Source: Pelagibacteraceae bacterium AG-464-P07 (lineage in GTDB: Bacteria; Pseudomonadota; Alphaproteobacteria; Pelagibacterales; Pelagibacteraceae). From it: 64,000 bases of DNA. The notes beneath the pieces are model-generated. The model ran no database searches. It worked only from the letters and a program-made list of their open reading frames with translations, and was not told where the DNA came from. Within the stretch, counting starts at the first letter, position 1, and the number at the start of each line of letters is the position of its first letter. Shown piece by piece: positions 1 to 64,000 of the stretch. Where the stretch lies: assembly GCA_003211695.1 (NCBI GenBank), contig QCSA01000003.1, forward strand, positions 1 through 64,000, given 5' to 3'. The translations under genes and the position numbers were made by a program.

Positions 1-2
1 TT

Positions 3-155
3 TCTAATACCACTCCTCTTCCAGCAAAAATATATTCGAATGAAGGAGTTGCACAATTTATTTTTCTAAAAGGGAATGAAAAACCTGATATTACATATGC
101 AGATAGAAATGGAAAGTATATGAACCAATCTGGAGTAACACTTCCTAAAATCTAA
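3..155 (+). CDS. dcd: dCTP deaminase, C-terminal fragment (gene runs off the left edge)
   Basis: Frame starting at base 3 reads [50 protein letters not shown], resembling the Dcd C-terminus. Confidence 0.8.
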
Positions 156-158
156 TTA

Positions 159-1418
159 ATGCAAAAATTAATAATTGTTGGGGGAAAAAAACTCAACGGT
201 TCAATTAATATCTCTGGATCGAAAAATGCAACATTACCTATTTTAGCTGCATCAATACTTAGTAAGAACAAAGTTATAATTAAAAATATTCCTTTAGTTA
301 AAGATGTAGAGACAATGGTTGATTTGCTTTCACTCTTAGGTTCAAAAGTTAAATTAGATAAAAAAAGAAAAAAAATAGAAATACTTAATAGTAATAAACT
401 TAATACTTTTGCACCTTACAAATTAGTTAAAACAATGAGAGCAGGGGTTCTGGTTTTAGGGCCACTTTTAGCAAGATATAATAAAGCAAAAGTTTCTTTA
501 CCAGGTGGATGTGCAATTGGTTCAAGGCCCGTGGATCTTCATCTTGGAGCCCTTAAAAAGTTGGGAGTCAATTTTAAAATTAGAGATGGATATATTAATG
601 CAATTGCAAAAAATGGATTAATTGGAAATAAAATTACTTTCCCAAAAATTTCAGTTGGCGCAACAGAAAATACCATGTTAGCTGCCTGTTTCGCCAAAGG
701 CAAAACTATACTCAATAACTGCGCATGTGAACCTGAAATAAAAGATTTAAGTAGGTTTTTAATCAAAATGGGATGCAAAATCAAATGGCTAAAAAAAAGA
801 AAAATTGAAATTAATAATGTTACAAATCTTAAGCCAATAACTTATAGAGTGATGTTTGATAGAATTGAAGCAGGCACATACATGATCGCGTCTGCTGTAA
901 CAGATGGTCGGATTAAAATAAAAAATATTAATCCAAAAATAATTAAAAATGAAATTTTAGTAATGAAAAAAATGGGTATAATAATAACTATAAAATCAAA
1001 AGAAATAATAGTTCGTAACTCAAGGTATATTAAAAAAATAAATCTTAAAACTTCTTCCTATCCAGGTTTTCCTACTGATCTTCAGGCTCAAATCATGGTT
1101 TTAATGTGTGGAGCCAATGGAGTTTCTAAAATAATAGAAAATATTTTTGAAAATAGGTTTATGCATATACCAGAATTAAATAGGATGGGTGCTAAAATAG
1201 ACATTAAAGGCAATCAAGCAATCATCCAGGGTAATAAAAAGTTAAACGGCGCAGAATTGATGGCAACAGACCTGAGAGCTTCAGTTTCATTGGTTTTAGC
1301 TGCTTTGTCATCAAAATCAAAGACAACTATTAATAGAGTTTATCATTTGGACAGAGGTTATGAAAATATAGAAAAAAAATTATCTAATTGTGGAGCTCAA
1401 ATAAAAAGAACTGAATGA
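159..1418 (+). CDS. murA: UDP-N-acetylglucosamine 1-carboxyvinyltransferase
   Basis: ORF 419 aa; GSKNATLPILAASIL, LPGGCAIGSRPVDLH, TDLRASVSLVLAAL motifs. Confidence 0.95.
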   Translation: MQKLIIVGGKKLNGSINISGSKNATLPILAASILSKNKVIIKNIPLVKDVETMVDLLSLLGSKVKLDKKRKKIEILNSNKLNTFAPYKLVKTMRAGVLVLGPLLARYNKAKVSLPGGCAIGSRPVDLHLGALKKLGVNFKIRDGYINAIAKNGLIGNKITFPKISVGATENTMLAACFAKGKTILNNCACEPEIKDLSRFLIKMGCKIKWLKKRKIEINNVTNLKPITYRVMFDRIEAGTYMIASAVTDGRIKIKNINPKIIKNEILVMKKMGIIITIKSKEIIVRNSRYIKKINLKTSSYPGFPTDLQAQIMVLMCGANGVSKIIENIFENRFMHIPELNRMGAKIDIKGNQAIIQGNKKLNGAELMATDLRASVSLVLAALSSKSKTTINRVYHLDRGYENIEKKLSNCGAQIKRTE

Positions 1419-1861
1419 CAAAAGATATCAATCGGTTAAAACTTATTGGCAAAAATTTTGAAGATTTAAAAACCATCTCAGCATATTGTCAGGACTCAAT
1501 TGTTAAAATAAAGGATCTTCTATATTTAAAAGAAAATAAAATATTTATCATGATGTTAAGCAGGTTTATGTGGGAAGATATTGAAAAAGGTGTATTCAGA
1601 AATTATAAAAGAATCAAAAGTGTATTAAAATTCAATTTTATAAAAAGTGTTATAGCGAAAAATATAAATCAACAGCAGAAAAATAGAAATCTTGAATTAC
1701 TAGCAATTAAAAGCAACTATAACCAAAATAATTTGTATGATATAAATTTAATTTTTTCTGGAAATAGTATTATGTTGTTAAAATCTGAAGAAATAGATGT
1801 AATGCTTGATGACCAGGAGTATTTTTGGGATGTAAGACATTCTCCAAAACATAAAATATAA
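1415..1861 (+). CDS. DUF2948 family protein
   Basis: ORF 148 aa overlapping the murA stop; LKLIGKNFEDLKTISAYCQDS... Confidence 0.7.
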   Translation: MTKDINRLKLIGKNFEDLKTISAYCQDSIVKIKDLLYLKENKIFIMMLSRFMWEDIEKGVFRNYKRIKSVLKFNFIKSVIAKNINQQQKNRNLELLAIKSNYNQNNLYDINLIFSGNSIMLLKSEEIDVMLDDQEYFWDVRHSPKHKI

Positions 1862-2013
1862 AATGTTGAGATTATTGAACTAATAAAATAGAAATTTTTT
1901 AAAAAAAAAGTATTGAAACACTTGGATCGTAAGTTATAACATTGGCAGATTTTGAAGATTTAAAAGGTCAATCAAGATCTAAGAATGTTAGATTAGATAA
2001 AAGAGGTTAAAAA

Positions 2014-2229
2014 TTGGCAAAACAAGATTTACTTGAATTTAAAGGCAAAGTTACCGAATTGTTGCCCAATGCAATGTTTAGAGTAAAACTTGAAAACAAC
2101 CACGAGATACTTGCACATACAGCTGGAAAATTAAGAAAAAATAGGATTAGAGTTTTATCTGGAGATCAAGTAATGGTTGAAGTTACTCCTTACGATCTAA
2201 CTAAAGGAAGAATTATTTTTAGATACTAA
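2014..2229 (+). CDS. infA: Translation initiation factor IF-1 (TTG start)
   Basis: ORF 71 aa; [63 protein letters not shown]. Confidence 0.95.
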
Positions 2230-2234
2230 CCAAC

Positions 2235-2310
2235 GGCCAGGTAGCTCAGTTGGTAGAGCAGAGCCCTGAAAAGGCTTGTGTCGGCGGTTCGATTCCGTCC
2301 CTGGCCACCA
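2235..2310 (+). tRNA. tRNA-Phe (GAA), CCA encoded
   Basis: GGCCAGG...CCTGGCC acceptor stem, D/T arms, anticodon loop CTGAAAA; 5 nt after infA. Confidence 0.95.
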
Positions 2311-2761
2311 CGTCCTGAGCCACTTATTTAAATTTGGAATAGATAATACGACCGACTTCGGCACAAATCCGACACACTCAGAATAGTTTTTTCATTTATC
2401 CCGCCTCAGGTTTCCCTTTCTTAACTGCGACAAAATTTCCAAAAAATATTTTTCAAACCTAGAATCCCAACACGATTTGAACACAATCGATGACTACTTA
2501 GACATCGCATGCGTTTTAAATTATTTTATACTTTTATATTTTGCTATTGGCTTATTTTGCTTGCAGGGCCGTTTATTAATTAAATTCTTGCTATGCGAAC
2601 TGCATTTTTAATCTCTGGATCACTTACCGTTGTACTCTTAACAGTGGCTATAAGTTTATCATAAAATTTTTCATAAATTTATTCTAACATATTTCTCGAC
2701 TCATTTTTGACCACTCAGAGATGAATTATTTATTTTGTTAAATTTAAATGTTAGGTTTTAT

Positions 2762-2802
2762 AGGGGTAAAGTAGCAAGGTCCAAGGAGCCAGAGCCCTGA
2801 AA
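2762..2802 (+). repeat. Truncated tRNA-Phe-like repeat, copy A
   Basis: aggggtaaagtagcaaggtccaaggagccagagccctgaaa; matches 3856-3896 with one mismatch; ends inside the anticodon loop sequence. Confidence 0.85.
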
Positions 2803-2808
2803 GTTTTT

Positions 2809-3696
2809 TCATGAATGTTTTTTAATTTTTTTATAATTAATTCGCGTCCATATCCGTGGATACATATCTGTGCCTAGGCAATCACCAGGCTTCAGTCCTT
2901 TTTCTATCATTTCGACACTATGATCAGGATCCATGCCATAATCACGAAATTTGATTCTAATATCATCGCCTGCCCACTTGGTTGTAAAGACTCGTAGCTC
3001 ACAATCATCGTCCAATTTTCCAGAACCTCCATGCATAGTACGACCGTTGAAAGCAATACAATCACCTGGTTGTATATCCCAACTTACGACGCCAAAACGT
3101 TCAGGGTCAGCATTTATATTTGGAAGTTCTTGTTCAGCAATGTCAGAAAAATCAACTTGATCAACATTTTTTTTTCCTACAGGATTAAGATCTCCAAAAT
3201 TGTACTGTTTAAAAACAGTTTTCCATCGGTGTGAACCTGGCACAAATGATAGCGAACTTTTTTTTTTAACAGGCACTAAAGGCATCCAAATTGAACAAGC
3301 ATCATAACCCTCAACTGACCAATAAGGTTCATCTTGATGCCATGGAGTTTCAAACTGAGTTCCAGTAGATCGAACAAATACTGAATCAAAAAAAAAGTTG
3401 ATAGTTGCTGAGCCCATCAAACGACCACAGATCTTAGCAGCTGGTGAATTAAAAATGAACTTTTTGTACTCATCAATATTTTGCCAGGCTGTGTGGTCAT
3501 AAAACATAGAACGTCCTGAAGTATCCTTATACCATATACGCGAACGTCTTGTGGGTGTTTTAATATTAGTATCAATTCCTTTATTTAAAAGTTCAATCCA
3601 ATCCTTGTCAAACATACCCGATAACAACAAAACGCCGTCACGGTGATAAGTTTCAACTTCATCAGGGGTGATTGTTCGTAATAAGCCAGAGTTCAT
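2809..3696 (-). CDS. Phytanoyl-CoA dioxygenase (PhyH) family protein, putative Fe(II)/2OG oxygenase
   Basis: ORF 295 aa; TPWHQDEPYW (HxD), RTMHGGSG distal His region. Confidence 0.85.
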   Translation of the reverse strand: MNSGLLRTITPDEVETYHRDGVLLLSGMFDKDWIELLNKGIDTNIKTPTRRSRIWYKDTSGRSMFYDHTAWQNIDEYKKFIFNSPAAKICGRLMGSATINFFFDSVFVRSTGTQFETPWHQDEPYWSVEGYDACSIWMPLVPVKKKSSLSFVPGSHRWKTVFKQYNFGDLNPVGKKNVDQVDFSDIAEQELPNINADPERFGVVSWDIQPGDCIAFNGRTMHGGSGKLDDDCELRVFTTKWAGDDIRIKFRDYGMDPDHSVEMIEKGLKPGDCLGTDMYPRIWTRINYKKIKKHS

Positions 3697-3732
3697 ATTA
3701 TTTTATTTTTCAATACTAATCTTCAGTTTAAC

Positions 3733-3762
3733 CCAGAACCAAGATCCCTAAAAGTTTTTTCA
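3733..3762 (+). repeat. Short direct repeat flanking the PhyH gene
   Basis: ccagaaccaagatccctaaaagttttttca; 3746-3762 matches 2795-2811 (ccctgaaagttttttca) with one mismatch. Confidence 0.6.
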
Positions 3763-3858
3763 CTGAGTCCAGCATACTATAGAATTTCTGGACTCACTAT
3801 GATCACAGTGAGATCGATTTTTTTAACGTTCAGAAATTAAAAAGCTAGATTTAGCAGG

Positions 3859-3933
3859 GGCAAAGTAGCAAGGTCCAAGGAGCCAGAGCCCTGAAAAGGC
3901 TTGTGTCGGCGGTTCGATTCCGTCCCTGGCTAC
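3859..3933 (+). pseudogene. tRNA-Phe pseudogene: intact anticodon and T arms, degraded D arm and 5' acceptor strand
   Basis: 3885-3930 is identical to 2260-2305 of the intact tRNA-Phe (46 bp); 5' half aligns only loosely. Confidence 0.85.
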
Positions 3934-4048
3934 CTTATTTTACACTGTGTTGCTAATCAATCCACTTTTTCCTAATACAATCAAACTCAAATAGTATTCT
4001 TCTTGAAATATTTAATTTGAAAAGTTTTAAGTTAAAAATTGAAAGTTT

Positions 4049-5083
4049 TTATCTTAAAAATCGTGGTAACCTTTTCGCGAAAGTATTTAATAAAGAACCT
4101 CGATCGGTGCTACCTTGTCTATATTTTTTGATGATTCGGTCTTCCCAATTTAGTTTATCAGAATTTGGTACACGATCATCACGGTCCATTATCTCAAGTA
4201 CCTGTCGCATTCCTTCTTCCAACGATATGCGTGGCTGAAACTCTGGTACATCACTGAATAGCTTCTCGGCACTATAATATAAGTTATGCGAAAAGACATC
4301 ACGGCAGATATCAAACGCTGGCACCTTCAATCGTTCCAAGTCCGCGTAGGGTACTCCGATGAGATCTACTTTCTTCCCAATTACTTTCATCGCTGCATTG
4401 TGATATTCAGCCCAGGTACAATATTTGCGGTTGACCATGTTATAGACCTTTCCTATACATTGTTTTTTTCCAAGTACACCAGAAAAAGCCAATGCAGCAT
4501 CATCGACGTGCATGAACTGGTGTTTTGCATTGCCATCGCCACAGACTAAAATCGGTTTACCTTTCCGAATACGATCAATCCATGAAAAATCCCATGCTAT
4601 TTGACGCAATAGACCCCATTGTGGTCCATAAGTTGTCGAGGGTTTGATAATTGTCACTGGAAATCCATATTGTTTGTGAGCATCCATGAGTACTGCATCT
4701 GCTTTAGCTTTGTTTTGTCCGTAATCGGTGGTTGGGCGCAATGGATGATCTTCGGTGGTTGGAAACCAATCATACTGAACACCGTAAGTACAGACTGTAG
4801 AACACATCACAAACTGTTGCACATTACGGAATGCGCGAATACTACTCGAAGCTTGGTTGGCGTTCATACAAACCATGTCAATTGCGATATCAAATGATTC
4901 ATCTTGCATTGCTTTTTCAAACACTTCTTGATCGTTACGGTCGCCAATGATAGTGCGGGCTCCATCAGGGACTGAGCCACTTTGTCCGCGATTAAAGCAA
5001 AATACCTCATGCTTTTGTTCTAGCAAACGCATGACGATGCTTGTACCAATATTACCGTTACCACCAATAACACAAATTTTCAT
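4049..5083 (-). CDS. NAD-dependent epimerase/dehydratase (extended SDR)
   Basis: Start taken at MKICVIGGNGNIGTS, internal to ORF 4049..5149; GxxGxxG, YGQNK (YxxxK), STTYGPQWG. Confidence 0.85.
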   Translation of the reverse strand: MKICVIGGNGNIGTSIVMRLLEQKHEVFCFNRGQSGSVPDGARTIIGDRNDQEVFEKAMQDESFDIAIDMVCMNANQASSSIRAFRNVQQFVMCSTVCTYGVQYDWFPTTEDHPLRPTTDYGQNKAKADAVLMDAHKQYGFPVTIIKPSTTYGPQWGLLRQIAWDFSWIDRIRKGKPILVCGDGNAKHQFMHVDDAALAFSGVLGKKQCIGKVYNMVNRKYCTWAEYHNAAMKVIGKKVDLIGVPYADLERLKVPAFDICRDVFSHNLYYSAEKLFSDVPEFQPRISLEEGMRQVLEIMDRDDRVPNSDKLNWEDRIIKKYRQGSTDRGSLLNTFAKRLPRFLR

Positions 5084-5093
5084 GGTGATTACC

Positions 5094-6224
5094 TCATACC
5101 TTTTCAGCGATTTCCACGTGGTGCGTTGTTTGACTCTTGACTGCCGCATCTACCAATGCCTGTGTATTCAAAGCTTCAGCATAATCTGACCGAATGTATC
5201 CACGGTTACCAGTATCTATAGCCTTTAACCAAGCGTCAACTTTATTCAGGCCTAACTTATTCTGATTTGGAAAATTTTCATTGACCTTCTTGCCGTCAAT
5301 TATTCCACGGATCGTCTGATCTGTTGCGTTTGCTTTTAGCCGTAAATGTGGTCCTATCAATTCAAGATCAACATAGAACCTTTCGTGTCCACAGTGGTTT
5401 GTATGTACGCCGATTATTCCATTATCGAGTTCATACATCAGTTGCACTGCGTTCTCGGCATCGAATTCAGTTTGTTCAGTTGACATGTTTTTGATACCAA
5501 TTGCAGCTGCTCGCGTGGGTTTGGGATTACCGAGTACAAAACGTACGCAATCAAGTAAATGAATCGCTTGATCAGTTATCGGACCACCACTAATTTTTTT
5601 TTGTAGGTACCAGGGGGAAAAGGGCATCTGGGAATCAGCAGGATAAATACGAATGGCAAATACAGTTCGTGCCATGTGCACATCGTGCCCTTCAATCAAC
5701 TGTTTCAGTCGTTCATATCGTGGTTCATAACGCAACTGAAACCCAACTGCGGCCATTATACCAGATTTCTTAATTGCGGCCAAACACTCACGACCTTCAA
5801 TGAGATTATACGCCGGCGGTTTTTCTATCAACAGGTGTATTTTCTTTTTACAAGCGCGATCGATCGGTTCTATACGAACTGATGGTATTGTACATAACAG
5901 CAACCCGTCCATCGGTACTTCAAACAATTTGTTAAACTCAGTTGTTGCAATTGCTCCTTTACGTTTAGCAGCTAACTTTTCAGCTGCTTCGAGCTGAATA
6001 TCATGAACAGCAACAATCTTGGCACCAGCACGTTCTGCGAGAGCAGTCAGCTCGGTCCCCATTTTGCCTGCACCAATTACACCAATCCGAAGAATTTTAT
6101 ATTTTATGGTAAATGTTTTTGCAGCTTTTCTTTTTTTACGTTTTCTTCTTATTCTTCTAACATTAAGTAAAATACCACCCGTTATAAGAAATATGACAAA
6201 GGCAACAGTAACTATAACGTTCAT
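5094..6224 (-). CDS. Gfo/Idh/MocA family oxidoreductase with predicted N-terminal membrane anchor
   Basis: ORF 376 aa; hydrophobic N-terminus plus basic stretch, then RIGVIGAGKMG and LIEKPPA (EKP). Confidence 0.85.
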   Translation of the reverse strand: MNVIVTVAFVIFLITGGILLNVRRIRRKRKKRKAAKTFTIKYKILRIGVIGAGKMGTELTALAERAGAKIVAVHDIQLEAAEKLAAKRKGAIATTEFNKLFEVPMDGLLLCTIPSVRIEPIDRACKKKIHLLIEKPPAYNLIEGRECLAAIKKSGIMAAVGFQLRYEPRYERLKQLIEGHDVHMARTVFAIRIYPADSQMPFSPWYLQKKISGGPITDQAIHLLDCVRFVLGNPKPTRAAAIGIKNMSTEQTEFDAENAVQLMYELDNGIIGVHTNHCGHERFYVDLELIGPHLRLKANATDQTIRGIIDGKKVNENFPNQNKLGLNKVDAWLKAIDTGNRGYIRSDYAEALNTQALVDAAVKSQTTHHVEIAEKV

Positions 6225-6659
6225 AAGAAATCTTTTCTACTAATCTTATACCAAACTTTTAGGAGAGTCAGCTTATGTATTCCTTATTAAATTGGAGTTG
6301 ATTTGTTTAGAAATTTTTAAAATTTTTTGATATTAAGTACTTAAATTTTTAAAATGTTTTTCACCTAAATGGCTATCTCGATTAATAAATTTAAACCTTA
6401 TAGCAGAAACTTTAAATACAAGGACTGGGATTGGACTCACTGAAACTTTCAAATTCAGAATCTGTTTTGGTACCTCTGTTGAACCCGACTACAAGCATGA
6501 GTGGAAAATGTGGACTCAGTAAAAAAATTAAACTGTACGTTTAGACTCATTTTGGACTCAGTGGTCACACTGAAAACTTGATGTGGATTCCTGTTTATGA
6601 TTCTATATCTTATATAAACTAGGATTGAATTACTTAGGTTTATAGAAGAAAGACATGCT

Positions 6660-6734
6660 GGAATTAGTAGTCAGTCGGTAGAGCAGAGTCCTGAAGAGGC
6701 TGTGCCAGTGGTATGGTTCTGTTTTAGACTACCA
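6660..6734 (+). pseudogene. Degenerate full-length tRNA-Phe copy
   Basis: ggaattagtagtcagtcggtagagcagagtcctgaagaggctgtgcc...gactacca aligns end to end with tRNA-Phe but acceptor and T stems no longer pair. Confidence 0.7.
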
Positions 6735-6815
6735 CACTTTATCTTAAAAATCGTTTAATACTTTAGATTTCAATTCAATTAACTTGACATATCTTATTAA
6801 ATCAATTTAAAGGGG

Positions 6816-6840
6816 AGTTGTTGTAAGTTTTGCAACAACT
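6816..6840 (+). promoter_or_regulatory. 5'-UTR hairpin upstream of the cold-shock gene
   Basis: agttgttg-taagttttg-caacaact perfect 8-bp stem; TTGACA (-35-like) at 6784-6789. Confidence 0.5.
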
Positions 6841-6869
6841 AAGTTAAACTATAATAAGGTAAAGTAGAA

Positions 6870-7079
6870 ATGAGTCTAAAAGGAAAAGTAAAATGGTTCA
6901 ATGGAACAAAAGGTTATGGTTTCATTGAAAGAGAAGATAAAGAAAAAGATGTGTTTGTTCATTCATCTGCAGTTCGTGATGCTGGCTTGAAGTATCTAAA
7001 TGAAGGTGATGAATTAACGTTTGAAGTTGAGAATACGGACAAAGGTCCTTCCGCAGTAAATCTGCAAAAAACTTCTTAA
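6870..7079 (+). CDS. cspA: Cold-shock protein
   Basis: ORF 69 aa; [19 protein letters not shown]...DVFVHSSAV. Confidence 0.95.
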
Positions 7080-7333
7080 TAGTATTTCAAACAAATTTTT
7101 GTATAGGGAAAAATAATATTAGTTTTTAAATTTAGGCTAATCTTATATCCCTATACAATTCTTTGTTGCATAATTTTTTTTTTTTGGTATCTATTAGATA
7201 TGATTAAAAAACAAAAAAAATCATGCTTTTTTTCAAGTGCAAAACACCATTTTGTACACGCTAAGCTATTGCTTAGCTATTAATCATATAAACAAATTTA
7301 AATTAAAAACTAAATAATATAAAACAAAGGAAT

Positions 7334-7410
7334 GCAGCTGTAGCTCAGATGGTTAGAGCGCTTGGTTGTGGACCAAGAGGTCGGTGGTTCGATCCCACCC
7401 AGCTGTACCA
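7334..7410 (+). tRNA. tRNA-His (GTG), CCA encoded
   Basis: gcagctg...cagctgtacca; anticodon loop TTGTGGA; A73, no templated G-1. Confidence 0.95.
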
Positions 7411-7414
7411 AAAA

Positions 7415-8842
7415 ATGAGCAAACAAAAAAAACTAAAACCAGAGCTAGCATCTGGTTTTAAAGATAGAAAGGGAAATGAACTAATACTTAAAGATCGTTT
7501 GATTGAAATAATTAAGCGTAACTTTCAACTATATGGTTTTGAGCCTTTAGAAACACCAGGATTTGAAATTTCAGAAAACATCGGTAAATTTTTACCTGAC
7601 GCGGATAGACCTATGGCCGGCGTTTTTGGATTTAAAGATCAAAAAGATTGGATTTCTTTAAGATATGATTTAACGGCCCCTCTAGCAAGATATGTCTCTG
7701 AAAATTTCGATAGCTTATCTAAGCCCTTTAAAAGATATCAAGTTGGTTCTGTATGGAGAAATGAAAAACCTGGACCAGGAAGATATAGAGAATTTACCCA
7801 AATTGATGCTGACATTGTTGGAACTAATAATGTTTCAGCTGATGCTGATATGTGTGTTTTATTAGCTGACACTTTAAACAAGTGCGGATTAGATAAAAAC
7901 GAATATTTAATTAAAGTAAGTAATAGAAAACTGATTCAAGGATTATTAGAAGAATTGAAAATAACGAAGGATTCAAAGAAACTCACGATAATAAGAGCGG
8001 TTGATAAATTAGATAGGGTGGATATAGCAGGAGTTAATGCTTTATTGGGCAAAGGAAGAAAAGATAAGTCAGGAGATTTTACAAAAGGAGCTGGACTAAC
8101 TGAAAATCAGTCTGAAGAAATCATTAGCTTTTTAAAAATTGATAGTTTTTCTAAACTAGGTAATTTATCCTCGAATACAACGTTCAAAGAAGGAATAAGC
8201 GAATTAAGCGAAATTTTTGAATTAACAAAAGTAAGCCAGTTTTCAGATCGAATAAAATTTTCACCAGCTGTAGTTAGGGGAATTGAATATTACACTGGTG
8301 CAATATTTGAGGCTAATTTACTTTTTAAAGTTAAAAATAAAAAGGGTGAAAAAGTTGAATTTGGTTCAGTGGGTGGCGGAGGTAGGTACGATGATTTAAT
8401 TGCTAGGTTTACCCAATCAAAATATCCAGCTACAGGAGTTTCAATAGGCCTAGACCGACTTTTATATGCGATTGATCAGAAAACAATAGAGAAAGTTAAA
8501 TATAATAATCCAGTTGTTATATGTGTGTTTGATAAAAAACAAATGCCTCAATACAACAAAATATTAACACTTCTAAGATCATCAAATATTAATTCAGAAA
8601 TTTACTGTGGTGATGGAAGTTTAAAATCCCAAATAAAATATGCTGATAAAAGAAATGCCCCAGCAGTTATATTGTGTGGTGATAATGAACTTAAATCAGG
8701 AACCGTCACTATAAAAAATCTTAAATTAGGAAGAGAAGCATCAGAAAACGTTAAGACAAGAGAAGATTGGACAAGTAACAAAACTGCTCAAATAACAGCT
8801 CAAATTGAGGATTTAGTAAATGAAATCAAAAAATTACTCTGA
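7415..8842 (+). CDS. hisS: Histidyl-tRNA synthetase
   Basis: Start taken at MSKQKKLKPE because upstream part of ORF 7349.. lies inside tRNA-His; SLRYDLTAPLARYV, GGGGRYDDL. Confidence 0.95.
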   Translation: MSKQKKLKPELASGFKDRKGNELILKDRLIEIIKRNFQLYGFEPLETPGFEISENIGKFLPDADRPMAGVFGFKDQKDWISLRYDLTAPLARYVSENFDSLSKPFKRYQVGSVWRNEKPGPGRYREFTQIDADIVGTNNVSADADMCVLLADTLNKCGLDKNEYLIKVSNRKLIQGLLEELKITKDSKKLTIIRAVDKLDRVDIAGVNALLGKGRKDKSGDFTKGAGLTENQSEEIISFLKIDSFSKLGNLSSNTTFKEGISELSEIFELTKVSQFSDRIKFSPAVVRGIEYYTGAIFEANLLFKVKNKKGEKVEFGSVGGGGRYDDLIARFTQSKYPATGVSIGLDRLLYAIDQKTIEKVKYNNPVVICVFDKKQMPQYNKILTLLRSSNINSEIYCGDGSLKSQIKYADKRNAPAVILCGDNELKSGTVTIKNLKLGREASENVKTREDWTSNKTAQITAQIEDLVNEIKKLL

Positions 8843-9890
8843 AAAAATTTTAGACGTTTTTAAAAAAAACAGGTTTGTTTTTTTAGAACCTGATGTTCTT
8901 TTAGATTCAAATTATATCATTGAAAGATCTGGTGAAAATTTTAAGAAATTAATGCTTACGTTCGATGATGATAGTGGAAAAAATATATGTTTAAGACCCG
9001 ATTTAACAATTGCCTCATGTGTTAAATATTTAAAAGAAAATTTCAAAGGTACAGCAAAGATTTATTATTCGGGGCAGGCATATAGAAGATCTAATAATAA
9101 GAAAGAATCAATTATCAACGATCAAATCGGTCTTGAAATTATTGGTTCCAAAAAAAAATCATCAGATGATAAAGAGATTATAAGTACTATTCTGAAATCG
9201 ATTAATAAAATTAAAATAAAAAATGTCTCAATAAATATTGGCGATGTAAGTTTATTTAGACAACTTATAGATTCTCTTAGTATACCTGAGAGGTGGAAGT
9301 TAAGGTTAACAAGACATTTTTGGAGACCTAAGTATTTTGAAGATTTGCTTAATAGGTTAGAAACAAATTCAGATACCGACCCCATGACTGTTAATTTTGA
9401 TAAAAAGAAATTTTCTGAAATGAAAAAGCTTAATCAAAATCAAGAAATTGCAGGCCGAAAAATTTCAGAAATTTTATCTAGGTTTGATAAGAAGATTCGT
9501 GACCCAAGATCTTTTGCAGAAGGAAAAAAGACTGCAAACATTATTCGTGAATTTCTTAAAATTAGTTGTCCCATTCATCAAATGGATAAAAATCTCAACA
9601 AGTTTTATAAAAAAAACAATATTAAAAAAAATGTAATTAAAAATTTATTGCCTACAAAAAGTTTATCTAAAAAAGATTACAAAATATTTTTTTCTACAAA
9701 TTTTGGTAGAGATATTGAATATTATACCGGAATGGTTTTTGAAATATGGGCATCAACAAATAAAAATAAACAAGAAATAGCGAGAGGTGGAAGATACGAC
9801 GATTTATTAAAAAGTTTAGGCTCTAAGAAAGATGTTTCTGCTGTTGGGGCAGCAATAAATTTAAATAACCTATCAAAGCTTACACAATGA
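8820..9890 (+). CDS. hisZ: ATP phosphoribosyltransferase regulatory subunit
   Basis: HisRS-like paralog (LRPDLTIASCVKYL, RGGRYDDLL) directly before short-form hisG. Confidence 0.9.
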   Translation: MKSKNYSEKILDVFKKNRFVFLEPDVLLDSNYIIERSGENFKKLMLTFDDDSGKNICLRPDLTIASCVKYLKENFKGTAKIYYSGQAYRRSNNKKESIINDQIGLEIIGSKKKSSDDKEIISTILKSINKIKIKNVSINIGDVSLFRQLIDSLSIPERWKLRLTRHFWRPKYFEDLLNRLETNSDTDPMTVNFDKKKFSEMKKLNQNQEIAGRKISEILSRFDKKIRDPRSFAEGKKTANIIREFLKISCPIHQMDKNLNKFYKKNNIKKNVIKNLLPTKSLSKKDYKIFFSTNFGRDIEYYTGMVFEIWASTNKNKQEIARGGRYDDLLKSLGSKKDVSAVGAAINLNNLSKLTQ

Positions 9891-10576
9891 AAGATTTAGT
9901 TGTAATTGGTTTACCCAGCAAAGGCAGGCTTAAAGAAAGCGCAATTAACTTTTTAGAAAAAAATAATCTAAAATTAACTTCCAAAGGAGGAGATAGAGAT
10001 TATTTTGCAGATCTTGATAATTTATCAAATGCCAAAGTTATTTATTTACATGCTAGAGAGATAATAGAAAGGCTAGGTGACGGTACACTTGATGTAGGAA
10101 TATCAGGCTTAGATTTATTAAGAGAGTCTTCTAACAGCCTACAAAAAAAAGTAGAAACTTTAAAAGAATTAAATTTTGGTAAAGCCAACTTAGTTGTTGC
10201 GATACCTAATGATTGGATTGATGTTCAAACGGTTGCAGATTTGGAAGAAGTATCATTTTATTTTAGAGATAAGAAAAATTCACGACTAAGAATTGCTACA
10301 AAGTATCCAAATTTGACCAATAAGTTTTTTGCAACTAAGGGTGTAACCCAATATAGACTTATTTCAAGCTTGGGTGCTACAGAAACATATCCATTTACTG
10401 GATCATCAGAAATTATTACCGACATAACTTCAACTGGAAGTACTTTAAAAGCAAATAATCTAAGAATTTTAAAAGATGGGTCAATCTTACAATCTTGTGC
10501 ATGCGTTTTAGCTTCAAAAAAATCTTTAAGAAATAAAAATAAAAAAAAAACAATAAACTTATTTTTAGGAAAATAA
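9887..10576 (+). CDS. hisG: ATP phosphoribosyltransferase, short form
   Basis: ORF 229 aa; GLPSKGRLKE, DVGISGLDLL, TYPNLTNKFF-like, EIITDITSTGSTLKAN. Confidence 0.95.
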   Translation: MKDLVVIGLPSKGRLKESAINFLEKNNLKLTSKGGDRDYFADLDNLSNAKVIYLHAREIIERLGDGTLDVGISGLDLLRESSNSLQKKVETLKELNFGKANLVVAIPNDWIDVQTVADLEEVSFYFRDKKNSRLRIATKYPNLTNKFFATKGVTQYRLISSLGATETYPFTGSSEIITDITSTGSTLKANNLRILKDGSILQSCACVLASKKSLRNKNKKKTINLFLGK

Positions 10577-10577
10577 A

Positions 10578-10605
10578 AAAAAGGCCGCTTTGTGCGGCCT
10601 TTTTG
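10578..10605 (+). terminator. Rho-independent terminator after hisG
   Basis: aaaaaggccgc-tttgt-gcggcctttttg hairpin with T tract. Confidence 0.85.
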
Positions 10606-10791
10606 AATTCGTTAACTTGATTGGGTTACATTCGCATTCCATCAAAAATTACCTAAGTAAATAGAGACTTATTTTAAATAGAACATTGCAAAGACATTGC
10701 AGATTAGCATTCCCAAAGAACTTTTAACGAAGATGAAGACATTGCAAATTGTTATAAGCAATAAGTAGGGGCGTTCTGTATCTCGGTCGCC

Positions 10792-10965
10792 TTATTTACT
10801 CTTATTTTTTCTTTTTTCCATTCTCCAAAGTATAAAAAATAATAGAATTAATCCTGGTTGCAAAATTACAAAAATAACTATGTTTGCCATATTGTAACCC
10901 ATCCCAGTAATTGCCCCGATATACTGCAAAACTCCTACACACCACCAAAAAAATTGATCAATCAT
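10792..10965 (-). CDS. Small membrane protein, 57 aa (below the ORF-track cutoff)
   Basis: MIDQFFWWCVGVLQYIGAITGMGYNMANIVIFVILQPGLILLFFILWRMEKRKNKSK*; clean ATG to TAA, hydrophobic with basic C-terminus. Confidence 0.7.
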   Translation of the reverse strand: MIDQFFWWCVGVLQYIGAITGMGYNMANIVIFVILQPGLILLFFILWRMEKRKNKSK

Positions 10966-11122
10966 TTTTTTTTAATTTTTTTAAAAAGTATATATTTAAA
11001 AGTGTCTGCCTTCAAATTAGGTGTCTGCTCTAGTGTCTGCTATTAAAAATAAAAAATTTATTAATGGAATGGGAATTCACGGAAGCAAAGAACATTGTTT
11101 AGACATTGCAATGACCAGATAC

Positions 11123-11158
11123 AAAAAAACCCCCGAAGTGTTTAACAACGGGGGTTTT
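11123..11158 (-). terminator. Bidirectional-looking hairpin downstream of typA
   Basis: aaaaaacccccg...cgggggtttt. Confidence 0.8.
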
Positions 11159-11185
11159 AGAATTTTTAAGTCTAGATAGACGGGA

Positions 11186-13048
11186 TTACATTCCCATTCC
11201 ACCCATTCCTCCAGGGGGTATACTACCAGCAGCTCCAGATTTTTCACTTTTTTTTCTTTCATGAGGGTCCAATATAGCCTTTCTTAATCTACAAGATTTT
11301 GGAGTAATTTCTAAAGCTTCATCACCATTAAGTATACTTAGCTGCTCAGCAATTGACATCTTACGTATTGGCGTCAGCACGATGTTTTCATCAGTTCCTT
11401 GAGTTCTCATGTTTGTAAGCTTTTTACCCTTCATAACATTAATGATCATATCACCAGGTTTTGGAGCTAGCCCGACAATCATTCCAGCATAAACAGAGTC
11501 ATTATGAGTAACAAACATTTCACCTCTCGCCTGTAAATTATATATTGCAAAAGCAACAGCTTTACCTTTTTCCATTGAAATTAATGCACCATTTCTTCTG
11601 ACTTCCATCTCACCTTCAAATTTTCCATAAGAATGAAATATTCTATTAATCACACCGTTACCTTTTGTTAATGTTAGAAATTTACTTGTGTAACCCATCA
11701 AACCTCTGGTAGGCGCATGAAATATTAATCTTTTCTTGTCTTTTCCTGTATCTTTAAGGTCAATTAATTTACCTTTTCTTCTATTCATTGAGTCGATTAC
11801 TTTTGAAGAATATTCTTCGTCTAAATCCATAGTAATTTCTTCAATTGGTTCTAATCTATTTCCATTATCATCTTTTTTAAATAAAACTTTAGGTGGACTT
11901 ACAGTCATTTCAAAACCTTCACGCCTCATTTGTGTTAGTAAAATTTCAAGCATCAGTTCTCCTCTTCCACTTATTTCAAATGAATCTTTACCTGTATTTT
12001 CTGAAAAAGTAATTCCAACATTATTTTGTGCCTCAAGTACCAATCTATCTCTAATTTGTGTACTTGTTAATTTTTTACCTTCTATGCCTGCAAGAGGGGA
12101 ACTATTAACAGTTATTGTAATTGACATTGTTGGAGGATCTATAGGAGTTGCTGCTATTGGTTCATTAACATCAAGATCACAAATAGTATCTGCGACGTTT
12201 GCCTTTTCTAATCCAGCTATTACCACAATATCTCCAGCCTCACCAACATCAATAGTAACCTTTTTTGTTCCCTCGTACCTAAAGATTTTAGTTAGTCTAC
12301 CTTCGTCTACTTTTTCCCCTTGAAGATTTATAGCTTTAATTTGTTGATTAGCTTTTGCAGTTCCTTGAGATATTCTTCCAACCAAACTTCTACCTAAAAA
12401 ACTATCAGCGTATAAAAGAGTAGATAACATTGCAAAAGGTTTTGATTTATCAAACTCAGCAGGTTTGACCTGATCAATAATCAGATCTAATAATGGATTA
12501 AGATTTTCTCTTGGTCCGTCCAATTCTTTACTTGCCCATCCAGATCTTCCACTTGCATATAAAACAGGAAAATCTAATTGCTCTTCATTAGCATCTAAAC
12601 TTACAAATAAATCAAAAGTCTCTTCTAAAACTTCGTCAGCTCTTTGATCAGGTTTGTCTAGCTTATTAATAACTACTATTGGTTTTAAACCTTGTCTAAG
12701 AGCTTTTGCTAATACAAATTTAGTTTGTGGCATTACACCCTCTGTAGAGTCTATTAGCAATAATGCTCCATCTGCCATGCTCAACACACGTTCAACTTCA
12801 GCTGCAAAATCTCTGTGACCCGGTGTGTCAATGATATTTACTCTTGAGTTTTTCCAATTAATCGAAGCAGGCTTTGCTAAAATTGTAATACCTCTTTCTT
12901 TTTCTAATTCTCCAGAGTCCATAAGTCTTTCATCAACAATTTCATTTTCTCTAAATGATCCACTCTGTTTCATTAAATTATCTATAAGAGTAGTTTTGCC
13001 GTGATCAACGTGAGCTATAATTGTTATATTTCGAATACTGTTGTTCAT
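11186..13048 (-). CDS. typA: GTP-binding protein TypA/BipA with GroEL-like C-terminal GGM tail
   Basis: ITIIAHVDHGKTTLIDNLMKQSG, DTPGHRDFAAEVERV; ends ...[24 protein letters not shown]. Confidence 0.95.
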   Translation of the reverse strand: MNNSIRNITIIAHVDHGKTTLIDNLMKQSGSFRENEIVDERLMDSGELEKERGITILAKPASINWKNSRVNIIDTPGHRDFAAEVERVLSMADGALLLIDSTEGVMPQTKFVLAKALRQGLKPIVVINKLDKPDQRADEVLEETFDLFVSLDANEEQLDFPVLYASGRSGWASKELDGPRENLNPLLDLIIDQVKPAEFDKSKPFAMLSTLLYADSFLGRSLVGRISQGTAKANQQIKAINLQGEKVDEGRLTKIFRYEGTKKVTIDVGEAGDIVVIAGLEKANVADTICDLDVNEPIAATPIDPPTMSITITVNSSPLAGIEGKKLTSTQIRDRLVLEAQNNVGITFSENTGKDSFEISGRGELMLEILLTQMRREGFEMTVSPPKVLFKKDDNGNRLEPIEEITMDLDEEYSSKVIDSMNRRKGKLIDLKDTGKDKKRLIFHAPTRGLMGYTSKFLTLTKGNGVINRIFHSYGKFEGEMEVRRNGALISMEKGKAVAFAIYNLQARGEMFVTHNDSVYAGMIVGLAPKPGDMIINVMKGKKLTNMRTQGTDENIVLTPIRKMSIAEQLSILNGDEALEITPKSCRLRKAILDPHERKKSEKSGAAGSIPPGGMGGMGM

Positions 13049-13089
13049 AATTTGAGGCTCTTATACATGTATAGTTACATTTGAAAACT

Positions 13090-13123
13090 AAAAAAAAACC
13101 CCCGGTTTTATCGGGGGTTTTAG
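13090..13123 (-). terminator. Terminator downstream of groL
   Basis: aaaaaaaacccccggttttatcgggggtttt. Confidence 0.85.
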
Positions 13124-13149
13124 AATTTTTAGGTTCTAGAGAGATGGGA

Positions 13150-14808
<1,659 letters not shown>

Positions 14809-14824
14809 TTATTAACCTTTCAAT

Positions 14825-15121
14825 TTATTTTTTTCTTTTTGCAATACCCAGAATATCAGATTCTTTCATTATGCTATATTCGGTTCCATCAATTTTTATT
14901 TCAGTACCCGACCACTTTCCAAACAGAACAATATCACCAACTTTTACATCCATTGATACTATTTTTCCATCTTCTGATTTTGCGCCAGGCCCAACAGCTA
15001 CAACTTCACCTTCTTGTGGTTTTTCTTTTGCTGTATCAGGAATAATTATTCCTCCAGCAGTTTTTTCTTCGCTGTCTAAAGCTTTTATTAACACTCTATC
15101 GTGTAAAGGTCTAAATTTCAT
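14825..15121 (-). CDS. groS: Co-chaperonin GroES
   Basis: [45 protein letters not shown]. Confidence 0.97.
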
Positions 15122-15133
15122 TTGTATCTCCTA

Positions 15134-15179
15134 TTCAGAATCTGAAAAAGATATAAATATGTAATCAAGTTATTTCAAG
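15134..15179 (-). promoter_or_regulatory. Candidate heat-shock promoter/5'-UTR element upstream of groS
   Basis: Minus strand CTTGAAA at 15179-15173 (RpoH -35-like) and AT-rich CATATTTATA at 15161-15152; perfect palindrome TTCAGA-A-TCTGAA at 15134-15146; no CIRCE element seen. Confidence 0.35.
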
Positions 15180-15255
15180 ATGGGAATCAAAATTAACTTA
15201 ACCTTTAAAAAACATTGAAAATACTATATTTTTTGCATTTAAATTTACTTTATTC

Positions 15256-16080
15256 ATGAGTTTTGTGCACTTAAAAAATGGATTACGGGAAATAGTCAAT
15301 AATTATGAAATTTTCTCTATTGATTTATGGGGTGTAGTGCATAACGGAGTATCATTAAATTGTGCTGCAATTGAAGTACTAGATAATTTAAAAATAAAAA
15401 ATAAAAAATTTATTTTAATGACTAATGCACCTAGACCAAGACAAAACGTGGCTAATTTTTTAAGCAAAATAAATTTTAATAAAGATTATTATCAAAATAT
15501 TTTTACCTCAGGTGATGCAGCTTTAAATTCATTAAGATTAAACTCTCATGGTAAAAATTTTTTTCATTTAGGTCCAAAGCGGGATATGGATTTATTTTTT
15601 GAATTTAAAGAAAAAAGAAAAGACAAAATAAAATCCGCAGAATTTATTTTATGTACTGGTTTGTTTGACGATCAAAAAAATAATCTTTTTTATTATAAGA
15701 ATTTACTAAAAAAATATGTCAATAAAAAAATGGTTTGCACAAATCCAGATTTAATAGTGCATAGAGGCGATAGAGAAGAATATTGTGCTGGATCAGTTGC
15801 TAAAGTTTTTGAAGAAATGAACGGAAAAGTAATCTACTATGGAAAACCTCATCCTGAGATTTATAAAGATTGTATTCAAGATGAAAAAAGAGTGTTGGTA
15901 ATTGGAGATAATCTAAATACAGATATAAGAGGAGCAAATAATATGCATTATGATTCTTTATTTATAAAAAATGGAATTCATAAAAATGAATTTAAGAACC
16001 TAACACCCGACGATTTTGATGAAATATTTAATAAATATCAAGTCAAAATTAATTATTATCAAAATCATTTGTCATGGTAA
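15256..16080 (+). CDS. HAD-superfamily hydrolase (TIGR01459-like)
   Basis: FSIDLWGVVHNG, LMTNAPRPRQNV, YYGKPHPEIYKDC, VLVIGDNLNTDIRGAN. Confidence 0.85.
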   Translation: MSFVHLKNGLREIVNNYEIFSIDLWGVVHNGVSLNCAAIEVLDNLKIKNKKFILMTNAPRPRQNVANFLSKINFNKDYYQNIFTSGDAALNSLRLNSHGKNFFHLGPKRDMDLFFEFKEKRKDKIKSAEFILCTGLFDDQKNNLFYYKNLLKKYVNKKMVCTNPDLIVHRGDREEYCAGSVAKVFEEMNGKVIYYGKPHPEIYKDCIQDEKRVLVIGDNLNTDIRGANNMHYDSLFIKNGIHKNEFKNLTPDDFDEIFNKYQVKINYYQNHLSW

Positions 16081-16083
16081 TAA

Positions 16084-17028
16084 ATGATGTTTAAAATCTA
16101 TAATAATTTTATCTTTCCAAAGAATTTAAAAAAATCTATTTTATTAATAGGAAACTTTGACGGTTTACATCTGGGTCATCAAAAAGTATGCCGTGAAGCA
16201 AAAAAATACAAAAAAAAATATAAGTTAAAGTTAGGACTTTTAACGTTTAATCCTTTGCCAGTTATGTTTTTTAATAACAAAATGAAAAACTATAGACTTA
16301 CAAACGATTTGCAGAAATTTATTTTGTTAAAAAAAATTGGGGTAGATTTTGTCATTAATAAAAGATTCAATTTGAAGTTTTCTAAAATTACGTCTGAGCA
16401 ATTTATTAAAAATATAATAGTAAAAAAAATTGATCCAAAATTTATCTTTGTTAGCAACAATTTTAGATATGGAAATAAAAGAAAAGGTGATGTTAAAGAA
16501 TTAATTAACGAAGGAAAAAAATATGGATTTAATATTATAAAACCTGAACCATTGAGAATTAAAAAACAAGTTGTTTCTTCTACATTAATTAGAGGTTTAA
16601 TAAAAAAAGGAAAAATAAAACAAGTAAATAAATTATTATCAAGAAACTGGGTAATTAATGGTGCTGTCCAAAAAGGAAGGCAATTAGGCAAAAAGCTAGG
16701 CTTTCCAACATGCAATATAGATATTAATAATTATATTTCAGCGAAACCTGGGGTTTATTCAATTAAAGTTTCTATAGATGATACAAAAAAAATTTTAAAT
16801 GGCATAGCTTATTTAGGTTATAGACCAACATTTGGAGGAAAAAAACTATTACTTGAAGTAAATTTATTTGGTTTCAAAGGAAATTTATATAGAAAAACAT
16901 TAAACGTTTATTTTTTCAACTTTATTAGAGGAGACAAAAAATTTAGCAATAAAATAAGTTTAATTAGTCAAATGAAAAAAGATTTAACAAAAGCAAAATT
17001 TGATTTGAGAAAAAAAATAATTTTATGA
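16084..17028 (+). CDS. ribF: Riboflavin kinase/FAD synthetase
   Basis: LIGNFDGLHLGHQKV, SSTLIRGLI, GRQLGKKLGFPTCNI. Confidence 0.93.
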   Translation: MMFKIYNNFIFPKNLKKSILLIGNFDGLHLGHQKVCREAKKYKKKYKLKLGLLTFNPLPVMFFNNKMKNYRLTNDLQKFILLKKIGVDFVINKRFNLKFSKITSEQFIKNIIVKKIDPKFIFVSNNFRYGNKRKGDVKELINEGKKYGFNIIKPEPLRIKKQVVSSTLIRGLIKKGKIKQVNKLLSRNWVINGAVQKGRQLGKKLGFPTCNIDINNYISAKPGVYSIKVSIDDTKKILNGIAYLGYRPTFGGKKLLLEVNLFGFKGNLYRKTLNVYFFNFIRGDKKFSNKISLISQMKKDLTKAKFDLRKKIIL

Positions 17029-19787
17029 CAAAAGAAAATTTGAATTTACCCAAAACATCTTTCTCAATGAAAGCCAATCTACCTCAAAAAGAACCAGATA
17101 TCGTAAATTTTTGGGACAAAATAGATTTATATAAAAAACATAGAAATGCGAGCAAAGGAAAAGAAAAATTTATTCTGCATGATGGTCCACCTTATGCAAA
17201 TGGACACATTCATATGGGTACAGCATTAAATAAGATACTTAAAGATATAGTAACAAGATTTCACCAAATGGATAACAAAGACTCAAATTATGTTCCGGGA
17301 TGGGATTGTCATGGTTTACCAATTGAATGGAAAATAGAAGAACAATATAAAAAAAATAAAAAAAATAAAGATGATGTTCCAGTTGGAGAATTTAGAAAAG
17401 AATGTCGAGAATTTGCAAATAAATGGATAGGCATTCACATCAATGAATTTAAACGACTTGGAGTAATTGGTGATTGGAAAAATTATTACTCTACAATGAG
17501 TTTTGAAGCAGAAGCTGGAATAGTAAGAGAACTTGGAAAATTTTTATTAGAGGGAAGCCTTTATAAGGGATTTAAACCGGTTTTATGGTCAACCGTAGAA
17601 AAAACGGCTCTTGCTGATGCGGAAGTAGAATATAAAGATCATGTTTCAAATACTATTTATGCAGGGTTTAAAGTTGAGCATTCCAAAATTGATTCAATAA
17701 AAGATAGTAGTGTCATTATATGGACCACAACGCCTTGGACAATTCCAGCAAACAGAGCATTAGCCTATAATAAGGACTTAGATTATTCTTTGGTAATAAT
17801 TAATGACTCTTCTTCCAATTTTAAAAATCAGAAAATATTGATTGCGTCAAAATTATTAGAAACGGCAGTAAAAGAAAATGGATTAAAAAAATATAAAATA
17901 ATTGATACATTTAAAGGTAGTAATTTTGAGGGAACAATTTGTTCTCATCCCCTAAAAAAACTTGGTTATAATTTTAAAGTTCCAATGTTTGAAGCTCAAT
18001 TTGTAACACTTGAACAAGGTACTGGGTTTGTGCATACCGCACCAAGTCATGGACCTGATGACTTTAATCTTTGTCTCAAACATGGAATAAAGGCTATTGA
18101 TACAATTGATGATAGTGGATATTACACAGACAATATACCTGCTTTTGAAGGCATTCATATTTTTAAAGCTGATCAGCTAATCATTGACAAATTAAAAGAA
18201 GAAAAAAAATTACTAGGAAATGGAAGACTTACTCATAGTTACCCGCATTCTTGGAGATCAAAAGCACCATTAGTCCATAGGGCTACCCAGCAATGGTTTA
18301 TCTCAATGGAAAGTCATGAGCTTAGAAAAAAAGCTCTTAAAGCTATTGATGAAACAAATTTTTATCCAAAAAAAGGAAAAGAAAGAATTAGATCAATGAT
18401 CAAACTACGCCCTGATTGGTGCATTTCAAGGCAAAGAACATGGGGTGTCCCTTTACCAATATTTGTTTCAAAAAAAACAAATGAGACACTGAAAGATCCA
18501 GAAGTTCTTGAAAATATTGCAAAAATTTATGAAAAAGAAGGATCTGATTGTTGGTTTACAGATGATCCTCAAAAATTTTTAGGTAAAAAATATAAAAAAG
18601 AAGATTTTATAAAATCTACAGATATCTGTGAAGTTTGGTTTGACAGTGGATCAACACACTCCTTTGTTCTTGAAAAAAGAGATGATTTGAAATGGCCTGC
18701 TTCAATGTATTTAGAGGGGTCAGATCAACATCGTGGCTGGTTTCATTCTTCTTTATTAGAGTCTTGTGGTACTAGAGGTAGAGCCCCCTTCGAAAGTATT
18801 TTATCTCATGGGTTTGTAGTTGATGGAAAAGGGCTTAAAATGTCAAAATCTACAGGAAATATAATTTCACCTGAGGATATATTAAAAAAATATGGTGCAG
18901 ACATACTAAGAGTTTGGGTAGCGGCATCTGATTATGCAGAAGATCTAAGAGTTGATTTTTCAATATTAGATCAACACGCCGAATCTTATCGAAAAGTTAG
19001 AAATACCTTCAGATTTTTACTAGGCAATCTTCAGGATCAAAAAACAGATTTTAATTTTAGTTCAGATGAAGTTTTTAATTGGCCCGATCTTGAAAAATAC
19101 ATGCTACATAAAATTTATATTCTGAACCAAAATTTTAAGTTACATTTAAAGGAATATAGTTTTCATAAACTTTATAAAGATTTGTTAAATTTTTGTTCAC
19201 AAGATCTATCCGCTTTCTATTTTGATATTAGAAAAGATACTTTGTATTGTGACGGAAAAGAGTCGCAAACCAGAAAAGCTTGTATAAATTTTTTAAATAT
19301 TTTACTAGATTCTTTATTAAAATGGTTTGCTCCTATTTTGTCATTTACAACAGAGGAAATTTATAAAATAGTTATTAAAAATGAAACTGATAGCATTCAT
19401 TTAAAAAATTTACCTAATATACCACGAGCATGGCAAAACGATCAGTTGTTTAAAAGATGGAGTAAATTAAATTATGTAAGACAAGTTTGTAATGCAGCTA
19501 TAGAAGTAAAAAGATCCAATAAAGAATTAGGATCGAGTTTAGAAGCAGATCTAGAAATATATTTAGATGATCAATATCTCAAACTTGCTAAAGAAATTAA
19601 CTTATCCGAGTATTGTATAACTTCATGGGCAATAGCAAAACCCTTTGATAACAAAAAAGAAAATTTATTCCAGATTGAAAATATTTCAGGTGTTAAGGTT
19701 CTGGTGAAAAAAGCAAAGGGTAAAAAATGTCCAAGATGTTGGAAAATAACAAATAATAAATGTGATAAGACTATGTGCGCTATGTAA
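17025..19787 (+). CDS. ileS: Isoleucyl-tRNA synthetase
   Basis: HDGPPYANGHIHMG, GWDCHGLPIEWK, KMSKSTGN; ends CPRCWKITNNKCDKTMCAM. Confidence 0.97.
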   Translation: MTKENLNLPKTSFSMKANLPQKEPDIVNFWDKIDLYKKHRNASKGKEKFILHDGPPYANGHIHMGTALNKILKDIVTRFHQMDNKDSNYVPGWDCHGLPIEWKIEEQYKKNKKNKDDVPVGEFRKECREFANKWIGIHINEFKRLGVIGDWKNYYSTMSFEAEAGIVRELGKFLLEGSLYKGFKPVLWSTVEKTALADAEVEYKDHVSNTIYAGFKVEHSKIDSIKDSSVIIWTTTPWTIPANRALAYNKDLDYSLVIINDSSSNFKNQKILIASKLLETAVKENGLKKYKIIDTFKGSNFEGTICSHPLKKLGYNFKVPMFEAQFVTLEQGTGFVHTAPSHGPDDFNLCLKHGIKAIDTIDDSGYYTDNIPAFEGIHIFKADQLIIDKLKEEKKLLGNGRLTHSYPHSWRSKAPLVHRATQQWFISMESHELRKKALKAIDETNFYPKKGKERIRSMIKLRPDWCISRQRTWGVPLPIFVSKKTNETLKDPEVLENIAKIYEKEGSDCWFTDDPQKFLGKKYKKEDFIKSTDICEVWFDSGSTHSFVLEKRDDLKWPASMYLEGSDQHRGWFHSSLLESCGTRGRAPFESILSHGFVVDGKGLKMSKSTGNIISPEDILKKYGADILRVWVAASDYAEDLRVDFSILDQHAESYRKVRNTFRFLLGNLQDQKTDFNFSSDEVFNWPDLEKYMLHKIYILNQNFKLHLKEYSFHKLYKDLLNFCSQDLSAFYFDIRKDTLYCDGKESQTRKACINFLNILLDSLLKWFAPILSFTTEEIYKIVIKNETDSIHLKNLPNIPRAWQNDQLFKRWSKLNYVRQVCNAAIEVKRSNKELGSSLEADLEIYLDDQYLKLAKEINLSEYCITSWAIAKPFDNKKENLFQIENISGVKVLVKKAKGKKCPRCWKITNNKCDKTMCAM

Positions 19788-19797
19788 AGAGGAAAAA

Positions 19798-20310
19798 TTG
19801 CTCATTATTAAGTTAAAAAATTTACTCAATCATTTTGTTATAATAATTTTCATTTTTATTATTGATCGAATAAGCAAGATTTATCTCCTAAATTTACATG
19901 AAAAAGGTACTGATGTAGATTTTTATATTTTTCCTTTTCTAAATATTTACTTAGCCTGGAATACTGGTATAGGATTTGGTTTATTTTCTACGGATCCAAA
20001 TATTTTTTATCATATTTTAACTGCTTTAATTGGACTTATTAACTTGGTGTTAATAATTTTATTATTTAATCTAAATGGTATTAGAAAATATTTTATTTCT
20101 ATGATTTTAGGCGGTTCATTAGGAAATTTTTTTGATAGAATTTACTATTTTGCTGTGCCTGATTTTGTGGATCTACATATTGGAAATTTTCATTGGTTCA
20201 TATTCAATATTGCAGATATATTCATTACAATTGGCATAATTTGCCTAATTTTGGTTGAAATATTTAGCAAGAATATAAATGAAGAATATAATGCAAAAAA
20301 TACTAAATAA
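19798..20310 (+). CDS. lspA: Lipoprotein signal peptidase (probable TTG start)
   Basis: AWNTGIGFGLFS, GGSLGNFFDRIYYFAVPDFVDLHIGNFHWFIFNIADIFITIG. Confidence 0.9.
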   Translation: MLIIKLKNLLNHFVIIIFIFIIDRISKIYLLNLHEKGTDVDFYIFPFLNIYLAWNTGIGFGLFSTDPNIFYHILTALIGLINLVLIILLFNLNGIRKYFISMILGGSLGNFFDRIYYFAVPDFVDLHIGNFHWFIFNIADIFITIGIICLILVEIFSKNINEEYNAKNTK

Positions 20311-20614
20311 AATAACCATAATAATTTTTTTTTTAAACACAGCATGTGCTGCATCTTGGGAAGATGTTAAAAAAGGGTTAGGTGGTCAAAAAAGAACATC
20401 CACAGAAGAATTTTTAGTTAAAAAAAAGGATCCACTTATTTTGCCACCAAAATGGAAAGATCTACCAAAACCAGGACAAAATACAAGATTAGATGTTGAA
20501 GAGGTAACTGATATTGAGGAACTTATTCAATTGGGAAAAAATCAAGAAAGTTCAATAAATCCTGAGCAAGGCAGCGGTTCTTTGGAAGAGTCGCTTCTAA
20601 AAAAAATTAAGTAA
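20279..20614 (+). CDS. Small DUF3035-like lipoprotein/exported protein
   Basis: Hydrophobic N-terminus with ACAA, then TSTEEFLVKKKDPLILPPKWKDLPKPG. Confidence 0.6.
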   Translation: MKNIMQKILNKITIIIFFLNTACAASWEDVKKGLGGQKRTSTEEFLVKKKDPLILPPKWKDLPKPGQNTRLDVEEVTDIEELIQLGKNQESSINPEQGSGSLEESLLKKIK

Positions 20615-20620
20615 AAAACA

Positions 20621-21823
20621 ATGTTAATTAAGACTATTCTTTTCAAAAATAATTTGATTGAGAAAATAAAATCAAAAAATATTTTAAAAACAAAAAAAAA
20701 ATTTTTGGAATTAAAAAAAGATTATAAAAAGAAAAAAATACCCTTGCTTACTAGCTTCGAAAAAAATTATAAAGTTGGTTACTCGAAAAAATTAGTTAAA
20801 GTATTAAGAAAAAGGAAAAATATAATTTTGGTAGGAATGGGTGGCTCTATTCTTGGAGCAAAAGCATTGTATTCATTTTTAAAACAAAAGATTAAAAAAA
20901 ATTTTTTTTTTCAAGACAATCTAAACGAAAGAAATATTTTAGAACTGGGTTCAAAAAAATTTAATAAACCTGCTTATATTTTCATATCTAAATCTGGAAA
21001 TACTATCGAAACTATCGCGAATATGAATTTAATTATTCAAAACGAAAAAAAAAAAAATATAATAGTTTTTATTACTGAAAAAAAAAATAATGCAATTGCT
21101 GAAATTGCAAATAAGCTAAAAGCTGAAATTATAGAGCATAAAAATTTTATCGGTGGAAGATATTCTGTAATGTCAGAAGTTGGAATGTTGCCAGCCGAAT
21201 TAATGAATTTAAAAGTACAAAAATTTAAAAATTTAAATTACTTAATTAATAATAAGAATTTTGTTAATCGATTAATTTCTGATGTGTCCTGTTTGTACGA
21301 TTTATCTAAACAAAAAATCTTGAATTCAATAATTCTAAATTATGATCCCGATATGAATGATCTCGGTTATTGGTATCAACAATTAATAGCAGAAAGTCTT
21401 GGAAAAAAAGGTAAAGGTTTTATCCCAATGGTTTCTATTATGCCAAAAGATCATCATAGTTTGCTTCAGTTATATTTAGACGGACCCAAAATTAATTTTT
21501 TTACAATATTTGCTTCAAAACACCAAAAAAAATATAGATTATCTAATTACTTAATACCAAAATCTATTAAATATATAGCAAAAAAAAATTTAGAAACTAT
21601 CTTATATGCACAGAGAAAAGCAGTGGAGAATACATTAATTAAAAACAGAATTCCTTTTAGAACTTTTTACTTTTTAAAGAAGCGCGAAGAAGAACTAGGT
21701 ACTATTTTTACTTTTTTTGTTTTAGAAACGATTCTTTTATCAAGATTAATGAAACTAAATCCTTTTGATCAGCCTGCAGTAGAATTTGTCAAAAAAGAAA
21801 CAAAAAAAATTCTTTTACGATAA
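20621..21823 (+). CDS. pgi: Glucose-6-phosphate isomerase, divergent
   Basis: VGMGGSILGAKALYSFL, ISKSGNTIETIANMN, GGRYSVMSEVGMLPAEL. Confidence 0.85.
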   Translation: MLIKTILFKNNLIEKIKSKNILKTKKKFLELKKDYKKKKIPLLTSFEKNYKVGYSKKLVKVLRKRKNIILVGMGGSILGAKALYSFLKQKIKKNFFFQDNLNERNILELGSKKFNKPAYIFISKSGNTIETIANMNLIIQNEKKKNIIVFITEKKNNAIAEIANKLKAEIIEHKNFIGGRYSVMSEVGMLPAELMNLKVQKFKNLNYLINNKNFVNRLISDVSCLYDLSKQKILNSIILNYDPDMNDLGYWYQQLIAESLGKKGKGFIPMVSIMPKDHHSLLQLYLDGPKINFFTIFASKHQKKYRLSNYLIPKSIKYIAKKNLETILYAQRKAVENTLIKNRIPFRTFYFLKKREEELGTIFTFFVLETILLSRLMKLNPFDQPAVEFVKKETKKILLR

Positions 21824-22411
21824 AGGTGGCAAAGGCTTGCCAAAAATTATTTTTGATAATCCATACACTCTTTTATCAATTACTTCAAAATAGGCTGTAA
21901 ATTTTTCTTTAGTATTTTTATGTCTATGCAGAATTATAATTCCATTTTTTTTCAAAAAATCTTTTGCAATAATTAATTCGATTAAATCATTTATGTTTGT
22001 ATTTTTAAAAGGAGGATCGCAAAAAATAAGATCCAATTTCATATCAGGAAGCCAATCGAAAAGAGCCTTATCATGTTTTTTAATTACATTATAAACATCA
22101 TCAGAAAATATTTTTGTTTCCTCTTCTACTTTTAATTTTTTGATGTTTTTTTCTAAAATATTAATAGCTTCTTTTTCTTTCTCGAAAAAAACAACTTCAG
22201 CAGCTCCCCTTGATATGCATTCGAGTCCAAATGATCCTGTTCCAGAATATAAATCTAAAACATTTGATTGTTCTATCTGGAATAAAATTTTGTTTGAATG
22301 AGTTAAAAAATTAAAAATACTTTCTCTAACCATATTCTTAAGTGGGCGTATTTTCTTGTCTGTTGGTGCGTAGAGTTTAATTCCTTTAAACTTTCCTGCA
22401 ATAATTCTCAT
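21815..22411 (-). CDS. rsmD: 16S rRNA (guanine966-N2)-methyltransferase
   Basis: MRIIAGKFKG, VLDLYSGTGSFGLE, DLIFCDPPF. Confidence 0.93.
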   Translation of the reverse strand: MRIIAGKFKGIKLYAPTDKKIRPLKNMVRESIFNFLTHSNKILFQIEQSNVLDLYSGTGSFGLECISRGAAEVVFFEKEKEAINILEKNIKKLKVEEETKIFSDDVYNVIKKHDKALFDWLPDMKLDLIFCDPPFKNTNINDLIELIIAKDFLKKNGIIILHRHKNTKEKFTAYFEVIDKRVYGLSKIIFGKPLPPLS

Positions 22412-22491
22412 ATTTATTTATTGTTTATTATTTTCAACAAACACTTTTTGAAAAAAACCATTTTCCCAATTAATCTTATATTCATATAATA

Positions 22492-22710
22492 ATGATATGT
22501 AAAAAATATATAATTATGGATGAAACTTTAGCGAAATTAAGATACGGACCAAATACTTTTGAAGTAATAGAAAAAGGTAATTACGTCATTTGTGCCATTT
22601 CAGGAAAGCAAATTCCTTTAGATAAACTTACATACTGGAATGTTGATTTGCAAGAAGCTTACTTTTCGCCGAAAGAAGCACAAATAAGATTTGAAGAATT
22701 AAAAAAATAA
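22492..22710 (+). CDS. DUF2093-like small protein
   Basis: AKLRYGPNTFEVIEKGNYVICAISGKQIPLDKLTYWNVDLQEAYFSPKEA. Confidence 0.75.
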   Translation: MICKKYIIMDETLAKLRYGPNTFEVIEKGNYVICAISGKQIPLDKLTYWNVDLQEAYFSPKEAQIRFEELKK

Positions 22711-22722
22711 CAATCTGCTAAT

Positions 22723-23592
22723 TTATTTCCAACGATTATGTGACCAAAGCCATTGCTCTGGTTTCTTAAGAATCATTTTTTCAAGCTGTTTATTAATTTC
22801 TAATGTAAGGTTATAAGAGTCTTTCTCATAGTTGTCAGTTTTTTTGTACTCAAAGGGCTTGTAAACTGTCATTTCAAAATTATTATATGACAATCTTTCC
22901 ATGCGCAAAGGTACAATTTTGTAGTTATATTTGAGTGATATCTGGGCTGGTATAGTTGATGTTAAAGCAGGACAATTGAAAAATTCAATTTTTTTCCCTT
23001 CACTAGTTCTTTGATCGGCTATTATAATTACCGAATACCCACTTTTGATATTATTTAATAGTTCTCTGATGTTCGATCTTCCTTTTTTAAGCATCACAGG
23101 ACATACATATTTTAATCTCAAATATTCCATGATTGGATTTAAAAATATATTATTTAGAGGTCGATAGATTGCACAAAATCTAATTCCATATCGATTCAAT
23201 TTGGTTCCCAGCAATTCAAAATTTGAGAAATGTCCGGATACAAAAACTACCGGTTTGTTGTTATTTTTAATTTCATCCAAGTATTCCGTTCCATTTAATT
23301 TTATTAAATTGTTATGATTTTTTTGAAAATTTTTCAAAAAAACATATTCAGAAAAAGTTCTTCCAATATTGTCCCACATACCAAGAGATATTTTTTTAAT
23401 CTCCTTTTGGTCAATTTTTTTAAAACAAATATTTAAGTTTTTTTCAATAATCTTTTTTGATCTAAATAATGGACCAAATACTTTGGCAAGGCAGCTTCCC
23501 ATAAAAGATGCATTTTGAAGTCCAATTATTCTGAAAGTTGCATATAGTGATAAAACTATTGTGAATTGTATAAAATATTTAAAGATTTTCAT
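22723..23592 (-). CDS. lpxL: Lipid A biosynthesis lauroyl acyltransferase (LpxL/HtrB family)
   Basis: VSGHFSNFELLG, ADQRTSEGKKIEFFN, EQWLWSHNRW. Confidence 0.9.
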   Translation of the reverse strand: MKIFKYFIQFTIVLSLYATFRIIGLQNASFMGSCLAKVFGPLFRSKKIIEKNLNICFKKIDQKEIKKISLGMWDNIGRTFSEYVFLKNFQKNHNNLIKLNGTEYLDEIKNNNKPVVFVSGHFSNFELLGTKLNRYGIRFCAIYRPLNNIFLNPIMEYLRLKYVCPVMLKKGRSNIRELLNNIKSGYSVIIIADQRTSEGKKIEFFNCPALTSTIPAQISLKYNYKIVPLRMERLSYNNFEMTVYKPFEYKKTDNYEKDSYNLTLEINKQLEKMILKKPEQWLWSHNRWK

Positions 23593-24518
23593 ATAATTTT
23601 TTTTAATTCATCAATAAATTCTTCTTTTTTATCAATGAGTAATTCGAATTTTAAATATTTAATATTTTTTTTATCTTCATTATTTAGTCTAAAATAATCT
23701 TTCCCGGTAGTTACCAAACATGCATCTAGCTCTTTAGCCTTTTTGTTTAGATTTGTAATATCTATTTTTTTAAAATTATAATGATCGGGAAATTTTAAAG
23801 TTTCTATTATCTCTATATTATTATTTTTTAAAAGATCAAAAAAATTTTCAGGGCTTCCTATGCCTGCGAATGCTAAGACTTTTCTATTTATTATATCATC
23901 TATGTTTGTTAGTTTATATTGAGTATAAAAAACTTTAATTTCAGGGTTAAATTTATTTATAATTTTTTCAAATTCCAAATTTTGATTTCCATTAATAAAT
24001 ACATAGTTGCATCTTTTTAATGCATTAAGTTTTTCTCTAAGTGGTCCAGAAGGAATTACATAACCATTCCCAATCCACTGTTTTTCATTAAAACAAATTA
24101 TAGATATATCACTTTTTACGCTTGGATCTTGAAAACCATCATCAAAAATAGCCACTTTAAAATTACTACTAATTAATGATTTTACTGCCTCTGATCTTTG
24201 TTTATTTGAAAATACTTTACCAATATTTTCTAACAATTTTGTTTCATCAGCATATTTTCCGTGGTGTTTTTTTACAAATGCGGGATTTAATTTTAGTGAC
24301 TTAAGTATTTGAAATATTTCTATACAAAGAGGTGTTTTACCAGTTCCACCTAGATAAATATTTCCAACCAAAATTATTGGAATGTTAAACTTTTCTCTCT
24401 TTGAATAATTGAATTTTATCAGGTTAATTAAATTAACAATTACAGAAAAAGGAAAAAAAACATACGGCCAAACTGAAAATTTCTTACTGTCCCAAAATCT
24501 TGGTTTATAAATTTTCAT
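23589..24518 (-). CDS. lpxK: Tetraacyldisaccharide 4'-kinase
   Basis: LVGNIYLGGTGKTPLCIEI, IFDDGFQDPSVKSDISI. Confidence 0.92.
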   Translation of the reverse strand: MKIYKPRFWDSKKFSVWPYVFFPFSVIVNLINLIKFNYSKREKFNIPIILVGNIYLGGTGKTPLCIEIFQILKSLKLNPAFVKKHHGKYADETKLLENIGKVFSNKQRSEAVKSLISSNFKVAIFDDGFQDPSVKSDISIICFNEKQWIGNGYVIPSGPLREKLNALKRCNYVFINGNQNLEFEKIINKFNPEIKVFYTQYKLTNIDDIINRKVLAFAGIGSPENFFDLLKNNNIEIIETLKFPDHYNFKKIDITNLNKKAKELDACLVTTGKDYFRLNNEDKKNIKYLKFELLIDKKEEFIDELKKII

Positions 24519-25777
24519 TTATTGGTTACAATAAATTTTTTTATTTCTAAATATATATTTTTCAATATAGATTGACCCATAAAATTTATTCGTTTCTTTA
24601 ATTTTTTGTTTCTTTTTTCTTTTGAACTTAGGTCTTTTAATAAAAATCTTTTTAGATTGTTAATAGTATTAATTTTTTTTGAAATATTATAAGAAGATAA
24701 ATAGGAATAAACTTCTTTAAAATTATTTACATGTGGCCCATGGTAAATTGAGCAACCTATTCTAGTAGGTTCGATTGGATTTTGACCACCATGATTAATT
24801 AGCGATCCACCTAAAAAAACAGACTTAGAAATATTAAAAAACTTTTGCGTTTCTCCAAAAGTATCTACAAGATATATATCGGTATCACGATTAAATTTGG
24901 ATTTGCTTCTATGCAAATGTATTTTTAGATTCATCTTGTTTAACTCTTTAACTATTTCATTACAGCGATGAACATGTCTTGGTATTATTATTAAAATAAC
25001 ATTTTTTAATCTTTTTTTTAATTCAATATGTGTTTTAGCACAAAAAACTTCTTCACCATCGTGGGTACTAGTAGCACACCATATTTTTTTGTATTGAAAT
25101 ATTTTTAAAATATTTTCGTTAAGTTCCTTTGATGAGAGAGAACTAGGACTTGAGAATTTTAAATTTCCTAAATTTTTAATTTTTTTTACACCAAAATTCC
25201 TTAAATATTTTTCTGTTTCTTTATTTTGAGATAAACATATATCAAAACTACTAAAAATTGATTTTGCAAAATTAGGAATTTTTTTCCAGCGCAAATAAGT
25301 TTTGGTTGTAATTCTTGCATTTAATAATATTAAAGGAATCTTCCTATTCTTTATGTTAAAAATAAAATTTGGCCAAATTTCCGATTCAACAAAAATAACT
25401 AAGTCTGGAAGCCAATGGCTAAGGAATTTTTTTGTAAAAATATCTTTATCAAAGGGAAAAAATTGATGAATTATTTTTTTTGATTTTATTTTTTTTTCAA
25501 ATACTTTTAATGAACTTATAGTATTTGTAGTCAAAAGAATTGATTTAATTTCTTTAATTTTTTCAAGCTTCTCTAAAATAGGTAAAATACTTAGTAGTTC
25601 GCCCACACTAGCAGCATGAAACCATACAAGTTTGCCCTGAGGTTTCTTTTTTATTATTATACATAATTTTTCTTTATATCTATTCTCATCCTCTTTTTGT
25701 TTATAGATTCTTATTCTAAGAATAATTGGAGCAAAAAAACAAACTACATCTATTATCAACCTATATAATATTAACAT
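24515..25777 (-). CDS. waaA: 3-deoxy-D-manno-octulosonic acid transferase
   Basis: VWFHAASVGELLSILPIL, ATSTHDGEEVF, FLGGSLINHGGQNPIEP. Confidence 0.93.
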   Translation of the reverse strand: MLILYRLIIDVVCFFAPIILRIRIYKQKEDENRYKEKLCIIIKKKPQGKLVWFHAASVGELLSILPILEKLEKIKEIKSILLTTNTISSLKVFEKKIKSKKIIHQFFPFDKDIFTKKFLSHWLPDLVIFVESEIWPNFIFNIKNRKIPLILLNARITTKTYLRWKKIPNFAKSIFSSFDICLSQNKETEKYLRNFGVKKIKNLGNLKFSSPSSLSSKELNENILKIFQYKKIWCATSTHDGEEVFCAKTHIELKKRLKNVILIIIPRHVHRCNEIVKELNKMNLKIHLHRSKSKFNRDTDIYLVDTFGETQKFFNISKSVFLGGSLINHGGQNPIEPTRIGCSIYHGPHVNNFKEVYSYLSSYNISKKINTINNLKRFLLKDLSSKEKRNKKLKKRINFMGQSILKNIYLEIKKFIVTNK

Positions 25778-25780
25778 TAA

Positions 25781-27517
25781 TTAAAGAGGTCTTAATTGTT
25801 TATTATAAAAGTTTTTATAAATTTCTGAATTTTTTAAAAGATGACTATGATTCCCTTCATCTACAACCCTACCTTGATCAACTATAAAAATTTTATTTGC
25901 TCTCAGTACGGTTGAAAGTATGTGAGCTATAATAATAGTTGTTTTGTTTTTTGTTAAATACATTATCGCTTCCTGAATTTTATATTCAGTATCTGCGTCC
26001 AAAGACGAAGTTGCTTCATCAAGTAAAATAATTGGTGCATTCTTAAGAATAGCTCTTGCTATGGATAATCTTTGTTTTTCACCACCAGATAGTCGGATGC
26101 CATTTTCTCCGATTATTGTATCGTATTTTTTTGGTAATTTTTCTACAAAATCATGTACAGCAGAAAATTTACATGCTTTGACAATCTTTTCTTCCGATGT
26201 TTTAGAAACCGCATAAGCAATATTTGCTAAAATTGTATCATCAAATAATGTAATATCTTGACTGACTAAAGAAATATTTTTTCTTAAGGAAAATAGAGAT
26301 ATATCGTAGATTGATTGATTATCAATAAGTATTTCACCATTCTTAGCGTTATAAAATCTTGGGATCAAATTCATTATAGTGGTTTTTCCAGCTCCACTGT
26401 GACCAACCAAAGCTATAATATTTCCGCCTTCTATTTTGAAATTTATAGATTTTAAAATTTCGTTATTACTATCATAGGCAAAACTTACATTTTTGTATTC
26501 GATTGTTGCTTTATCAATTACTAAATCTTTGGCATTTATATTATCGTCAATTTTTCTCTCTTCATCAATAACAGCTAAAACCCTTCTTGCTCCGGATAGA
26601 CCCTGGTTAATACCAATGTTAAGTGTAGCTAAGGATCTTACAGGTTGATACGATAACATCATTGCTGCAAGAAAGGAAAAAAAATTGTTTATTTCAAGAG
26701 TACCATCATCAACCATTATAGCAGAATAATAAATTAAAGCTGCAATCATAATTCCAGTCAAAACCTCCATAATCGGAGTAGCTCTCATAAGAACGATTCC
26801 CATTTTTTGACCTTTTTCTTTTGCCTCTTCTAAAAATTTATCTGCTCTTTCAAATTCAAATTGTTCTTTTTGATAAGTTTTAATTATTTTGGAATTTTTT
26901 AGTATTTCAGAAAGGTAAGTTGTGATCATTGCTATTTTTTCTTGAACTTGAGTTGTTATTTTGCCCATTCTTTTGCCAAGAGATTTTGCTGTAAAAGTTG
27001 CAAGTGGAATCATGATTATTGCCAATAATGAAAGTCTCCAATTTTGATAAAACATCAAACCTAACAAAGCGATTAAAGTTAAACTATCTTTTATTAAATT
27101 TAATACTGCTGAACTTACCAATTGAATAATTAGGGCTGCATCAAATAACAAGTGCGCTATAAATTTTCCAGAATGTTTTTTTTCAATCACTTGTGTATCA
27201 GCTTTTATTATTGCCTTGGTCAAGTTATGTTGAATTTCTTTTTCAATTGATGCACCAACTTTTATCATGGTCGTTCTTACAAGATAAAGTGAGATTCCTT
27301 TAATTGAAAAGGCTAACATTATTGCTATGGGAATTAATAACATAAACTCTTTATTTTTTTCCACAAAGATTTTTTTAATTGCTGGATCAAGTAACCAAGC
27401 TATAGCAGCAGTACTTCCGGCAATTATTATTGAAAAAATTAATGCTAAAAAAATTTTATTAAGATATCTATTAACATATTCATTATATAATCTTTTTATA
27501 ATTTCTTTGTTACTCAT
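25781..27517 (-). CDS. msbA: ABC transporter, permease-ATPase fusion (MsbA-like)
   Basis: GHSGAGKTTIMNLIPRF, LSGGEKQRLSIARAIL, LLDEATSSLD; in the lipid A cluster. Confidence 0.88.
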   Translation of the reverse strand: MSNKEIIKRLYNEYVNRYLNKIFLALIFSIIIAGSTAAIAWLLDPAIKKIFVEKNKEFMLLIPIAIMLAFSIKGISLYLVRTTMIKVGASIEKEIQHNLTKAIIKADTQVIEKKHSGKFIAHLLFDAALIIQLVSSAVLNLIKDSLTLIALLGLMFYQNWRLSLLAIIMIPLATFTAKSLGKRMGKITTQVQEKIAMITTYLSEILKNSKIIKTYQKEQFEFERADKFLEEAKEKGQKMGIVLMRATPIMEVLTGIMIAALIYYSAIMVDDGTLEINNFFSFLAAMMLSYQPVRSLATLNIGINQGLSGARRVLAVIDEERKIDDNINAKDLVIDKATIEYKNVSFAYDSNNEILKSINFKIEGGNIIALVGHSGAGKTTIMNLIPRFYNAKNGEILIDNQSIYDISLFSLRKNISLVSQDITLFDDTILANIAYAVSKTSEEKIVKACKFSAVHDFVEKLPKKYDTIIGENGIRLSGGEKQRLSIARAILKNAPIILLDEATSSLDADTEYKIQEAIMYLTKNKTTIIIAHILSTVLRANKIFIVDQGRVVDEGNHSHLLKNSEIYKNFYNKQLRPL

Positions 27518-27529
27518 ATTTATTAAAAT

Positions 27530-28390
27530 TTAAATATTCGTAGCCATTAAAGTTAGAAAAACTAAAAAAGCAAAAAAATTATTACTTTTAAAAAGAATTA
27601 AGCAACTATTTGAATTATTTCTTTCTAGACGAGTCATTTGATAAAAAAGATGCATAACGGGAAAAGTTAAGAAAGTAAAATAATATATTTTATTTCCTTC
27701 CAAGAAACCCAAAATAATTAAAAACAAAACACAGATAAAGTAGCATAGACCAATAAAGATTTTATAATTTTCTTTAAATTTAATAGATGTTGATTTTACT
27801 CCAATTATTTCATCATCATTAATATCCTGAAAGCCATAAATGGTGTCATAGCCTAATGTCCAAAATATGGCTGCGATGTATAATAAAATAGGTTCTAATG
27901 ATATTTCTCCTATAAAAGCAGTCCATCCCATCAAAATACCCCAATTAAAAGTAAGACCTAAAAAAAGTTGAGGCCAGTAAGTTATTCGCTTCATATATGG
28001 ATAAGAGAAGGCAAATGGTATTGATAGTAAACCAAGAACAATTGTTAAAAAATTAAATTGAATTAAAATAATTAAAGCAATGAAACACAATAAAATTATA
28101 TACATAAAAGACTTTTGTGTTGAAATTCTTCCTGAGGGTATAGGTCTATTTTTTGTTCTATCTACTTTTTTGTCAAAATCCTTATCAACGATATCATTAA
28201 ATATACAGCCAGCACTGCGCATTAATACTGAGCCTACAAAAAATAAAATAATATATTTTATAAATAATCTGAATTCTCCAGCTTGATTAAAAGCCAGAGT
28301 TAATCCCCAAAGGCAAGGCCAAAATAAAAGCATAAAACCAATTGGTTTGTCTAGTCTAGTAAGCTCAATGAAAATTTTGATTTTATTCAT
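27530..28390 (-). CDS. ubiA: 4-hydroxybenzoate polyprenyltransferase
   Basis: RLDKPIGFMLLFWPCLWGL, CIFNDIVDKDFDKKVDRTKNRPI. Confidence 0.92.
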   Translation of the reverse strand: MNKIKIFIELTRLDKPIGFMLLFWPCLWGLTLAFNQAGEFRLFIKYIILFFVGSVLMRSAGCIFNDIVDKDFDKKVDRTKNRPIPSGRISTQKSFMYIILLCFIALIILIQFNFLTIVLGLLSIPFAFSYPYMKRITYWPQLFLGLTFNWGILMGWTAFIGEISLEPILLYIAAIFWTLGYDTIYGFQDINDDEIIGVKSTSIKFKENYKIFIGLCYFICVLFLIILGFLEGNKIYYFTFLTFPVMHLFYQMTRLERNNSNSCLILFKSNNFFAFLVFLTLMATNI

Positions 28391-28433
28391 CCAATAATTT
28401 ACTTGTAAATAGCAAAGGGTAGATTCATAATCA

Positions 28434-28850
28434 ATGCGATTCGTTATGAATATTGATTATACTGTCGTTGCGCTCATGTTCCCAGCTATCCCGTTTACGA
28501 TAAGCATCTATAGCAATCGGTTTCATACCCTAAGTAGTTTGATCAGAAAATTACATGATGAATATATTTTTGAAAAACACATTCCTTCTGAATGGAAAAA
28601 ACAACTCATCAATTTGAATGGAAGAATTAAGCTGCTAAGGTATTCTATCGTTTTTGCAAGTTTTGGTTTCTTATTTAATATGCTTACAGTATTTGGACTT
28701 TATTTAAATAGAATATTGGAAGCTAGAATAATTTTTGGTTCCTGTTTGATCGCAATGATAATTTCAATTATTTTTTTTATTAGAGAAATTCAACTTTCCA
28801 CAAAAGCTTTAAAGTTACACTTATCAGATATGAAAATTAAACTAGATTAA
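28434..28850 (+). CDS. DUF2721 family membrane protein
   Basis: ORF 138 aa with TM helices; LMFPAIPFTISIYSNRFHTLSSLIRKLHDEY. Confidence 0.65.
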   Translation: MRFVMNIDYTVVALMFPAIPFTISIYSNRFHTLSSLIRKLHDEYIFEKHIPSEWKKQLINLNGRIKLLRYSIVFASFGFLFNMLTVFGLYLNRILEARIIFGSCLIAMIISIIFFIREIQLSTKALKLHLSDMKIKLD

Positions 28851-29821
28851 GGAATAATAACTGCAGGACCAATTATTTTTCTACCCTCTAAATCTTTGTG
28901 GGCCTGCACGACATCCTCTAATTGGTATTTTTTAAATATTTCTATTTTAATTTTACCCAAACTAATTTTTTTGAACAATTTATCTGCACCTTCCTTTAAT
29001 TCATTTTTTGTTGCTAAGTAATGAAACATAGTGGGTCTTGTAAAATAAAGACTTTTTGGTTGTATTATCTTTTTTACATCAATATTTGCTACAGAACCTG
29101 ATGAATTTCCGAAGGACACCATCATTCCTCTCATTTTTAAGCATTCAATTGATCCTTCAAAAGTATTTTTTCCAACACCATCATAAACAACAGAAACGCC
29201 TTTGCCTTTAGTTAATTCCAAAACTTTTTTTGGAAAATCTTCCTTAGAATAGTTTATTACAAAATCGCAACCATTTTTTTTAGCTATGTCAATTTTTTCA
29301 TCTGATCCAACAGTTCCAATCACTTTGCATCCTAAACTTTTTGCCCATTGACAAAAAATTTGTCCAACACCACCGGCCGCTGCATGAAACAATAAAATCT
29401 CACTTGATGAAATAGGATAAGTTTTGTAAAGCAAATAGTATGCAGTCAAACCTTTTGTCATTAAAGTAGCGGCAATATTAAAATCTACTTCTTCTGGTAT
29501 TTTAACTAAATTTTTTGTGGGATAATTTCTTTCTGATGAATACGCTCCAAGTGGAACACCAGCATATGCTACACGATCGCCAATTGAAAAATCTTTAACT
29601 TTTGATCCAATTTTTTTAATGATACCCGAGCCTTCTGCACCTATGCCAGATGGTAGTTCAATAGGATATAAACCTGAACGATGATAAGTATCTATGAAAT
29701 TTAGTCCTATTGCCTTTTGTTCAATTAATACTTCTTCTGAGCCTGTTTTATCAAGCTCAATTGTTTCAATTTTTAGAACTTCTGGTCCACCAGTTTTTTC
29801 AATTTTTATAACTCTTGTCAT
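28847..29821 (-). CDS. qor: NADPH:quinone reductase (zinc-less MDR)
   Basis: GLNFIDTYHRSGLYP, HAAAGGVGQIFCQWAK. Confidence 0.9.
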   Translation of the reverse strand: MTRVIKIEKTGGPEVLKIETIELDKTGSEEVLIEQKAIGLNFIDTYHRSGLYPIELPSGIGAEGSGIIKKIGSKVKDFSIGDRVAYAGVPLGAYSSERNYPTKNLVKIPEEVDFNIAATLMTKGLTAYYLLYKTYPISSSEILLFHAAAGGVGQIFCQWAKSLGCKVIGTVGSDEKIDIAKKNGCDFVINYSKEDFPKKVLELTKGKGVSVVYDGVGKNTFEGSIECLKMRGMMVSFGNSSGSVANIDVKKIIQPKSLYFTRPTMFHYLATKNELKEGADKLFKKISLGKIKIEIFKKYQLEDVVQAHKDLEGRKIIGPAVIIP

Positions 29822-30660
29822 TATTGAACAAAGTTTCCGCTGTGATAATCTTGATTGGCTTTAATGATTTCTTCTTTAGTATTCATTACAAAAGGACCTC
29901 CTCTTGCAACTGGTTCACCAATAGGTTTTCCTGCTATGACCAGAAATTTACTTTTTTTATTAGCAGAAATATACAAATCATTTCCATTTTGAAGACAAAT
30001 TAGATTTGAATTTTGCAATTGGTCGTGCTTTTTATTTCCTATTTTTATCTCTCCTGTAACTAAGTAAACGAAAGCATTGTGTGAAGAAGGAATAATAAAA
30101 TTAAAAATTTTATCTTTTTCTAATTCTACATCTATGTAAATTGGATCTACTGAAATACCTTTTGCAGGACCAATTTTATCTTGATATTTTCCAGCTATTA
30201 TTTTGATTTTTTTTTCTTGATCTTTAAATTCAGGGATCTCTTTAGGCTCAATATTTTGATAAGAAGGTTTGCTCATTTTTAGTTTTGCGGGCATATTTAC
30301 CCATAATTGAAATCCATGTAATTTTCCTTCTTTCATAATAGGCATTTCAGAATGGATAATTCCACTAGCTGCCGTCATCCATTGTACACTGCCCGGACCT
30401 AAATCACCTTTATTGCCTGTACTGTCCTCGTGTCTAAATTCTCCATTGAGCATATAAGTGACCGTTTCTATTCCTCTGTGGGGATGAGGAGGAAAACCAG
30501 CAATATAATCATCCTTATTTTCAGAACCAAATTCATCAAACATTAAGAATGGATCAATTAAATCAAGTTCAGGGATTCCCATGCTTCTCTTTAGCTTAAC
30601 ACCAGCTCCATCAGATGTTTGAATAGCTTGAACAATTTTATTTACTTCTATAGTCGGCAT
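29821..30660 (-). CDS. Pirin family protein
   Basis: FPPHPHRGIETVTYMLNGEFRHEDSTGN, SVQWMTAASGIIHSEMP. Confidence 0.93.
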   Translation of the reverse strand: MPTIEVNKIVQAIQTSDGAGVKLKRSMGIPELDLIDPFLMFDEFGSENKDDYIAGFPPHPHRGIETVTYMLNGEFRHEDSTGNKGDLGPGSVQWMTAASGIIHSEMPIMKEGKLHGFQLWVNMPAKLKMSKPSYQNIEPKEIPEFKDQEKKIKIIAGKYQDKIGPAKGISVDPIYIDVELEKDKIFNFIIPSSHNAFVYLVTGEIKIGNKKHDQLQNSNLICLQNGNDLYISANKKSKFLVIAGKPIGEPVARGGPFVMNTKEEIIKANQDYHSGNFVQ

Positions 30661-30708
30661 AAAATGATTTTGTTCTAAATGTTAAACTAATTCAAGTAGT
30701 TATATTTT

Positions 30709-31785
30709 TTATTTTCGCAATAAATCTTCTAATTTTTTTGTTTCACCAATTTTAAATATAACAGCATCCTCTTTATGATAACCATACCTATTTGTTGCAT
30801 TTTTAAATCGTACCGGAGGTTCCATTATTGGTTCTAGAGATAATACAACTGTCCCCCAGTGCATGCCAATCACTTTTTTACTTTTTAAATCTTGGGCAAT
30901 ATTTAAAGCTTCTTCGGGATTTGCATGATAGATAGATTTATCTTTTTTTGGCGCCATGGGGTAAAAATTATAGGCTCCTATATTAATAAAGGTTAAATCA
31001 ATAGGCCCATATTTTTCTCCAAGTTCTTTATAAATATTTCCATAGCCAGTGTCACAAGCAAATAATATTTTTTTATCTTTATACTCTATTAAAAAATTAC
31101 CCCACAAAGTTTTATTTGTGTCCCATAAACTTCTTTTAGACCAATGAACCGCAGGCACAAAAGTAATTTTTAAATCATTTACTTTTATTTCATCATACCA
31201 GTCCATTTCTTTTACATCTGAATAACCATTTCTTGTAAAATATTTTCCGAGTTTGAGAGGAGCTAAAACTTTGGCTTTTTTGTAAGGAAATCTTTGTATG
31301 GTTCTAGTGCTCAAGTGATCGTAATGATTATGTGTTAATAAAAATAAATTTACCTCTGGTATCTCCTTAAGATTAATTGCAGGATCTACATATCTTTTGG
31401 GACCAAAGATTAAAGGTCCCATATTTTTTTCAAAAACAGGATCAGTAATGATAGTGGTATTACCAAGTTTGATTAAAAATGTAGCGTGTCCTATCCAAGT
31501 CACATAATCTTTGTTTTTATATTTTTTAAGATTTTCTAAAACTTCTTTTTTATTTATGACATGATTTGGTGGAATATTTATATTAAGTTTATTTTTTTCT
31601 TTATTGAATATCTTAAAACTCCAATTAAAAGAAGGATCCCTTTGAGGAGAGCCTTCGGGATTTCTAAAAGTTCCATCTGGTAAGTGATGATAAGGTCTTT
31701 CTTTCATAGTTTTTGCAAAAGTACTATAATTTAAAAAAAAAAAGTTAATAACAATGAATAGAACAATGTAAAGTTTTTTTTTCAT
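30709..31785 (-). CDS. Exported MBL-fold metallohydrolase (NAPE-PLD-like)
   Basis: Signal peptide; WIGHATFLIKLGNTTIITDPVF, LTHNHYDHL, CDTGYG, GMHWGT. Confidence 0.88.
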   Translation of the reverse strand: MKKKLYIVLFIVINFFFLNYSTFAKTMKERPYHHLPDGTFRNPEGSPQRDPSFNWSFKIFNKEKNKLNINIPPNHVINKKEVLENLKKYKNKDYVTWIGHATFLIKLGNTTIITDPVFEKNMGPLIFGPKRYVDPAINLKEIPEVNLFLLTHNHYDHLSTRTIQRFPYKKAKVLAPLKLGKYFTRNGYSDVKEMDWYDEIKVNDLKITFVPAVHWSKRSLWDTNKTLWGNFLIEYKDKKILFACDTGYGNIYKELGEKYGPIDLTFINIGAYNFYPMAPKKDKSIYHANPEEALNIAQDLKSKKVIGMHWGTVVLSLEPIMEPPVRFKNATNRYGYHKEDAVIFKIGETKKLEDLLRK

Positions 31786-32503
31786 GACTTCTAAAATAAG
31801 ACTATATTTTTCTGATAAGATTGAAAGTGATTTGGTAGCGCATCTAAATAAAAACCAATCACATTATATCAAAAATGTAATGAGATTAAAACCAGGGGAA
31901 AATTTATCTATTTTTAATAGTTATGGTGAATGGAATTCAAAAATCGAAAGTTACCAGAAAGGAAAGGCACATATAAAGGTTTTAGATAAAGTGCGAGATA
32001 GAGATAACGAAAAAAAAATTTGGCTAGCATTTGCACCATTAAAACAAAATCCATTAAATTTTATGATACAGAAAGCCACAGAACTTGGTATTCAAAAATT
32101 TATTCCTTTAGTATGTGAAAGATCGATAGTAAAAAATATTAACGCTGAAAGAATTAAAAAGATTATAATTGAATCGAGTGAACAATCAAATCGACTTTCA
32201 ATACCAGAAATAAAAAAAATTGAACCATTAAAAAATTTTCTGAAAATTTTTTCAAAAAATGGATGTATAATTTTTTGTGATATAAATTCTAACAAAAAAA
32301 ACTTAAAAGAAATTTTAAGGAAAAAGATTGAAGGACCAATATGTATTCTTGTAGGCCCCGAGGGAGATTTTTCTGAAAACGAAAGACAATTAATAATCAG
32401 TCTCAATCAAGCATATCCTTTATCTTTAGCCTCCAATATATTGCGAGCTGAAACAGCTGCCATAGCGGCTATTACTATTGTTAATTTTCAGCTTAATTTG
32501 TAA
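31784..32503 (+). CDS. rsmE: 16S rRNA (uracil1498-N3)-methyltransferase
   Basis: ESSEQSNRLSIPEI, ILVGPEGDFSENE, LRAETAAIAA. Confidence 0.92.
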   Translation: MTSKIRLYFSDKIESDLVAHLNKNQSHYIKNVMRLKPGENLSIFNSYGEWNSKIESYQKGKAHIKVLDKVRDRDNEKKIWLAFAPLKQNPLNFMIQKATELGIQKFIPLVCERSIVKNINAERIKKIIIESSEQSNRLSIPEIKKIEPLKNFLKIFSKNGCIIFCDINSNKKNLKEILRKKIEGPICILVGPEGDFSENERQLIISLNQAYPLSLASNILRAETAAIAAITIVNFQLNL

Positions 32504-32589
32504 TAATTTTTATACAAAAATGTCGCAAGAAAATTAGTATATCTTTTGCGTTATTCAGGTATGTATATAGTGGGTTTATTGAGAAAAAA

Positions 32590-32844
32590 ATGAGTACTTC
32601 GTATACAATTTTAGCGTCGGTCATTGGTCTTTTATTGTTATTTCTATACCTGTCGTGGATGTATGTTTCAGCGAAATATGTATGGTTAAAGGACAATAAT
32701 AATTCAGTTACAGAAAAAAATCCAAAGCGATGGAAAAACATTGTGGATTCAAAAAATAGAGACCTTGGATGGTTTGATTTAGGCAATCACATAATAATTA
32801 TAGGAGTTGTTTTGTTTGCAATATTTATTGTAAAGAATACATAA
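32590..32844 (+). CDS. Small two-TM protein heading the cox operon, paralogous to the petA N-terminus
   Basis: MSTSYTILASVIGLLLLFLYLSWMYVSAKYV...NHIIIIGVVLFAIFIVKNT; immediately upstream of coxB. Confidence 0.8.
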   Translation: MSTSYTILASVIGLLLLFLYLSWMYVSAKYVWLKDNNNSVTEKNPKRWKNIVDSKNRDLGWFDLGNHIIIIGVVLFAIFIVKNT

Positions 32845-32848
32845 AAAA

Positions 32849-33697
32849 ATGTTTCCGTTAATAGTGGCACATATTTTTGTTTTGATAATTGTGGCTTCGG
32901 TCGCCTTTCATTTTTGGTCTCCTTGGTGGTGGACTCCCGTTGCTTCTAATTGGGGAGGGATGGACGATACAATCCTTCTTACATTTTGGGTAACCGGAGC
33001 AGTGTTTATTGCAGTGTGTTTGTTCATGGCTTATTGCATATGGCGTTATCGTTATCAGAAAGATAGAAAAGCTGAATATAAGCCTGAAGATAAAAAATTA
33101 GAATTTCATCTTACTTGGTTAACCACACTAGGCGTGATAGTTATGCTAGCCCCAGGACTTGTGGTTTGGCATAAATATGTAACAGTTCCTGAAGATGCTC
33201 TTAACGTTGAAGTCGTAGCTTATCAATGGGGTTGGAAATATAGATTACCTGGTGAAGATGATATTTTAGGTAAGACCGAAATAAAATTTATAAGTGACGA
33301 AAATCCTTTTGGTTTAAATTTAAAAGATCCAAATGGCAAAGACGATATATTAGTAGATAGTGGCGACCTTCATTTACAGATAGATAAACCTGTTAAATTT
33401 CTACTTCGATCTATAGATGTTCTTCATAATTTTTATGTTCCCCAGTTTAGAGGAAAGATGGATATGGTTCCAGGTCATGTTACCTATTATTGGTTAACTC
33501 CGATAAGAACCGGAGATTTTGAAGTTTTGTGTGCAGAATTTTGTGGGGTTGGACATTATGCAATGAGAGGTCGTGTTATTGTAGATGATGAAAAAAATTA
33601 CAATCAATGGTTGGCTCAACAAATTACCTTTGAAAAGATGTTAGCTCAAAATAAAATAGATAACAAATCATTGAAACTAGTAAAAAATATAGAATGA
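32849..33697 (+). CDS. coxB: Cytochrome c oxidase subunit II
   Basis: EVVAYQWGWKYRLPG, LRSIDVLHNFYVPQFRGKMDMVPG, CAEFCGVGHYAMRG (CuA). Confidence 0.96.
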   Translation: MFPLIVAHIFVLIIVASVAFHFWSPWWWTPVASNWGGMDDTILLTFWVTGAVFIAVCLFMAYCIWRYRYQKDRKAEYKPEDKKLEFHLTWLTTLGVIVMLAPGLVVWHKYVTVPEDALNVEVVAYQWGWKYRLPGEDDILGKTEIKFISDENPFGLNLKDPNGKDDILVDSGDLHLQIDKPVKFLLRSIDVLHNFYVPQFRGKMDMVPGHVTYYWLTPIRTGDFEVLCAEFCGVGHYAMRGRVIVDDEKNYNQWLAQQITFEKMLAQNKIDNKSLKLVKNIE

Positions 33698-33736
33698 ATT
33701 TAATGATACTATTATTTATGATAAGGCTTAGAAATT

Positions 33737-35575
33737 ATGTCTGATGAATTTGAACATAAAATAGAAACAAAGGCAGATACCATAGCTGATGCGGGATCGG
33801 TTACTTCTGGATCAACAGCTGGTATTGATTATGTTCCAGCGCATGAAAGGCCAGATCAAGAACTTTATCATTCACATAGTTGGTGGACAACATATGTGTT
33901 TTCTCAAGATGCAAAATATATTGGAATTCAATATGCCCTTACAGCAATAGGTACAGGATTAATTGGATTGGTGCTTTCATGGATGATGAGATTACAACTT
34001 GCTTTTCCTGGCTTGGGTATTCTCGAACCTTCTTCATATTATCAGTTCATTACCATGCACGGAATGATTATGGTAATTTATTTGCTCACCGCACTATTTC
34101 TAGGTGGGTTTGGAAATCTTCTTATTCCACTCATGTGCGGAGCTCGAGATATGGCTTTCCCTTATGTAAATATGATTAGTTATTGGGCATTCCTATTGGC
34201 AGTGATAATTCTACTCGCAAGCTTTTTTGTTCCCGGTGGACCAACTGGAGCCGGTTGGACTTTATATCCACCTCAAGCAATAACCTCAGGGACACCAGGA
34301 AGTTCAGCGGGTATTGTATTAATGTTGATATCCCTTTGTGTTTTCGTAGCAGGTTTTACGATGGGTGGTCTAAATTATATTATTACCATGTTGCAATCTC
34401 GTGCTCGTGGAATGACTTTAATGAGATTGCCTCTTACTTGTTGGGGTATTTTTACAGCAACGGTACTTGCTTTGTTGGCTTTCCCTGCACTCTTGGTTGG
34501 TTGCATAATGATGACGCTTGATAGTTTATTGGGTACAAGTTTTTTTATGCCTGCAATGATTTCAATGGGAGAACATCTATCTTATGATGGTGGCAGTCCA
34601 CTATTATTTCAGCATCTTTTTTGGTTCTTTGGTCATCCCGAAGTTTATATTATAGCATTACCAGCTTTTGGTATCATTTCAGATCTTATATCGGTTCATG
34701 CTAGAAAAAATATTTTTGGTTATAGAATGATGGTTTGGGCAATCGTAGGCATCGGTGCTTTAAGCTTCTTTGTTTGGGCTCACCATATGTATGTTAGTGG
34801 AATGACACCTTGGTTTGGTTACTTTTTTGCAACCACAACTTTGATTATTGCTGTTCCAACAGCGATTAAAGTTTACAATTGGGTTTTAACTCTTTGGAGA
34901 GGAAATATTCAATTAACTTTGCCGATGCTATTTTCCTTAGCCTTCATCGTTACATTTGTTAACGGAGGATTAACAGGTATATTTTTAGGAAATGTAACAG
35001 TAGATGTACCTCTATCTGATACTTATTTTGTAGTTGCTCATTTTCATATGGTTATGGGGATAGCTCCTATTTTAGTCGTATTCGGTGCCATTTATCATTG
35101 GTTCCCTTTGATTACTGGAAGAATGTTAAATGAAGGAATGGGCAGAATCCATTTTTGGATAACCTTTTTAGGCTCTTATGCAATTTATTTTCCAATGCAC
35201 TATCAAGGATTTGTGGGAGTACCGAGAAGATATTTTGAAATCTATGACAGTCCATACATAGCCACGTCAACACTTCATCTAAATGTATTTATTACCATAG
35301 CTGCTTTGATTGTTGGTGCTGCTCAACTGGTATTTTTATTTAATTTGATATATAGCGCTCGAGCAGGAGAAAAGTCCGAAAAAAATCCTTGGAAAGCAAA
35401 CTCTTTAGAATGGTTAACTCCTGAAATGCCTCCTGGGCATGGAAATTTTGGAAAAGAATTACCAGTGGTTTACCGTTGGGCTTATGATTTTAATGTTCCT
35501 GGGGCTGACAAAGATTATATTCCGCAAACTGTTCCTCCAAGTGAAGTAAGATCTGCCAAGGTTGAAAAAACATGA
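33737..35575 (+). CDS. coxA: Cytochrome c oxidase subunit I
   Basis: QHLFWFFGHPEVYIIALPAFG, WAHHMYVSGM, VVAHFHMVMG. Confidence 0.98.
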   Translation: MSDEFEHKIETKADTIADAGSVTSGSTAGIDYVPAHERPDQELYHSHSWWTTYVFSQDAKYIGIQYALTAIGTGLIGLVLSWMMRLQLAFPGLGILEPSSYYQFITMHGMIMVIYLLTALFLGGFGNLLIPLMCGARDMAFPYVNMISYWAFLLAVIILLASFFVPGGPTGAGWTLYPPQAITSGTPGSSAGIVLMLISLCVFVAGFTMGGLNYIITMLQSRARGMTLMRLPLTCWGIFTATVLALLAFPALLVGCIMMTLDSLLGTSFFMPAMISMGEHLSYDGGSPLLFQHLFWFFGHPEVYIIALPAFGIISDLISVHARKNIFGYRMMVWAIVGIGALSFFVWAHHMYVSGMTPWFGYFFATTTLIIAVPTAIKVYNWVLTLWRGNIQLTLPMLFSLAFIVTFVNGGLTGIFLGNVTVDVPLSDTYFVVAHFHMVMGIAPILVVFGAIYHWFPLITGRMLNEGMGRIHFWITFLGSYAIYFPMHYQGFVGVPRRYFEIYDSPYIATSTLHLNVFITIAALIVGAAQLVFLFNLIYSARAGEKSEKNPWKANSLEWLTPEMPPGHGNFGKELPVVYRWAYDFNVPGADKDYIPQTVPPSEVRSAKVEKT

Positions 35576-36204
35576 AAAAAGAAGAAGGCATTTTTAAAAT
35601 ACTTTCACAAAAACCTTGGGAAGCATCCCAGGCAGTGATCGATAATGATCATGATGGTAAAACTTTTGGAATAAGCAAAGCAAAACTCGGTGTTAGAACA
35701 ATAATGACTGTTAGTACAGTTATCTTCTCTTTATTTATTGTTGCTTACGCAGATAGAATGTTAATTCATGACTGGAGAAGTATGCCAGAACCTTGGTTGC
35801 TTTGGGTGAATACGGCTGTTCTAATAATGAATAGTTATTTCTTTCATAATGTTAAAATTTCTGCAGACCAAAATAATAGCAAAGAAATTAAAAGAGGACT
35901 CTATACTGTTGGCCTTTTAGCTTACTCATTTCTTATTGGTCAAATAATAGTTTGGTATCAACTTTTGAGTCTTGGTTATTTCGCAGCATCAAATGTTGCA
36001 AATGCTTTTTTCTATCTTTTTACAGCATTGCATGGCCTACATTTGTTAGGAGGTCTATATTTTTGGGGAAGAGTTACATCAAAATTTTTAAAAGGAAATT
36101 ACAAATTACCAAGTGTACAACATGCGATCGAACTTTGTGCAATTTACTGGCATTTTTTACTATTTGTTTGGTTGGTGTTGTTTGGCTTAATGTTATTTAC
36201 TTAA
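35572..36204 (+). CDS. Cytochrome c oxidase subunit III-like protein (first of two)
   Basis: Multi-TM; ALHGLHLLGGLYFWG...IELCAIYWHFLLFVWLVLFGLM. Confidence 0.85.
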   Translation: MKKEEGIFKILSQKPWEASQAVIDNDHDGKTFGISKAKLGVRTIMTVSTVIFSLFIVAYADRMLIHDWRSMPEPWLLWVNTAVLIMNSYFFHNVKISADQNNSKEIKRGLYTVGLLAYSFLIGQIIVWYQLLSLGYFAASNVANAFFYLFTALHGLHLLGGLYFWGRVTSKFLKGNYKLPSVQHAIELCAIYWHFLLFVWLVLFGLMLFT

Positions 36205-36213
36205 AGGAAAAAA

Positions 36214-36918
36214 ATGGATCAGGCTGCTCTAAAAAAACTTCCAAGAGGATGGAAAAGTATCCCTAGTGATTTAGGTTCAGATCAAACTGCGTTCAAAGGA
36301 GTTAATTGGGGCAAAGGGATGATGTGGATTTTCTTATTAAGTGATACATTTATTTTTAGTTGTTTCCTACTTTCTTATATGACAGGACGTGGATCAACTG
36401 TTCAGCCTTGGCCTAACCCAAGCGAAGTATTTGCACTAGACGCGTTTGGCGTACCTGTTCCGTTATTATTAATTGCAATTATGACTTTTGTTTTAATTAC
36501 AAGCAGCGGAACCATGGCTATGGCTGTTAAATATGGTTATGAAAAAAATAAAAAATTATGTGGGATATTTTTATTATTAACAGCACTTGGTGGACTCACC
36601 TTTGTTGGTATGCAGGCGTTTGAATGGTCAAAACTAATACATGAGGGAGTAAGACCTTGGGAAAATCCTTTTGGCGCTCCTCAATTTGGTTCTTTCTTTT
36701 TTATGATTACAGGTTTTCATGGAACTCACGTTTCCATTGGAGTGATTTTTCTGTTTATTTTTACAAGAAAAGTTTTTAGAGGAGATTTTGACAGTGGAAG
36801 AAAAGGTTATTTCACCTCTATGAAATCAAATTATGTCGCAATAGAAATATTAGGACTTTACTGGCATTTTGTTGATTTAGTTTGGGTATTTATTTTTGCA
36901 TTCTTTTATTTGTGGTAA
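36214..36918 (+). CDS. coxC: Cytochrome c oxidase subunit III (second of two)
   Basis: MITGFHGTHVSIGVIFLF...SNYVAIEILGLYWHFVDLVWVFIF. Confidence 0.92.
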   Translation: MDQAALKKLPRGWKSIPSDLGSDQTAFKGVNWGKGMMWIFLLSDTFIFSCFLLSYMTGRGSTVQPWPNPSEVFALDAFGVPVPLLLIAIMTFVLITSSGTMAMAVKYGYEKNKKLCGIFLLLTALGGLTFVGMQAFEWSKLIHEGVRPWENPFGAPQFGSFFFMITGFHGTHVSIGVIFLFIFTRKVFRGDFDSGRKGYFTSMKSNYVAIEILGLYWHFVDLVWVFIFAFFYLW

Positions 36919-37262
36919 AATTGAATATGGCGGAAAATATTAAAAAAGAACAAGCAACAACACATAAATTAGGCATTTATCTTTGGATTTGGGGTCTATT
37001 ATTTGTTCTTAGTTTTTTTTCATACATGGTTGACTGGTTACAATTTCAAGGTTTATTAAGATGGACTTTAATTTTAATATTCATGTTTTTGAAAGCAGGT
37101 TTAATTATGGCATTCTTTATGCATTTATTTTGGGAACGTTATACACTTGTAAATGTTCTACTTTGGCCAATGACTGCAATAGCAACTTTTGTTGGACTAA
37201 TGGTTGCAGAATCAAAATATACTGTTTTCACAAGATTTTTTTATTTCGTTTTAGGAAGTTAA
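36882..37262 (+). CDS. Cytochrome c oxidase subunit IV-like protein
   Basis: ORF 126 aa, three TM helices; MAFFMHLFWERYTLVNVLLWPM; true start probably MAENIKKEQ (36927). Confidence 0.75.
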   Translation: MGIYFCILLFVVKLNMAENIKKEQATTHKLGIYLWIWGLLFVLSFFSYMVDWLQFQGLLRWTLILIFMFLKAGLIMAFFMHLFWERYTLVNVLLWPMTAIATFVGLMVAESKYTVFTRFFYFVLGS

Positions 37263-37281
37263 ATAACTTTTAGGAAATCAA

Positions 37282-38193
37282 TTGCTTAATACTAGCACTA
37301 AATCAGAAACGCTGAAGTTAGATTTTTTTAGTTATCTAAAGGCTTTGTTTAATCTTATGAAGCCTCGAGTAATGTCATTAGTAATTTTTACTTGTGTAGT
37401 AGGTTTATTGATTGCGCCCATAAAAGTAAATTTTTTTAATGCAATCTTTTCTATCCTTGCAGTAGCTTTGGGTTCAGGTGCTGCTGGTGCATTAAATATG
37501 TGGTATGAGGCAGATTTAGATTCAGTAATGAGCAGAACATGTCTTAGGCCAATTCCAACAGGAAAGGTTACTAAAAATCAGGCTTTGATTTTTGGAATTT
37601 TAGCTTCACTAATTTCAGTAGTAGCATTATATTTTTTTTCAAATTTAGTTGCTTCATTTATATTAGCAACCACAATTTTATTTTATGTTTTTATTTACAC
37701 AATTTGGCTTAAACAAAAAACTCCACAAAACATTGTTATTGGTGGGGCAGCAGGAGCTTTACCACCTATAATAGGCTGGGCTATTGCAACGGGAGATATA
37801 GCACTTCAGCCTGTTATATTATTTTTAATTATTTTTATTTGGACACCTTCTCATTTTTGGGCACTCAGCTTATATAAAACAGAAGATTATAGAAAAGCTA
37901 ATATTCCAATGCTACCAGTTACATCTGGAGTAAAAACAACTAAACTAAATATTTTTGTTTACGCTTTACTATTGTTTCCAATTGTTTTAGCACCATTTTT
38001 TCTTGAATATTTTGGTTTAATTTATTTGTTATTTTCAGGAATACTGGGTTTTTATTATGTATTTATCTGTTACAGATTATTGAGAGCAAATGAAACTAAA
38101 TTAGAAAAGAAAATTGCCAAACAAATATTTGGTTTTTCGATTTTTTATCTCTTCATGATTTTTGCTTCTATCTTAATAGATAGAATAATATAA
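37282..38193 (+). CDS. ctaB: Protoheme IX farnesyltransferase
   Basis: NLMKPRVMSLVIFTCVVGL, NMWYEADLDSVMSRTCLRPIPTG. Confidence 0.95.
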   Translation: MLNTSTKSETLKLDFFSYLKALFNLMKPRVMSLVIFTCVVGLLIAPIKVNFFNAIFSILAVALGSGAAGALNMWYEADLDSVMSRTCLRPIPTGKVTKNQALIFGILASLISVVALYFFSNLVASFILATTILFYVFIYTIWLKQKTPQNIVIGGAAGALPPIIGWAIATGDIALQPVILFLIIFIWTPSHFWALSLYKTEDYRKANIPMLPVTSGVKTTKLNIFVYALLLFPIVLAPFFLEYFGLIYLLFSGILGFYYVFICYRLLRANETKLEKKIAKQIFGFSIFYLFMIFASILIDRII

Positions 38194-38219
38194 AATTTTA
38201 AAAAAATTACATTTAATTA

Positions 38220-38714
38220 ATGGCCGAAAAAAATAATAAAAAAATAATAATTATATTAATTTCAATATTTGTACTAGTTGTAGTCCTATCTTTTGTGGCA
38301 ATAAAGATTTTTCAAAAAAAACAAAATATAGCTTTGGAAAACCATTTTATAAATGTTCGTTTAATCACAAGTGTGCACCCAAGTTTGCCATGGAAATTTT
38401 CAACCAAAGAACCTAATATAAAAATAAAGCCAGGAGAGGTAAAAACTATAGAATATATAGTGGAAAATCCAAGTAATAGAACAACTTTTGGTGTTGCAAC
38501 TTTTCAATACCATCCCAAAGAATTGGGCAATTATTTTACTAAGCTAAACTGTTTTTGTTTTGATAAACAAAGTTTAAAAGCTGGAGAAAACAGCAAATAT
38601 TCATTAGTAATTTTAATTGATCCCAAAATGAAAAAAGATAGCAAGACAAAAGATATTAAAGAAGTTATTATGCAGTTTATCTTTTTTGATTATGATGAGT
38701 TTAAAAAGGGTTAA
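38220..38714 (+). CDS. ctaG: Cytochrome c oxidase assembly protein CtaG/Cox11
   Basis: VHPSLPWKFSTKEPNIKIKPGEVKTIEYIVENPSNRTTFGVATFQYHPKELGNYFTKLNCFCFDKQSL. Confidence 0.92.
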   Translation: MAEKNNKKIIIILISIFVLVVVLSFVAIKIFQKKQNIALENHFINVRLITSVHPSLPWKFSTKEPNIKIKPGEVKTIEYIVENPSNRTTFGVATFQYHPKELGNYFTKLNCFCFDKQSLKAGENSKYSLVILIDPKMKKDSKTKDIKEVIMQFIFFDYDEFKKG

Positions 38715-38723
38715 ACTTGAACT

Positions 38724-38912
38724 ATGATATTAAAAACTTTGACATTGCAACCTGATGCCATAATTTCAATGTGTGCCATGTGTATTTCTGACAGATCAGG
38801 AGGACAAATTGCACTACTTATCATTGTTTCTTCATTAATATTTTTAGCTATCGCAAATTGGGCTTGGAAAAAATATTTCAAAAATACTAGAGAAATTTCT
38901 ACGGAAAAATAA
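38724..38912 (+). CDS. Small membrane protein, 62 aa
   Basis: One TM helix; MCAMCISDRSGGQIALLIIVSSLIFLAIANWAWKKYF; downstream of ctaG. Confidence 0.5.
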   Translation: MILKTLTLQPDAIISMCAMCISDRSGGQIALLIIVSSLIFLAIANWAWKKYFKNTREISTEK

Positions 38913-38976
38913 ATTGTATAATTGAAATTCTACGTTTTAGGGTGGCTAACAGTTCTATTCTATACTAGAAAAAGCT

Positions 38977-40356
38977 ATGCAGTACATCAGCACAAGAAAT
39001 ACTGAACAAACCTTCACCTTTAAGGATGTTTTTTTAAATGGACTTGCTTCAGATGGAGGACTTTATATACCTAAAAAAATTCCTTCTTATTCATTGAAAG
39101 AACTAGAAAGTTTAAAAGAGCTTTCTTACGAGCAACTTGCAGTTAAAATTATTTTTAATTTTTGCTCTGATGAATTTAATAAAACTGAAATCAAAGATTT
39201 AGTTAATAAATCTTATAAAGAATTTAGAGTAAAAAATGTAGTCAACATTAAAAGCCTCGAAAATATTATTTTATTAGAATTATTCCATGGGCCCACTTTA
39301 GCTTTTAAAGATATTGCAATGCAAGTGATTGGCAATATGTATGAAAAAATCTTAAATGATAAAAATAAAGTTATCAATATAGTCGTGGCAACCTCCGGAG
39401 ATACTGGTGCAGCAGCAATAAGTGCATTAAAGGGTAGAAAGAATATAAATATATTTGTTCTTCATCCCCATAATAAAATTTCAAAAATACAAAGAAAGCT
39501 AATGACAACCATTAAAGAAAATAATGTTTATAATTTGGCAATCGAAGGCAATTTTGATGATTGTCAAAAATTAGTTAAATCAATGTTTATTGATCAATCA
39601 TTCAATGATGAAATTAATATGTCAGGAGTAAATTCAATTAATTGGGCAAGAATAATTGTACAAATTGTGTACTATTTTTTTAGTTATTTTAAAATTAATA
39701 ATGGCAATCAAAAAATTAATTTTTCTGTACCTACTGGAAATTTTGGGGATGTTTTTGCAGGATATATCGCAAAAAAAATGGGTTTACCAATAAACAAACT
39801 TATTGTTGCAACTAATAAAAATGATATTTTAAAAAGAGTTATTAATACAGGCGTTTATAAACCTAAAGAGGTTTTGCAAACTATTTCACCCAGCATGGAT
39901 ATTCAAGTAGCTAGTAATTTTGAAAGATTAATTTTTTACATCAATTCTAATGATGATCAGATAACTTTAAAAAAAATGGAAGAGCTAAAAAAAAATAATG
40001 AGTTTAAATTGAACGGTGAACAAATGAGTATTCTTAGAGATGATTTTATATCGGAAAGTTTGTCGGAAGATGAAACAAAAGATGTTATAAAAAAAATCAA
40101 TAAGAATTATAATATTCTTGTTGATCCACATACCGCTATAGGAATAGGTGTTTTAGATAAACTTTCAAATAATGGCATAAATATAATTTTGTCAACAGCA
40201 CATCCCAGCAAGTTTCCTGAAGCGGTAAAAGAAGCTACCGGCAAACATCCTGAATTGCCCCCTAAAATTAAAAAAATTATAGAAGAAGAAGAAAAATTTG
40301 ATATCTTGCCCAATGATTTAAATTTGATTAAAAAATTTATTAAAGAGAGAGCTTAA
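38977..40356 (+). CDS. thrC: Threonine synthase
   Basis: MQYISTRNTEQTFTFKDVFLNGLASDGGLYIP, HGPTLAFKDIAMQ, ATSGDTGAAA. Confidence 0.97.
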   Translation: MQYISTRNTEQTFTFKDVFLNGLASDGGLYIPKKIPSYSLKELESLKELSYEQLAVKIIFNFCSDEFNKTEIKDLVNKSYKEFRVKNVVNIKSLENIILLELFHGPTLAFKDIAMQVIGNMYEKILNDKNKVINIVVATSGDTGAAAISALKGRKNINIFVLHPHNKISKIQRKLMTTIKENNVYNLAIEGNFDDCQKLVKSMFIDQSFNDEINMSGVNSINWARIIVQIVYYFFSYFKINNGNQKINFSVPTGNFGDVFAGYIAKKMGLPINKLIVATNKNDILKRVINTGVYKPKEVLQTISPSMDIQVASNFERLIFYINSNDDQITLKKMEELKKNNEFKLNGEQMSILRDDFISESLSEDETKDVIKKINKNYNILVDPHTAIGIGVLDKLSNNGINIILSTAHPSKFPEAVKEATGKHPELPPKIKKIIEEEEKFDILPNDLNLIKKFIKERA

Positions 40357-40842
40357 ATGAAAGTAAAAGTCGGAGATACTCTAGTTGATAGCAGTGCTTA
40401 TATTTTAACAAAAGATGGACCTGAAAAGGTTTCGACTAATAAATTTTTTGGAAATCAAAAAATTATTTTATTTGGATTACCAGGAGCGTTCACACCTACT
40501 TGTTCTACCAAACACCTGCCTGGATATGTAAATTTACTTGAACTTGCAAAAGAAAAAAACATTCACAAAATTATATGTGTATCTGTTAATGATGCATTTG
40601 TTATGGATGCTTGGGCTAAAAACCAGGGAGCTAAAGGAAAAATAGAAATGTTAGCAGATGCATCTGCATCATTTACCAAAAGTATTGGTGCTGAATTAGA
40701 TTTAAAAAGTAGAGGATTAGAATTAAGGTCTTCTAGATACGCTATGTTGATAGAAAATTTAAAAGTTTTAAAAATTTCTGAAGAAAAAGTTGCTAAAAAC
40801 TGTGAAGTATCTGCTGCAGAGAACTTTTTAAAAGGAATTTAA
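40357..40842 (+). CDS. Peroxiredoxin (Prx5-like)
   Basis: LFGLPGAFTPTCSTKHLPGYV, CVSVNDAFVMDAW. Confidence 0.92.
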   Translation: MKVKVGDTLVDSSAYILTKDGPEKVSTNKFFGNQKIILFGLPGAFTPTCSTKHLPGYVNLLELAKEKNIHKIICVSVNDAFVMDAWAKNQGAKGKIEMLADASASFTKSIGAELDLKSRGLELRSSRYAMLIENLKVLKISEEKVAKNCEVSAAENFLKGI

Positions 40843-41261
40843 ATTAAGGCCGCTTTTTTTGCCAATTTATCAACCATATTATTCATTGGGTCTCCCGAAT
40901 GACCCTTTACCCACTGCCATTCGATATCATGAAAATTTGATAAAGTGTTTAATTTTATCCATAACTCAACATTTTTTACTTTTTTTTTATTGGCTGTTTT
41001 CCAATTATTTTTTTCCCAAATTTTTATCCAATTAGTAATTCCTTCCTTTACATAATTTGAATCTGTATAAATTCTTATTTTTTGTTTTTTTGAAAAAAAT
41101 ACTAATGCCTTAATTGCAGCCATTAATTCCATCTGATTATTTGTTGTATTTATCTTTTTCCCAGAAATAATGTTTTGTTTATCACCATTAAGTATTATTG
41201 CAGCCCAACCTCCAGGACCAGGATTGCCTATGCAGGATCCATCTGTATAAATTTTAATCAT
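40839..41261 (-). CDS. rnhA: Ribonuclease HI
   Basis: MIKIYTDGSCIGNPGPGGWAAI, NNQMELMAAIKAL, KGHSGDPMNNMVDKLA. Confidence 0.95.
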   Translation of the reverse strand: MIKIYTDGSCIGNPGPGGWAAIILNGDKQNIISGKKINTTNNQMELMAAIKALVFFSKKQKIRIYTDSNYVKEGITNWIKIWEKNNWKTANKKKVKNVELWIKLNTLSNFHDIEWQWVKGHSGDPMNNMVDKLAKKAALI

Positions 41262-41263
41262 AT

Positions 41264-42232
41264 CTAAATACAATAATCCTCAAAGTTTTTTACACTATTA
41301 TGAAACTCGAGTCTTTTCAGATATTCAATTGGATCTTTAACAGTTAAAAGAGCACCCTTACTCAAATTCAAATAATCAAAAACACGTGTTAACAAAAATC
41401 TCATGGAAGCACCTTGAGCTAAAACTTTAAGGTACTTTTTTTCGTCGTTGTTAAGTTTTCTCACGCTTGTATATCCTTTTATAAATTTTCTTGCTTTGGT
41501 TACATTAAAACTTAAATTCTCCCTTACTCCTTCAAAACACAAAGCATTTAAACAAACTGCTATTTCAAAGGAATAAAAATCACGACAAGAAAAATAAAAA
41601 TCAATTATTCCTGTAAACTTTTCATTTTTAAAAAAAATATTATCTGGAAATAAATCCGCGTGTATTATTCCCGAAGGTAATTTTTTTGGCCAATTTTTTT
41701 TTATTTCTTTTAAACTTATTTTTATTATTTTGGATAAATTCTTATGAATCTTTGAACAATCTTTTTCTACTTTACCAAATAATTCTGACCAAGAATCTAG
41801 AGAAAGATTATTTTGTCTCGTTAAAGAAAGATTTTTAGTAATTTTATGGAGCTTCGCTGTTTCAACACCTATGTCATAACAATTTTCCGGACTCAAATTT
41901 TTTTTTGCTGAACCTTCAAGAAATGATACTACAGCAGCTTTTTTTCCTAAAATCTCAGAAATATAATTTCCATTCTTGTTAATAATCGGTCTTGGACACT
42001 TAAAATTTGAATTATACAAATTGGTCATTAATCCTATAAAAAAAGGAAGATCTTTTGAATCAACTCTTTTTTCGTAGATAGTGAGGATAAATTTATTTTT
42101 TTCTGTCTGAACTAGGTAATTTGTATTTTCAATACCCTCCTTAATACCAAAGAATTTAGTGATTTTACCTATTTCATAATTTTTAAAAAAATTATTTAGT
42201 TCGTCTTTTGATATTTTTGTGTATACAGCCAT
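41264..42232 (-). CDS. thrB: Homoserine kinase
   Basis: GIKEGIENTNYLVQTE, GIIHADLFPDNIFF, GIIDFYFSC. Confidence 0.93.
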   Translation of the reverse strand: MAVYTKISKDELNNFFKNYEIGKITKFFGIKEGIENTNYLVQTEKNKFILTIYEKRVDSKDLPFFIGLMTNLYNSNFKCPRPIINKNGNYISEILGKKAAVVSFLEGSAKKNLSPENCYDIGVETAKLHKITKNLSLTRQNNLSLDSWSELFGKVEKDCSKIHKNLSKIIKISLKEIKKNWPKKLPSGIIHADLFPDNIFFKNEKFTGIIDFYFSCRDFYSFEIAVCLNALCFEGVRENLSFNVTKARKFIKGYTSVRKLNNDEKKYLKVLAQGASMRFLLTRVFDYLNLSKGALLTVKDPIEYLKRLEFHNSVKNFEDYCI

Positions 42233-42245
42233 TTGCGTCTTTATT

Positions 42246-43187
42246 TTATGTTAGTTTGTTGGGAATTCTGAATACTACATTTTCCTTTACAACTTCAACT
42301 TCATTTATTTCAATATCAGCTCTTTCTTTTATTTTAGCTATAAATTCTTTGACCAAAACTTCAGGTGCCGATGCCCCGGAGGATAATCCAATATTTTTAC
42401 ATTTTAAAATTTCTTCAATGGGGATAGCATTGGTGGTATAAAGTAACTGTGATTTTAAACATCCTGACTTCTTGGCAGATTCAACCAATCTTTTAGAATT
42501 AGATGAATTTCTGCTGCCAATGACAAAAAACATTTCACACTTTTTTGCAATTTTTTTAACAGCTAGCTGTCTATTTGTTGTGGCATAACAAATATCATCT
42601 TTTTTTGGTTCTTTTATATCAGGAAACTTATTTTTCAGGATTTGTATGATTTCAATAGTATCGTCTACTGAAAGAGTTGTTTGGGTGATATATGAAAGTT
42701 TTCCATTTTTTTTAAGGACATAATTTTTTGCATCTTCACTTGTTTCAAGTAAATCAATAGTTCCTTCTGGTAATTGACCCATGGTCCCTATAACCTCAGG
42801 ATGATTTTTATGACCAATTAGTAAAATGTGATAATTATATTTGTATAATTGTTCAGCTTCTTTATGAACTTTAGAAACTAATGGGCAAGTTGCATCTATA
42901 TATTCGATTTGTTTAAAATTTGCGTCTTTGGGAACTGATTTGGGAACTCCGTGTGCAGAAAAAATAACTGGTCTACTTCTATCTTCAATTTCACTTAATT
43001 CTTCAACAAAAATAGCACCTTTTTTTCCTAAACTTTCTACTACGTGTTTATTGTGTACGATTTCGTGTCTTACATAGACTGGAGCTCCAAACTTTTCTAA
43101 ACTTTTTTTAACAATTTCTATAGCTCTATCAACTCCTGCGCAAAAACCTCTTGGCGAGGCTAAATGAATTGTAATTTTATTCTTCAT
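42246..43187 (-). CDS. ispH: 4-hydroxy-3-methylbut-2-enyl diphosphate reductase
   Basis: LASPRGFCAGVDRAIEIV, FSAHGVPK, IDATCPLVSKVH, SSGASAPEVLV. Confidence 0.96.
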   Translation of the reverse strand: MKNKITIHLASPRGFCAGVDRAIEIVKKSLEKFGAPVYVRHEIVHNKHVVESLGKKGAIFVEELSEIEDRSRPVIFSAHGVPKSVPKDANFKQIEYIDATCPLVSKVHKEAEQLYKYNYHILLIGHKNHPEVIGTMGQLPEGTIDLLETSEDAKNYVLKKNGKLSYITQTTLSVDDTIEIIQILKNKFPDIKEPKKDDICYATTNRQLAVKKIAKKCEMFFVIGSRNSSNSKRLVESAKKSGCLKSQLLYTTNAIPIEEILKCKNIGLSSGASAPEVLVKEFIAKIKERADIEINEVEVVKENVVFRIPNKLT

Positions 43188-43227
43188 ATATTTACTTCAT
43201 GTATTAGCAATATATGCTTAAAGTATT

Positions 43228-43725
43228 TTAAGCTCTAGTTTTTTTAAGAGCGCCCTTAGCTTGATTGAAATTTTCTTCAAAGAGAGTGTCCAATTTTGAT
43301 TTATTAATTGATGTTTTTATCAATTTTGCAACTGACTCCATTGCAATTTTTACAGAAGCATCTTTTATGCCTTTAATAGCGTCTTCTTTCATTTGTACAA
43401 TTTTTCGTTCGGTGATTTTTTTTTTATTTTCCGAAGTTTGAAAAAATTTATTATTTATTTCTATAATAAGCTTTTCGCTCTCTTCTCGAGCATTTTTGAT
43501 TATTTGTTCATTTTCTTTTTGAGCATTTTCTAATTTATCCTGGGATTCATTTAATAAATTTTTTGATTCTTTTTTTAATTTTTCAGCTTCATTGAGTTCA
43601 TTCCTAATGTTCTCTATAATATTATTTAACAAAGAATTTATTTTTTGAGGAACTTTTAAATAAACTAGTACTGCAATAAATATTATGAAAGCAATAGCTA
43701 CCCAAAATGTTGCATCAATTATCAT
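43228..43725 (-). CDS. atpF: ATP synthase F0 subunit b
   Basis: N-terminal TM plus long charged coiled coil; F0 operon position. Confidence 0.88.
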   Translation of the reverse strand: MIIDATFWVAIAFIIFIAVLVYLKVPQKINSLLNNIIENIRNELNEAEKLKKESKNLLNESQDKLENAQKENEQIIKNAREESEKLIIEINNKFFQTSENKKKITERKIVQMKEDAIKGIKDASVKIAMESVAKLIKTSINKSKLDTLFEENFNQAKGALKKTRA

Positions 43726-44300
43726 ATATATTTTGTAATTTCTTTTTTTGAGATATCCTCAACAATCGCGGAAACGCTACTGGCGTTTACTTCAGTACCT
43801 ACTATTTTTCTGACAATTTCTGAAGATGCCTCAATAGCAATTTTGTTAACATCTTTTATTGAAGAAAATTTCAGCGTTTTAATTTCTTTTTCAGCTTTTT
43901 CAATTTCTTTCCCAATTTCTAGATCAAATTGATTTTTTTTATTTTTAATGTCGAGATTAACTTTTTTTCTTGTTTTATCTAGAATTTTTTTTGCCTCTTG
44001 TTTTGCATCACTAAGAATTTTGTTGTATTCAGAGATTTTTTTTTCAGATTGATCTTTAAGTTTTTGAGCTTCATCTAGGTCGGTTAAAATTTGAGATTTT
44101 CTATTTTCTAAGTTTTCATTAATTTTTGGCAAAATTGCTCTCCATAAAATTACATATAAAGTTACGAAAACCAGTATTACCCAAAAAATTTGAGATATCC
44201 AATAATCTGGATTAAGCTGAGGCATACCTCCCTCAGCTGCAAAACAATTACCCGATAAAAGAGTAAAAAATCCAATAAATTTTAAATAATTTTGAACCAT
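43722..44300 (-). CDS. ATP synthase F0 subunit b'
   Basis: FWVILVFVTLYVILWRAILPKINENLENRKSQI. Confidence 0.88.
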   Translation of the reverse strand: MVQNYLKFIGFFTLLSGNCFAAEGGMPQLNPDYWISQIFWVILVFVTLYVILWRAILPKINENLENRKSQILTDLDEAQKLKDQSEKKISEYNKILSDAKQEAKKILDKTRKKVNLDIKNKKNQFDLEIGKEIEKAEKEIKTLKFSSIKDVNKIAIEASSEIVRKIVGTEVNASSVSAIVEDISKKEITKYI

Positions 44301-44310
44301 TACTTAAAAC

Positions 44311-44538
44311 TTAAAATGCAAATAATATTATTAGTGCAATAACCAAGCCAAACAATCCAGTAGCTTCCGCTAAAGCAAAACCTAAAAGTAAGTTTGGAAA
44401 TTGTTTTTGTGCTGCAGAGGGATTACGCATAGCTCCTGACAAATAATTTCCAAAAATAATTCCTATACCAACTCCTGCTCCTGCTAATGCAATTGCTGCA
44501 AGACCGGCTCCAATCATTTTTGCTGCTTCTAACTCCAT
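44311..44538 (-). CDS. atpE: ATP synthase F0 subunit c
   Basis: MIGAGLAAIALAGAGVGIGIIFGNYL...LGFALAEATGLFGLVIALII. Confidence 0.97.
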   Translation of the reverse strand: MELEAAKMIGAGLAAIALAGAGVGIGIIFGNYLSGAMRNPSAAQKQFPNLLLGFALAEATGLFGLVIALIILFAF

Positions 44539-44559
44539 ATTTTCTCCTTTCTTTTTAAT

Positions 44560-45294
44560 TTAATGATTTAAATTAAGTGCATCATTTAAATAGATACAGG
44601 TTAAAATTGCAAAAACATAAGCCTGAAGGAAGGCTATTAATATTTCCAGACCAGTTAGTGCAACTGTAAAACTTAGTGGTAACCATCCACCTATTACTCC
44701 AAGACTTATTACAAAACCTCCAAAAACTTTTAACATTGTATGACCTGCCATCATATTTGCAAATAATCGTACAGATAAGCTTACGGGTCTACTCAAATAT
44801 GAAATAATCTCAATTACAACTATTAAGGGTAACAAAAATAATGGAACTCCACTTGGAATAAATAATTTAAGATATCTTACCCCATGATTAACAAATCCTA
44901 TAATTGTTACGCCTATGAAAATAATAGCTGCCAATGCAAAAGTTACGATTATATGACTTGTAACTGTAAAAGAGTAGGGCAACATTCCAAGCATGTTGCA
45001 GAATAATACAAACATAAATAAGCTAAAAACAAATGGAAAATAGGGTTTTGCTTTTGATCCCGCGGTATCACTTATCATTTTGGACACTAAGGTATAACTA
45101 AGTTCTGTGAGTAATTGTATTTTTGTGGGTATTATAGCTTTTCTCTTGGTTCCTATAAAAAACACACTAATTATTGTAAACGCACTTATCACCATAAATA
45201 AACTTGCATTCGTAAATGATATATCTACATTTCCAAGACTTATTTCAGGGCCAATTCTATAAACATTGAATTGATGCATTGGATTTGTTGACAT
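44560..45294 (-). CDS. atpB: ATP synthase F0 subunit a
   Basis: SLSVRLFANMMAGHTMLKVFGGF, LEILIAFLQAYVFAILTCIYLNDA. Confidence 0.97.
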   Translation of the reverse strand: MSTNPMHQFNVYRIGPEISLGNVDISFTNASLFMVISAFTIISVFFIGTKRKAIIPTKIQLLTELSYTLVSKMISDTAGSKAKPYFPFVFSLFMFVLFCNMLGMLPYSFTVTSHIIVTFALAAIIFIGVTIIGFVNHGVRYLKLFIPSGVPLFLLPLIVVIEIISYLSRPVSLSVRLFANMMAGHTMLKVFGGFVISLGVIGGWLPLSFTVALTGLEILIAFLQAYVFAILTCIYLNDALNLNH

Positions 45295-45313
45295 TTTATT
45301 TTTTCAATTTTTT

Positions 45314-45601
45314 TTAATCGTTATTTTTCTGCATTAGTTTTGCTGATCTAATGACATTTAAGATGCCAGCTACAGCGCCAGCAAAAAAAAATATTATTGT
45401 TAACCAAGGTTTACTATCAAACCAGTTGTCTAAAATAAACCCTATTATTGAGCCCACAAAAACAGCGGCAACCATCTCAGTGCTTAATTTTAAGGCAGCA
45501 CCCAAAGAAGAAGTATTTTTTCTATTGTTAGTAAAGGAGTTTTTATTAGCTTTTTTCTTTGCAATTTTTAGGCGAGTACTCAATTCGCTAAATTTTTTCA
45601 T
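45314..45601 (-). CDS. atpI: ATP synthase protein I (AtpI)
   Basis: FVGSIIGFILDNWFDSKPWLTIIFFFAGAVAGILNVIR. Confidence 0.88.
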   Translation of the reverse strand: MKKFSELSTRLKIAKKKANKNSFTNNRKNTSSLGAALKLSTEMVAAVFVGSIIGFILDNWFDSKPWLTIIFFFAGAVAGILNVIRSAKLMQKNND

Positions 45602-45612
45602 TTAAATAAAAT

Positions 45613-48189
45613 TTATGCAACCAATTCTTCAGCTTTTTCAAGATCAACAGCAACCAACTGGCTAACTCCCTTTTCAGGCATTGTTATACCATACAATCTG
45701 TTCATTTTTGACATGGTTAGGGCATGATGTGTAACAATAATAAATTTTGTGCGAGTTATTTTTACTAATTCTTCGAGTAAATTACAAAACCTTGTTACAT
45801 TGGCATCATCCAAAGGTGCATCAACTTCATCCAAAAAACATATTGGTGAAGGGTTAGTTAGAAAGACTGCAAAAATTAAAGATAAAGCAGTTAGTGCTTG
45901 CTCTCCTCCTGAAAGAAGAGTTATTGATTGCAATCTTTTACCCGGAGGACTTACTAGCATTTCTAAACCAGCTTCTAAAGGATCTTCAGAGTCTACTAAT
46001 TCCAATTTAGCATTTCCTCCATTAAATAATTTTGTGTATACCTCGTTAAATTTTCTATTTACCTTTTCAAAAGCTTCAATTAATCTTTCCCTTCCTTTTT
46101 GATTTAGCTCATTAATACTTGCTTTTAATTTAATTATTGCCATGACTAAATCTTCTCGGTCTTTTTGTATTTTGGTGATTTCCATTTCAGACTGTTTTGT
46201 CTCTTCATCTGCTCTCAAATTTACTGAACCAAGTTTATCTCTTTTTCTTTTTTTTGCATCCAAAGCCTCCTCTTGTTCCAAAGCCTCTGGAAGAATATCT
46301 TTTCCAAGAAAATTAGATGAATTAAATAAGTTGGATTCATTAAGTTTAAGATTGCTTTCAATATGTTCCAGCAAATCTCTTTTTCTGTTTTGTAAGCCCT
46401 CCGCCTTAGCAGAAGCTCTAGCTCTATTCTCTCTTGCAAGCATAATCTTTTCTTGCACGGCTTTTAGCTTTTTATTGTGATCTTCATAAATTTCTTCTGC
46501 TTTATTTGTTTCTTCTTCCATTTTTAATTTTTCCTGTTCTGTTGTTTTAATAATTTGCAAAGTCTGACCTTTTTCAACAGCAATATTTTCAGGAAGTTTT
46601 TCCAAATTAATTAAATTTTGAGCAATCTTTTCTTTTCTTGCATTTAATTCGTTTACCATTTTTTCTGAATTAGAATTCAGATTCTTCCAATTCTTATTTT
46701 CTTCATCGATATTTTTTATTCTCTCTTGTCTTTTTATTGAGTCAGCTTTTATTGTTTGATTTTTACTATATGCAGCCGCGTAACTTTCTTGTGAAATTTT
46801 TATTTTGTGATTTAATTTGTTTAGCTCTTCTAATACTTGGTTATTTGTTACGTCTTCAAATTTTGAAGTCAAAATTTTCAAGCTATTTATTGTTTTATTA
46901 ATTAAGTTAGAGGATTCATCAATATTGCCTTCTTTTATACATTTGTGGCACTTTTCTAAATCTGATAAAGAGTTTTTTATGATTTCTAAATTTTCTTTTG
47001 AAGCAGAATTTATAGCCAGTTCTTGAGAGGTTTTTTTGAGCATTTCTTGCTCAATTTTAAGGTTTTCCGTTGCTACGTTTAAGTCCTGGCTAGTTTGCTT
47101 CTCAAGATCATAATATTTTGTCTCGACATCAATTAAATCTTTTTTTTCTACTTTTAGTCTCTTTTCATTCGATGAAGCATCAATTATTATTCTTTTTTCT
47201 CTATCAATATCAATTTCTAATGTTTTTTCAGAATCAATTAAACTATTTTTCTCGCTTTTTATTCTAATTTCTTGTTCTTCTAGATTTTTTATTTCTAAAT
47301 TTAGTCTCTGTAATTTTGATAGTATTTCAATATTTTTGTCTCTCAAAGGTTTTAATTTTAAATTCTCTTTTTCCAGTAGTTCAGTAGAATGGTTTAGCTC
47401 AATCGTTAATCCACTTACTTCATCCTCAGATTCACTGACATTTTCATTTTCTAATTTAATATCTTTTTCGATATTTTGTAATTTTAAATAGTAAAGGCCT
47501 GCTTCAAATTTTTTAATTTCTTCTGAAATCATTTTATACTTTGTTGCTTCTTCTGCTTGTTTCTTTAAATTTGCCAATTGTTTTTCTTGCTGTCTTCTTA
47601 GTTCATCTGATCTTTTTAAATTATTTTCTGCTGCAGTCAGTCTTAATTCAGATTCATGTCTTCTTGCATGTATTCCCGATATTCCAGCGGCCTCTTCTAA
47701 AATAGCTCTTCGATCAGATGGCTTTGCGGTTACAAGCGTCCCGATTCTTCCTTGGCCAATAATCGAAGGTGAGTGTGCTCCAGTAGATAGATCTGCAAAA
47801 AATGTTTGAGCATCTCTCGCTCGAACTTCTTTTTCATTAATAAAATATTTTGAACCTTTGTCTTTTTCAATCCTTCTCTTAACATCAATTTTTTCAATAT
47901 CCCTAAATTGTATTGGCCCATCTTTCTCTATATTTCCCAAACTAATAATTACCTCAGCAATATTTTTTGAGGGTTTATTAGCAGTGCCAGAAAAAATAAC
48001 ATCTTCCATCCCTGAACCCCGCATGCTTTTTGCAGATGTTTCTCCCATACACCATCTTAAAGATTCCACAATATTTGATTTACCACAGCCGTTTGGACCC
48101 ACAATTCCTGTTAAACCGTGTTCGATTAAGAAAGTTGTCTTTTCGACAAAAGATTTAAAACCTGTTAATTGAATTTTTTTAAATTCCAT
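45613..48189 (-). CDS. smc: Chromosome segregation SMC ATPase, short (858 aa), no recognisable hinge, central CHKC
   Basis: GFKSFVEKTTFLIEHGLTGIVGPNGCGKSNIVE (Walker A), LLSGGEQALTALSLIFAVF signature, CFLDEVDAPLDDANV (Walker B). Confidence 0.93.
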   Translation of the reverse strand: MEFKKIQLTGFKSFVEKTTFLIEHGLTGIVGPNGCGKSNIVESLRWCMGETSAKSMRGSGMEDVIFSGTANKPSKNIAEVIISLGNIEKDGPIQFRDIEKIDVKRRIEKDKGSKYFINEKEVRARDAQTFFADLSTGAHSPSIIGQGRIGTLVTAKPSDRRAILEEAAGISGIHARRHESELRLTAAENNLKRSDELRRQQEKQLANLKKQAEEATKYKMISEEIKKFEAGLYYLKLQNIEKDIKLENENVSESEDEVSGLTIELNHSTELLEKENLKLKPLRDKNIEILSKLQRLNLEIKNLEEQEIRIKSEKNSLIDSEKTLEIDIDREKRIIIDASSNEKRLKVEKKDLIDVETKYYDLEKQTSQDLNVATENLKIEQEMLKKTSQELAINSASKENLEIIKNSLSDLEKCHKCIKEGNIDESSNLINKTINSLKILTSKFEDVTNNQVLEELNKLNHKIKISQESYAAAYSKNQTIKADSIKRQERIKNIDEENKNWKNLNSNSEKMVNELNARKEKIAQNLINLEKLPENIAVEKGQTLQIIKTTEQEKLKMEEETNKAEEIYEDHNKKLKAVQEKIMLARENRARASAKAEGLQNRKRDLLEHIESNLKLNESNLFNSSNFLGKDILPEALEQEEALDAKKRKRDKLGSVNLRADEETKQSEMEITKIQKDREDLVMAIIKLKASINELNQKGRERLIEAFEKVNRKFNEVYTKLFNGGNAKLELVDSEDPLEAGLEMLVSPPGKRLQSITLLSGGEQALTALSLIFAVFLTNPSPICFLDEVDAPLDDANVTRFCNLLEELVKITRTKFIIVTHHALTMSKMNRLYGITMPEKGVSQLVAVDLEKAEELVA

Positions 48190-48197
48190 AAATCTTA

Positions 48198-48788
48198 TTA
48201 TATTAATTTTTCAAGCATTTTTCTTATATTTTTGTATTCAAGAGTACCTTTAAATGGTTCATCATTTATAACCAATGTCGGTGTAGATTTTATTTTAAAT
48301 TTTTGCACAGCTTCGATTCTACTATTTAATATATAATTTTCTACATCTTCAAAAGCCAAGCATTTATCAAAATCGTCTTCATTAAGACCAAATTGTTTTA
48401 CAGATTTTTTGAGATTTTGATTTATATCTTCTATTTTTTCACCTCTTATCCAACTTTCTTGTGTTTTATATAAGTGATCTAAAAAAGAAATTCTTTTTTC
48501 TTTATTTACACATTGGGCAATTTTTGAAGCATTGAGTGCAGCCAAATCTAGAGGGAAATGCTTAAAATATATTTTTGCGATTCCTGTATCTATATAATCT
48601 TTTTTAAGAAGGGGATAAACTTTTGCATGAAAGCTTGCGCAATGTGGACAAGTTAAAGATTGATAGGAATAAATCTTGATTTTTGCATTTTCGTTTCCTT
48701 CGGTGATATCGCTTAATTTATAATTTTCACCAGCAAAAGCATTTATACTCAATAAAAAAAATAACAGAATATAAATTATTTTTTTCAT
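48198..48788 (-). CDS. DsbA-family thiol-disulfide protein
   Basis: Signal peptide; YQSLTCPHCASFHAKVYPLL, TPTLVINDEPFKG. Confidence 0.88.
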   Translation of the reverse strand: MKKIIYILLFFLLSINAFAGENYKLSDITEGNENAKIKIYSYQSLTCPHCASFHAKVYPLLKKDYIDTGIAKIYFKHFPLDLAALNASKIAQCVNKEKRISFLDHLYKTQESWIRGEKIEDINQNLKKSVKQFGLNEDDFDKCLAFEDVENYILNSRIEAVQKFKIKSTPTLVINDEPFKGTLEYKNIRKMLEKLI

Positions 48789-49270
48789 TTTTGAATTGCG
48801 TTTATTAATTCCATTAAAGATTTTTTTATTTTTTCATTATTTAGAGATTTTAGAGAATCTTGAAATTTCTTTTTGGTATTTGTAGAAATATACATTTTTT
48901 TTTTATTAATATTTTCTCTTAAATTATTAAATGTTTCTAAACGGATATTATTTAGAATTTCATAGCCAAAAAAACCATTAATCTTTTCTATGATGGTATT
49001 TTTGCTAAATTCTACATTAATTTCATTTCCTCTTTGTACGTTTATTATTAAAGTTCCTGGAGCATTTTTTCCACTGGGTTTGAATGTTTTTGGGAATGAT
49101 ACTTTTGATATTTCATTACCCACTAAATAATTCCACCTGTTTAATATTTCAGAGTAAACAAAACCCCTTTTGTTTAAGATTTTTTTTACGCTTTTTGGCA
49201 AAGAATTTTTAAAAGACCTTAAACCTTGAATATAAAATGTATTTTGCTTTATATTGTTTTTTATATGCAT
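48785..49270 (-). CDS. DUF721 (DciA-like) protein
   Basis: SLPKSVKKILNKRGFVYSEILNRWNYLVGNEISKVSFPKTF; next to mutY. Confidence 0.75.
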   Translation of the reverse strand: MHIKNNIKQNTFYIQGLRSFKNSLPKSVKKILNKRGFVYSEILNRWNYLVGNEISKVSFPKTFKPSGKNAPGTLIINVQRGNEINVEFSKNTIIEKINGFFGYEILNNIRLETFNNLRENINKKKMYISTNTKKKFQDSLKSLNNEKIKKSLMELINAIQK

Positions 49271-50284
49271 AGACTGGTATCAATTTTACCAAAAAAAATA
49301 CTTTATTGGTATGATAATAACAAAAGAGTTTTGCCTTGGAGGATCAATACACCAAAAAACAAAAAGGAATACTACGTAATTGTGAGTGAATTTATGTTGC
49401 AGCAAACACAAGTTAAAACTGTAATTCCATATTTTACAAAATTTGTTACAAAAATTCCAAATTTAAAAACTTTATCTACAAGTAATGAAAAAAAAGTTTT
49501 AAAACTTTGGGAAGGTTTAGGATATTACAGAAGAGCAAGAAATTTACATAAAACTGCTAAGATTTTAATTAAAAATTATAATGGCAAACTTCCAAAAAAA
49601 TTTGAAGAAATTATAAAATTACCTGGAATAGGAGAATATACAGCTAACTCATTAACAGCTCTAGTTCATAACAAGGCATGCATTCCAATTGATGGAAATG
49701 TTAAGAGGGTTTTTTCACGATTATTTCTTATTTATGAAAGTAATAAAAATTTTTGCAAAGAAGTAAAAAAAATTATAAACAAACTGCCTAATACTAACAG
49801 GAATGCAGATTTAGCTGAAGCATTGATGGAGTTTGGTGCGACAGTTTGTAAGCCTAAAAATCCATTATGTAGAATTTGTAATTTAAAAAATTATTGTAAA
49901 TTTTATAATAAAAAAATTTATATTCCTACAAAGAAAAAATACTATTTCAAAGAAAAAAAATTTAATATTTATTGTTATTTAAATAAAAAAAATAAAAAAA
50001 TTGCACTAACTCAAAATAAAAATTTAAGTTTTTTAGCTAACTTTAAAATGCCAGAAGCTCAAATGGTAATTTCAAGTAATAATTCTAAAATAAAAAGATG
50101 GAATTATTTGTGTAATTATAAAAATAATATTTCGAATATTAAAATGAATATAAATTTGTTTTATAAATTTACAAAAAATAAACCAAAAAAATTCACTTGG
50201 TATTCTATAGATGGGTCAAATATTGAATTTATACCGACGTTTACAAAAATAATTTTTAATAAAGTAAAAAAATTATATGTATAA
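49265..50284 (+). CDS. mutY: A/G-specific adenine glycosylase
   Basis: VSEFMLQQTQVKTVIPYF, KLPGIGEYTANSL, CKPKNPLCRICNLKNYC. Confidence 0.95.
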   Translation: MHRLVSILPKKILYWYDNNKRVLPWRINTPKNKKEYYVIVSEFMLQQTQVKTVIPYFTKFVTKIPNLKTLSTSNEKKVLKLWEGLGYYRRARNLHKTAKILIKNYNGKLPKKFEEIIKLPGIGEYTANSLTALVHNKACIPIDGNVKRVFSRLFLIYESNKNFCKEVKKIINKLPNTNRNADLAEALMEFGATVCKPKNPLCRICNLKNYCKFYNKKIYIPTKKKYYFKEKKFNIYCYLNKKNKKIALTQNKNLSFLANFKMPEAQMVISSNNSKIKRWNYLCNYKNNISNIKMNINLFYKFTKNKPKKFTWYSIDGSNIEFIPTFTKIIFNKVKKLYV

Positions 50285-50294
50285 AAATAAGCTG

Positions 50295-51377
50295 TTAACC
50301 TAAGGCGTTTTTAGAAATTAATCTTTGTCTAAGATTATCTATGGGAACAAAAGCTCCATCCAAATTGTAATGCCAATATGTCCATCCATTGCAACTTTCA
50401 GCACCAATAATTTTTGCAGCAACTTTGTGTATTGATCCTTCCGATTCATTACATTTAATGCTTCCATCAGCCATAATTTTTGCATTTATTTTTTTCTTTG
50501 GATCAAATATTTGCATACCTGGTGAAATAATTCCCATTTCAACCAATGATCCGAACGGTATTCGAGGTTTAGATTTATTATTTTTAATAGTATCGAGATA
50601 ATGATCTTTTATCTCTATTGTTTTTTTTAGCCTTTGTTTTGCGACATTAAAATATTTGTTTTCTTTTTCAATTCCAAAGTAATTTCTGCCAATCTTTTTT
50701 GCAACAACAGCCGTTGTTCCTGTTCCAAGGAATGGATCAAATACAAAATCGTCCTTGTTTGTCGAAGCTAGCAAAATTCTGTGTAATAGAGACTCAGGTT
50801 TTTGTGTGGAATGAACCTTTTTTCCATTTTTTTTAATTCTTTCACTTCCATTACAAATGGGTAATGTCCAATCAGATCGCATCTGCAAGTCATCATTTAG
50901 GCACTTGAGAGATTGATAATTAAATGTGTATTTTGAATTTTTGTTTTTTGAAGCCCAAATTAATGTTTCGTGAGCATTGGTAAACCTAGTACCTCTAAAA
51001 TTTGGCATAGGATTATTTTTTTTCCATATAACATCGTTAAGTATCCAGTAGCCTATATTTTGAATGTGATATCCTATACGAAAAATATTGTGATAAGACC
51101 CAATTATCCAAATAGCACCATTATCTTTAAGAACCCTTTTGCATTCACTTAACCATTCTTTACAAAAATTATCATAGTGTTCAAAATTTTTAAATTTATC
51201 CCACTTATCATTAACCCCATTAACTTTACTATTATCTGGTCTTTTTAATTTTTTTTCTATTTGCAAATTGTAAGGAGGATCTGCAAAAATTAAATCAAAG
51301 CTCTTATCAGGAATTTTTTTTAATTCTTCTATACAATCTCCATTCAAAATTTTATTTTTAAGTTGCTCTATATCCAT
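50295..51377 (-). CDS. ccrM: CcrM-like adenine DNA methyltransferase (predicted GANTC specificity)
   Basis: DLIFADPPYNLQ, FDPFLGTGTTAVVAKKIGRNYFGIE, C-terminal PFGSLVEMGIISPG domain. Confidence 0.92.
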   Translation of the reverse strand: MDIEQLKNKILNGDCIEELKKIPDKSFDLIFADPPYNLQIEKKLKRPDNSKVNGVNDKWDKFKNFEHYDNFCKEWLSECKRVLKDNGAIWIIGSYHNIFRIGYHIQNIGYWILNDVIWKKNNPMPNFRGTRFTNAHETLIWASKNKNSKYTFNYQSLKCLNDDLQMRSDWTLPICNGSERIKKNGKKVHSTQKPESLLHRILLASTNKDDFVFDPFLGTGTTAVVAKKIGRNYFGIEKENKYFNVAKQRLKKTIEIKDHYLDTIKNNKSKPRIPFGSLVEMGIISPGMQIFDPKKKINAKIMADGSIKCNESEGSIHKVAAKIIGAESCNGWTYWHYNLDGAFVPIDNLRQRLISKNALG

Positions 51378-51457
51378 GATTATTTCACGTGAATAATTAG
51401 ACTCCAAACAAGAGTCTGGGTCAACTTACGATTGAAAATTATTTGGTTAAATTGTGT

Positions 51458-52042
51458 TTATTTTTTTTTGTTTAACAAGATGTTGTACATAGGCTTAAAA
51501 GTTTTTCTATGATGAATGGTGACACCAAATTTATTAATCGCTTTTAAATGTTTTTTTGTTCCATATCCAAAATTAGTATGCCAGCTGTAGGATGTATAAT
51601 TTTTTGCTAATCTTGTTATGTATCTATCTCTTGCCACTTTAGCAATAATCGAAGCAGCTGAAATAGCAGGAATTTTTTCATCTCCTCGAATTATAGTTTT
51701 GCAATGATAACTCATATTTTTTGGTACATGTGTACCATCAATCAAAATTATATTTGGTTTGTGTTTTAAATTATTTATAGCTCTTTTCATAGAGAGTAAG
51801 GTTGCTTGCAAAATGTTTAATTTATCTATTTCTTTTATTGAAGCTTTGCTTATGGAATAAATAGAATTTTTTTTTATATAATTTGATAATTGTTTTCTTT
51901 CTTTACCTGATATTTTTTTTGAATCTTTAAGTAGATTTTTATTAATATTTTTTTTTAATATTACTGCTGCCGAAAAAACAGGGCCAATCCAGCTACCTCT
52001 ACCCACTTCATCAACACCAGCAATTAATTTATTTTTATTCAA
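51458..52042 (-). CDS. rnhB: Ribonuclease HII
   Basis: AGVDEVGRGSWIGPVFSAAVIL, SAASIIAKVARDRYI. Confidence 0.95.
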   Translation of the reverse strand: MNKNKLIAGVDEVGRGSWIGPVFSAAVILKKNINKNLLKDSKKISGKERKQLSNYIKKNSIYSISKASIKEIDKLNILQATLLSMKRAINNLKHKPNIILIDGTHVPKNMSYHCKTIIRGDEKIPAISAASIIAKVARDRYITRLAKNYTSYSWHTNFGYGTKKHLKAINKFGVTIHHRKTFKPMYNILLNKKK

Positions 52043-52059
52043 AAAATTTACTTATAAGA

Positions 52060-52764
52060 TTAAAAATTTAGTTGCTTCATTTTTTCTCTTATTAACTTTA
52101 AATCGATCCATGCTAATTTTTTTTGATCAGGTTGTCTCATTAAAAAAGCAGGATGAAAAGATGCTATTATATATGGATCACAATTTCCAATTTTTTTTTT
52201 CATCCATTTCCCTCTTACTTTTGAAATTACTTTTTCATTTCCTATAATAGCATTAAGTGCTGTGCTACCTAAAAGTATGAGGATTTTTGGATTAATTATT
52301 TCTATATGCAATTTTAAAAAAGGGTAATATCTCTCAATTTCCTGATCTGTGGGCCTTCTATTTTTGGGTGGTCGGTAATTTACAACATTTGATATGTATA
52401 CTTTTTTTCTATTCAAATTTATTGCTTCTAACATTTTATCTAACAGTTTTCCCGCACGTCCCACAAAAGGTAGACCTTCTTGATCTTCTTGTGCACCAGG
52501 TCCTTCACCTATAAGCATAATCTTGGAATATATATTTCCATCAGAAAAGACTATTTTATTTGCAGAATTCTTTAATTCACAGTTTTTTATTGATCCAATC
52601 ATTTTTTTTAATTCCTCTAGTTGCTGTGATTTTCCTAAATCATTTGCTAATTTCTCATTGTTATTAAATCGATTTATAGGAGAATTATTTATTAACAAAT
52701 CTATATTTAACAAATTATAATATTCAATAAGCGAAAGGATTTTTTGATTTATTTTTTTATTCAT
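52060..52764 (-). CDS. Uracil-DNA glycosylase family protein (family 4-like)
   Basis: LIGEGPGAQEDQEGLPFVGRAGKLLDKML, NYRPPKNRRPT, ASFHPAFLMRQP. Confidence 0.9.
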   Translation of the reverse strand: MNKKINQKILSLIEYYNLLNIDLLINNSPINRFNNNEKLANDLGKSQQLEELKKMIGSIKNCELKNSANKIVFSDGNIYSKIMLIGEGPGAQEDQEGLPFVGRAGKLLDKMLEAINLNRKKVYISNVVNYRPPKNRRPTDQEIERYYPFLKLHIEIINPKILILLGSTALNAIIGNEKVISKVRGKWMKKKIGNCDPYIIASFHPAFLMRQPDQKKLAWIDLKLIREKMKQLNF

Positions 52765-52782
52765 CGTAAATTGTAGTATTTT

Positions 52783-54504
52783 ATGTATTCAAGTTTATCA
52801 AAAATTTTTATTTATATCCTAATCTTTTTTATTTTTCTTTCAAATATTAATGCACATTCATCGAATCAAAAGATATTGTATTCTAGAAAAAGTATTTCTA
52901 ATTATTTTTCAGGAATCATTTCATCTAATAATAATAATAATAAATTAGCTCTAAAATATCTCAATAACATAAGTCACTTAAAAAATAATCATGATCAGTA
53001 TAATCGCGAATTAGTTTTTACACTGGTACAAACACGAAAAATTTCAGAGTTATTTTTATATTTGAAAAAACTAGAAAAAAAAAATTTAAATTTTTTTAAT
53101 GCAAATTTATTATTAGGCATTAATTATTTTCTAGAAAAAAATTATATAAAATCTATAAGTTATTTTAATTCGATCGTTCAAACTAGAAAATTTTCTGATT
53201 TTGAAAAATTAATTGCACAATCACTTTTAAGTTATATCAAAGTATTTAAAAATCAGTTAGAGGATTACAAAGCTGAGCGTAATATTAATATTTTTCCGGA
53301 AAATTATAAATATTTTACGCTGATTAATAATGCTTTTATAAATTGTTATCTTGATAATAAAAAAGTTGAAGAAAATTTTTTAAGAATAATTAATCCTAAT
53401 ACATTAAATTTTACCCGATATAATTTTTTTTATATTAATTTTCTTGTATCGAAAAATCGTAAAAATGAAGCTTTAAAAATTTTAGAGAAAAAAAATGATA
53501 AATTTAATACTAACCTACTATTAGATCAAACAAGATCGTGGTTTAACAAAGGAAAAGTGAATAGGGTCAAGAAAATATTTGACTGCAGGAATCCCAATCA
53601 TTTAATTAGTGAGTTTTTTTATTTAATAGCCAATTTATATTCTAGTAAAGAAAATTATGTACTTTCAAATTTTTATTTAAATTTATCTCTTTATCTCAAC
53701 TCTGATTTTATATTTAATAATGCACTATTAGCGGAAAATTACTTTTACTTGGAGGATTATCAAAATTCAAAAAAAATTTATTTACAATTCAATTCTAAAA
53801 ATCCAATATATGATTGGCATGCTAAAAAAAGACTTGTATGGATAAAGAGTAAAATAGAAAATAATGAATCTGCGATCAATTTTTTAAATAAAAGCTTTAA
53901 CAAAATAGAAAATCCTACAGTTAAAAATTATTATGATTTAGCAAATATTTACAAAGATTTTGAAAAATATGAAGAGTCTATTAAATATTATACTAAGGTT
54001 TTAAATAATATCAGTTATGATCACCCTTTATATTCTAAAATTTTACATAGAAGAGGAATGAGCTATGAAAGATTGAAATTGTGGAAAAAATCTGAAAACG
54101 ATTTAATTCAATCATTAAGTTTAGTTCCAGAAGAACCTTACGTATTAAATTATTTAGCCTACTCATGGCTTGAAAGAAATATTAATCTAAAAAAATCTAT
54201 TGAGATGTTAAAAGTGGCATTTAACAAAAAAAGGGAAGATCCATATATTATAGACTCACTGGGGTGGGGGATGTATTTGACTGGAAGATATGAGGAAGCA
54301 GAAACACTTTTACAAAAGGCAGTTCAACTTATGCCCTTAGATCCCATAGTTAATGATCATTACGCAGATATACTATGGAAATTAAATAAGAATTTACAGG
54401 CAAATTATTTTTGGAACTATGTTTTGAATCTTGAAACTACAGGAAATGAAATGAAAGACAAAATTAAAGAAAAATTAATATTGGGTATTGAAAATCATTC
54501 TTAA
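52783..54504 (+). CDS. TPR-repeat protein with signal peptide
   Basis: Hydrophobic N-terminus; repeated TPR-like helices near C-terminus (DSLGWGMYLTGRYEEAETLLQKAVQLMPLDPIVNDHYAD). Confidence 0.88.
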   Translation: MYSSLSKIFIYILIFFIFLSNINAHSSNQKILYSRKSISNYFSGIISSNNNNNKLALKYLNNISHLKNNHDQYNRELVFTLVQTRKISELFLYLKKLEKKNLNFFNANLLLGINYFLEKNYIKSISYFNSIVQTRKFSDFEKLIAQSLLSYIKVFKNQLEDYKAERNINIFPENYKYFTLINNAFINCYLDNKKVEENFLRIINPNTLNFTRYNFFYINFLVSKNRKNEALKILEKKNDKFNTNLLLDQTRSWFNKGKVNRVKKIFDCRNPNHLISEFFYLIANLYSSKENYVLSNFYLNLSLYLNSDFIFNNALLAENYFYLEDYQNSKKIYLQFNSKNPIYDWHAKKRLVWIKSKIENNESAINFLNKSFNKIENPTVKNYYDLANIYKDFEKYEESIKYYTKVLNNISYDHPLYSKILHRRGMSYERLKLWKKSENDLIQSLSLVPEEPYVLNYLAYSWLERNINLKKSIEMLKVAFNKKREDPYIIDSLGWGMYLTGRYEEAETLLQKAVQLMPLDPIVNDHYADILWKLNKNLQANYFWNYVLNLETTGNEMKDKIKEKLILGIENHS

Positions 54505-54511
54505 ATAAGAG

Positions 54512-55375
54512 ATGAAAACATTTCTTATTTATTCATTTTGCAAAATAAACTTATCATTAAGAGTAATTGAAAAATTGCGTACCGGACTACATAAAATTCA
54601 ATCTATAGTAACTTTTGTCAATTTATTTGACATTATTAAAATTAAAGAAATCAACTCAGGGCATGATCAAATAAAATTTTACGGTAAATTTAAACATAAT
54701 ATTAATTTAAAAACTAATACTATCTCAAAGACACTAGATCTTTTAAGAAAAAATAATTACCTAAAAAAACAAAAGTTTAAAATTTATATCAAGAAAAATA
54801 TACCACACAGCTCTGGACTTGGTGGAGGCTCAATGAATTCAGCTGCATTAATAAAATTCTTTTTATCAACTTATAAACTTAATATAAATCAAAGAAAATT
54901 ATATAAAATTGCAAACAAAATAGGGTCAGATGTTTTACTAGGACTGAAAATTAGAAATACTTTTTTAATGGGTGGCAAAAAATATCTAAAAAGATTCAAA
55001 GGTAAATTAAAATTACATGTTGTACTGGCTAATCCAGGAATAAAATGTTTATCTAAGGATATTTATTCAAAGAATAAACAATTTTCTAATTCTTATCAAA
55101 AAAAAATTAATTCAAATTTTCAAAAAATATTTGGTTTAAATAATATTAGATTAGACAGAAATGATCTTGAACAGGTAGTTTTCAAACTGTATCCGAAGAT
55201 AAAAACTCTTAATACTTTTATAAAAAAGCAGGAAAATTGTATTTTTTCAAGGTTAACCGGTTCTGGCTCAACGTGTGTAGGATATTTTAAAAATTTGAAA
55301 AGTGCTCAAAAAGCTAAAAAAAATATAGTAAAAAAATTTCCAAATTATTGGTGTAAAAAAGCAGAGACTATATAA
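54512..55375 (+). CDS. ispE: 4-diphosphocytidyl-2-C-methyl-D-erythritol kinase
   Basis: KINLSLRVIEKLRTGLHKIQSIV, IPHSSGLGGGSMNSAALI. Confidence 0.93.
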   Translation: MKTFLIYSFCKINLSLRVIEKLRTGLHKIQSIVTFVNLFDIIKIKEINSGHDQIKFYGKFKHNINLKTNTISKTLDLLRKNNYLKKQKFKIYIKKNIPHSSGLGGGSMNSAALIKFFLSTYKLNINQRKLYKIANKIGSDVLLGLKIRNTFLMGGKKYLKRFKGKLKLHVVLANPGIKCLSKDIYSKNKQFSNSYQKKINSNFQKIFGLNNIRLDRNDLEQVVFKLYPKIKTLNTFIKKQENCIFSRLTGSGSTCVGYFKNLKSAQKAKKNIVKKFPNYWCKKAETI

Positions 55376-55408
55376 TATAAAGTTTTTATGTTATATCAAA
55401 ACGTATTT

Positions 55409-55482
55409 TGGGGCGTAGCCAAGCGGTAAGGCAGCGGTTTTTGGTACCGCGATCCTAGGTTCGAATCCTAGCGCCCCAACCA
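55409..55482 (+). tRNA. tRNA-Gln (TTG), CCA encoded
   Basis: TGGGGCG...CGCCCCA acceptor stem + ACCA; anticodon TTG in loop TTTTGGT. Confidence 0.95.
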
Positions 55483-55485
55483 TTT

Positions 55486-56772
55486 ATGGTTGATAAATTT
55501 AAATCATTTGTTTCCTCTAATAAAGAATCTAACGTTTTAGAAAGCATAAAAAATTTACAAGATTTAAAAAATTTTAAAGAGGTAAAATCAATTTTTTCAG
55601 TTTTAGAAAAACAAGATAAAAGTAATAAGTTAATGTTTGTAGGGGGATGTGTCAGAAAACTTTTAAACAAAGAGTCGGTCAATGATATTGATATTGCAAC
55701 AAATTTAAGTCCTGATAAATTAAAAAATATTCTCAGAGAAAACAATATAAATTTCATAGAAACAGGCATAGCCCATGGAACAATTACTGTTGTAGTAAAT
55801 AAGATAAAATTTGAAATAACTACTTTAAGAAAAGATGTGTCTACCGATGGTAGACATGCAAATGTTGAGTTCATTTCAGATTGGGAAATGGACGCTAAAA
55901 GAAGAGATTTTACAATTAATGCAATTTATTCAGATTTAAAAGGCGAAATATACGATCCCCTTGGTGGTCTAAAAGATTTAGAAAATAAAATTATCAAATT
56001 TATTGGGGATCCCAATAAAAGAATTGAAGAAGATTATTTAAGAATTTTAAGATATTTTAGATTTTATACTCAGTACAGTAATCATCAACATGACTTTGAA
56101 ATCGTTCAAGCCATTAAAAAAGGTCTAAATGGAATAAGGAAAATTTCAAAAGAAAGAATCCTTGATGAATTTTTTAAAATTTTACAATTAAAAAATTTTT
56201 ATGAGTTATTTAACGATAAGTTTTCTTGTTCGGTAATTTTGACCATTTTTCCACAATTAACGCATTATGATCGTTTTAGAACTATACAAAATATACCTAA
56301 TAAGATCATTAATAGATTAAATATTCCTTTGATTCTCTCAATTTTATTAATTGATAATTCAGATAATTGTGAATTTTTTTTATATAAATTTAAATTTTCA
56401 AATCGAGATAAAAACAGAATATTATTTTTACTTAACAAATATAAAAAAATTAATTTCCAAGAATTATTAGATGAACAAAAATTAGTTAAACTAGCTTATT
56501 TAGATAATACAGCGGAAATTATTGATTTGTTGGTTTTTTCAACTTTTGTATCAGAAGAAATAGATATCAATAAAGTTGAAAAACGCATTTCCTTTCTGGA
56601 TAAATTAAGATTGCCAATTTTTCCGATTAAAGCAGATTATTTGAAATTAAAATTCAATTTTTCAGAAAGCAAAGAACTTGGTTTGGCCTTGAAGAAGTTA
56701 GAGCAGACTTGGATAGATAATGATTTTATTATTGATAAAAGTGAAATTAAAAATATTTTAAAATTAGGCTAA
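55486..56772 (+). CDS. cca: CCA tRNA nucleotidyltransferase / poly(A) polymerase family
   Basis: FVGGCVRKLLNKESVNDIDIATNLSP, RRDFTINAIYSD, RIEEDYLRILRYFRF. Confidence 0.93.
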   Translation: MVDKFKSFVSSNKESNVLESIKNLQDLKNFKEVKSIFSVLEKQDKSNKLMFVGGCVRKLLNKESVNDIDIATNLSPDKLKNILRENNINFIETGIAHGTITVVVNKIKFEITTLRKDVSTDGRHANVEFISDWEMDAKRRDFTINAIYSDLKGEIYDPLGGLKDLENKIIKFIGDPNKRIEEDYLRILRYFRFYTQYSNHQHDFEIVQAIKKGLNGIRKISKERILDEFFKILQLKNFYELFNDKFSCSVILTIFPQLTHYDRFRTIQNIPNKIINRLNIPLILSILLIDNSDNCEFFLYKFKFSNRDKNRILFLLNKYKKINFQELLDEQKLVKLAYLDNTAEIIDLLVFSTFVSEEIDINKVEKRISFLDKLRLPIFPIKADYLKLKFNFSESKELGLALKKLEQTWIDNDFIIDKSEIKNILKLG

Positions 56773-56775
56773 AAA

Positions 56776-57252
56776 CTAAATATATTTTACATCTTTGATT
56801 TTAAATTTTTTTTCTCCAGCTGGAGAAACTAATTGAGCGATGTCGTTTTTATTTTTTCCAATTAAGCCTTTTACAAGAGGTGACCTAAAATAGATTAGAT
56901 TTTCTTTAATATTTGCTTCGTCTTTACCTACTATCCTGTAAATTTTTTTTTCATTTGTTTTAATATTAATTAATTCCACAGTTGATCCAAATATCACTTT
57001 TCCATTATTTTCAATTTTTATTACATCAATAACATTTGCTCTTGCGATAGTATCGTTAATTTCTACTATCCTGCCTTCTAAAAGGGATTGTTGTTCTTTA
57101 GCAGCATGATACTCAGCATTTTCTTTCAAATCTCCGTGTGATCTAGCTTCAGCGATTGCAGTTATGATATTGGGACGTTTAATATTTTTAAGATGCTCTA
57201 ACTCTTTTTTTAATTTTTCTAATCCATTAACTGTTACTGGTTCTTTATCCAT
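56776..57252 (-). CDS. greA: Transcription elongation factor GreA
   Basis: ITAIAEARSHGDLKENAEYHAAKEQQSLLEGRI. Confidence 0.97.
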   Translation of the reverse strand: MDKEPVTVNGLEKLKKELEHLKNIKRPNIITAIAEARSHGDLKENAEYHAAKEQQSLLEGRIVEINDTIARANVIDVIKIENNGKVIFGSTVELINIKTNEKKIYRIVGKDEANIKENLIYFRSPLVKGLIGKNKNDIAQLVSPAGEKKFKIKDVKYI

Positions 57253-57255
57253 AGA

Positions 57256-58107
57256 CTAATTCCATGTTGCTGCTGGTGGTAAAGACATTAATATAGCTTT
57301 GGTGTTTCCGCCTGTATTAAGGCCAAATTGAGTACCACGATCATACAATAAATTAAATTCAACATATCTACCTCTTTTTAAAAGTTGAATTTCTTTTTCT
57401 TTTATTGTCCATTTATTAAACATTTTTCTTTTAATAATTTTTTTAAATATATAAGTAAAAGTATTTCCCACATCTTTTACGAAAGAGAAATCTTTATTCC
57501 AGTTATATTTTTTATAATCAAAAAATATACCTCCAACGCCTCTCATTTCTTTTCTGTGATTTAAGTAAAAATATTTGTCACACCAATTTTTATATTTTAA
57601 ATAATATTTTTTGTTATGACGATCACAAGCTATTTTCAACTCTCTATGAAACCATTTAGCTTCTTTTAAATCATTTATACATGGCGTTATATCCATCCCT
57701 CCACCAAACCAATTTTTTTGCGTTGCAATAAATCTAGTATTTAAATGCATTGCAGGAATTTTTGGATTTTTCATATGCATCACTACTGAAATACCTGAAG
57801 CCCAAAATTTAGGATTTTTTTTTGCTCCTAAAATTTTATTTTTAAAATTTGCATTAAATTTACCATATACTTCTGAAAAATTTACTCCAACTTTTTCAAA
57901 CACTAATCCATCATGTAAAATTCTAAATTTACCACCACCTTCATCATTATTATTAGATTTTTTCCATATTTGAGATTTAAGTCTTTTAGGTTTCTTGTTT
58001 TTTTTAACTCCAAATTCTTTTTCCAATTCTTCAATTTCATAACAAATGATATCTTGTAATAAAATAAACCAGTTTTTCGCTAAATTTTTTTTTATTTCAA
58101 TATTCAT
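57256..58107 (-). CDS. hemF: Oxygen-dependent coproporphyrinogen III oxidase
   Basis: WFGGGMDITPC, HRKEMRGVGGIFFDY, YVEFNLLYDRGTQFGLNTGG. Confidence 0.96.
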   Translation of the reverse strand: MNIEIKKNLAKNWFILLQDIICYEIEELEKEFGVKKNKKPKRLKSQIWKKSNNNDEGGGKFRILHDGLVFEKVGVNFSEVYGKFNANFKNKILGAKKNPKFWASGISVVMHMKNPKIPAMHLNTRFIATQKNWFGGGMDITPCINDLKEAKWFHRELKIACDRHNKKYYLKYKNWCDKYFYLNHRKEMRGVGGIFFDYKKYNWNKDFSFVKDVGNTFTYIFKKIIKRKMFNKWTIKEKEIQLLKRGRYVEFNLLYDRGTQFGLNTGGNTKAILMSLPPAATWN

Positions 58108-58109
58108 TT

Positions 58110-58589
58110 TTATAGATAATGATTTTGTCTTAAAGCTTCAGCTAAAGTAATTGCTACACTTGAAACTATATTAAGAGATCTTGCTTCTTTTTGTATTGGA
58201 ATAATCAATTTATAATTTGCAATTTTATGTACAGAATTTGGAACCCCAGCACTTTCACGACCAAATAATATCGTATCATTATAATTGAATTTAAAATCGT
58301 AATATTTTCTTTTTGCTTTTGTTGTCATTAAAATGATTCTTTCATTTTTTTTATCTTTTTTAAACTCAGTAAAATTTTTGAATGATTTTATTTTACATTT
58401 ATTTATATAATCCATCACTACTCTTTTAAATCTTTTGTCACTTAAAAAAAATCCGCAAGGTTCAATAATATCTAATCTAGCTCCAAAACATGCACACAGG
58501 CGTACTATTGCACCAGTATTATGAGGTATATCTGGTTCATAAAGTGCAACTTTAATTAGAGTAGAGCTTTTAAAGTTTGACTGTGTCAT
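58110..58589 (-). CDS. trmL: tRNA (cytidine34/uridine34-2'-O)-methyltransferase TrmL-like
   Basis: VALYEPDIPHNTGAIVRLCACFGARLDIIEPCGF, LFGRESAGVPNSVH, RSLNIVSSVAI. Confidence 0.93.
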   Translation of the reverse strand: MTQSNFKSSTLIKVALYEPDIPHNTGAIVRLCACFGARLDIIEPCGFFLSDKRFKRVVMDYINKCKIKSFKNFTEFKKDKKNERIILMTTKAKRKYYDFKFNYNDTILFGRESAGVPNSVHKIANYKLIIPIQKEARSLNIVSSVAITLAEALRQNHYL

Positions 58590-58681
58590 TCTTGTAGTAG
58601 AAAAAAATATATTTTTTTATAAAAGAAATATATATTACATACTTTATTAATAATTATAAAAAAAAAATCTAGACTTGAAAA

Positions 58682-59293
58682 ATGAGTTCATCATATGCAG
58701 TTTTGACAACGATTATTATTCTTTTAGTTTTATTTTTATACCTTTCATGGGTATTTGTTTCTATTAAAGTTGTAGATAAAGAACAAAAAGGAGAAACTAC
58801 TGAAAGAAGAGATTTTTTATTTACAGCCTCTTATGCCTTAGGAGCAGTTGGAGTCGGCGTAGTTGTATGGCCATTAATTGATCAGATGAATCCTGATGCA
58901 TCTGTTAAAGCTTTGGCTACTACAGAAGTAGATATAAGCAAAATTGGACTAGGTAAAACAATTACTGTGCTTTGGAGGGGTAAACCAGTTTTTATAAGAA
59001 GAAGGACTCAGGAAGAAATAAGTAAAGCAAAAAATGTACAACTAGAAGAGCTAAAAGATCCTCAAAAAGATGAAGATAGAGTGAAAAAACCAGAGTGGCT
59101 TATAATGACGGGAGTTTGTACACATCTTGGATGTGTACCTTTAGGAGATAAAGGAGATTTTGGCGGTTGGTTTTGTCCATGTCATGGATCTCATTACGAT
59201 ACTTCAGGCAGAATAAGAAAAGGTCCGGCTCCTACAAACCTTGAAATACCCAAATATGAATTTGTAGACAATAATACAATCAAAATAGGTTAA
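58682..59293 (+). CDS. petA: Ubiquinol-cytochrome c reductase Rieske subunit with additional N-terminal TM
   Basis: [48 protein letters not shown]...CPCHGSHYD. Confidence 0.95.
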
Positions 59294-59294
59294 G

Positions 59295-60554
59295 TTGATG
59301 AGTGAAGAAAAGTATGTACCTAAATCTAAACTTGGACAATGGTTTGATAGCAGATTACCATTATTAACTTTAGCACATCATATAAATGATTATCCAACCC
59401 CCAAAAATTTAAATTATTGGTGGACATTTGGAGGAATTCTTACTTTTTTTTTAATTGTCCAAATAATCACTGGTTTAGTTTTAGCAATGCATTATGTAGC
59501 TCATGCAGACCTAGCCTTCGGGAGTGTTGAACATATCATGAGAGATGTAAATTATGGTTGGCTAATTAGATACCTTCATGCAAACGGTTCCTCAATGTTT
59601 TTCTTGGCGGTTTACATACACATTTTTAGGGCGTTGTTTTACGGATCTTATAAAGCACCTAGAGAAATGATTTGGATAATTGGAATGCTTATTTATATGT
59701 TGATGATGGCAACAGCTTTTATGGGATATGTTTTACCATGGGGACAAATGAGTTTTTGGGCAGCTACAGTTATAACAAATTTATTTAGCGCTATACCTTT
59801 AGTTGGAGAAAGTATTACCACATGGCTTTGGGGAGGATATGCGGTAGGCAGTCCAACTTTAACTAGATTTTTTAGCTTGCATTATTTGATGCCTTTTTTA
59901 ATTTTTGGACTAGTAATTTTACATATTTGGGCACTTCATATTCCAGGTAATAACAATCCTGTTGGTATAGATATTAAGCAACTTTCAAAAGAAACAGTTC
60001 CTTTTCATCCTTACATTATAATTAAAGATTTATATGCCTTGTTAATATTTTTAATTATTTTTTCAGGATTTGTATTTTTTGTTCCAAATGTTCTAGGCCA
60101 CCCAGATAATTATATTGAAGCGAATCCAATGATTACACCTACACATATAGTACCCGAATGGTATTTGCTTCCTTTTTATGCAATTCTAAGATCTATCCCC
60201 GACAAATTAGGAGGAGTTGTTGTAATGTTTGCTGCTGTTTTTATTCTAATGTTTTTACCTTGGCTTGATACTTCTAAAGTTAGATCAGCTGTTTTTAGAC
60301 CATTATACAAAATATTTTTTTGGATATTAGTTATTGACGTTATAGTGCTCGGGTATATTGGCGCTAAACCACCTGAAGGAATGTATTTAATAATAGGTAG
60401 AATTGCCACAATTTATTATTTTGTACATTTTATTTTGATAATGCCGATATTAGGTTTTAAGGAAAAAACTAAACCACTTCCGCTGAGTATTTCTGATCCG
60501 GTATTGGGAGATGAGGATAAATTATCTTCTGAAAAAACAATGAACAATAGGTGA
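59295..60554 (+). CDS. petB: Cytochrome b (bc1 complex)
   Basis: [48 protein letters not shown]. Confidence 0.97.
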
Positions 60555-61360
60555 ATAATATCGTGCAAAAGAAATTTAAAAATATATTCAAAGTTTTGTG
60601 TATTTCTCCTTTATTGATAATTTTCATTAATCTTAGTGTGGCGGCAGAGGTATCTAGAATAGATTTACTTAAAACAAATTGGAGTTTTGAAGGTATATTT
60701 GGCAAGTTTGATAGGTCAGCCTTGCAAAGGGGTTATCAAGTATACAATGAAGCATGTTCTAGCTGTCATTCAATTCAGTATTTAAGTTATAGAAACTTAA
60801 CGGAAAAAGGAGGACCCGAGTTTTCAGAAGAACAAGCAAAGGAGATCGCCGCAAGTTTTGAAGTTATGGATGGACCAAATAGCGAAGGAGAAATGTTTAC
60901 TCGTCCAGGAAGATTATCAGATCAATTTATAAAACCTTATCCAAATATTGAGGCAGCTAAATTTGCAAACGGCGGCGCATATCCTCCCGATATGTCTGTT
61001 TTAGTAAAAGCTAGGAAAGATGGTGCTAATTATATTTATTCTCTTATTTTAGGATACGAGGATCCTCCGGCGGGTTTTGAAATAGAAGATGATGTTTATT
61101 ACAATAAATATATGCCAGGAAACCAAATAAAAATGCCAAAAGTTCTCAATAAAGGATTAGTGGAATATGCAGATGGTACCGAAGCTACCGAACAACAAAT
61201 GGCAAAAGATGTAGTCACTTTTTTGACTTGGGCTTCAGAGCCACATCTAGAAGCAAGACATAAAACTGGGTTCAAAGTGATTTTATATTTGCTTGTATTG
61301 GTCGCTCTAGTCTATTTTAGCATGAAAAAAATATGGTCACGTATTGAAACGAAACAATAA
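60551..61360 (+). CDS. petC: Cytochrome c1
   Basis: GTG start; signal sequence; [21 protein letters not shown] heme site, C-terminal TM. Confidence 0.96.
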
Positions 61361-62410
61361 AATATCTCCATCTTGAACAATATAATCTTTTCCCTCTAAT
61401 CTTAATCTTCCAGCATTTTTTGCATCGTTGTAGCCTCTGTAGAAGATAAAATCTTCGTAAGATATCGTTTCAGCTTTTATAAATCCCTTTTCAAAATCCG
61501 AATGAATTATTCCAGCTGCTCTACTGGCGATCATTTTTTTTGGTATAGTCCAGGCCCTAGTTTCTTCCATTCCAGAAGTAAAAAAAGTTTTTAGTTTTAG
61601 AATTTTGTAACCAGTTTTAATTAATAAATCTAGTCCAGTATTTTTAATCCCAGTTTCATCCATAAAATATTTTCTTTCTTTTGTTTCTAATTCCATTATT
61701 TGATTTTCAATTTCTGCGCAAATTATTATTACGTTGTCTTTTCCATATTTTTTTAAACAAGCATCTATATAATGATTTCCTTTTACAAGATCTTTGTCAT
61801 TTACATTACACACATAAATTTTTGGTTTTATCGAAAGTAATCCACTACGATTTAGTTCTTTTTTTTCATATTTTTCTAATAAACTTGAAATATTAATATT
61901 ATTATTTATGCAATTTAATGCATCATTTAAGATTTTTAGTTGATCTTCATCTAGCGTCTTTTTTTTGTTTTTTTCTAATCTTTTTTGAATAGATTCCATA
62001 TCAGCCAAAAGCATTTCTGTTTCAACAATTTCTATATCTCTTATTGGATTAACATCCTTGTTGATATTTTGTATTTTTTCGGAATCAAAGCATCTAGCCA
62101 AGTGAATTATCGCATCAACTTCCCTAATGTGAGATAAGAATTTGTTTCCCAACCCCTCACCTTTTGAAGCGCCTTTTACTAATCCAGCAATATCAACAAA
62201 AGAAATTACAGCATTAATAATTTTTTTTGATTGTGAAATATTTGAAATAATATTTAGTCTTTCATCTGGTACAAGAACACTTCCAATGTTGGGATCAATT
62301 GTGCAAAATGGAAAATTAGCTGCTCGTGCTTTTCTTGATTGAATTAAAGCATTAAACAAAGTTGACTTCCCTACATTGGGCAAACCAACGATCCCACACT
62401 TAAAACTCAT
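61337..62410 (-). CDS. ychF: Redox-regulated ATPase YchF
   Basis: CGIVGLPNVGKSTLFNALIQSRKARAANFPFCTIDPNIG, C-terminal TGS domain. Confidence 0.97.
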   Translation of the reverse strand: MSFKCGIVGLPNVGKSTLFNALIQSRKARAANFPFCTIDPNIGSVLVPDERLNIISNISQSKKIINAVISFVDIAGLVKGASKGEGLGNKFLSHIREVDAIIHLARCFDSEKIQNINKDVNPIRDIEIVETEMLLADMESIQKRLEKNKKKTLDEDQLKILNDALNCINNNINISSLLEKYEKKELNRSGLLSIKPKIYVCNVNDKDLVKGNHYIDACLKKYGKDNVIIICAEIENQIMELETKERKYFMDETGIKNTGLDLLIKTGYKILKLKTFFTSGMEETRAWTIPKKMIASRAAGIIHSDFEKGFIKAETISYEDFIFYRGYNDAKNAGRLRLEGKDYIVQDGDILLFRFNT

Positions 62411-62415
62411 AAATT

Positions 62416-62976
62416 TTATGATTGATTTACTTTGCTTGAAAAAAGATTTAGTTTTTTATCTATAAGTACTGGAAGGTATTCAACAATATTTTTAGTTAAT
62501 TCTGTAATACTATTTTCTTCATCATCTGTGAAGTCATCAAGAACATGGTCAGTAACCGTACTTTTTCTCTCTGGTCTTCCGATTCCTATTCTTACTCGAG
62601 AATAATCTTTTCCAATAAATTTATCGATTGATTCTATTCCATTATGACCGGCGCTCCTTCCGCCAAATTTAACAGTTACTTTACCAAGGTTTATGTCTAA
62701 ATCATCATGAAAAACGATAACGTCTGTAGAATCAATTTTGAAATACTCCATTAACTCTCTGATACATATTCCTGAATTATTCATGAAAGTTAGAGGCTTA
62801 ATCGCATAAACTTTTTTATTCCCTATTTCTCCTGTAGTTAATAAACCTTTAAACTTTGGTTTTTGTTTAGAAAGACCAAATTTTTGATTTATGGCATTTA
62901 TGATTTTAAATCCTATATTGTGTCGATTTTTTTCATTCTCAGGACTAGGATTACCCAAACCTACTAATAATAGCAT
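62416..62976 (-). CDS. pth: Peptidyl-tRNA hydrolase
   Basis: LLVGLGNPSPENEKNRHNIGF, PLTFMNNSG, VFHDDLDINLG, GGRSAGHNGIESI. Confidence 0.97.
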   Translation of the reverse strand: MLLLVGLGNPSPENEKNRHNIGFKIINAINQKFGLSKQKPKFKGLLTTGEIGNKKVYAIKPLTFMNNSGICIRELMEYFKIDSTDVIVFHDDLDINLGKVTVKFGGRSAGHNGIESIDKFIGKDYSRVRIGIGRPERKSTVTDHVLDDFTDDEENSITELTKNIVEYLPVLIDKKLNLFSSKVNQS

Positions 62977-62992
62977 CTCTTAATCTTTCAAT

Positions 62993-63727
62993 TTACTTTT
63001 TAGTTTTATCTTCTTTTTTACCTTCTGCTGCTTTTTTACTTTGATCTTTTGCTTTATCACCCTGATCTTTTGTTTCTTCAGTTGGTTTTTCAGCTCCATC
63101 AGGAGAAGCCTCCGTAGTAGTTTCGTCCTCTAGAGCAGTTTCTTCAGCAGGTTTTTCAGGCTCAATAACAATAGTAGGCGTAGCAACCGTTGCAACTACA
63201 AAATCTCTTCCTTGAATAGTTGGTACAACATTTTCAGGAAGTTTTATTGAAGAGATTTTTATACTCGTACCAATTTCAGTATTATTTAAATCAACCACAA
63301 GTTCATGTGGAATATTTTCAGTAGGACATCTCAACTCAATCTTTCTTCTAACAATATTTAGTACACCTCCCTTTTTAAGGCCAGGTGATTTTTCACTATT
63401 AATAAACTTTACAGGTATTTCCAAAGCTAGTTTGGCACCTTTAATAATTCTTAAAAAATCAATATGAACAGGTTCATCGGATAAAGGATCAAATGAAATA
63501 TCTCTTGGTAGAACTTTCTCTTTTTTACCATCAACCTCTAGATCTAATATTGCCGAAAAAAAAATTTCTGAATCAATTAAATTTTTGATTGAATTTTTAT
63601 TTAAACTAATTTTTTTATTTTGTTCACTTCCACCATACAAAATTCCTGGAACAAATCCATCTACTCGAAGCTTATTTATATCTCCCTTGGTTTTAGTCTC
63701 TCTTTTTATTGCATTTAAAGCTGCCAT
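62993..63727 (-). CDS. rplY: 50S ribosomal protein L25/general stress protein Ctc
   Basis: DGFVPGILYGG, DPLSDEPVHIDFLRI; acidic/basic C-terminal tail. Confidence 0.93.
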   Translation of the reverse strand: MAALNAIKRETKTKGDINKLRVDGFVPGILYGGSEQNKKISLNKNSIKNLIDSEIFFSAILDLEVDGKKEKVLPRDISFDPLSDEPVHIDFLRIIKGAKLALEIPVKFINSEKSPGLKKGGVLNIVRRKIELRCPTENIPHELVVDLNNTEIGTSIKISSIKLPENVVPTIQGRDFVVATVATPTIVIEPEKPAEETALEDETTTEASPDGAEKPTEETKDQGDKAKDQSKKAAEGKKEDKTKK

Positions 63728-63787
63728 ATTAAATTCTATTTCAAAGAAACATTTTTTTATCTTATCAATAGAAATAAAACAAGAAAA

Positions 63788-64000
63788 TTATTTAAATAGA
63801 CTTGAAACAGAAGTTGAATTAGAGATACGTTTTATTGCTTCGGCCATCATAGAAGAGATAGATACAACTTGAATTTTATCATTTTTTTTTAATTTTTTTG
63901 AATTATCAATTGAGTCAGTTATTACTAATTTCTTTACATAAGATTTGTTAATTTTGTCAATTGCATTACCACTTAAAACTGCATGAGTAATATAAGCATA
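63788..64000 (-). CDS. prs: Ribose-phosphate pyrophosphokinase, C-terminal fragment (runs off the right edge)
   Basis: Minus frame reads AYITHAVLSGNAIDKINKSYVKKLVITDSI...KIQVVSISSMMAEAIKRISNSTSVSSLFK*. Confidence 0.9.
   Translation of the reverse strand, partial: YAYITHAVLSGNAIDKINKSYVKKLVITDSIDNSKKLKKNDKIQVVSISSMMAEAIKRISNSTSVSSLFK

Follow-up and report, generated by a model that had tools for sequence, protein, structure and literature searches.

Several described classes of mobile DNA resemble in part the elements reported here. Tycheposons of Prochlorococcus span 4–200 kb, carry a tyrosine recombinase and include tRNA-Met among their tRNAs according to PMC10872708, which also describes additive flexible islands of Methylophilaceae with 20-bp repeats of tRNA-Lys. 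VEIMEs are named in PMC10803314 and PMC11389934, and the latter presents CALINs (integrase-less integron cassette arrays) and MITEs as helper-dependent relatives that retain their sites after loss of the enzyme. We compared these systems with the interval from tRNA-Phe to cspA in the window, i.e., the whole 64,000-nucleotide stretch analyzed from Pelagibacteraceae bacterium AG-464-P07.

The interval holds three copies of one module, composed of an arm, attX and the 3' part of tRNA-Phe, and each copy closes the far end of a cargo block (Table 1). The stack of two to three elements measures 4.4 kb in all. Modules A1–A3 are attachment sites of attR type rather than true duplications of the tRNA 5' half, and A3 is the oldest. 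Among 397 family genomes, the arm–attX–3' part unit recurred at G000:C7, G004:C23 and in G149 (86–88% identity, E values of 1e-29 to 1e-65), a recurrence that argues against chance. The first-pass annotation had described an island built from several tRNA-Phe copies, at least two of them reaching into the 5' half. The intact gene was confirmed by ARAGORN; the claim of several copies was not sustained, because most of them are attR modules of integrated elements in which attX, a separate conserved sequence, merely resembles the 5' half (∼11 of 19 positions similar to the tRNA D-arm, by eye). The supposed near full-length pseudogene at 3856–3933 has a genuine 3' part (98% identity) preceded by attX, although ARAGORN nonetheless scored 3859–3934 as tRNA-Phe. 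The pieces listed at 2762–2802, ∼3733–3762 and 6660–6734 are all present, but their origins differ: the first is again attX and not a tRNA 5' half, 6660–6734 alone has the appearance of a 5' half, and 3733–3762 is not tRNA-derived, being a copy of a dispersed 24–37 bp repeat found at cassette junctions.

Table 1. Features of the tRNA-Phe interval and its right flank (window coordinates).
Feature	Position	Strand	Evidence or remarks
tRNA-Phe (GAA), intact, integration target	2235..2310	+	ARAGORN
Left arm	2359..2383	+	paired 8-mers TCGGCACA / CCGACACA, 11-bp period, then CTCAGAA
Left junction TAG/TTTTTTCATTTATCCCGCC...	2384..2415	+	common to G000:C7, 33-nt match at 97%
Module A1: arm, attX and tRNA-Phe-type core (AGAGCCCTGAAA)	2690..2802	+	aligned with A2, C7, G004 and G149 copies
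Hybrid junction: tRNA-type core AGAGCCCTGAAA fused to cassette end GTTTTTTCA	2788..2811	+	compared with homologous cassette in G004:C16
PhyH-family dioxygenase gene, cargo cassette	2809..3696	-	Pfam PF05721, 1.5e-20
Junction repeat	3726..3762	+	includes 24-mer CCAAGATCCCTAAAAGTTTTTTCA at 3739–3762
Module A2, arm and attX	3763..3883	+	86% identity to G000:C7 and G004:C23 copies
tRNA-Phe 3' part, attR of module A2	3884..3934	+	51 nt, 98% to tRNA positions 25–75
NAD-dependent epimerase gene, cargo	4049..5149	-	PF01370, 1.7e-31; G004 also has one, 83%
Gfo/Idh/MocA oxidoreductase gene, cargo	5094..6224	-	PF01408, 8.9e-15; G004 also has one, 74%
Module A3, degenerate arm and tRNA-Phe-like attachment site	∼6540..6734	+	alignment; tRNA-like part 6660–6734
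cspA, conserved right flank	6870..7079	+	PF00313

In agreement with the first-pass annotation, no recombinase is encoded in the interval, and no integrase, primase or small terminase was found in the window elements (2310–6870). The sole Phage_integrase match in this genome (83% complete) was a core Xer-like gene on a different contig (G000:C10, 318 aa). We considered this recombinase as a mobilizer and rejected it. With copies in 38 of the 81 relatives, spread over 13 of 17 genera, it is a housekeeping gene; it may still act as an accomplice, but nothing ties its site to these repeats. The proposal that cargo accretes at tRNA-Phe held up when relatives were aligned, as cargo varied between conserved tRNA-derived junctions and some sites were empty. 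G004 possesses an attR module at the same tRNA with different cargo, cargo differs in the nearest relative, and an attR module with other cargo lies elsewhere in the window's genome. Approximately 10 relatives have an empty tRNA-Phe site (∼100–240 bp), with cspA ∼100 bp after the tRNA. No integrase-bearing element was recovered at tRNA-Phe; the drafts are 55–100% complete, and integrases located elsewhere in them may escape detection.

The same layout occurs at tRNA-Met, where 18 compact elements of 0.49–3.25 kb with recognizable arms were identified among 19 intervals examined. Each is ordered as intact tRNA, paired 8-mers at an 11-bp period, cargo, arms, attX and tRNA[26–77], with attR beginning at tRNA position 26–27, and an ORF-level search recognized no integrase in any of the 18. 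The best period-11 8-mer match in the arms scored 7.5, compared with 4.4 in shuffles and less than 5.7 at every other period from 8 to 15. Left and right arm sites agreed within elements (permutation p of 1e-4 for 19 sets, i.e., the 18 elements plus the G079 satellite; 0.028 when restricted to 7 distinct sets), and in the G079 satellite and the majority of elements a distance of 46–47 nt separates the left 8-mer pair from the tRNA. Across the integrase-less elements in general, the window's included, the cargo consists of one to a few genes, encoding restriction-modification, nuclease, secreted proteins or dioxygenase. The system also takes in tRNA-Arg, as well as cassette arrays at other places in the genome; these extensions, like that at tRNA-Met, had been overlooked in the earlier annotation.

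PICI-like satellites with a tyrosine integrase, a primase-helicase and a small terminase occupy the same tRNA-Met site and have the same arm sites. In G079 the order is tRNA-Met, integrase, AAA_25 primase-helicase, Terminase_2 and attR, followed by an integrase-less element; satellite and neighbor form a tandem with the same TGACACA sites, and the satellite could still move the adjoining element. Tyrosine integrases are present in G079, G191, G116 and other satellites. At tRNA-Phe, the left arm of the window matched 24 of 25 positions directly before the start of the G117 satellite integrase (chance expectation 0). The integrase of viral contig L327 adjoins a 20-bp arm identical to that of the integrase-less element in G139 (chance 0); among the matches listed of the viral collection scan, this contig was reached only via the tRNA-Met 3' part. 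Its integrase family was not found in the window's genus, and a related-locus search with this integrase returned only itself. Neither attX, the junction repeat, the arm scaffolds nor the 3' part of the host's tRNA-Phe found a match when the viral collection was scanned, phage records yielded only unrelated phage tRNAs with the tRNA-Met 3' part among the matches listed, and the tRNA-Met and tRNA-Phe arm sequences were absent at sister-genus integrases of tRNA-Lys, -Cys and -Ser. PICI-like satellites are the likely origin and helper of the integrase-less elements.

We consider it reasonably probable that integrase-less phage-satellite derivatives, which cognate integrases can move in trans, make up the interval as a tandem stack. 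At tRNA-Phe the stack would comprise two or three small integrated elements, each retaining the att machinery of a satellite integrase (anticodon stem-loop core, arm-type sites and attX), with cargo in place of an integrase gene. Their excision and insertion would depend on a cognate tyrosine integrase provided by a PICI-like satellite or by a phage sharing the cell, and every new insertion would regenerate tRNA-Phe and shift older elements toward cspA. Mobilization in trans by a satellite-type integrase, which had been raised as a possibility beforehand, is probable now that a candidate class of helper has been found, although neither excision nor a circular form was seen. The elements may instead be dead relics that integrated with their own integrase and later lost it by deletion, with nothing moved in trans and cargo changing by deletion and ordinary recombination; we regard this as unlikely, although decay in the window speaks for it. 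The A3 module is heavily decayed, and the period-11 signal is weak in the left, A1 and A2 arms (P of 0.10 for the left arm; the three span P of 0.10–0.40), with a P of 0.019 for the A3 pair; with arms this degenerate, this particular stack may be immobile. Left and right arm sequences in the window also differ. The integrase ribosome-binding sequence GAGGTG persists without its gene in 5 of 19 integrase-less intervals (P of 0.001 each), a remnant that equally favors descent from satellites. However, the 18 tRNA-Met elements hold no recognizable integrase ORF yet keep near-perfect paired arm sites on both sides, near-identical arms enclose very different cargo, and integrase-less elements at tRNA-Met occur in more genomes (∼20) than the L327-type integrase does (12 of 397).

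The junction repeat is probably the place where cargo cassettes are exchanged (3739–3762), whether by an enzyme or by homologous recombination. At ≤3 mismatches it occurs in 15–18 copies in 3 of 5 genus members, and its 24-mer in 16 copies in the window's genome, compared with 0 for the reversed-pattern control in each case. Unrelated cassettes begin and finish at this repeat at different loci, forming arrays in one orientation with a common site between them, as in integron or CALIN arrays. The PhyH cassette of G004:C16 is flanked by junction repeats and is 84% identical over the whole 940-bp segment, and in SCGC AAA288-G21 the PhyH block is bounded by the same junctions at another locus. A scan of genome contigs gave a match in SCGC AAA288-G21 only. 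An integron reading was rejected; by inspection, the junction repeat ATGAAAAARCTTTTAGGGATCTTGGTTCTGGGTTTG has no RYYYAAC / GTTRRRY pair of the kind that attC cores would show. If the interval were only a hotspot in which homologous recombination at the flanks and at the 24–37 bp repeats swaps cargo after natural DNA uptake, which we judge improbable, one could account for repeats long enough to aid RecA, for copies that appear homogenized within one array, and for several relatives whose tRNA-Phe–cspA cargo lacks a recognizable attR. Left unexplained would be the exact attR copies from tRNA position 26, the fixed-distance arm pairs, and the hybrid junction at 2788, whose two partners have only ∼9 bp in common and in whose place the homologous G004:C16 cassette has a normal junction repeat. 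Most improbable in our estimation is that the repeat is nothing more than the conserved start of a signal peptide (MKKLLGILVLG), in arrays that are plain operons for secreted proteins: 24 of the 52 ATG-bearing copies do start ORFs open for at least 30 codons, and the sequence is present 1–4 times in many other SAR11 genomes, but the other 28 are leader ORFs stopping within 30 codons. The copies also share fixed rare codons (CTG in 42 of 52 versus 3% of Leu codons, GGG in 46 of 52 versus 7%, ATC in 48 of 52 versus 10%), and together with the leader ORFs and the unrelated cassettes at the repeat these led us to reject a plain-operon reading.

Cells of SAR11 rank with the most abundant on Earth, and their genomes are very small. 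Prophages and integrases are rare in them, so their route of gene gain is an open question. Stacks of integrase-less elements would offer a concrete, low-cost route, requiring only DNA sites and an integrase borrowed from a phage satellite; if so, integrase counts miss much mobile DNA in streamlined genomes. Because element-specific arm sites predict which integrase pairs with which element, the idea is testable in vitro. More tentatively, and with somewhat less than even confidence, we suggest that SAR11 harbors a third parasite tier: integrase-less mini-elements, some as small as ∼0.5 kb, that are reduced to satellite-integrase arm and core sites, vary these to track different helpers, and are loaded with promoter-less cassettes swapped via a junction repeat coding for a signal peptide, giving integron-like shuffling from tRNA att sites.

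Among known systems, tycheposons and VEIMEs likewise reside in marine streamlined hosts, are bounded by tRNAs and carry cargo. The likeness to tycheposons suggested by the first-pass annotation extends to the tRNA-bounded cargo island; measured against the description in PMC10872708, the elements here lack a recombinase and at tRNA-Met are 0.49–3.25 kb rather than 4–200 kb, so the label does not apply to these recombinase-free, sub-4-kb elements. Methylophilaceae islands similarly show recurring copies of tRNA ends along an additive island; the description consulted in PMC10872708 does not include arms, attX or a helper. The junction-repeat arrays behave like the cassettes of CALINs, whereas the att sites lie in a tRNA anticodon loop and are accompanied by arm sites; they are neither attC sites nor the ends of transposons, and there is no integron integrase. 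The sequence kin are PICI-like satellites, a group described together with PICMIs from Vibrio (PMC10803314): SAR11 relatives G079, G191, G227 and G010 share with these a specific chromosomal site, a tyrosine integrase, a primase and compact size, and several also have a small terminase. The window's elements and the 18 at tRNA-Met carry no integrase, primase or terminase, but they have in common with the satellites site-specific attachment at a tRNA with arm-type sites, seen here as attL/attR and arms.

The intact tRNA-Phe gene of this SAR11-type draft genome (1.14 Mb, 83% complete; contig C3 begins with the window) is followed by three copies, A1, A2 and A3, of a module consisting of an arm region, a conserved sequence termed attX and a tRNA-Phe 3' part, with cargo between them. 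When a tyrosine integrase uses a tRNA gene, the tRNA commonly stays whole, while the element ends on its far side in its own arm joined to the displaced tRNA 3' part. A2 is such a far-end attachment site (attR) because it shows this pattern of an intact tRNA plus a far-end arm joined to a displaced 3' part: the 51-nt tRNA copy is preceded by attX and, farther left, by the arm region. The first-pass annotation had described a near full-length tRNA-Phe pseudogene (3856-3933), but the 5' portion of this stretch (3859-3934) is attX, which merely resembles a tRNA 5' half. Alignment showed that A1, A2, A3 and the copies from another contig of the same genome (G000:C7), from SCGC AAA288-G21 (G004, a member of the same genus that we take to be a deep-water SAR11 single cell) and from G149 are one module.

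Features of the tRNA-Phe locus in the window
Feature	Position	Remark
tRNA-Phe	2235-2310	intact
Module A1 (arm, attX and core)	2690-2802	core joined to a different sequence
PhyH gene		between A1 and A2
tRNA-Phe 3' part, 51-nt copy	3884-3934	98% identity; begins on the 5' side of the anticodon stem
Epimerase and Gfo/Idh genes		between A2 and A3
Module A3	~6540-6734	decayed form of the arm, attX and core module

Among 397 family genomes searched, the tRNA-Phe module was present in only three, namely the window's own (two places), G004 and G149. Variable cargo at this site, as originally proposed, was borne out when the tRNA-Phe/cspA interval was compared across relatives: in G004 the same module closes a 1.6-kb block of different cargo, beyond which lie the same epimerase and Gfo/Idh genes, and in approximately 10 sister-genus genomes the site is empty, with just 100-240 bp from tRNA-Phe to cspA. 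In other relatives the interval is filled with unrelated genes (0.4 to 7 kb) and has no recognisable attR; the locus is thus a general hotspot, with the integrase-less element type explaining only part of its cargo. On G000:C7 (L032:5982-6680), a second attR module precedes a cspA paralogue, after which an incomplete tRNA-Phe 5' part runs into TTTTTTCAT; this resembles a circular tRNA-Phe/cspA segment that was opened at the anticodon before being inserted between acs and tsaD. In SCGC AAA288-G21 (L034:6570-7700), cspA and tRNA-His are inverted beside a hisS fragment fused to contig-end sequence, probably a whole-genome-amplification chimera rather than biology.

The same layout was found at other tRNA genes. 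A nearly full-length attR module (arm, attX and tRNA 3' part) at tRNA-Met(cat) occurs in ~20 of the 397 genomes, from five genera. Eighteen elements, 0.49 to 3.25 kb in length, have recognisable arms; each runs from an intact tRNA-Met (or, in its place, a 3' copy upstream) to a copy beginning at tRNA position 26 or 27, with tandem pairs at several loci (G011, G073, G096), and none of the 18 contains an integrase gene. Among their cargo are a type I methylase-specificity gene pair, Mrr-type and EEP-type nucleases (the former a restriction nuclease), a trypsin-like protease and secreted proteins. The 2.9-kb integrase-less element of G139:C16 (L254, 2162-5108) carries a compact type I methylase and specificity gene, with no separate restriction-subunit ORF listed between its arms. 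At tRNA-Arg(tct) of G002, a truncated tRNA copy stops within the anticodon loop, and the locus has two tandem arms. Both element ends bear paired 8-mers at 11-bp spacing, with mean best period-11 matches of 7.5 of 8 (left) and 7.4 (right) versus 4.4 in shuffles; no other period from 8 to 15 exceeded 5.7. In most elements, 46-47 nt separate the left 8-mer pair from the tRNA. The left and right sites of one element resemble each other more closely than those of different elements do: a permutation test gave p 0.0001 over all 19 sets, among them related elements and one satellite, and p 0.028 for seven distinct elements. By analogy, the two left and three right sites resemble the set of five arm-type sites used by phage lambda integrase.

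The integrase elsewhere that the first-pass annotation had envisaged has a candidate class at tRNA-Met, represented by L327 and G079; no integrase-bearing element was found at tRNA-Phe. L327, the only such case among 80 listed viral contigs with a tRNA-Met 3' part, has an integrase gene directly behind the arm TTGACGCTCGTATGACGCCG; the left arm of the integrase-less element of G139 has the same 20 bp. Its integrase led to 12 of the 397 genomes. In G079, tRNA-Met is followed by an integrase 76% identical to that of L327. Small ORFs come next, then an AAA_25 primase-helicase and a Terminase_2 small subunit, and the element closes with arms, attX and the tRNA 3' part; a 1.3-kb integrase-less element with the same TGACACA sites and layout comes directly after. 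By gene content, this and related integrase-bearing elements are predicted PICI-like satellites. A short repeat pair precedes the integrase start in the satellites of G117, G191, G086, G116, G247 and G240. The left arm in the window, CGGCACAAATCCGACACACTCAGAA, differs from the G117 integrase leader at a single position (matches expected by chance, 0). AAGGAT after the G117-like left arm is retained in G004, and GAGGTG, at the satellite's integrase ribosome-binding position, is retained in 5 of 19 integrase-less tRNA-Met intervals. Given the leader match and the retained GAGGTG, the integrase-less elements look like satellites in which everything between the arms was replaced. The satellites of G117, G240 and G010 (L408, L407, L412) seem to have the opposite layout to G079: a duplicate of the tRNA 5' part lies beside the integrase, and the far end holds the intact tRNA. 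One Xer-like tyrosine recombinase (L001:1459-2415, 318 aa), conserved across the SAR11 family (54-87%), is a candidate for the sole chromosome-dimer resolvase.

The first-pass annotation had also listed a short repeat at 3733-3762; the 24-mer there (3739-3762) is a dispersed junction repeat that is not tRNA-derived. It has 15-18 copies in three of five genus genomes (reversed control, 0), forms same-orientation arrays between unrelated genes and often codes for a signal-peptide start. However, among 52 copies bearing a start codon, 28 reach a stop within 30 codons. Rare codons are also fixed, such as CTG (42 of 52, versus 3% of leucine codons), and together this argues that the repeat is kept as DNA or recently spread. 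Segments bounded by it recur at other loci and in other genomes, ending at the repeat: the PhyH block is found whole (940 bp, 84%) in G004:C16, and an RNA helicase block occurs in three genomes (97%) with differing left neighbours. At 2788, the PhyH block abuts a tRNA-Phe-type core instead of the junction repeat (AGAGCCCTGAAA joined to GTTTTTTCA), a hybrid junction indicating that cassettes and tRNA-type sites became joined. Several cassette-array ends carry a small conserved 75-aa gene (MNKENASKLWKIIQEAGDYL...; L133:6497-6724, L141:8775-9002) and island-specific iterated 9-mers. A lipase and ABC transporter block lies between junction repeats in two different genera (70% identity; L083:294-4096, L133:2600-6396).

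The attachment sites exist and match those of satellites, and from this we infer that the integrase-less elements move in trans. The most probable mechanism is one in which a co-resident satellite or phage supplies an integrase that recognises the arms and core and moves the element; each insertion would restore the tRNA and push older elements outward, generating stacks. Since the window's own arms are partly decayed, its stack may no longer be able to move. PICI-like satellites, PICMIs, VEIMEs and tycheposons are already known. In the literature searched, which left the original tycheposon and VEIME papers outside, SAR11 phage satellites were not described, and the available portion of a review of helper-dependent elements covers CALINs and MITEs and includes no integrase-less satellites (PMC11389934). 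A PICMI study describes excision as needing integrases encoded by the satellite itself (PMC10803314), whereas the window and tRNA-Met elements encode none. We file the SAR11 integrase-less elements as a variant of known satellite-type elements that is itself new.
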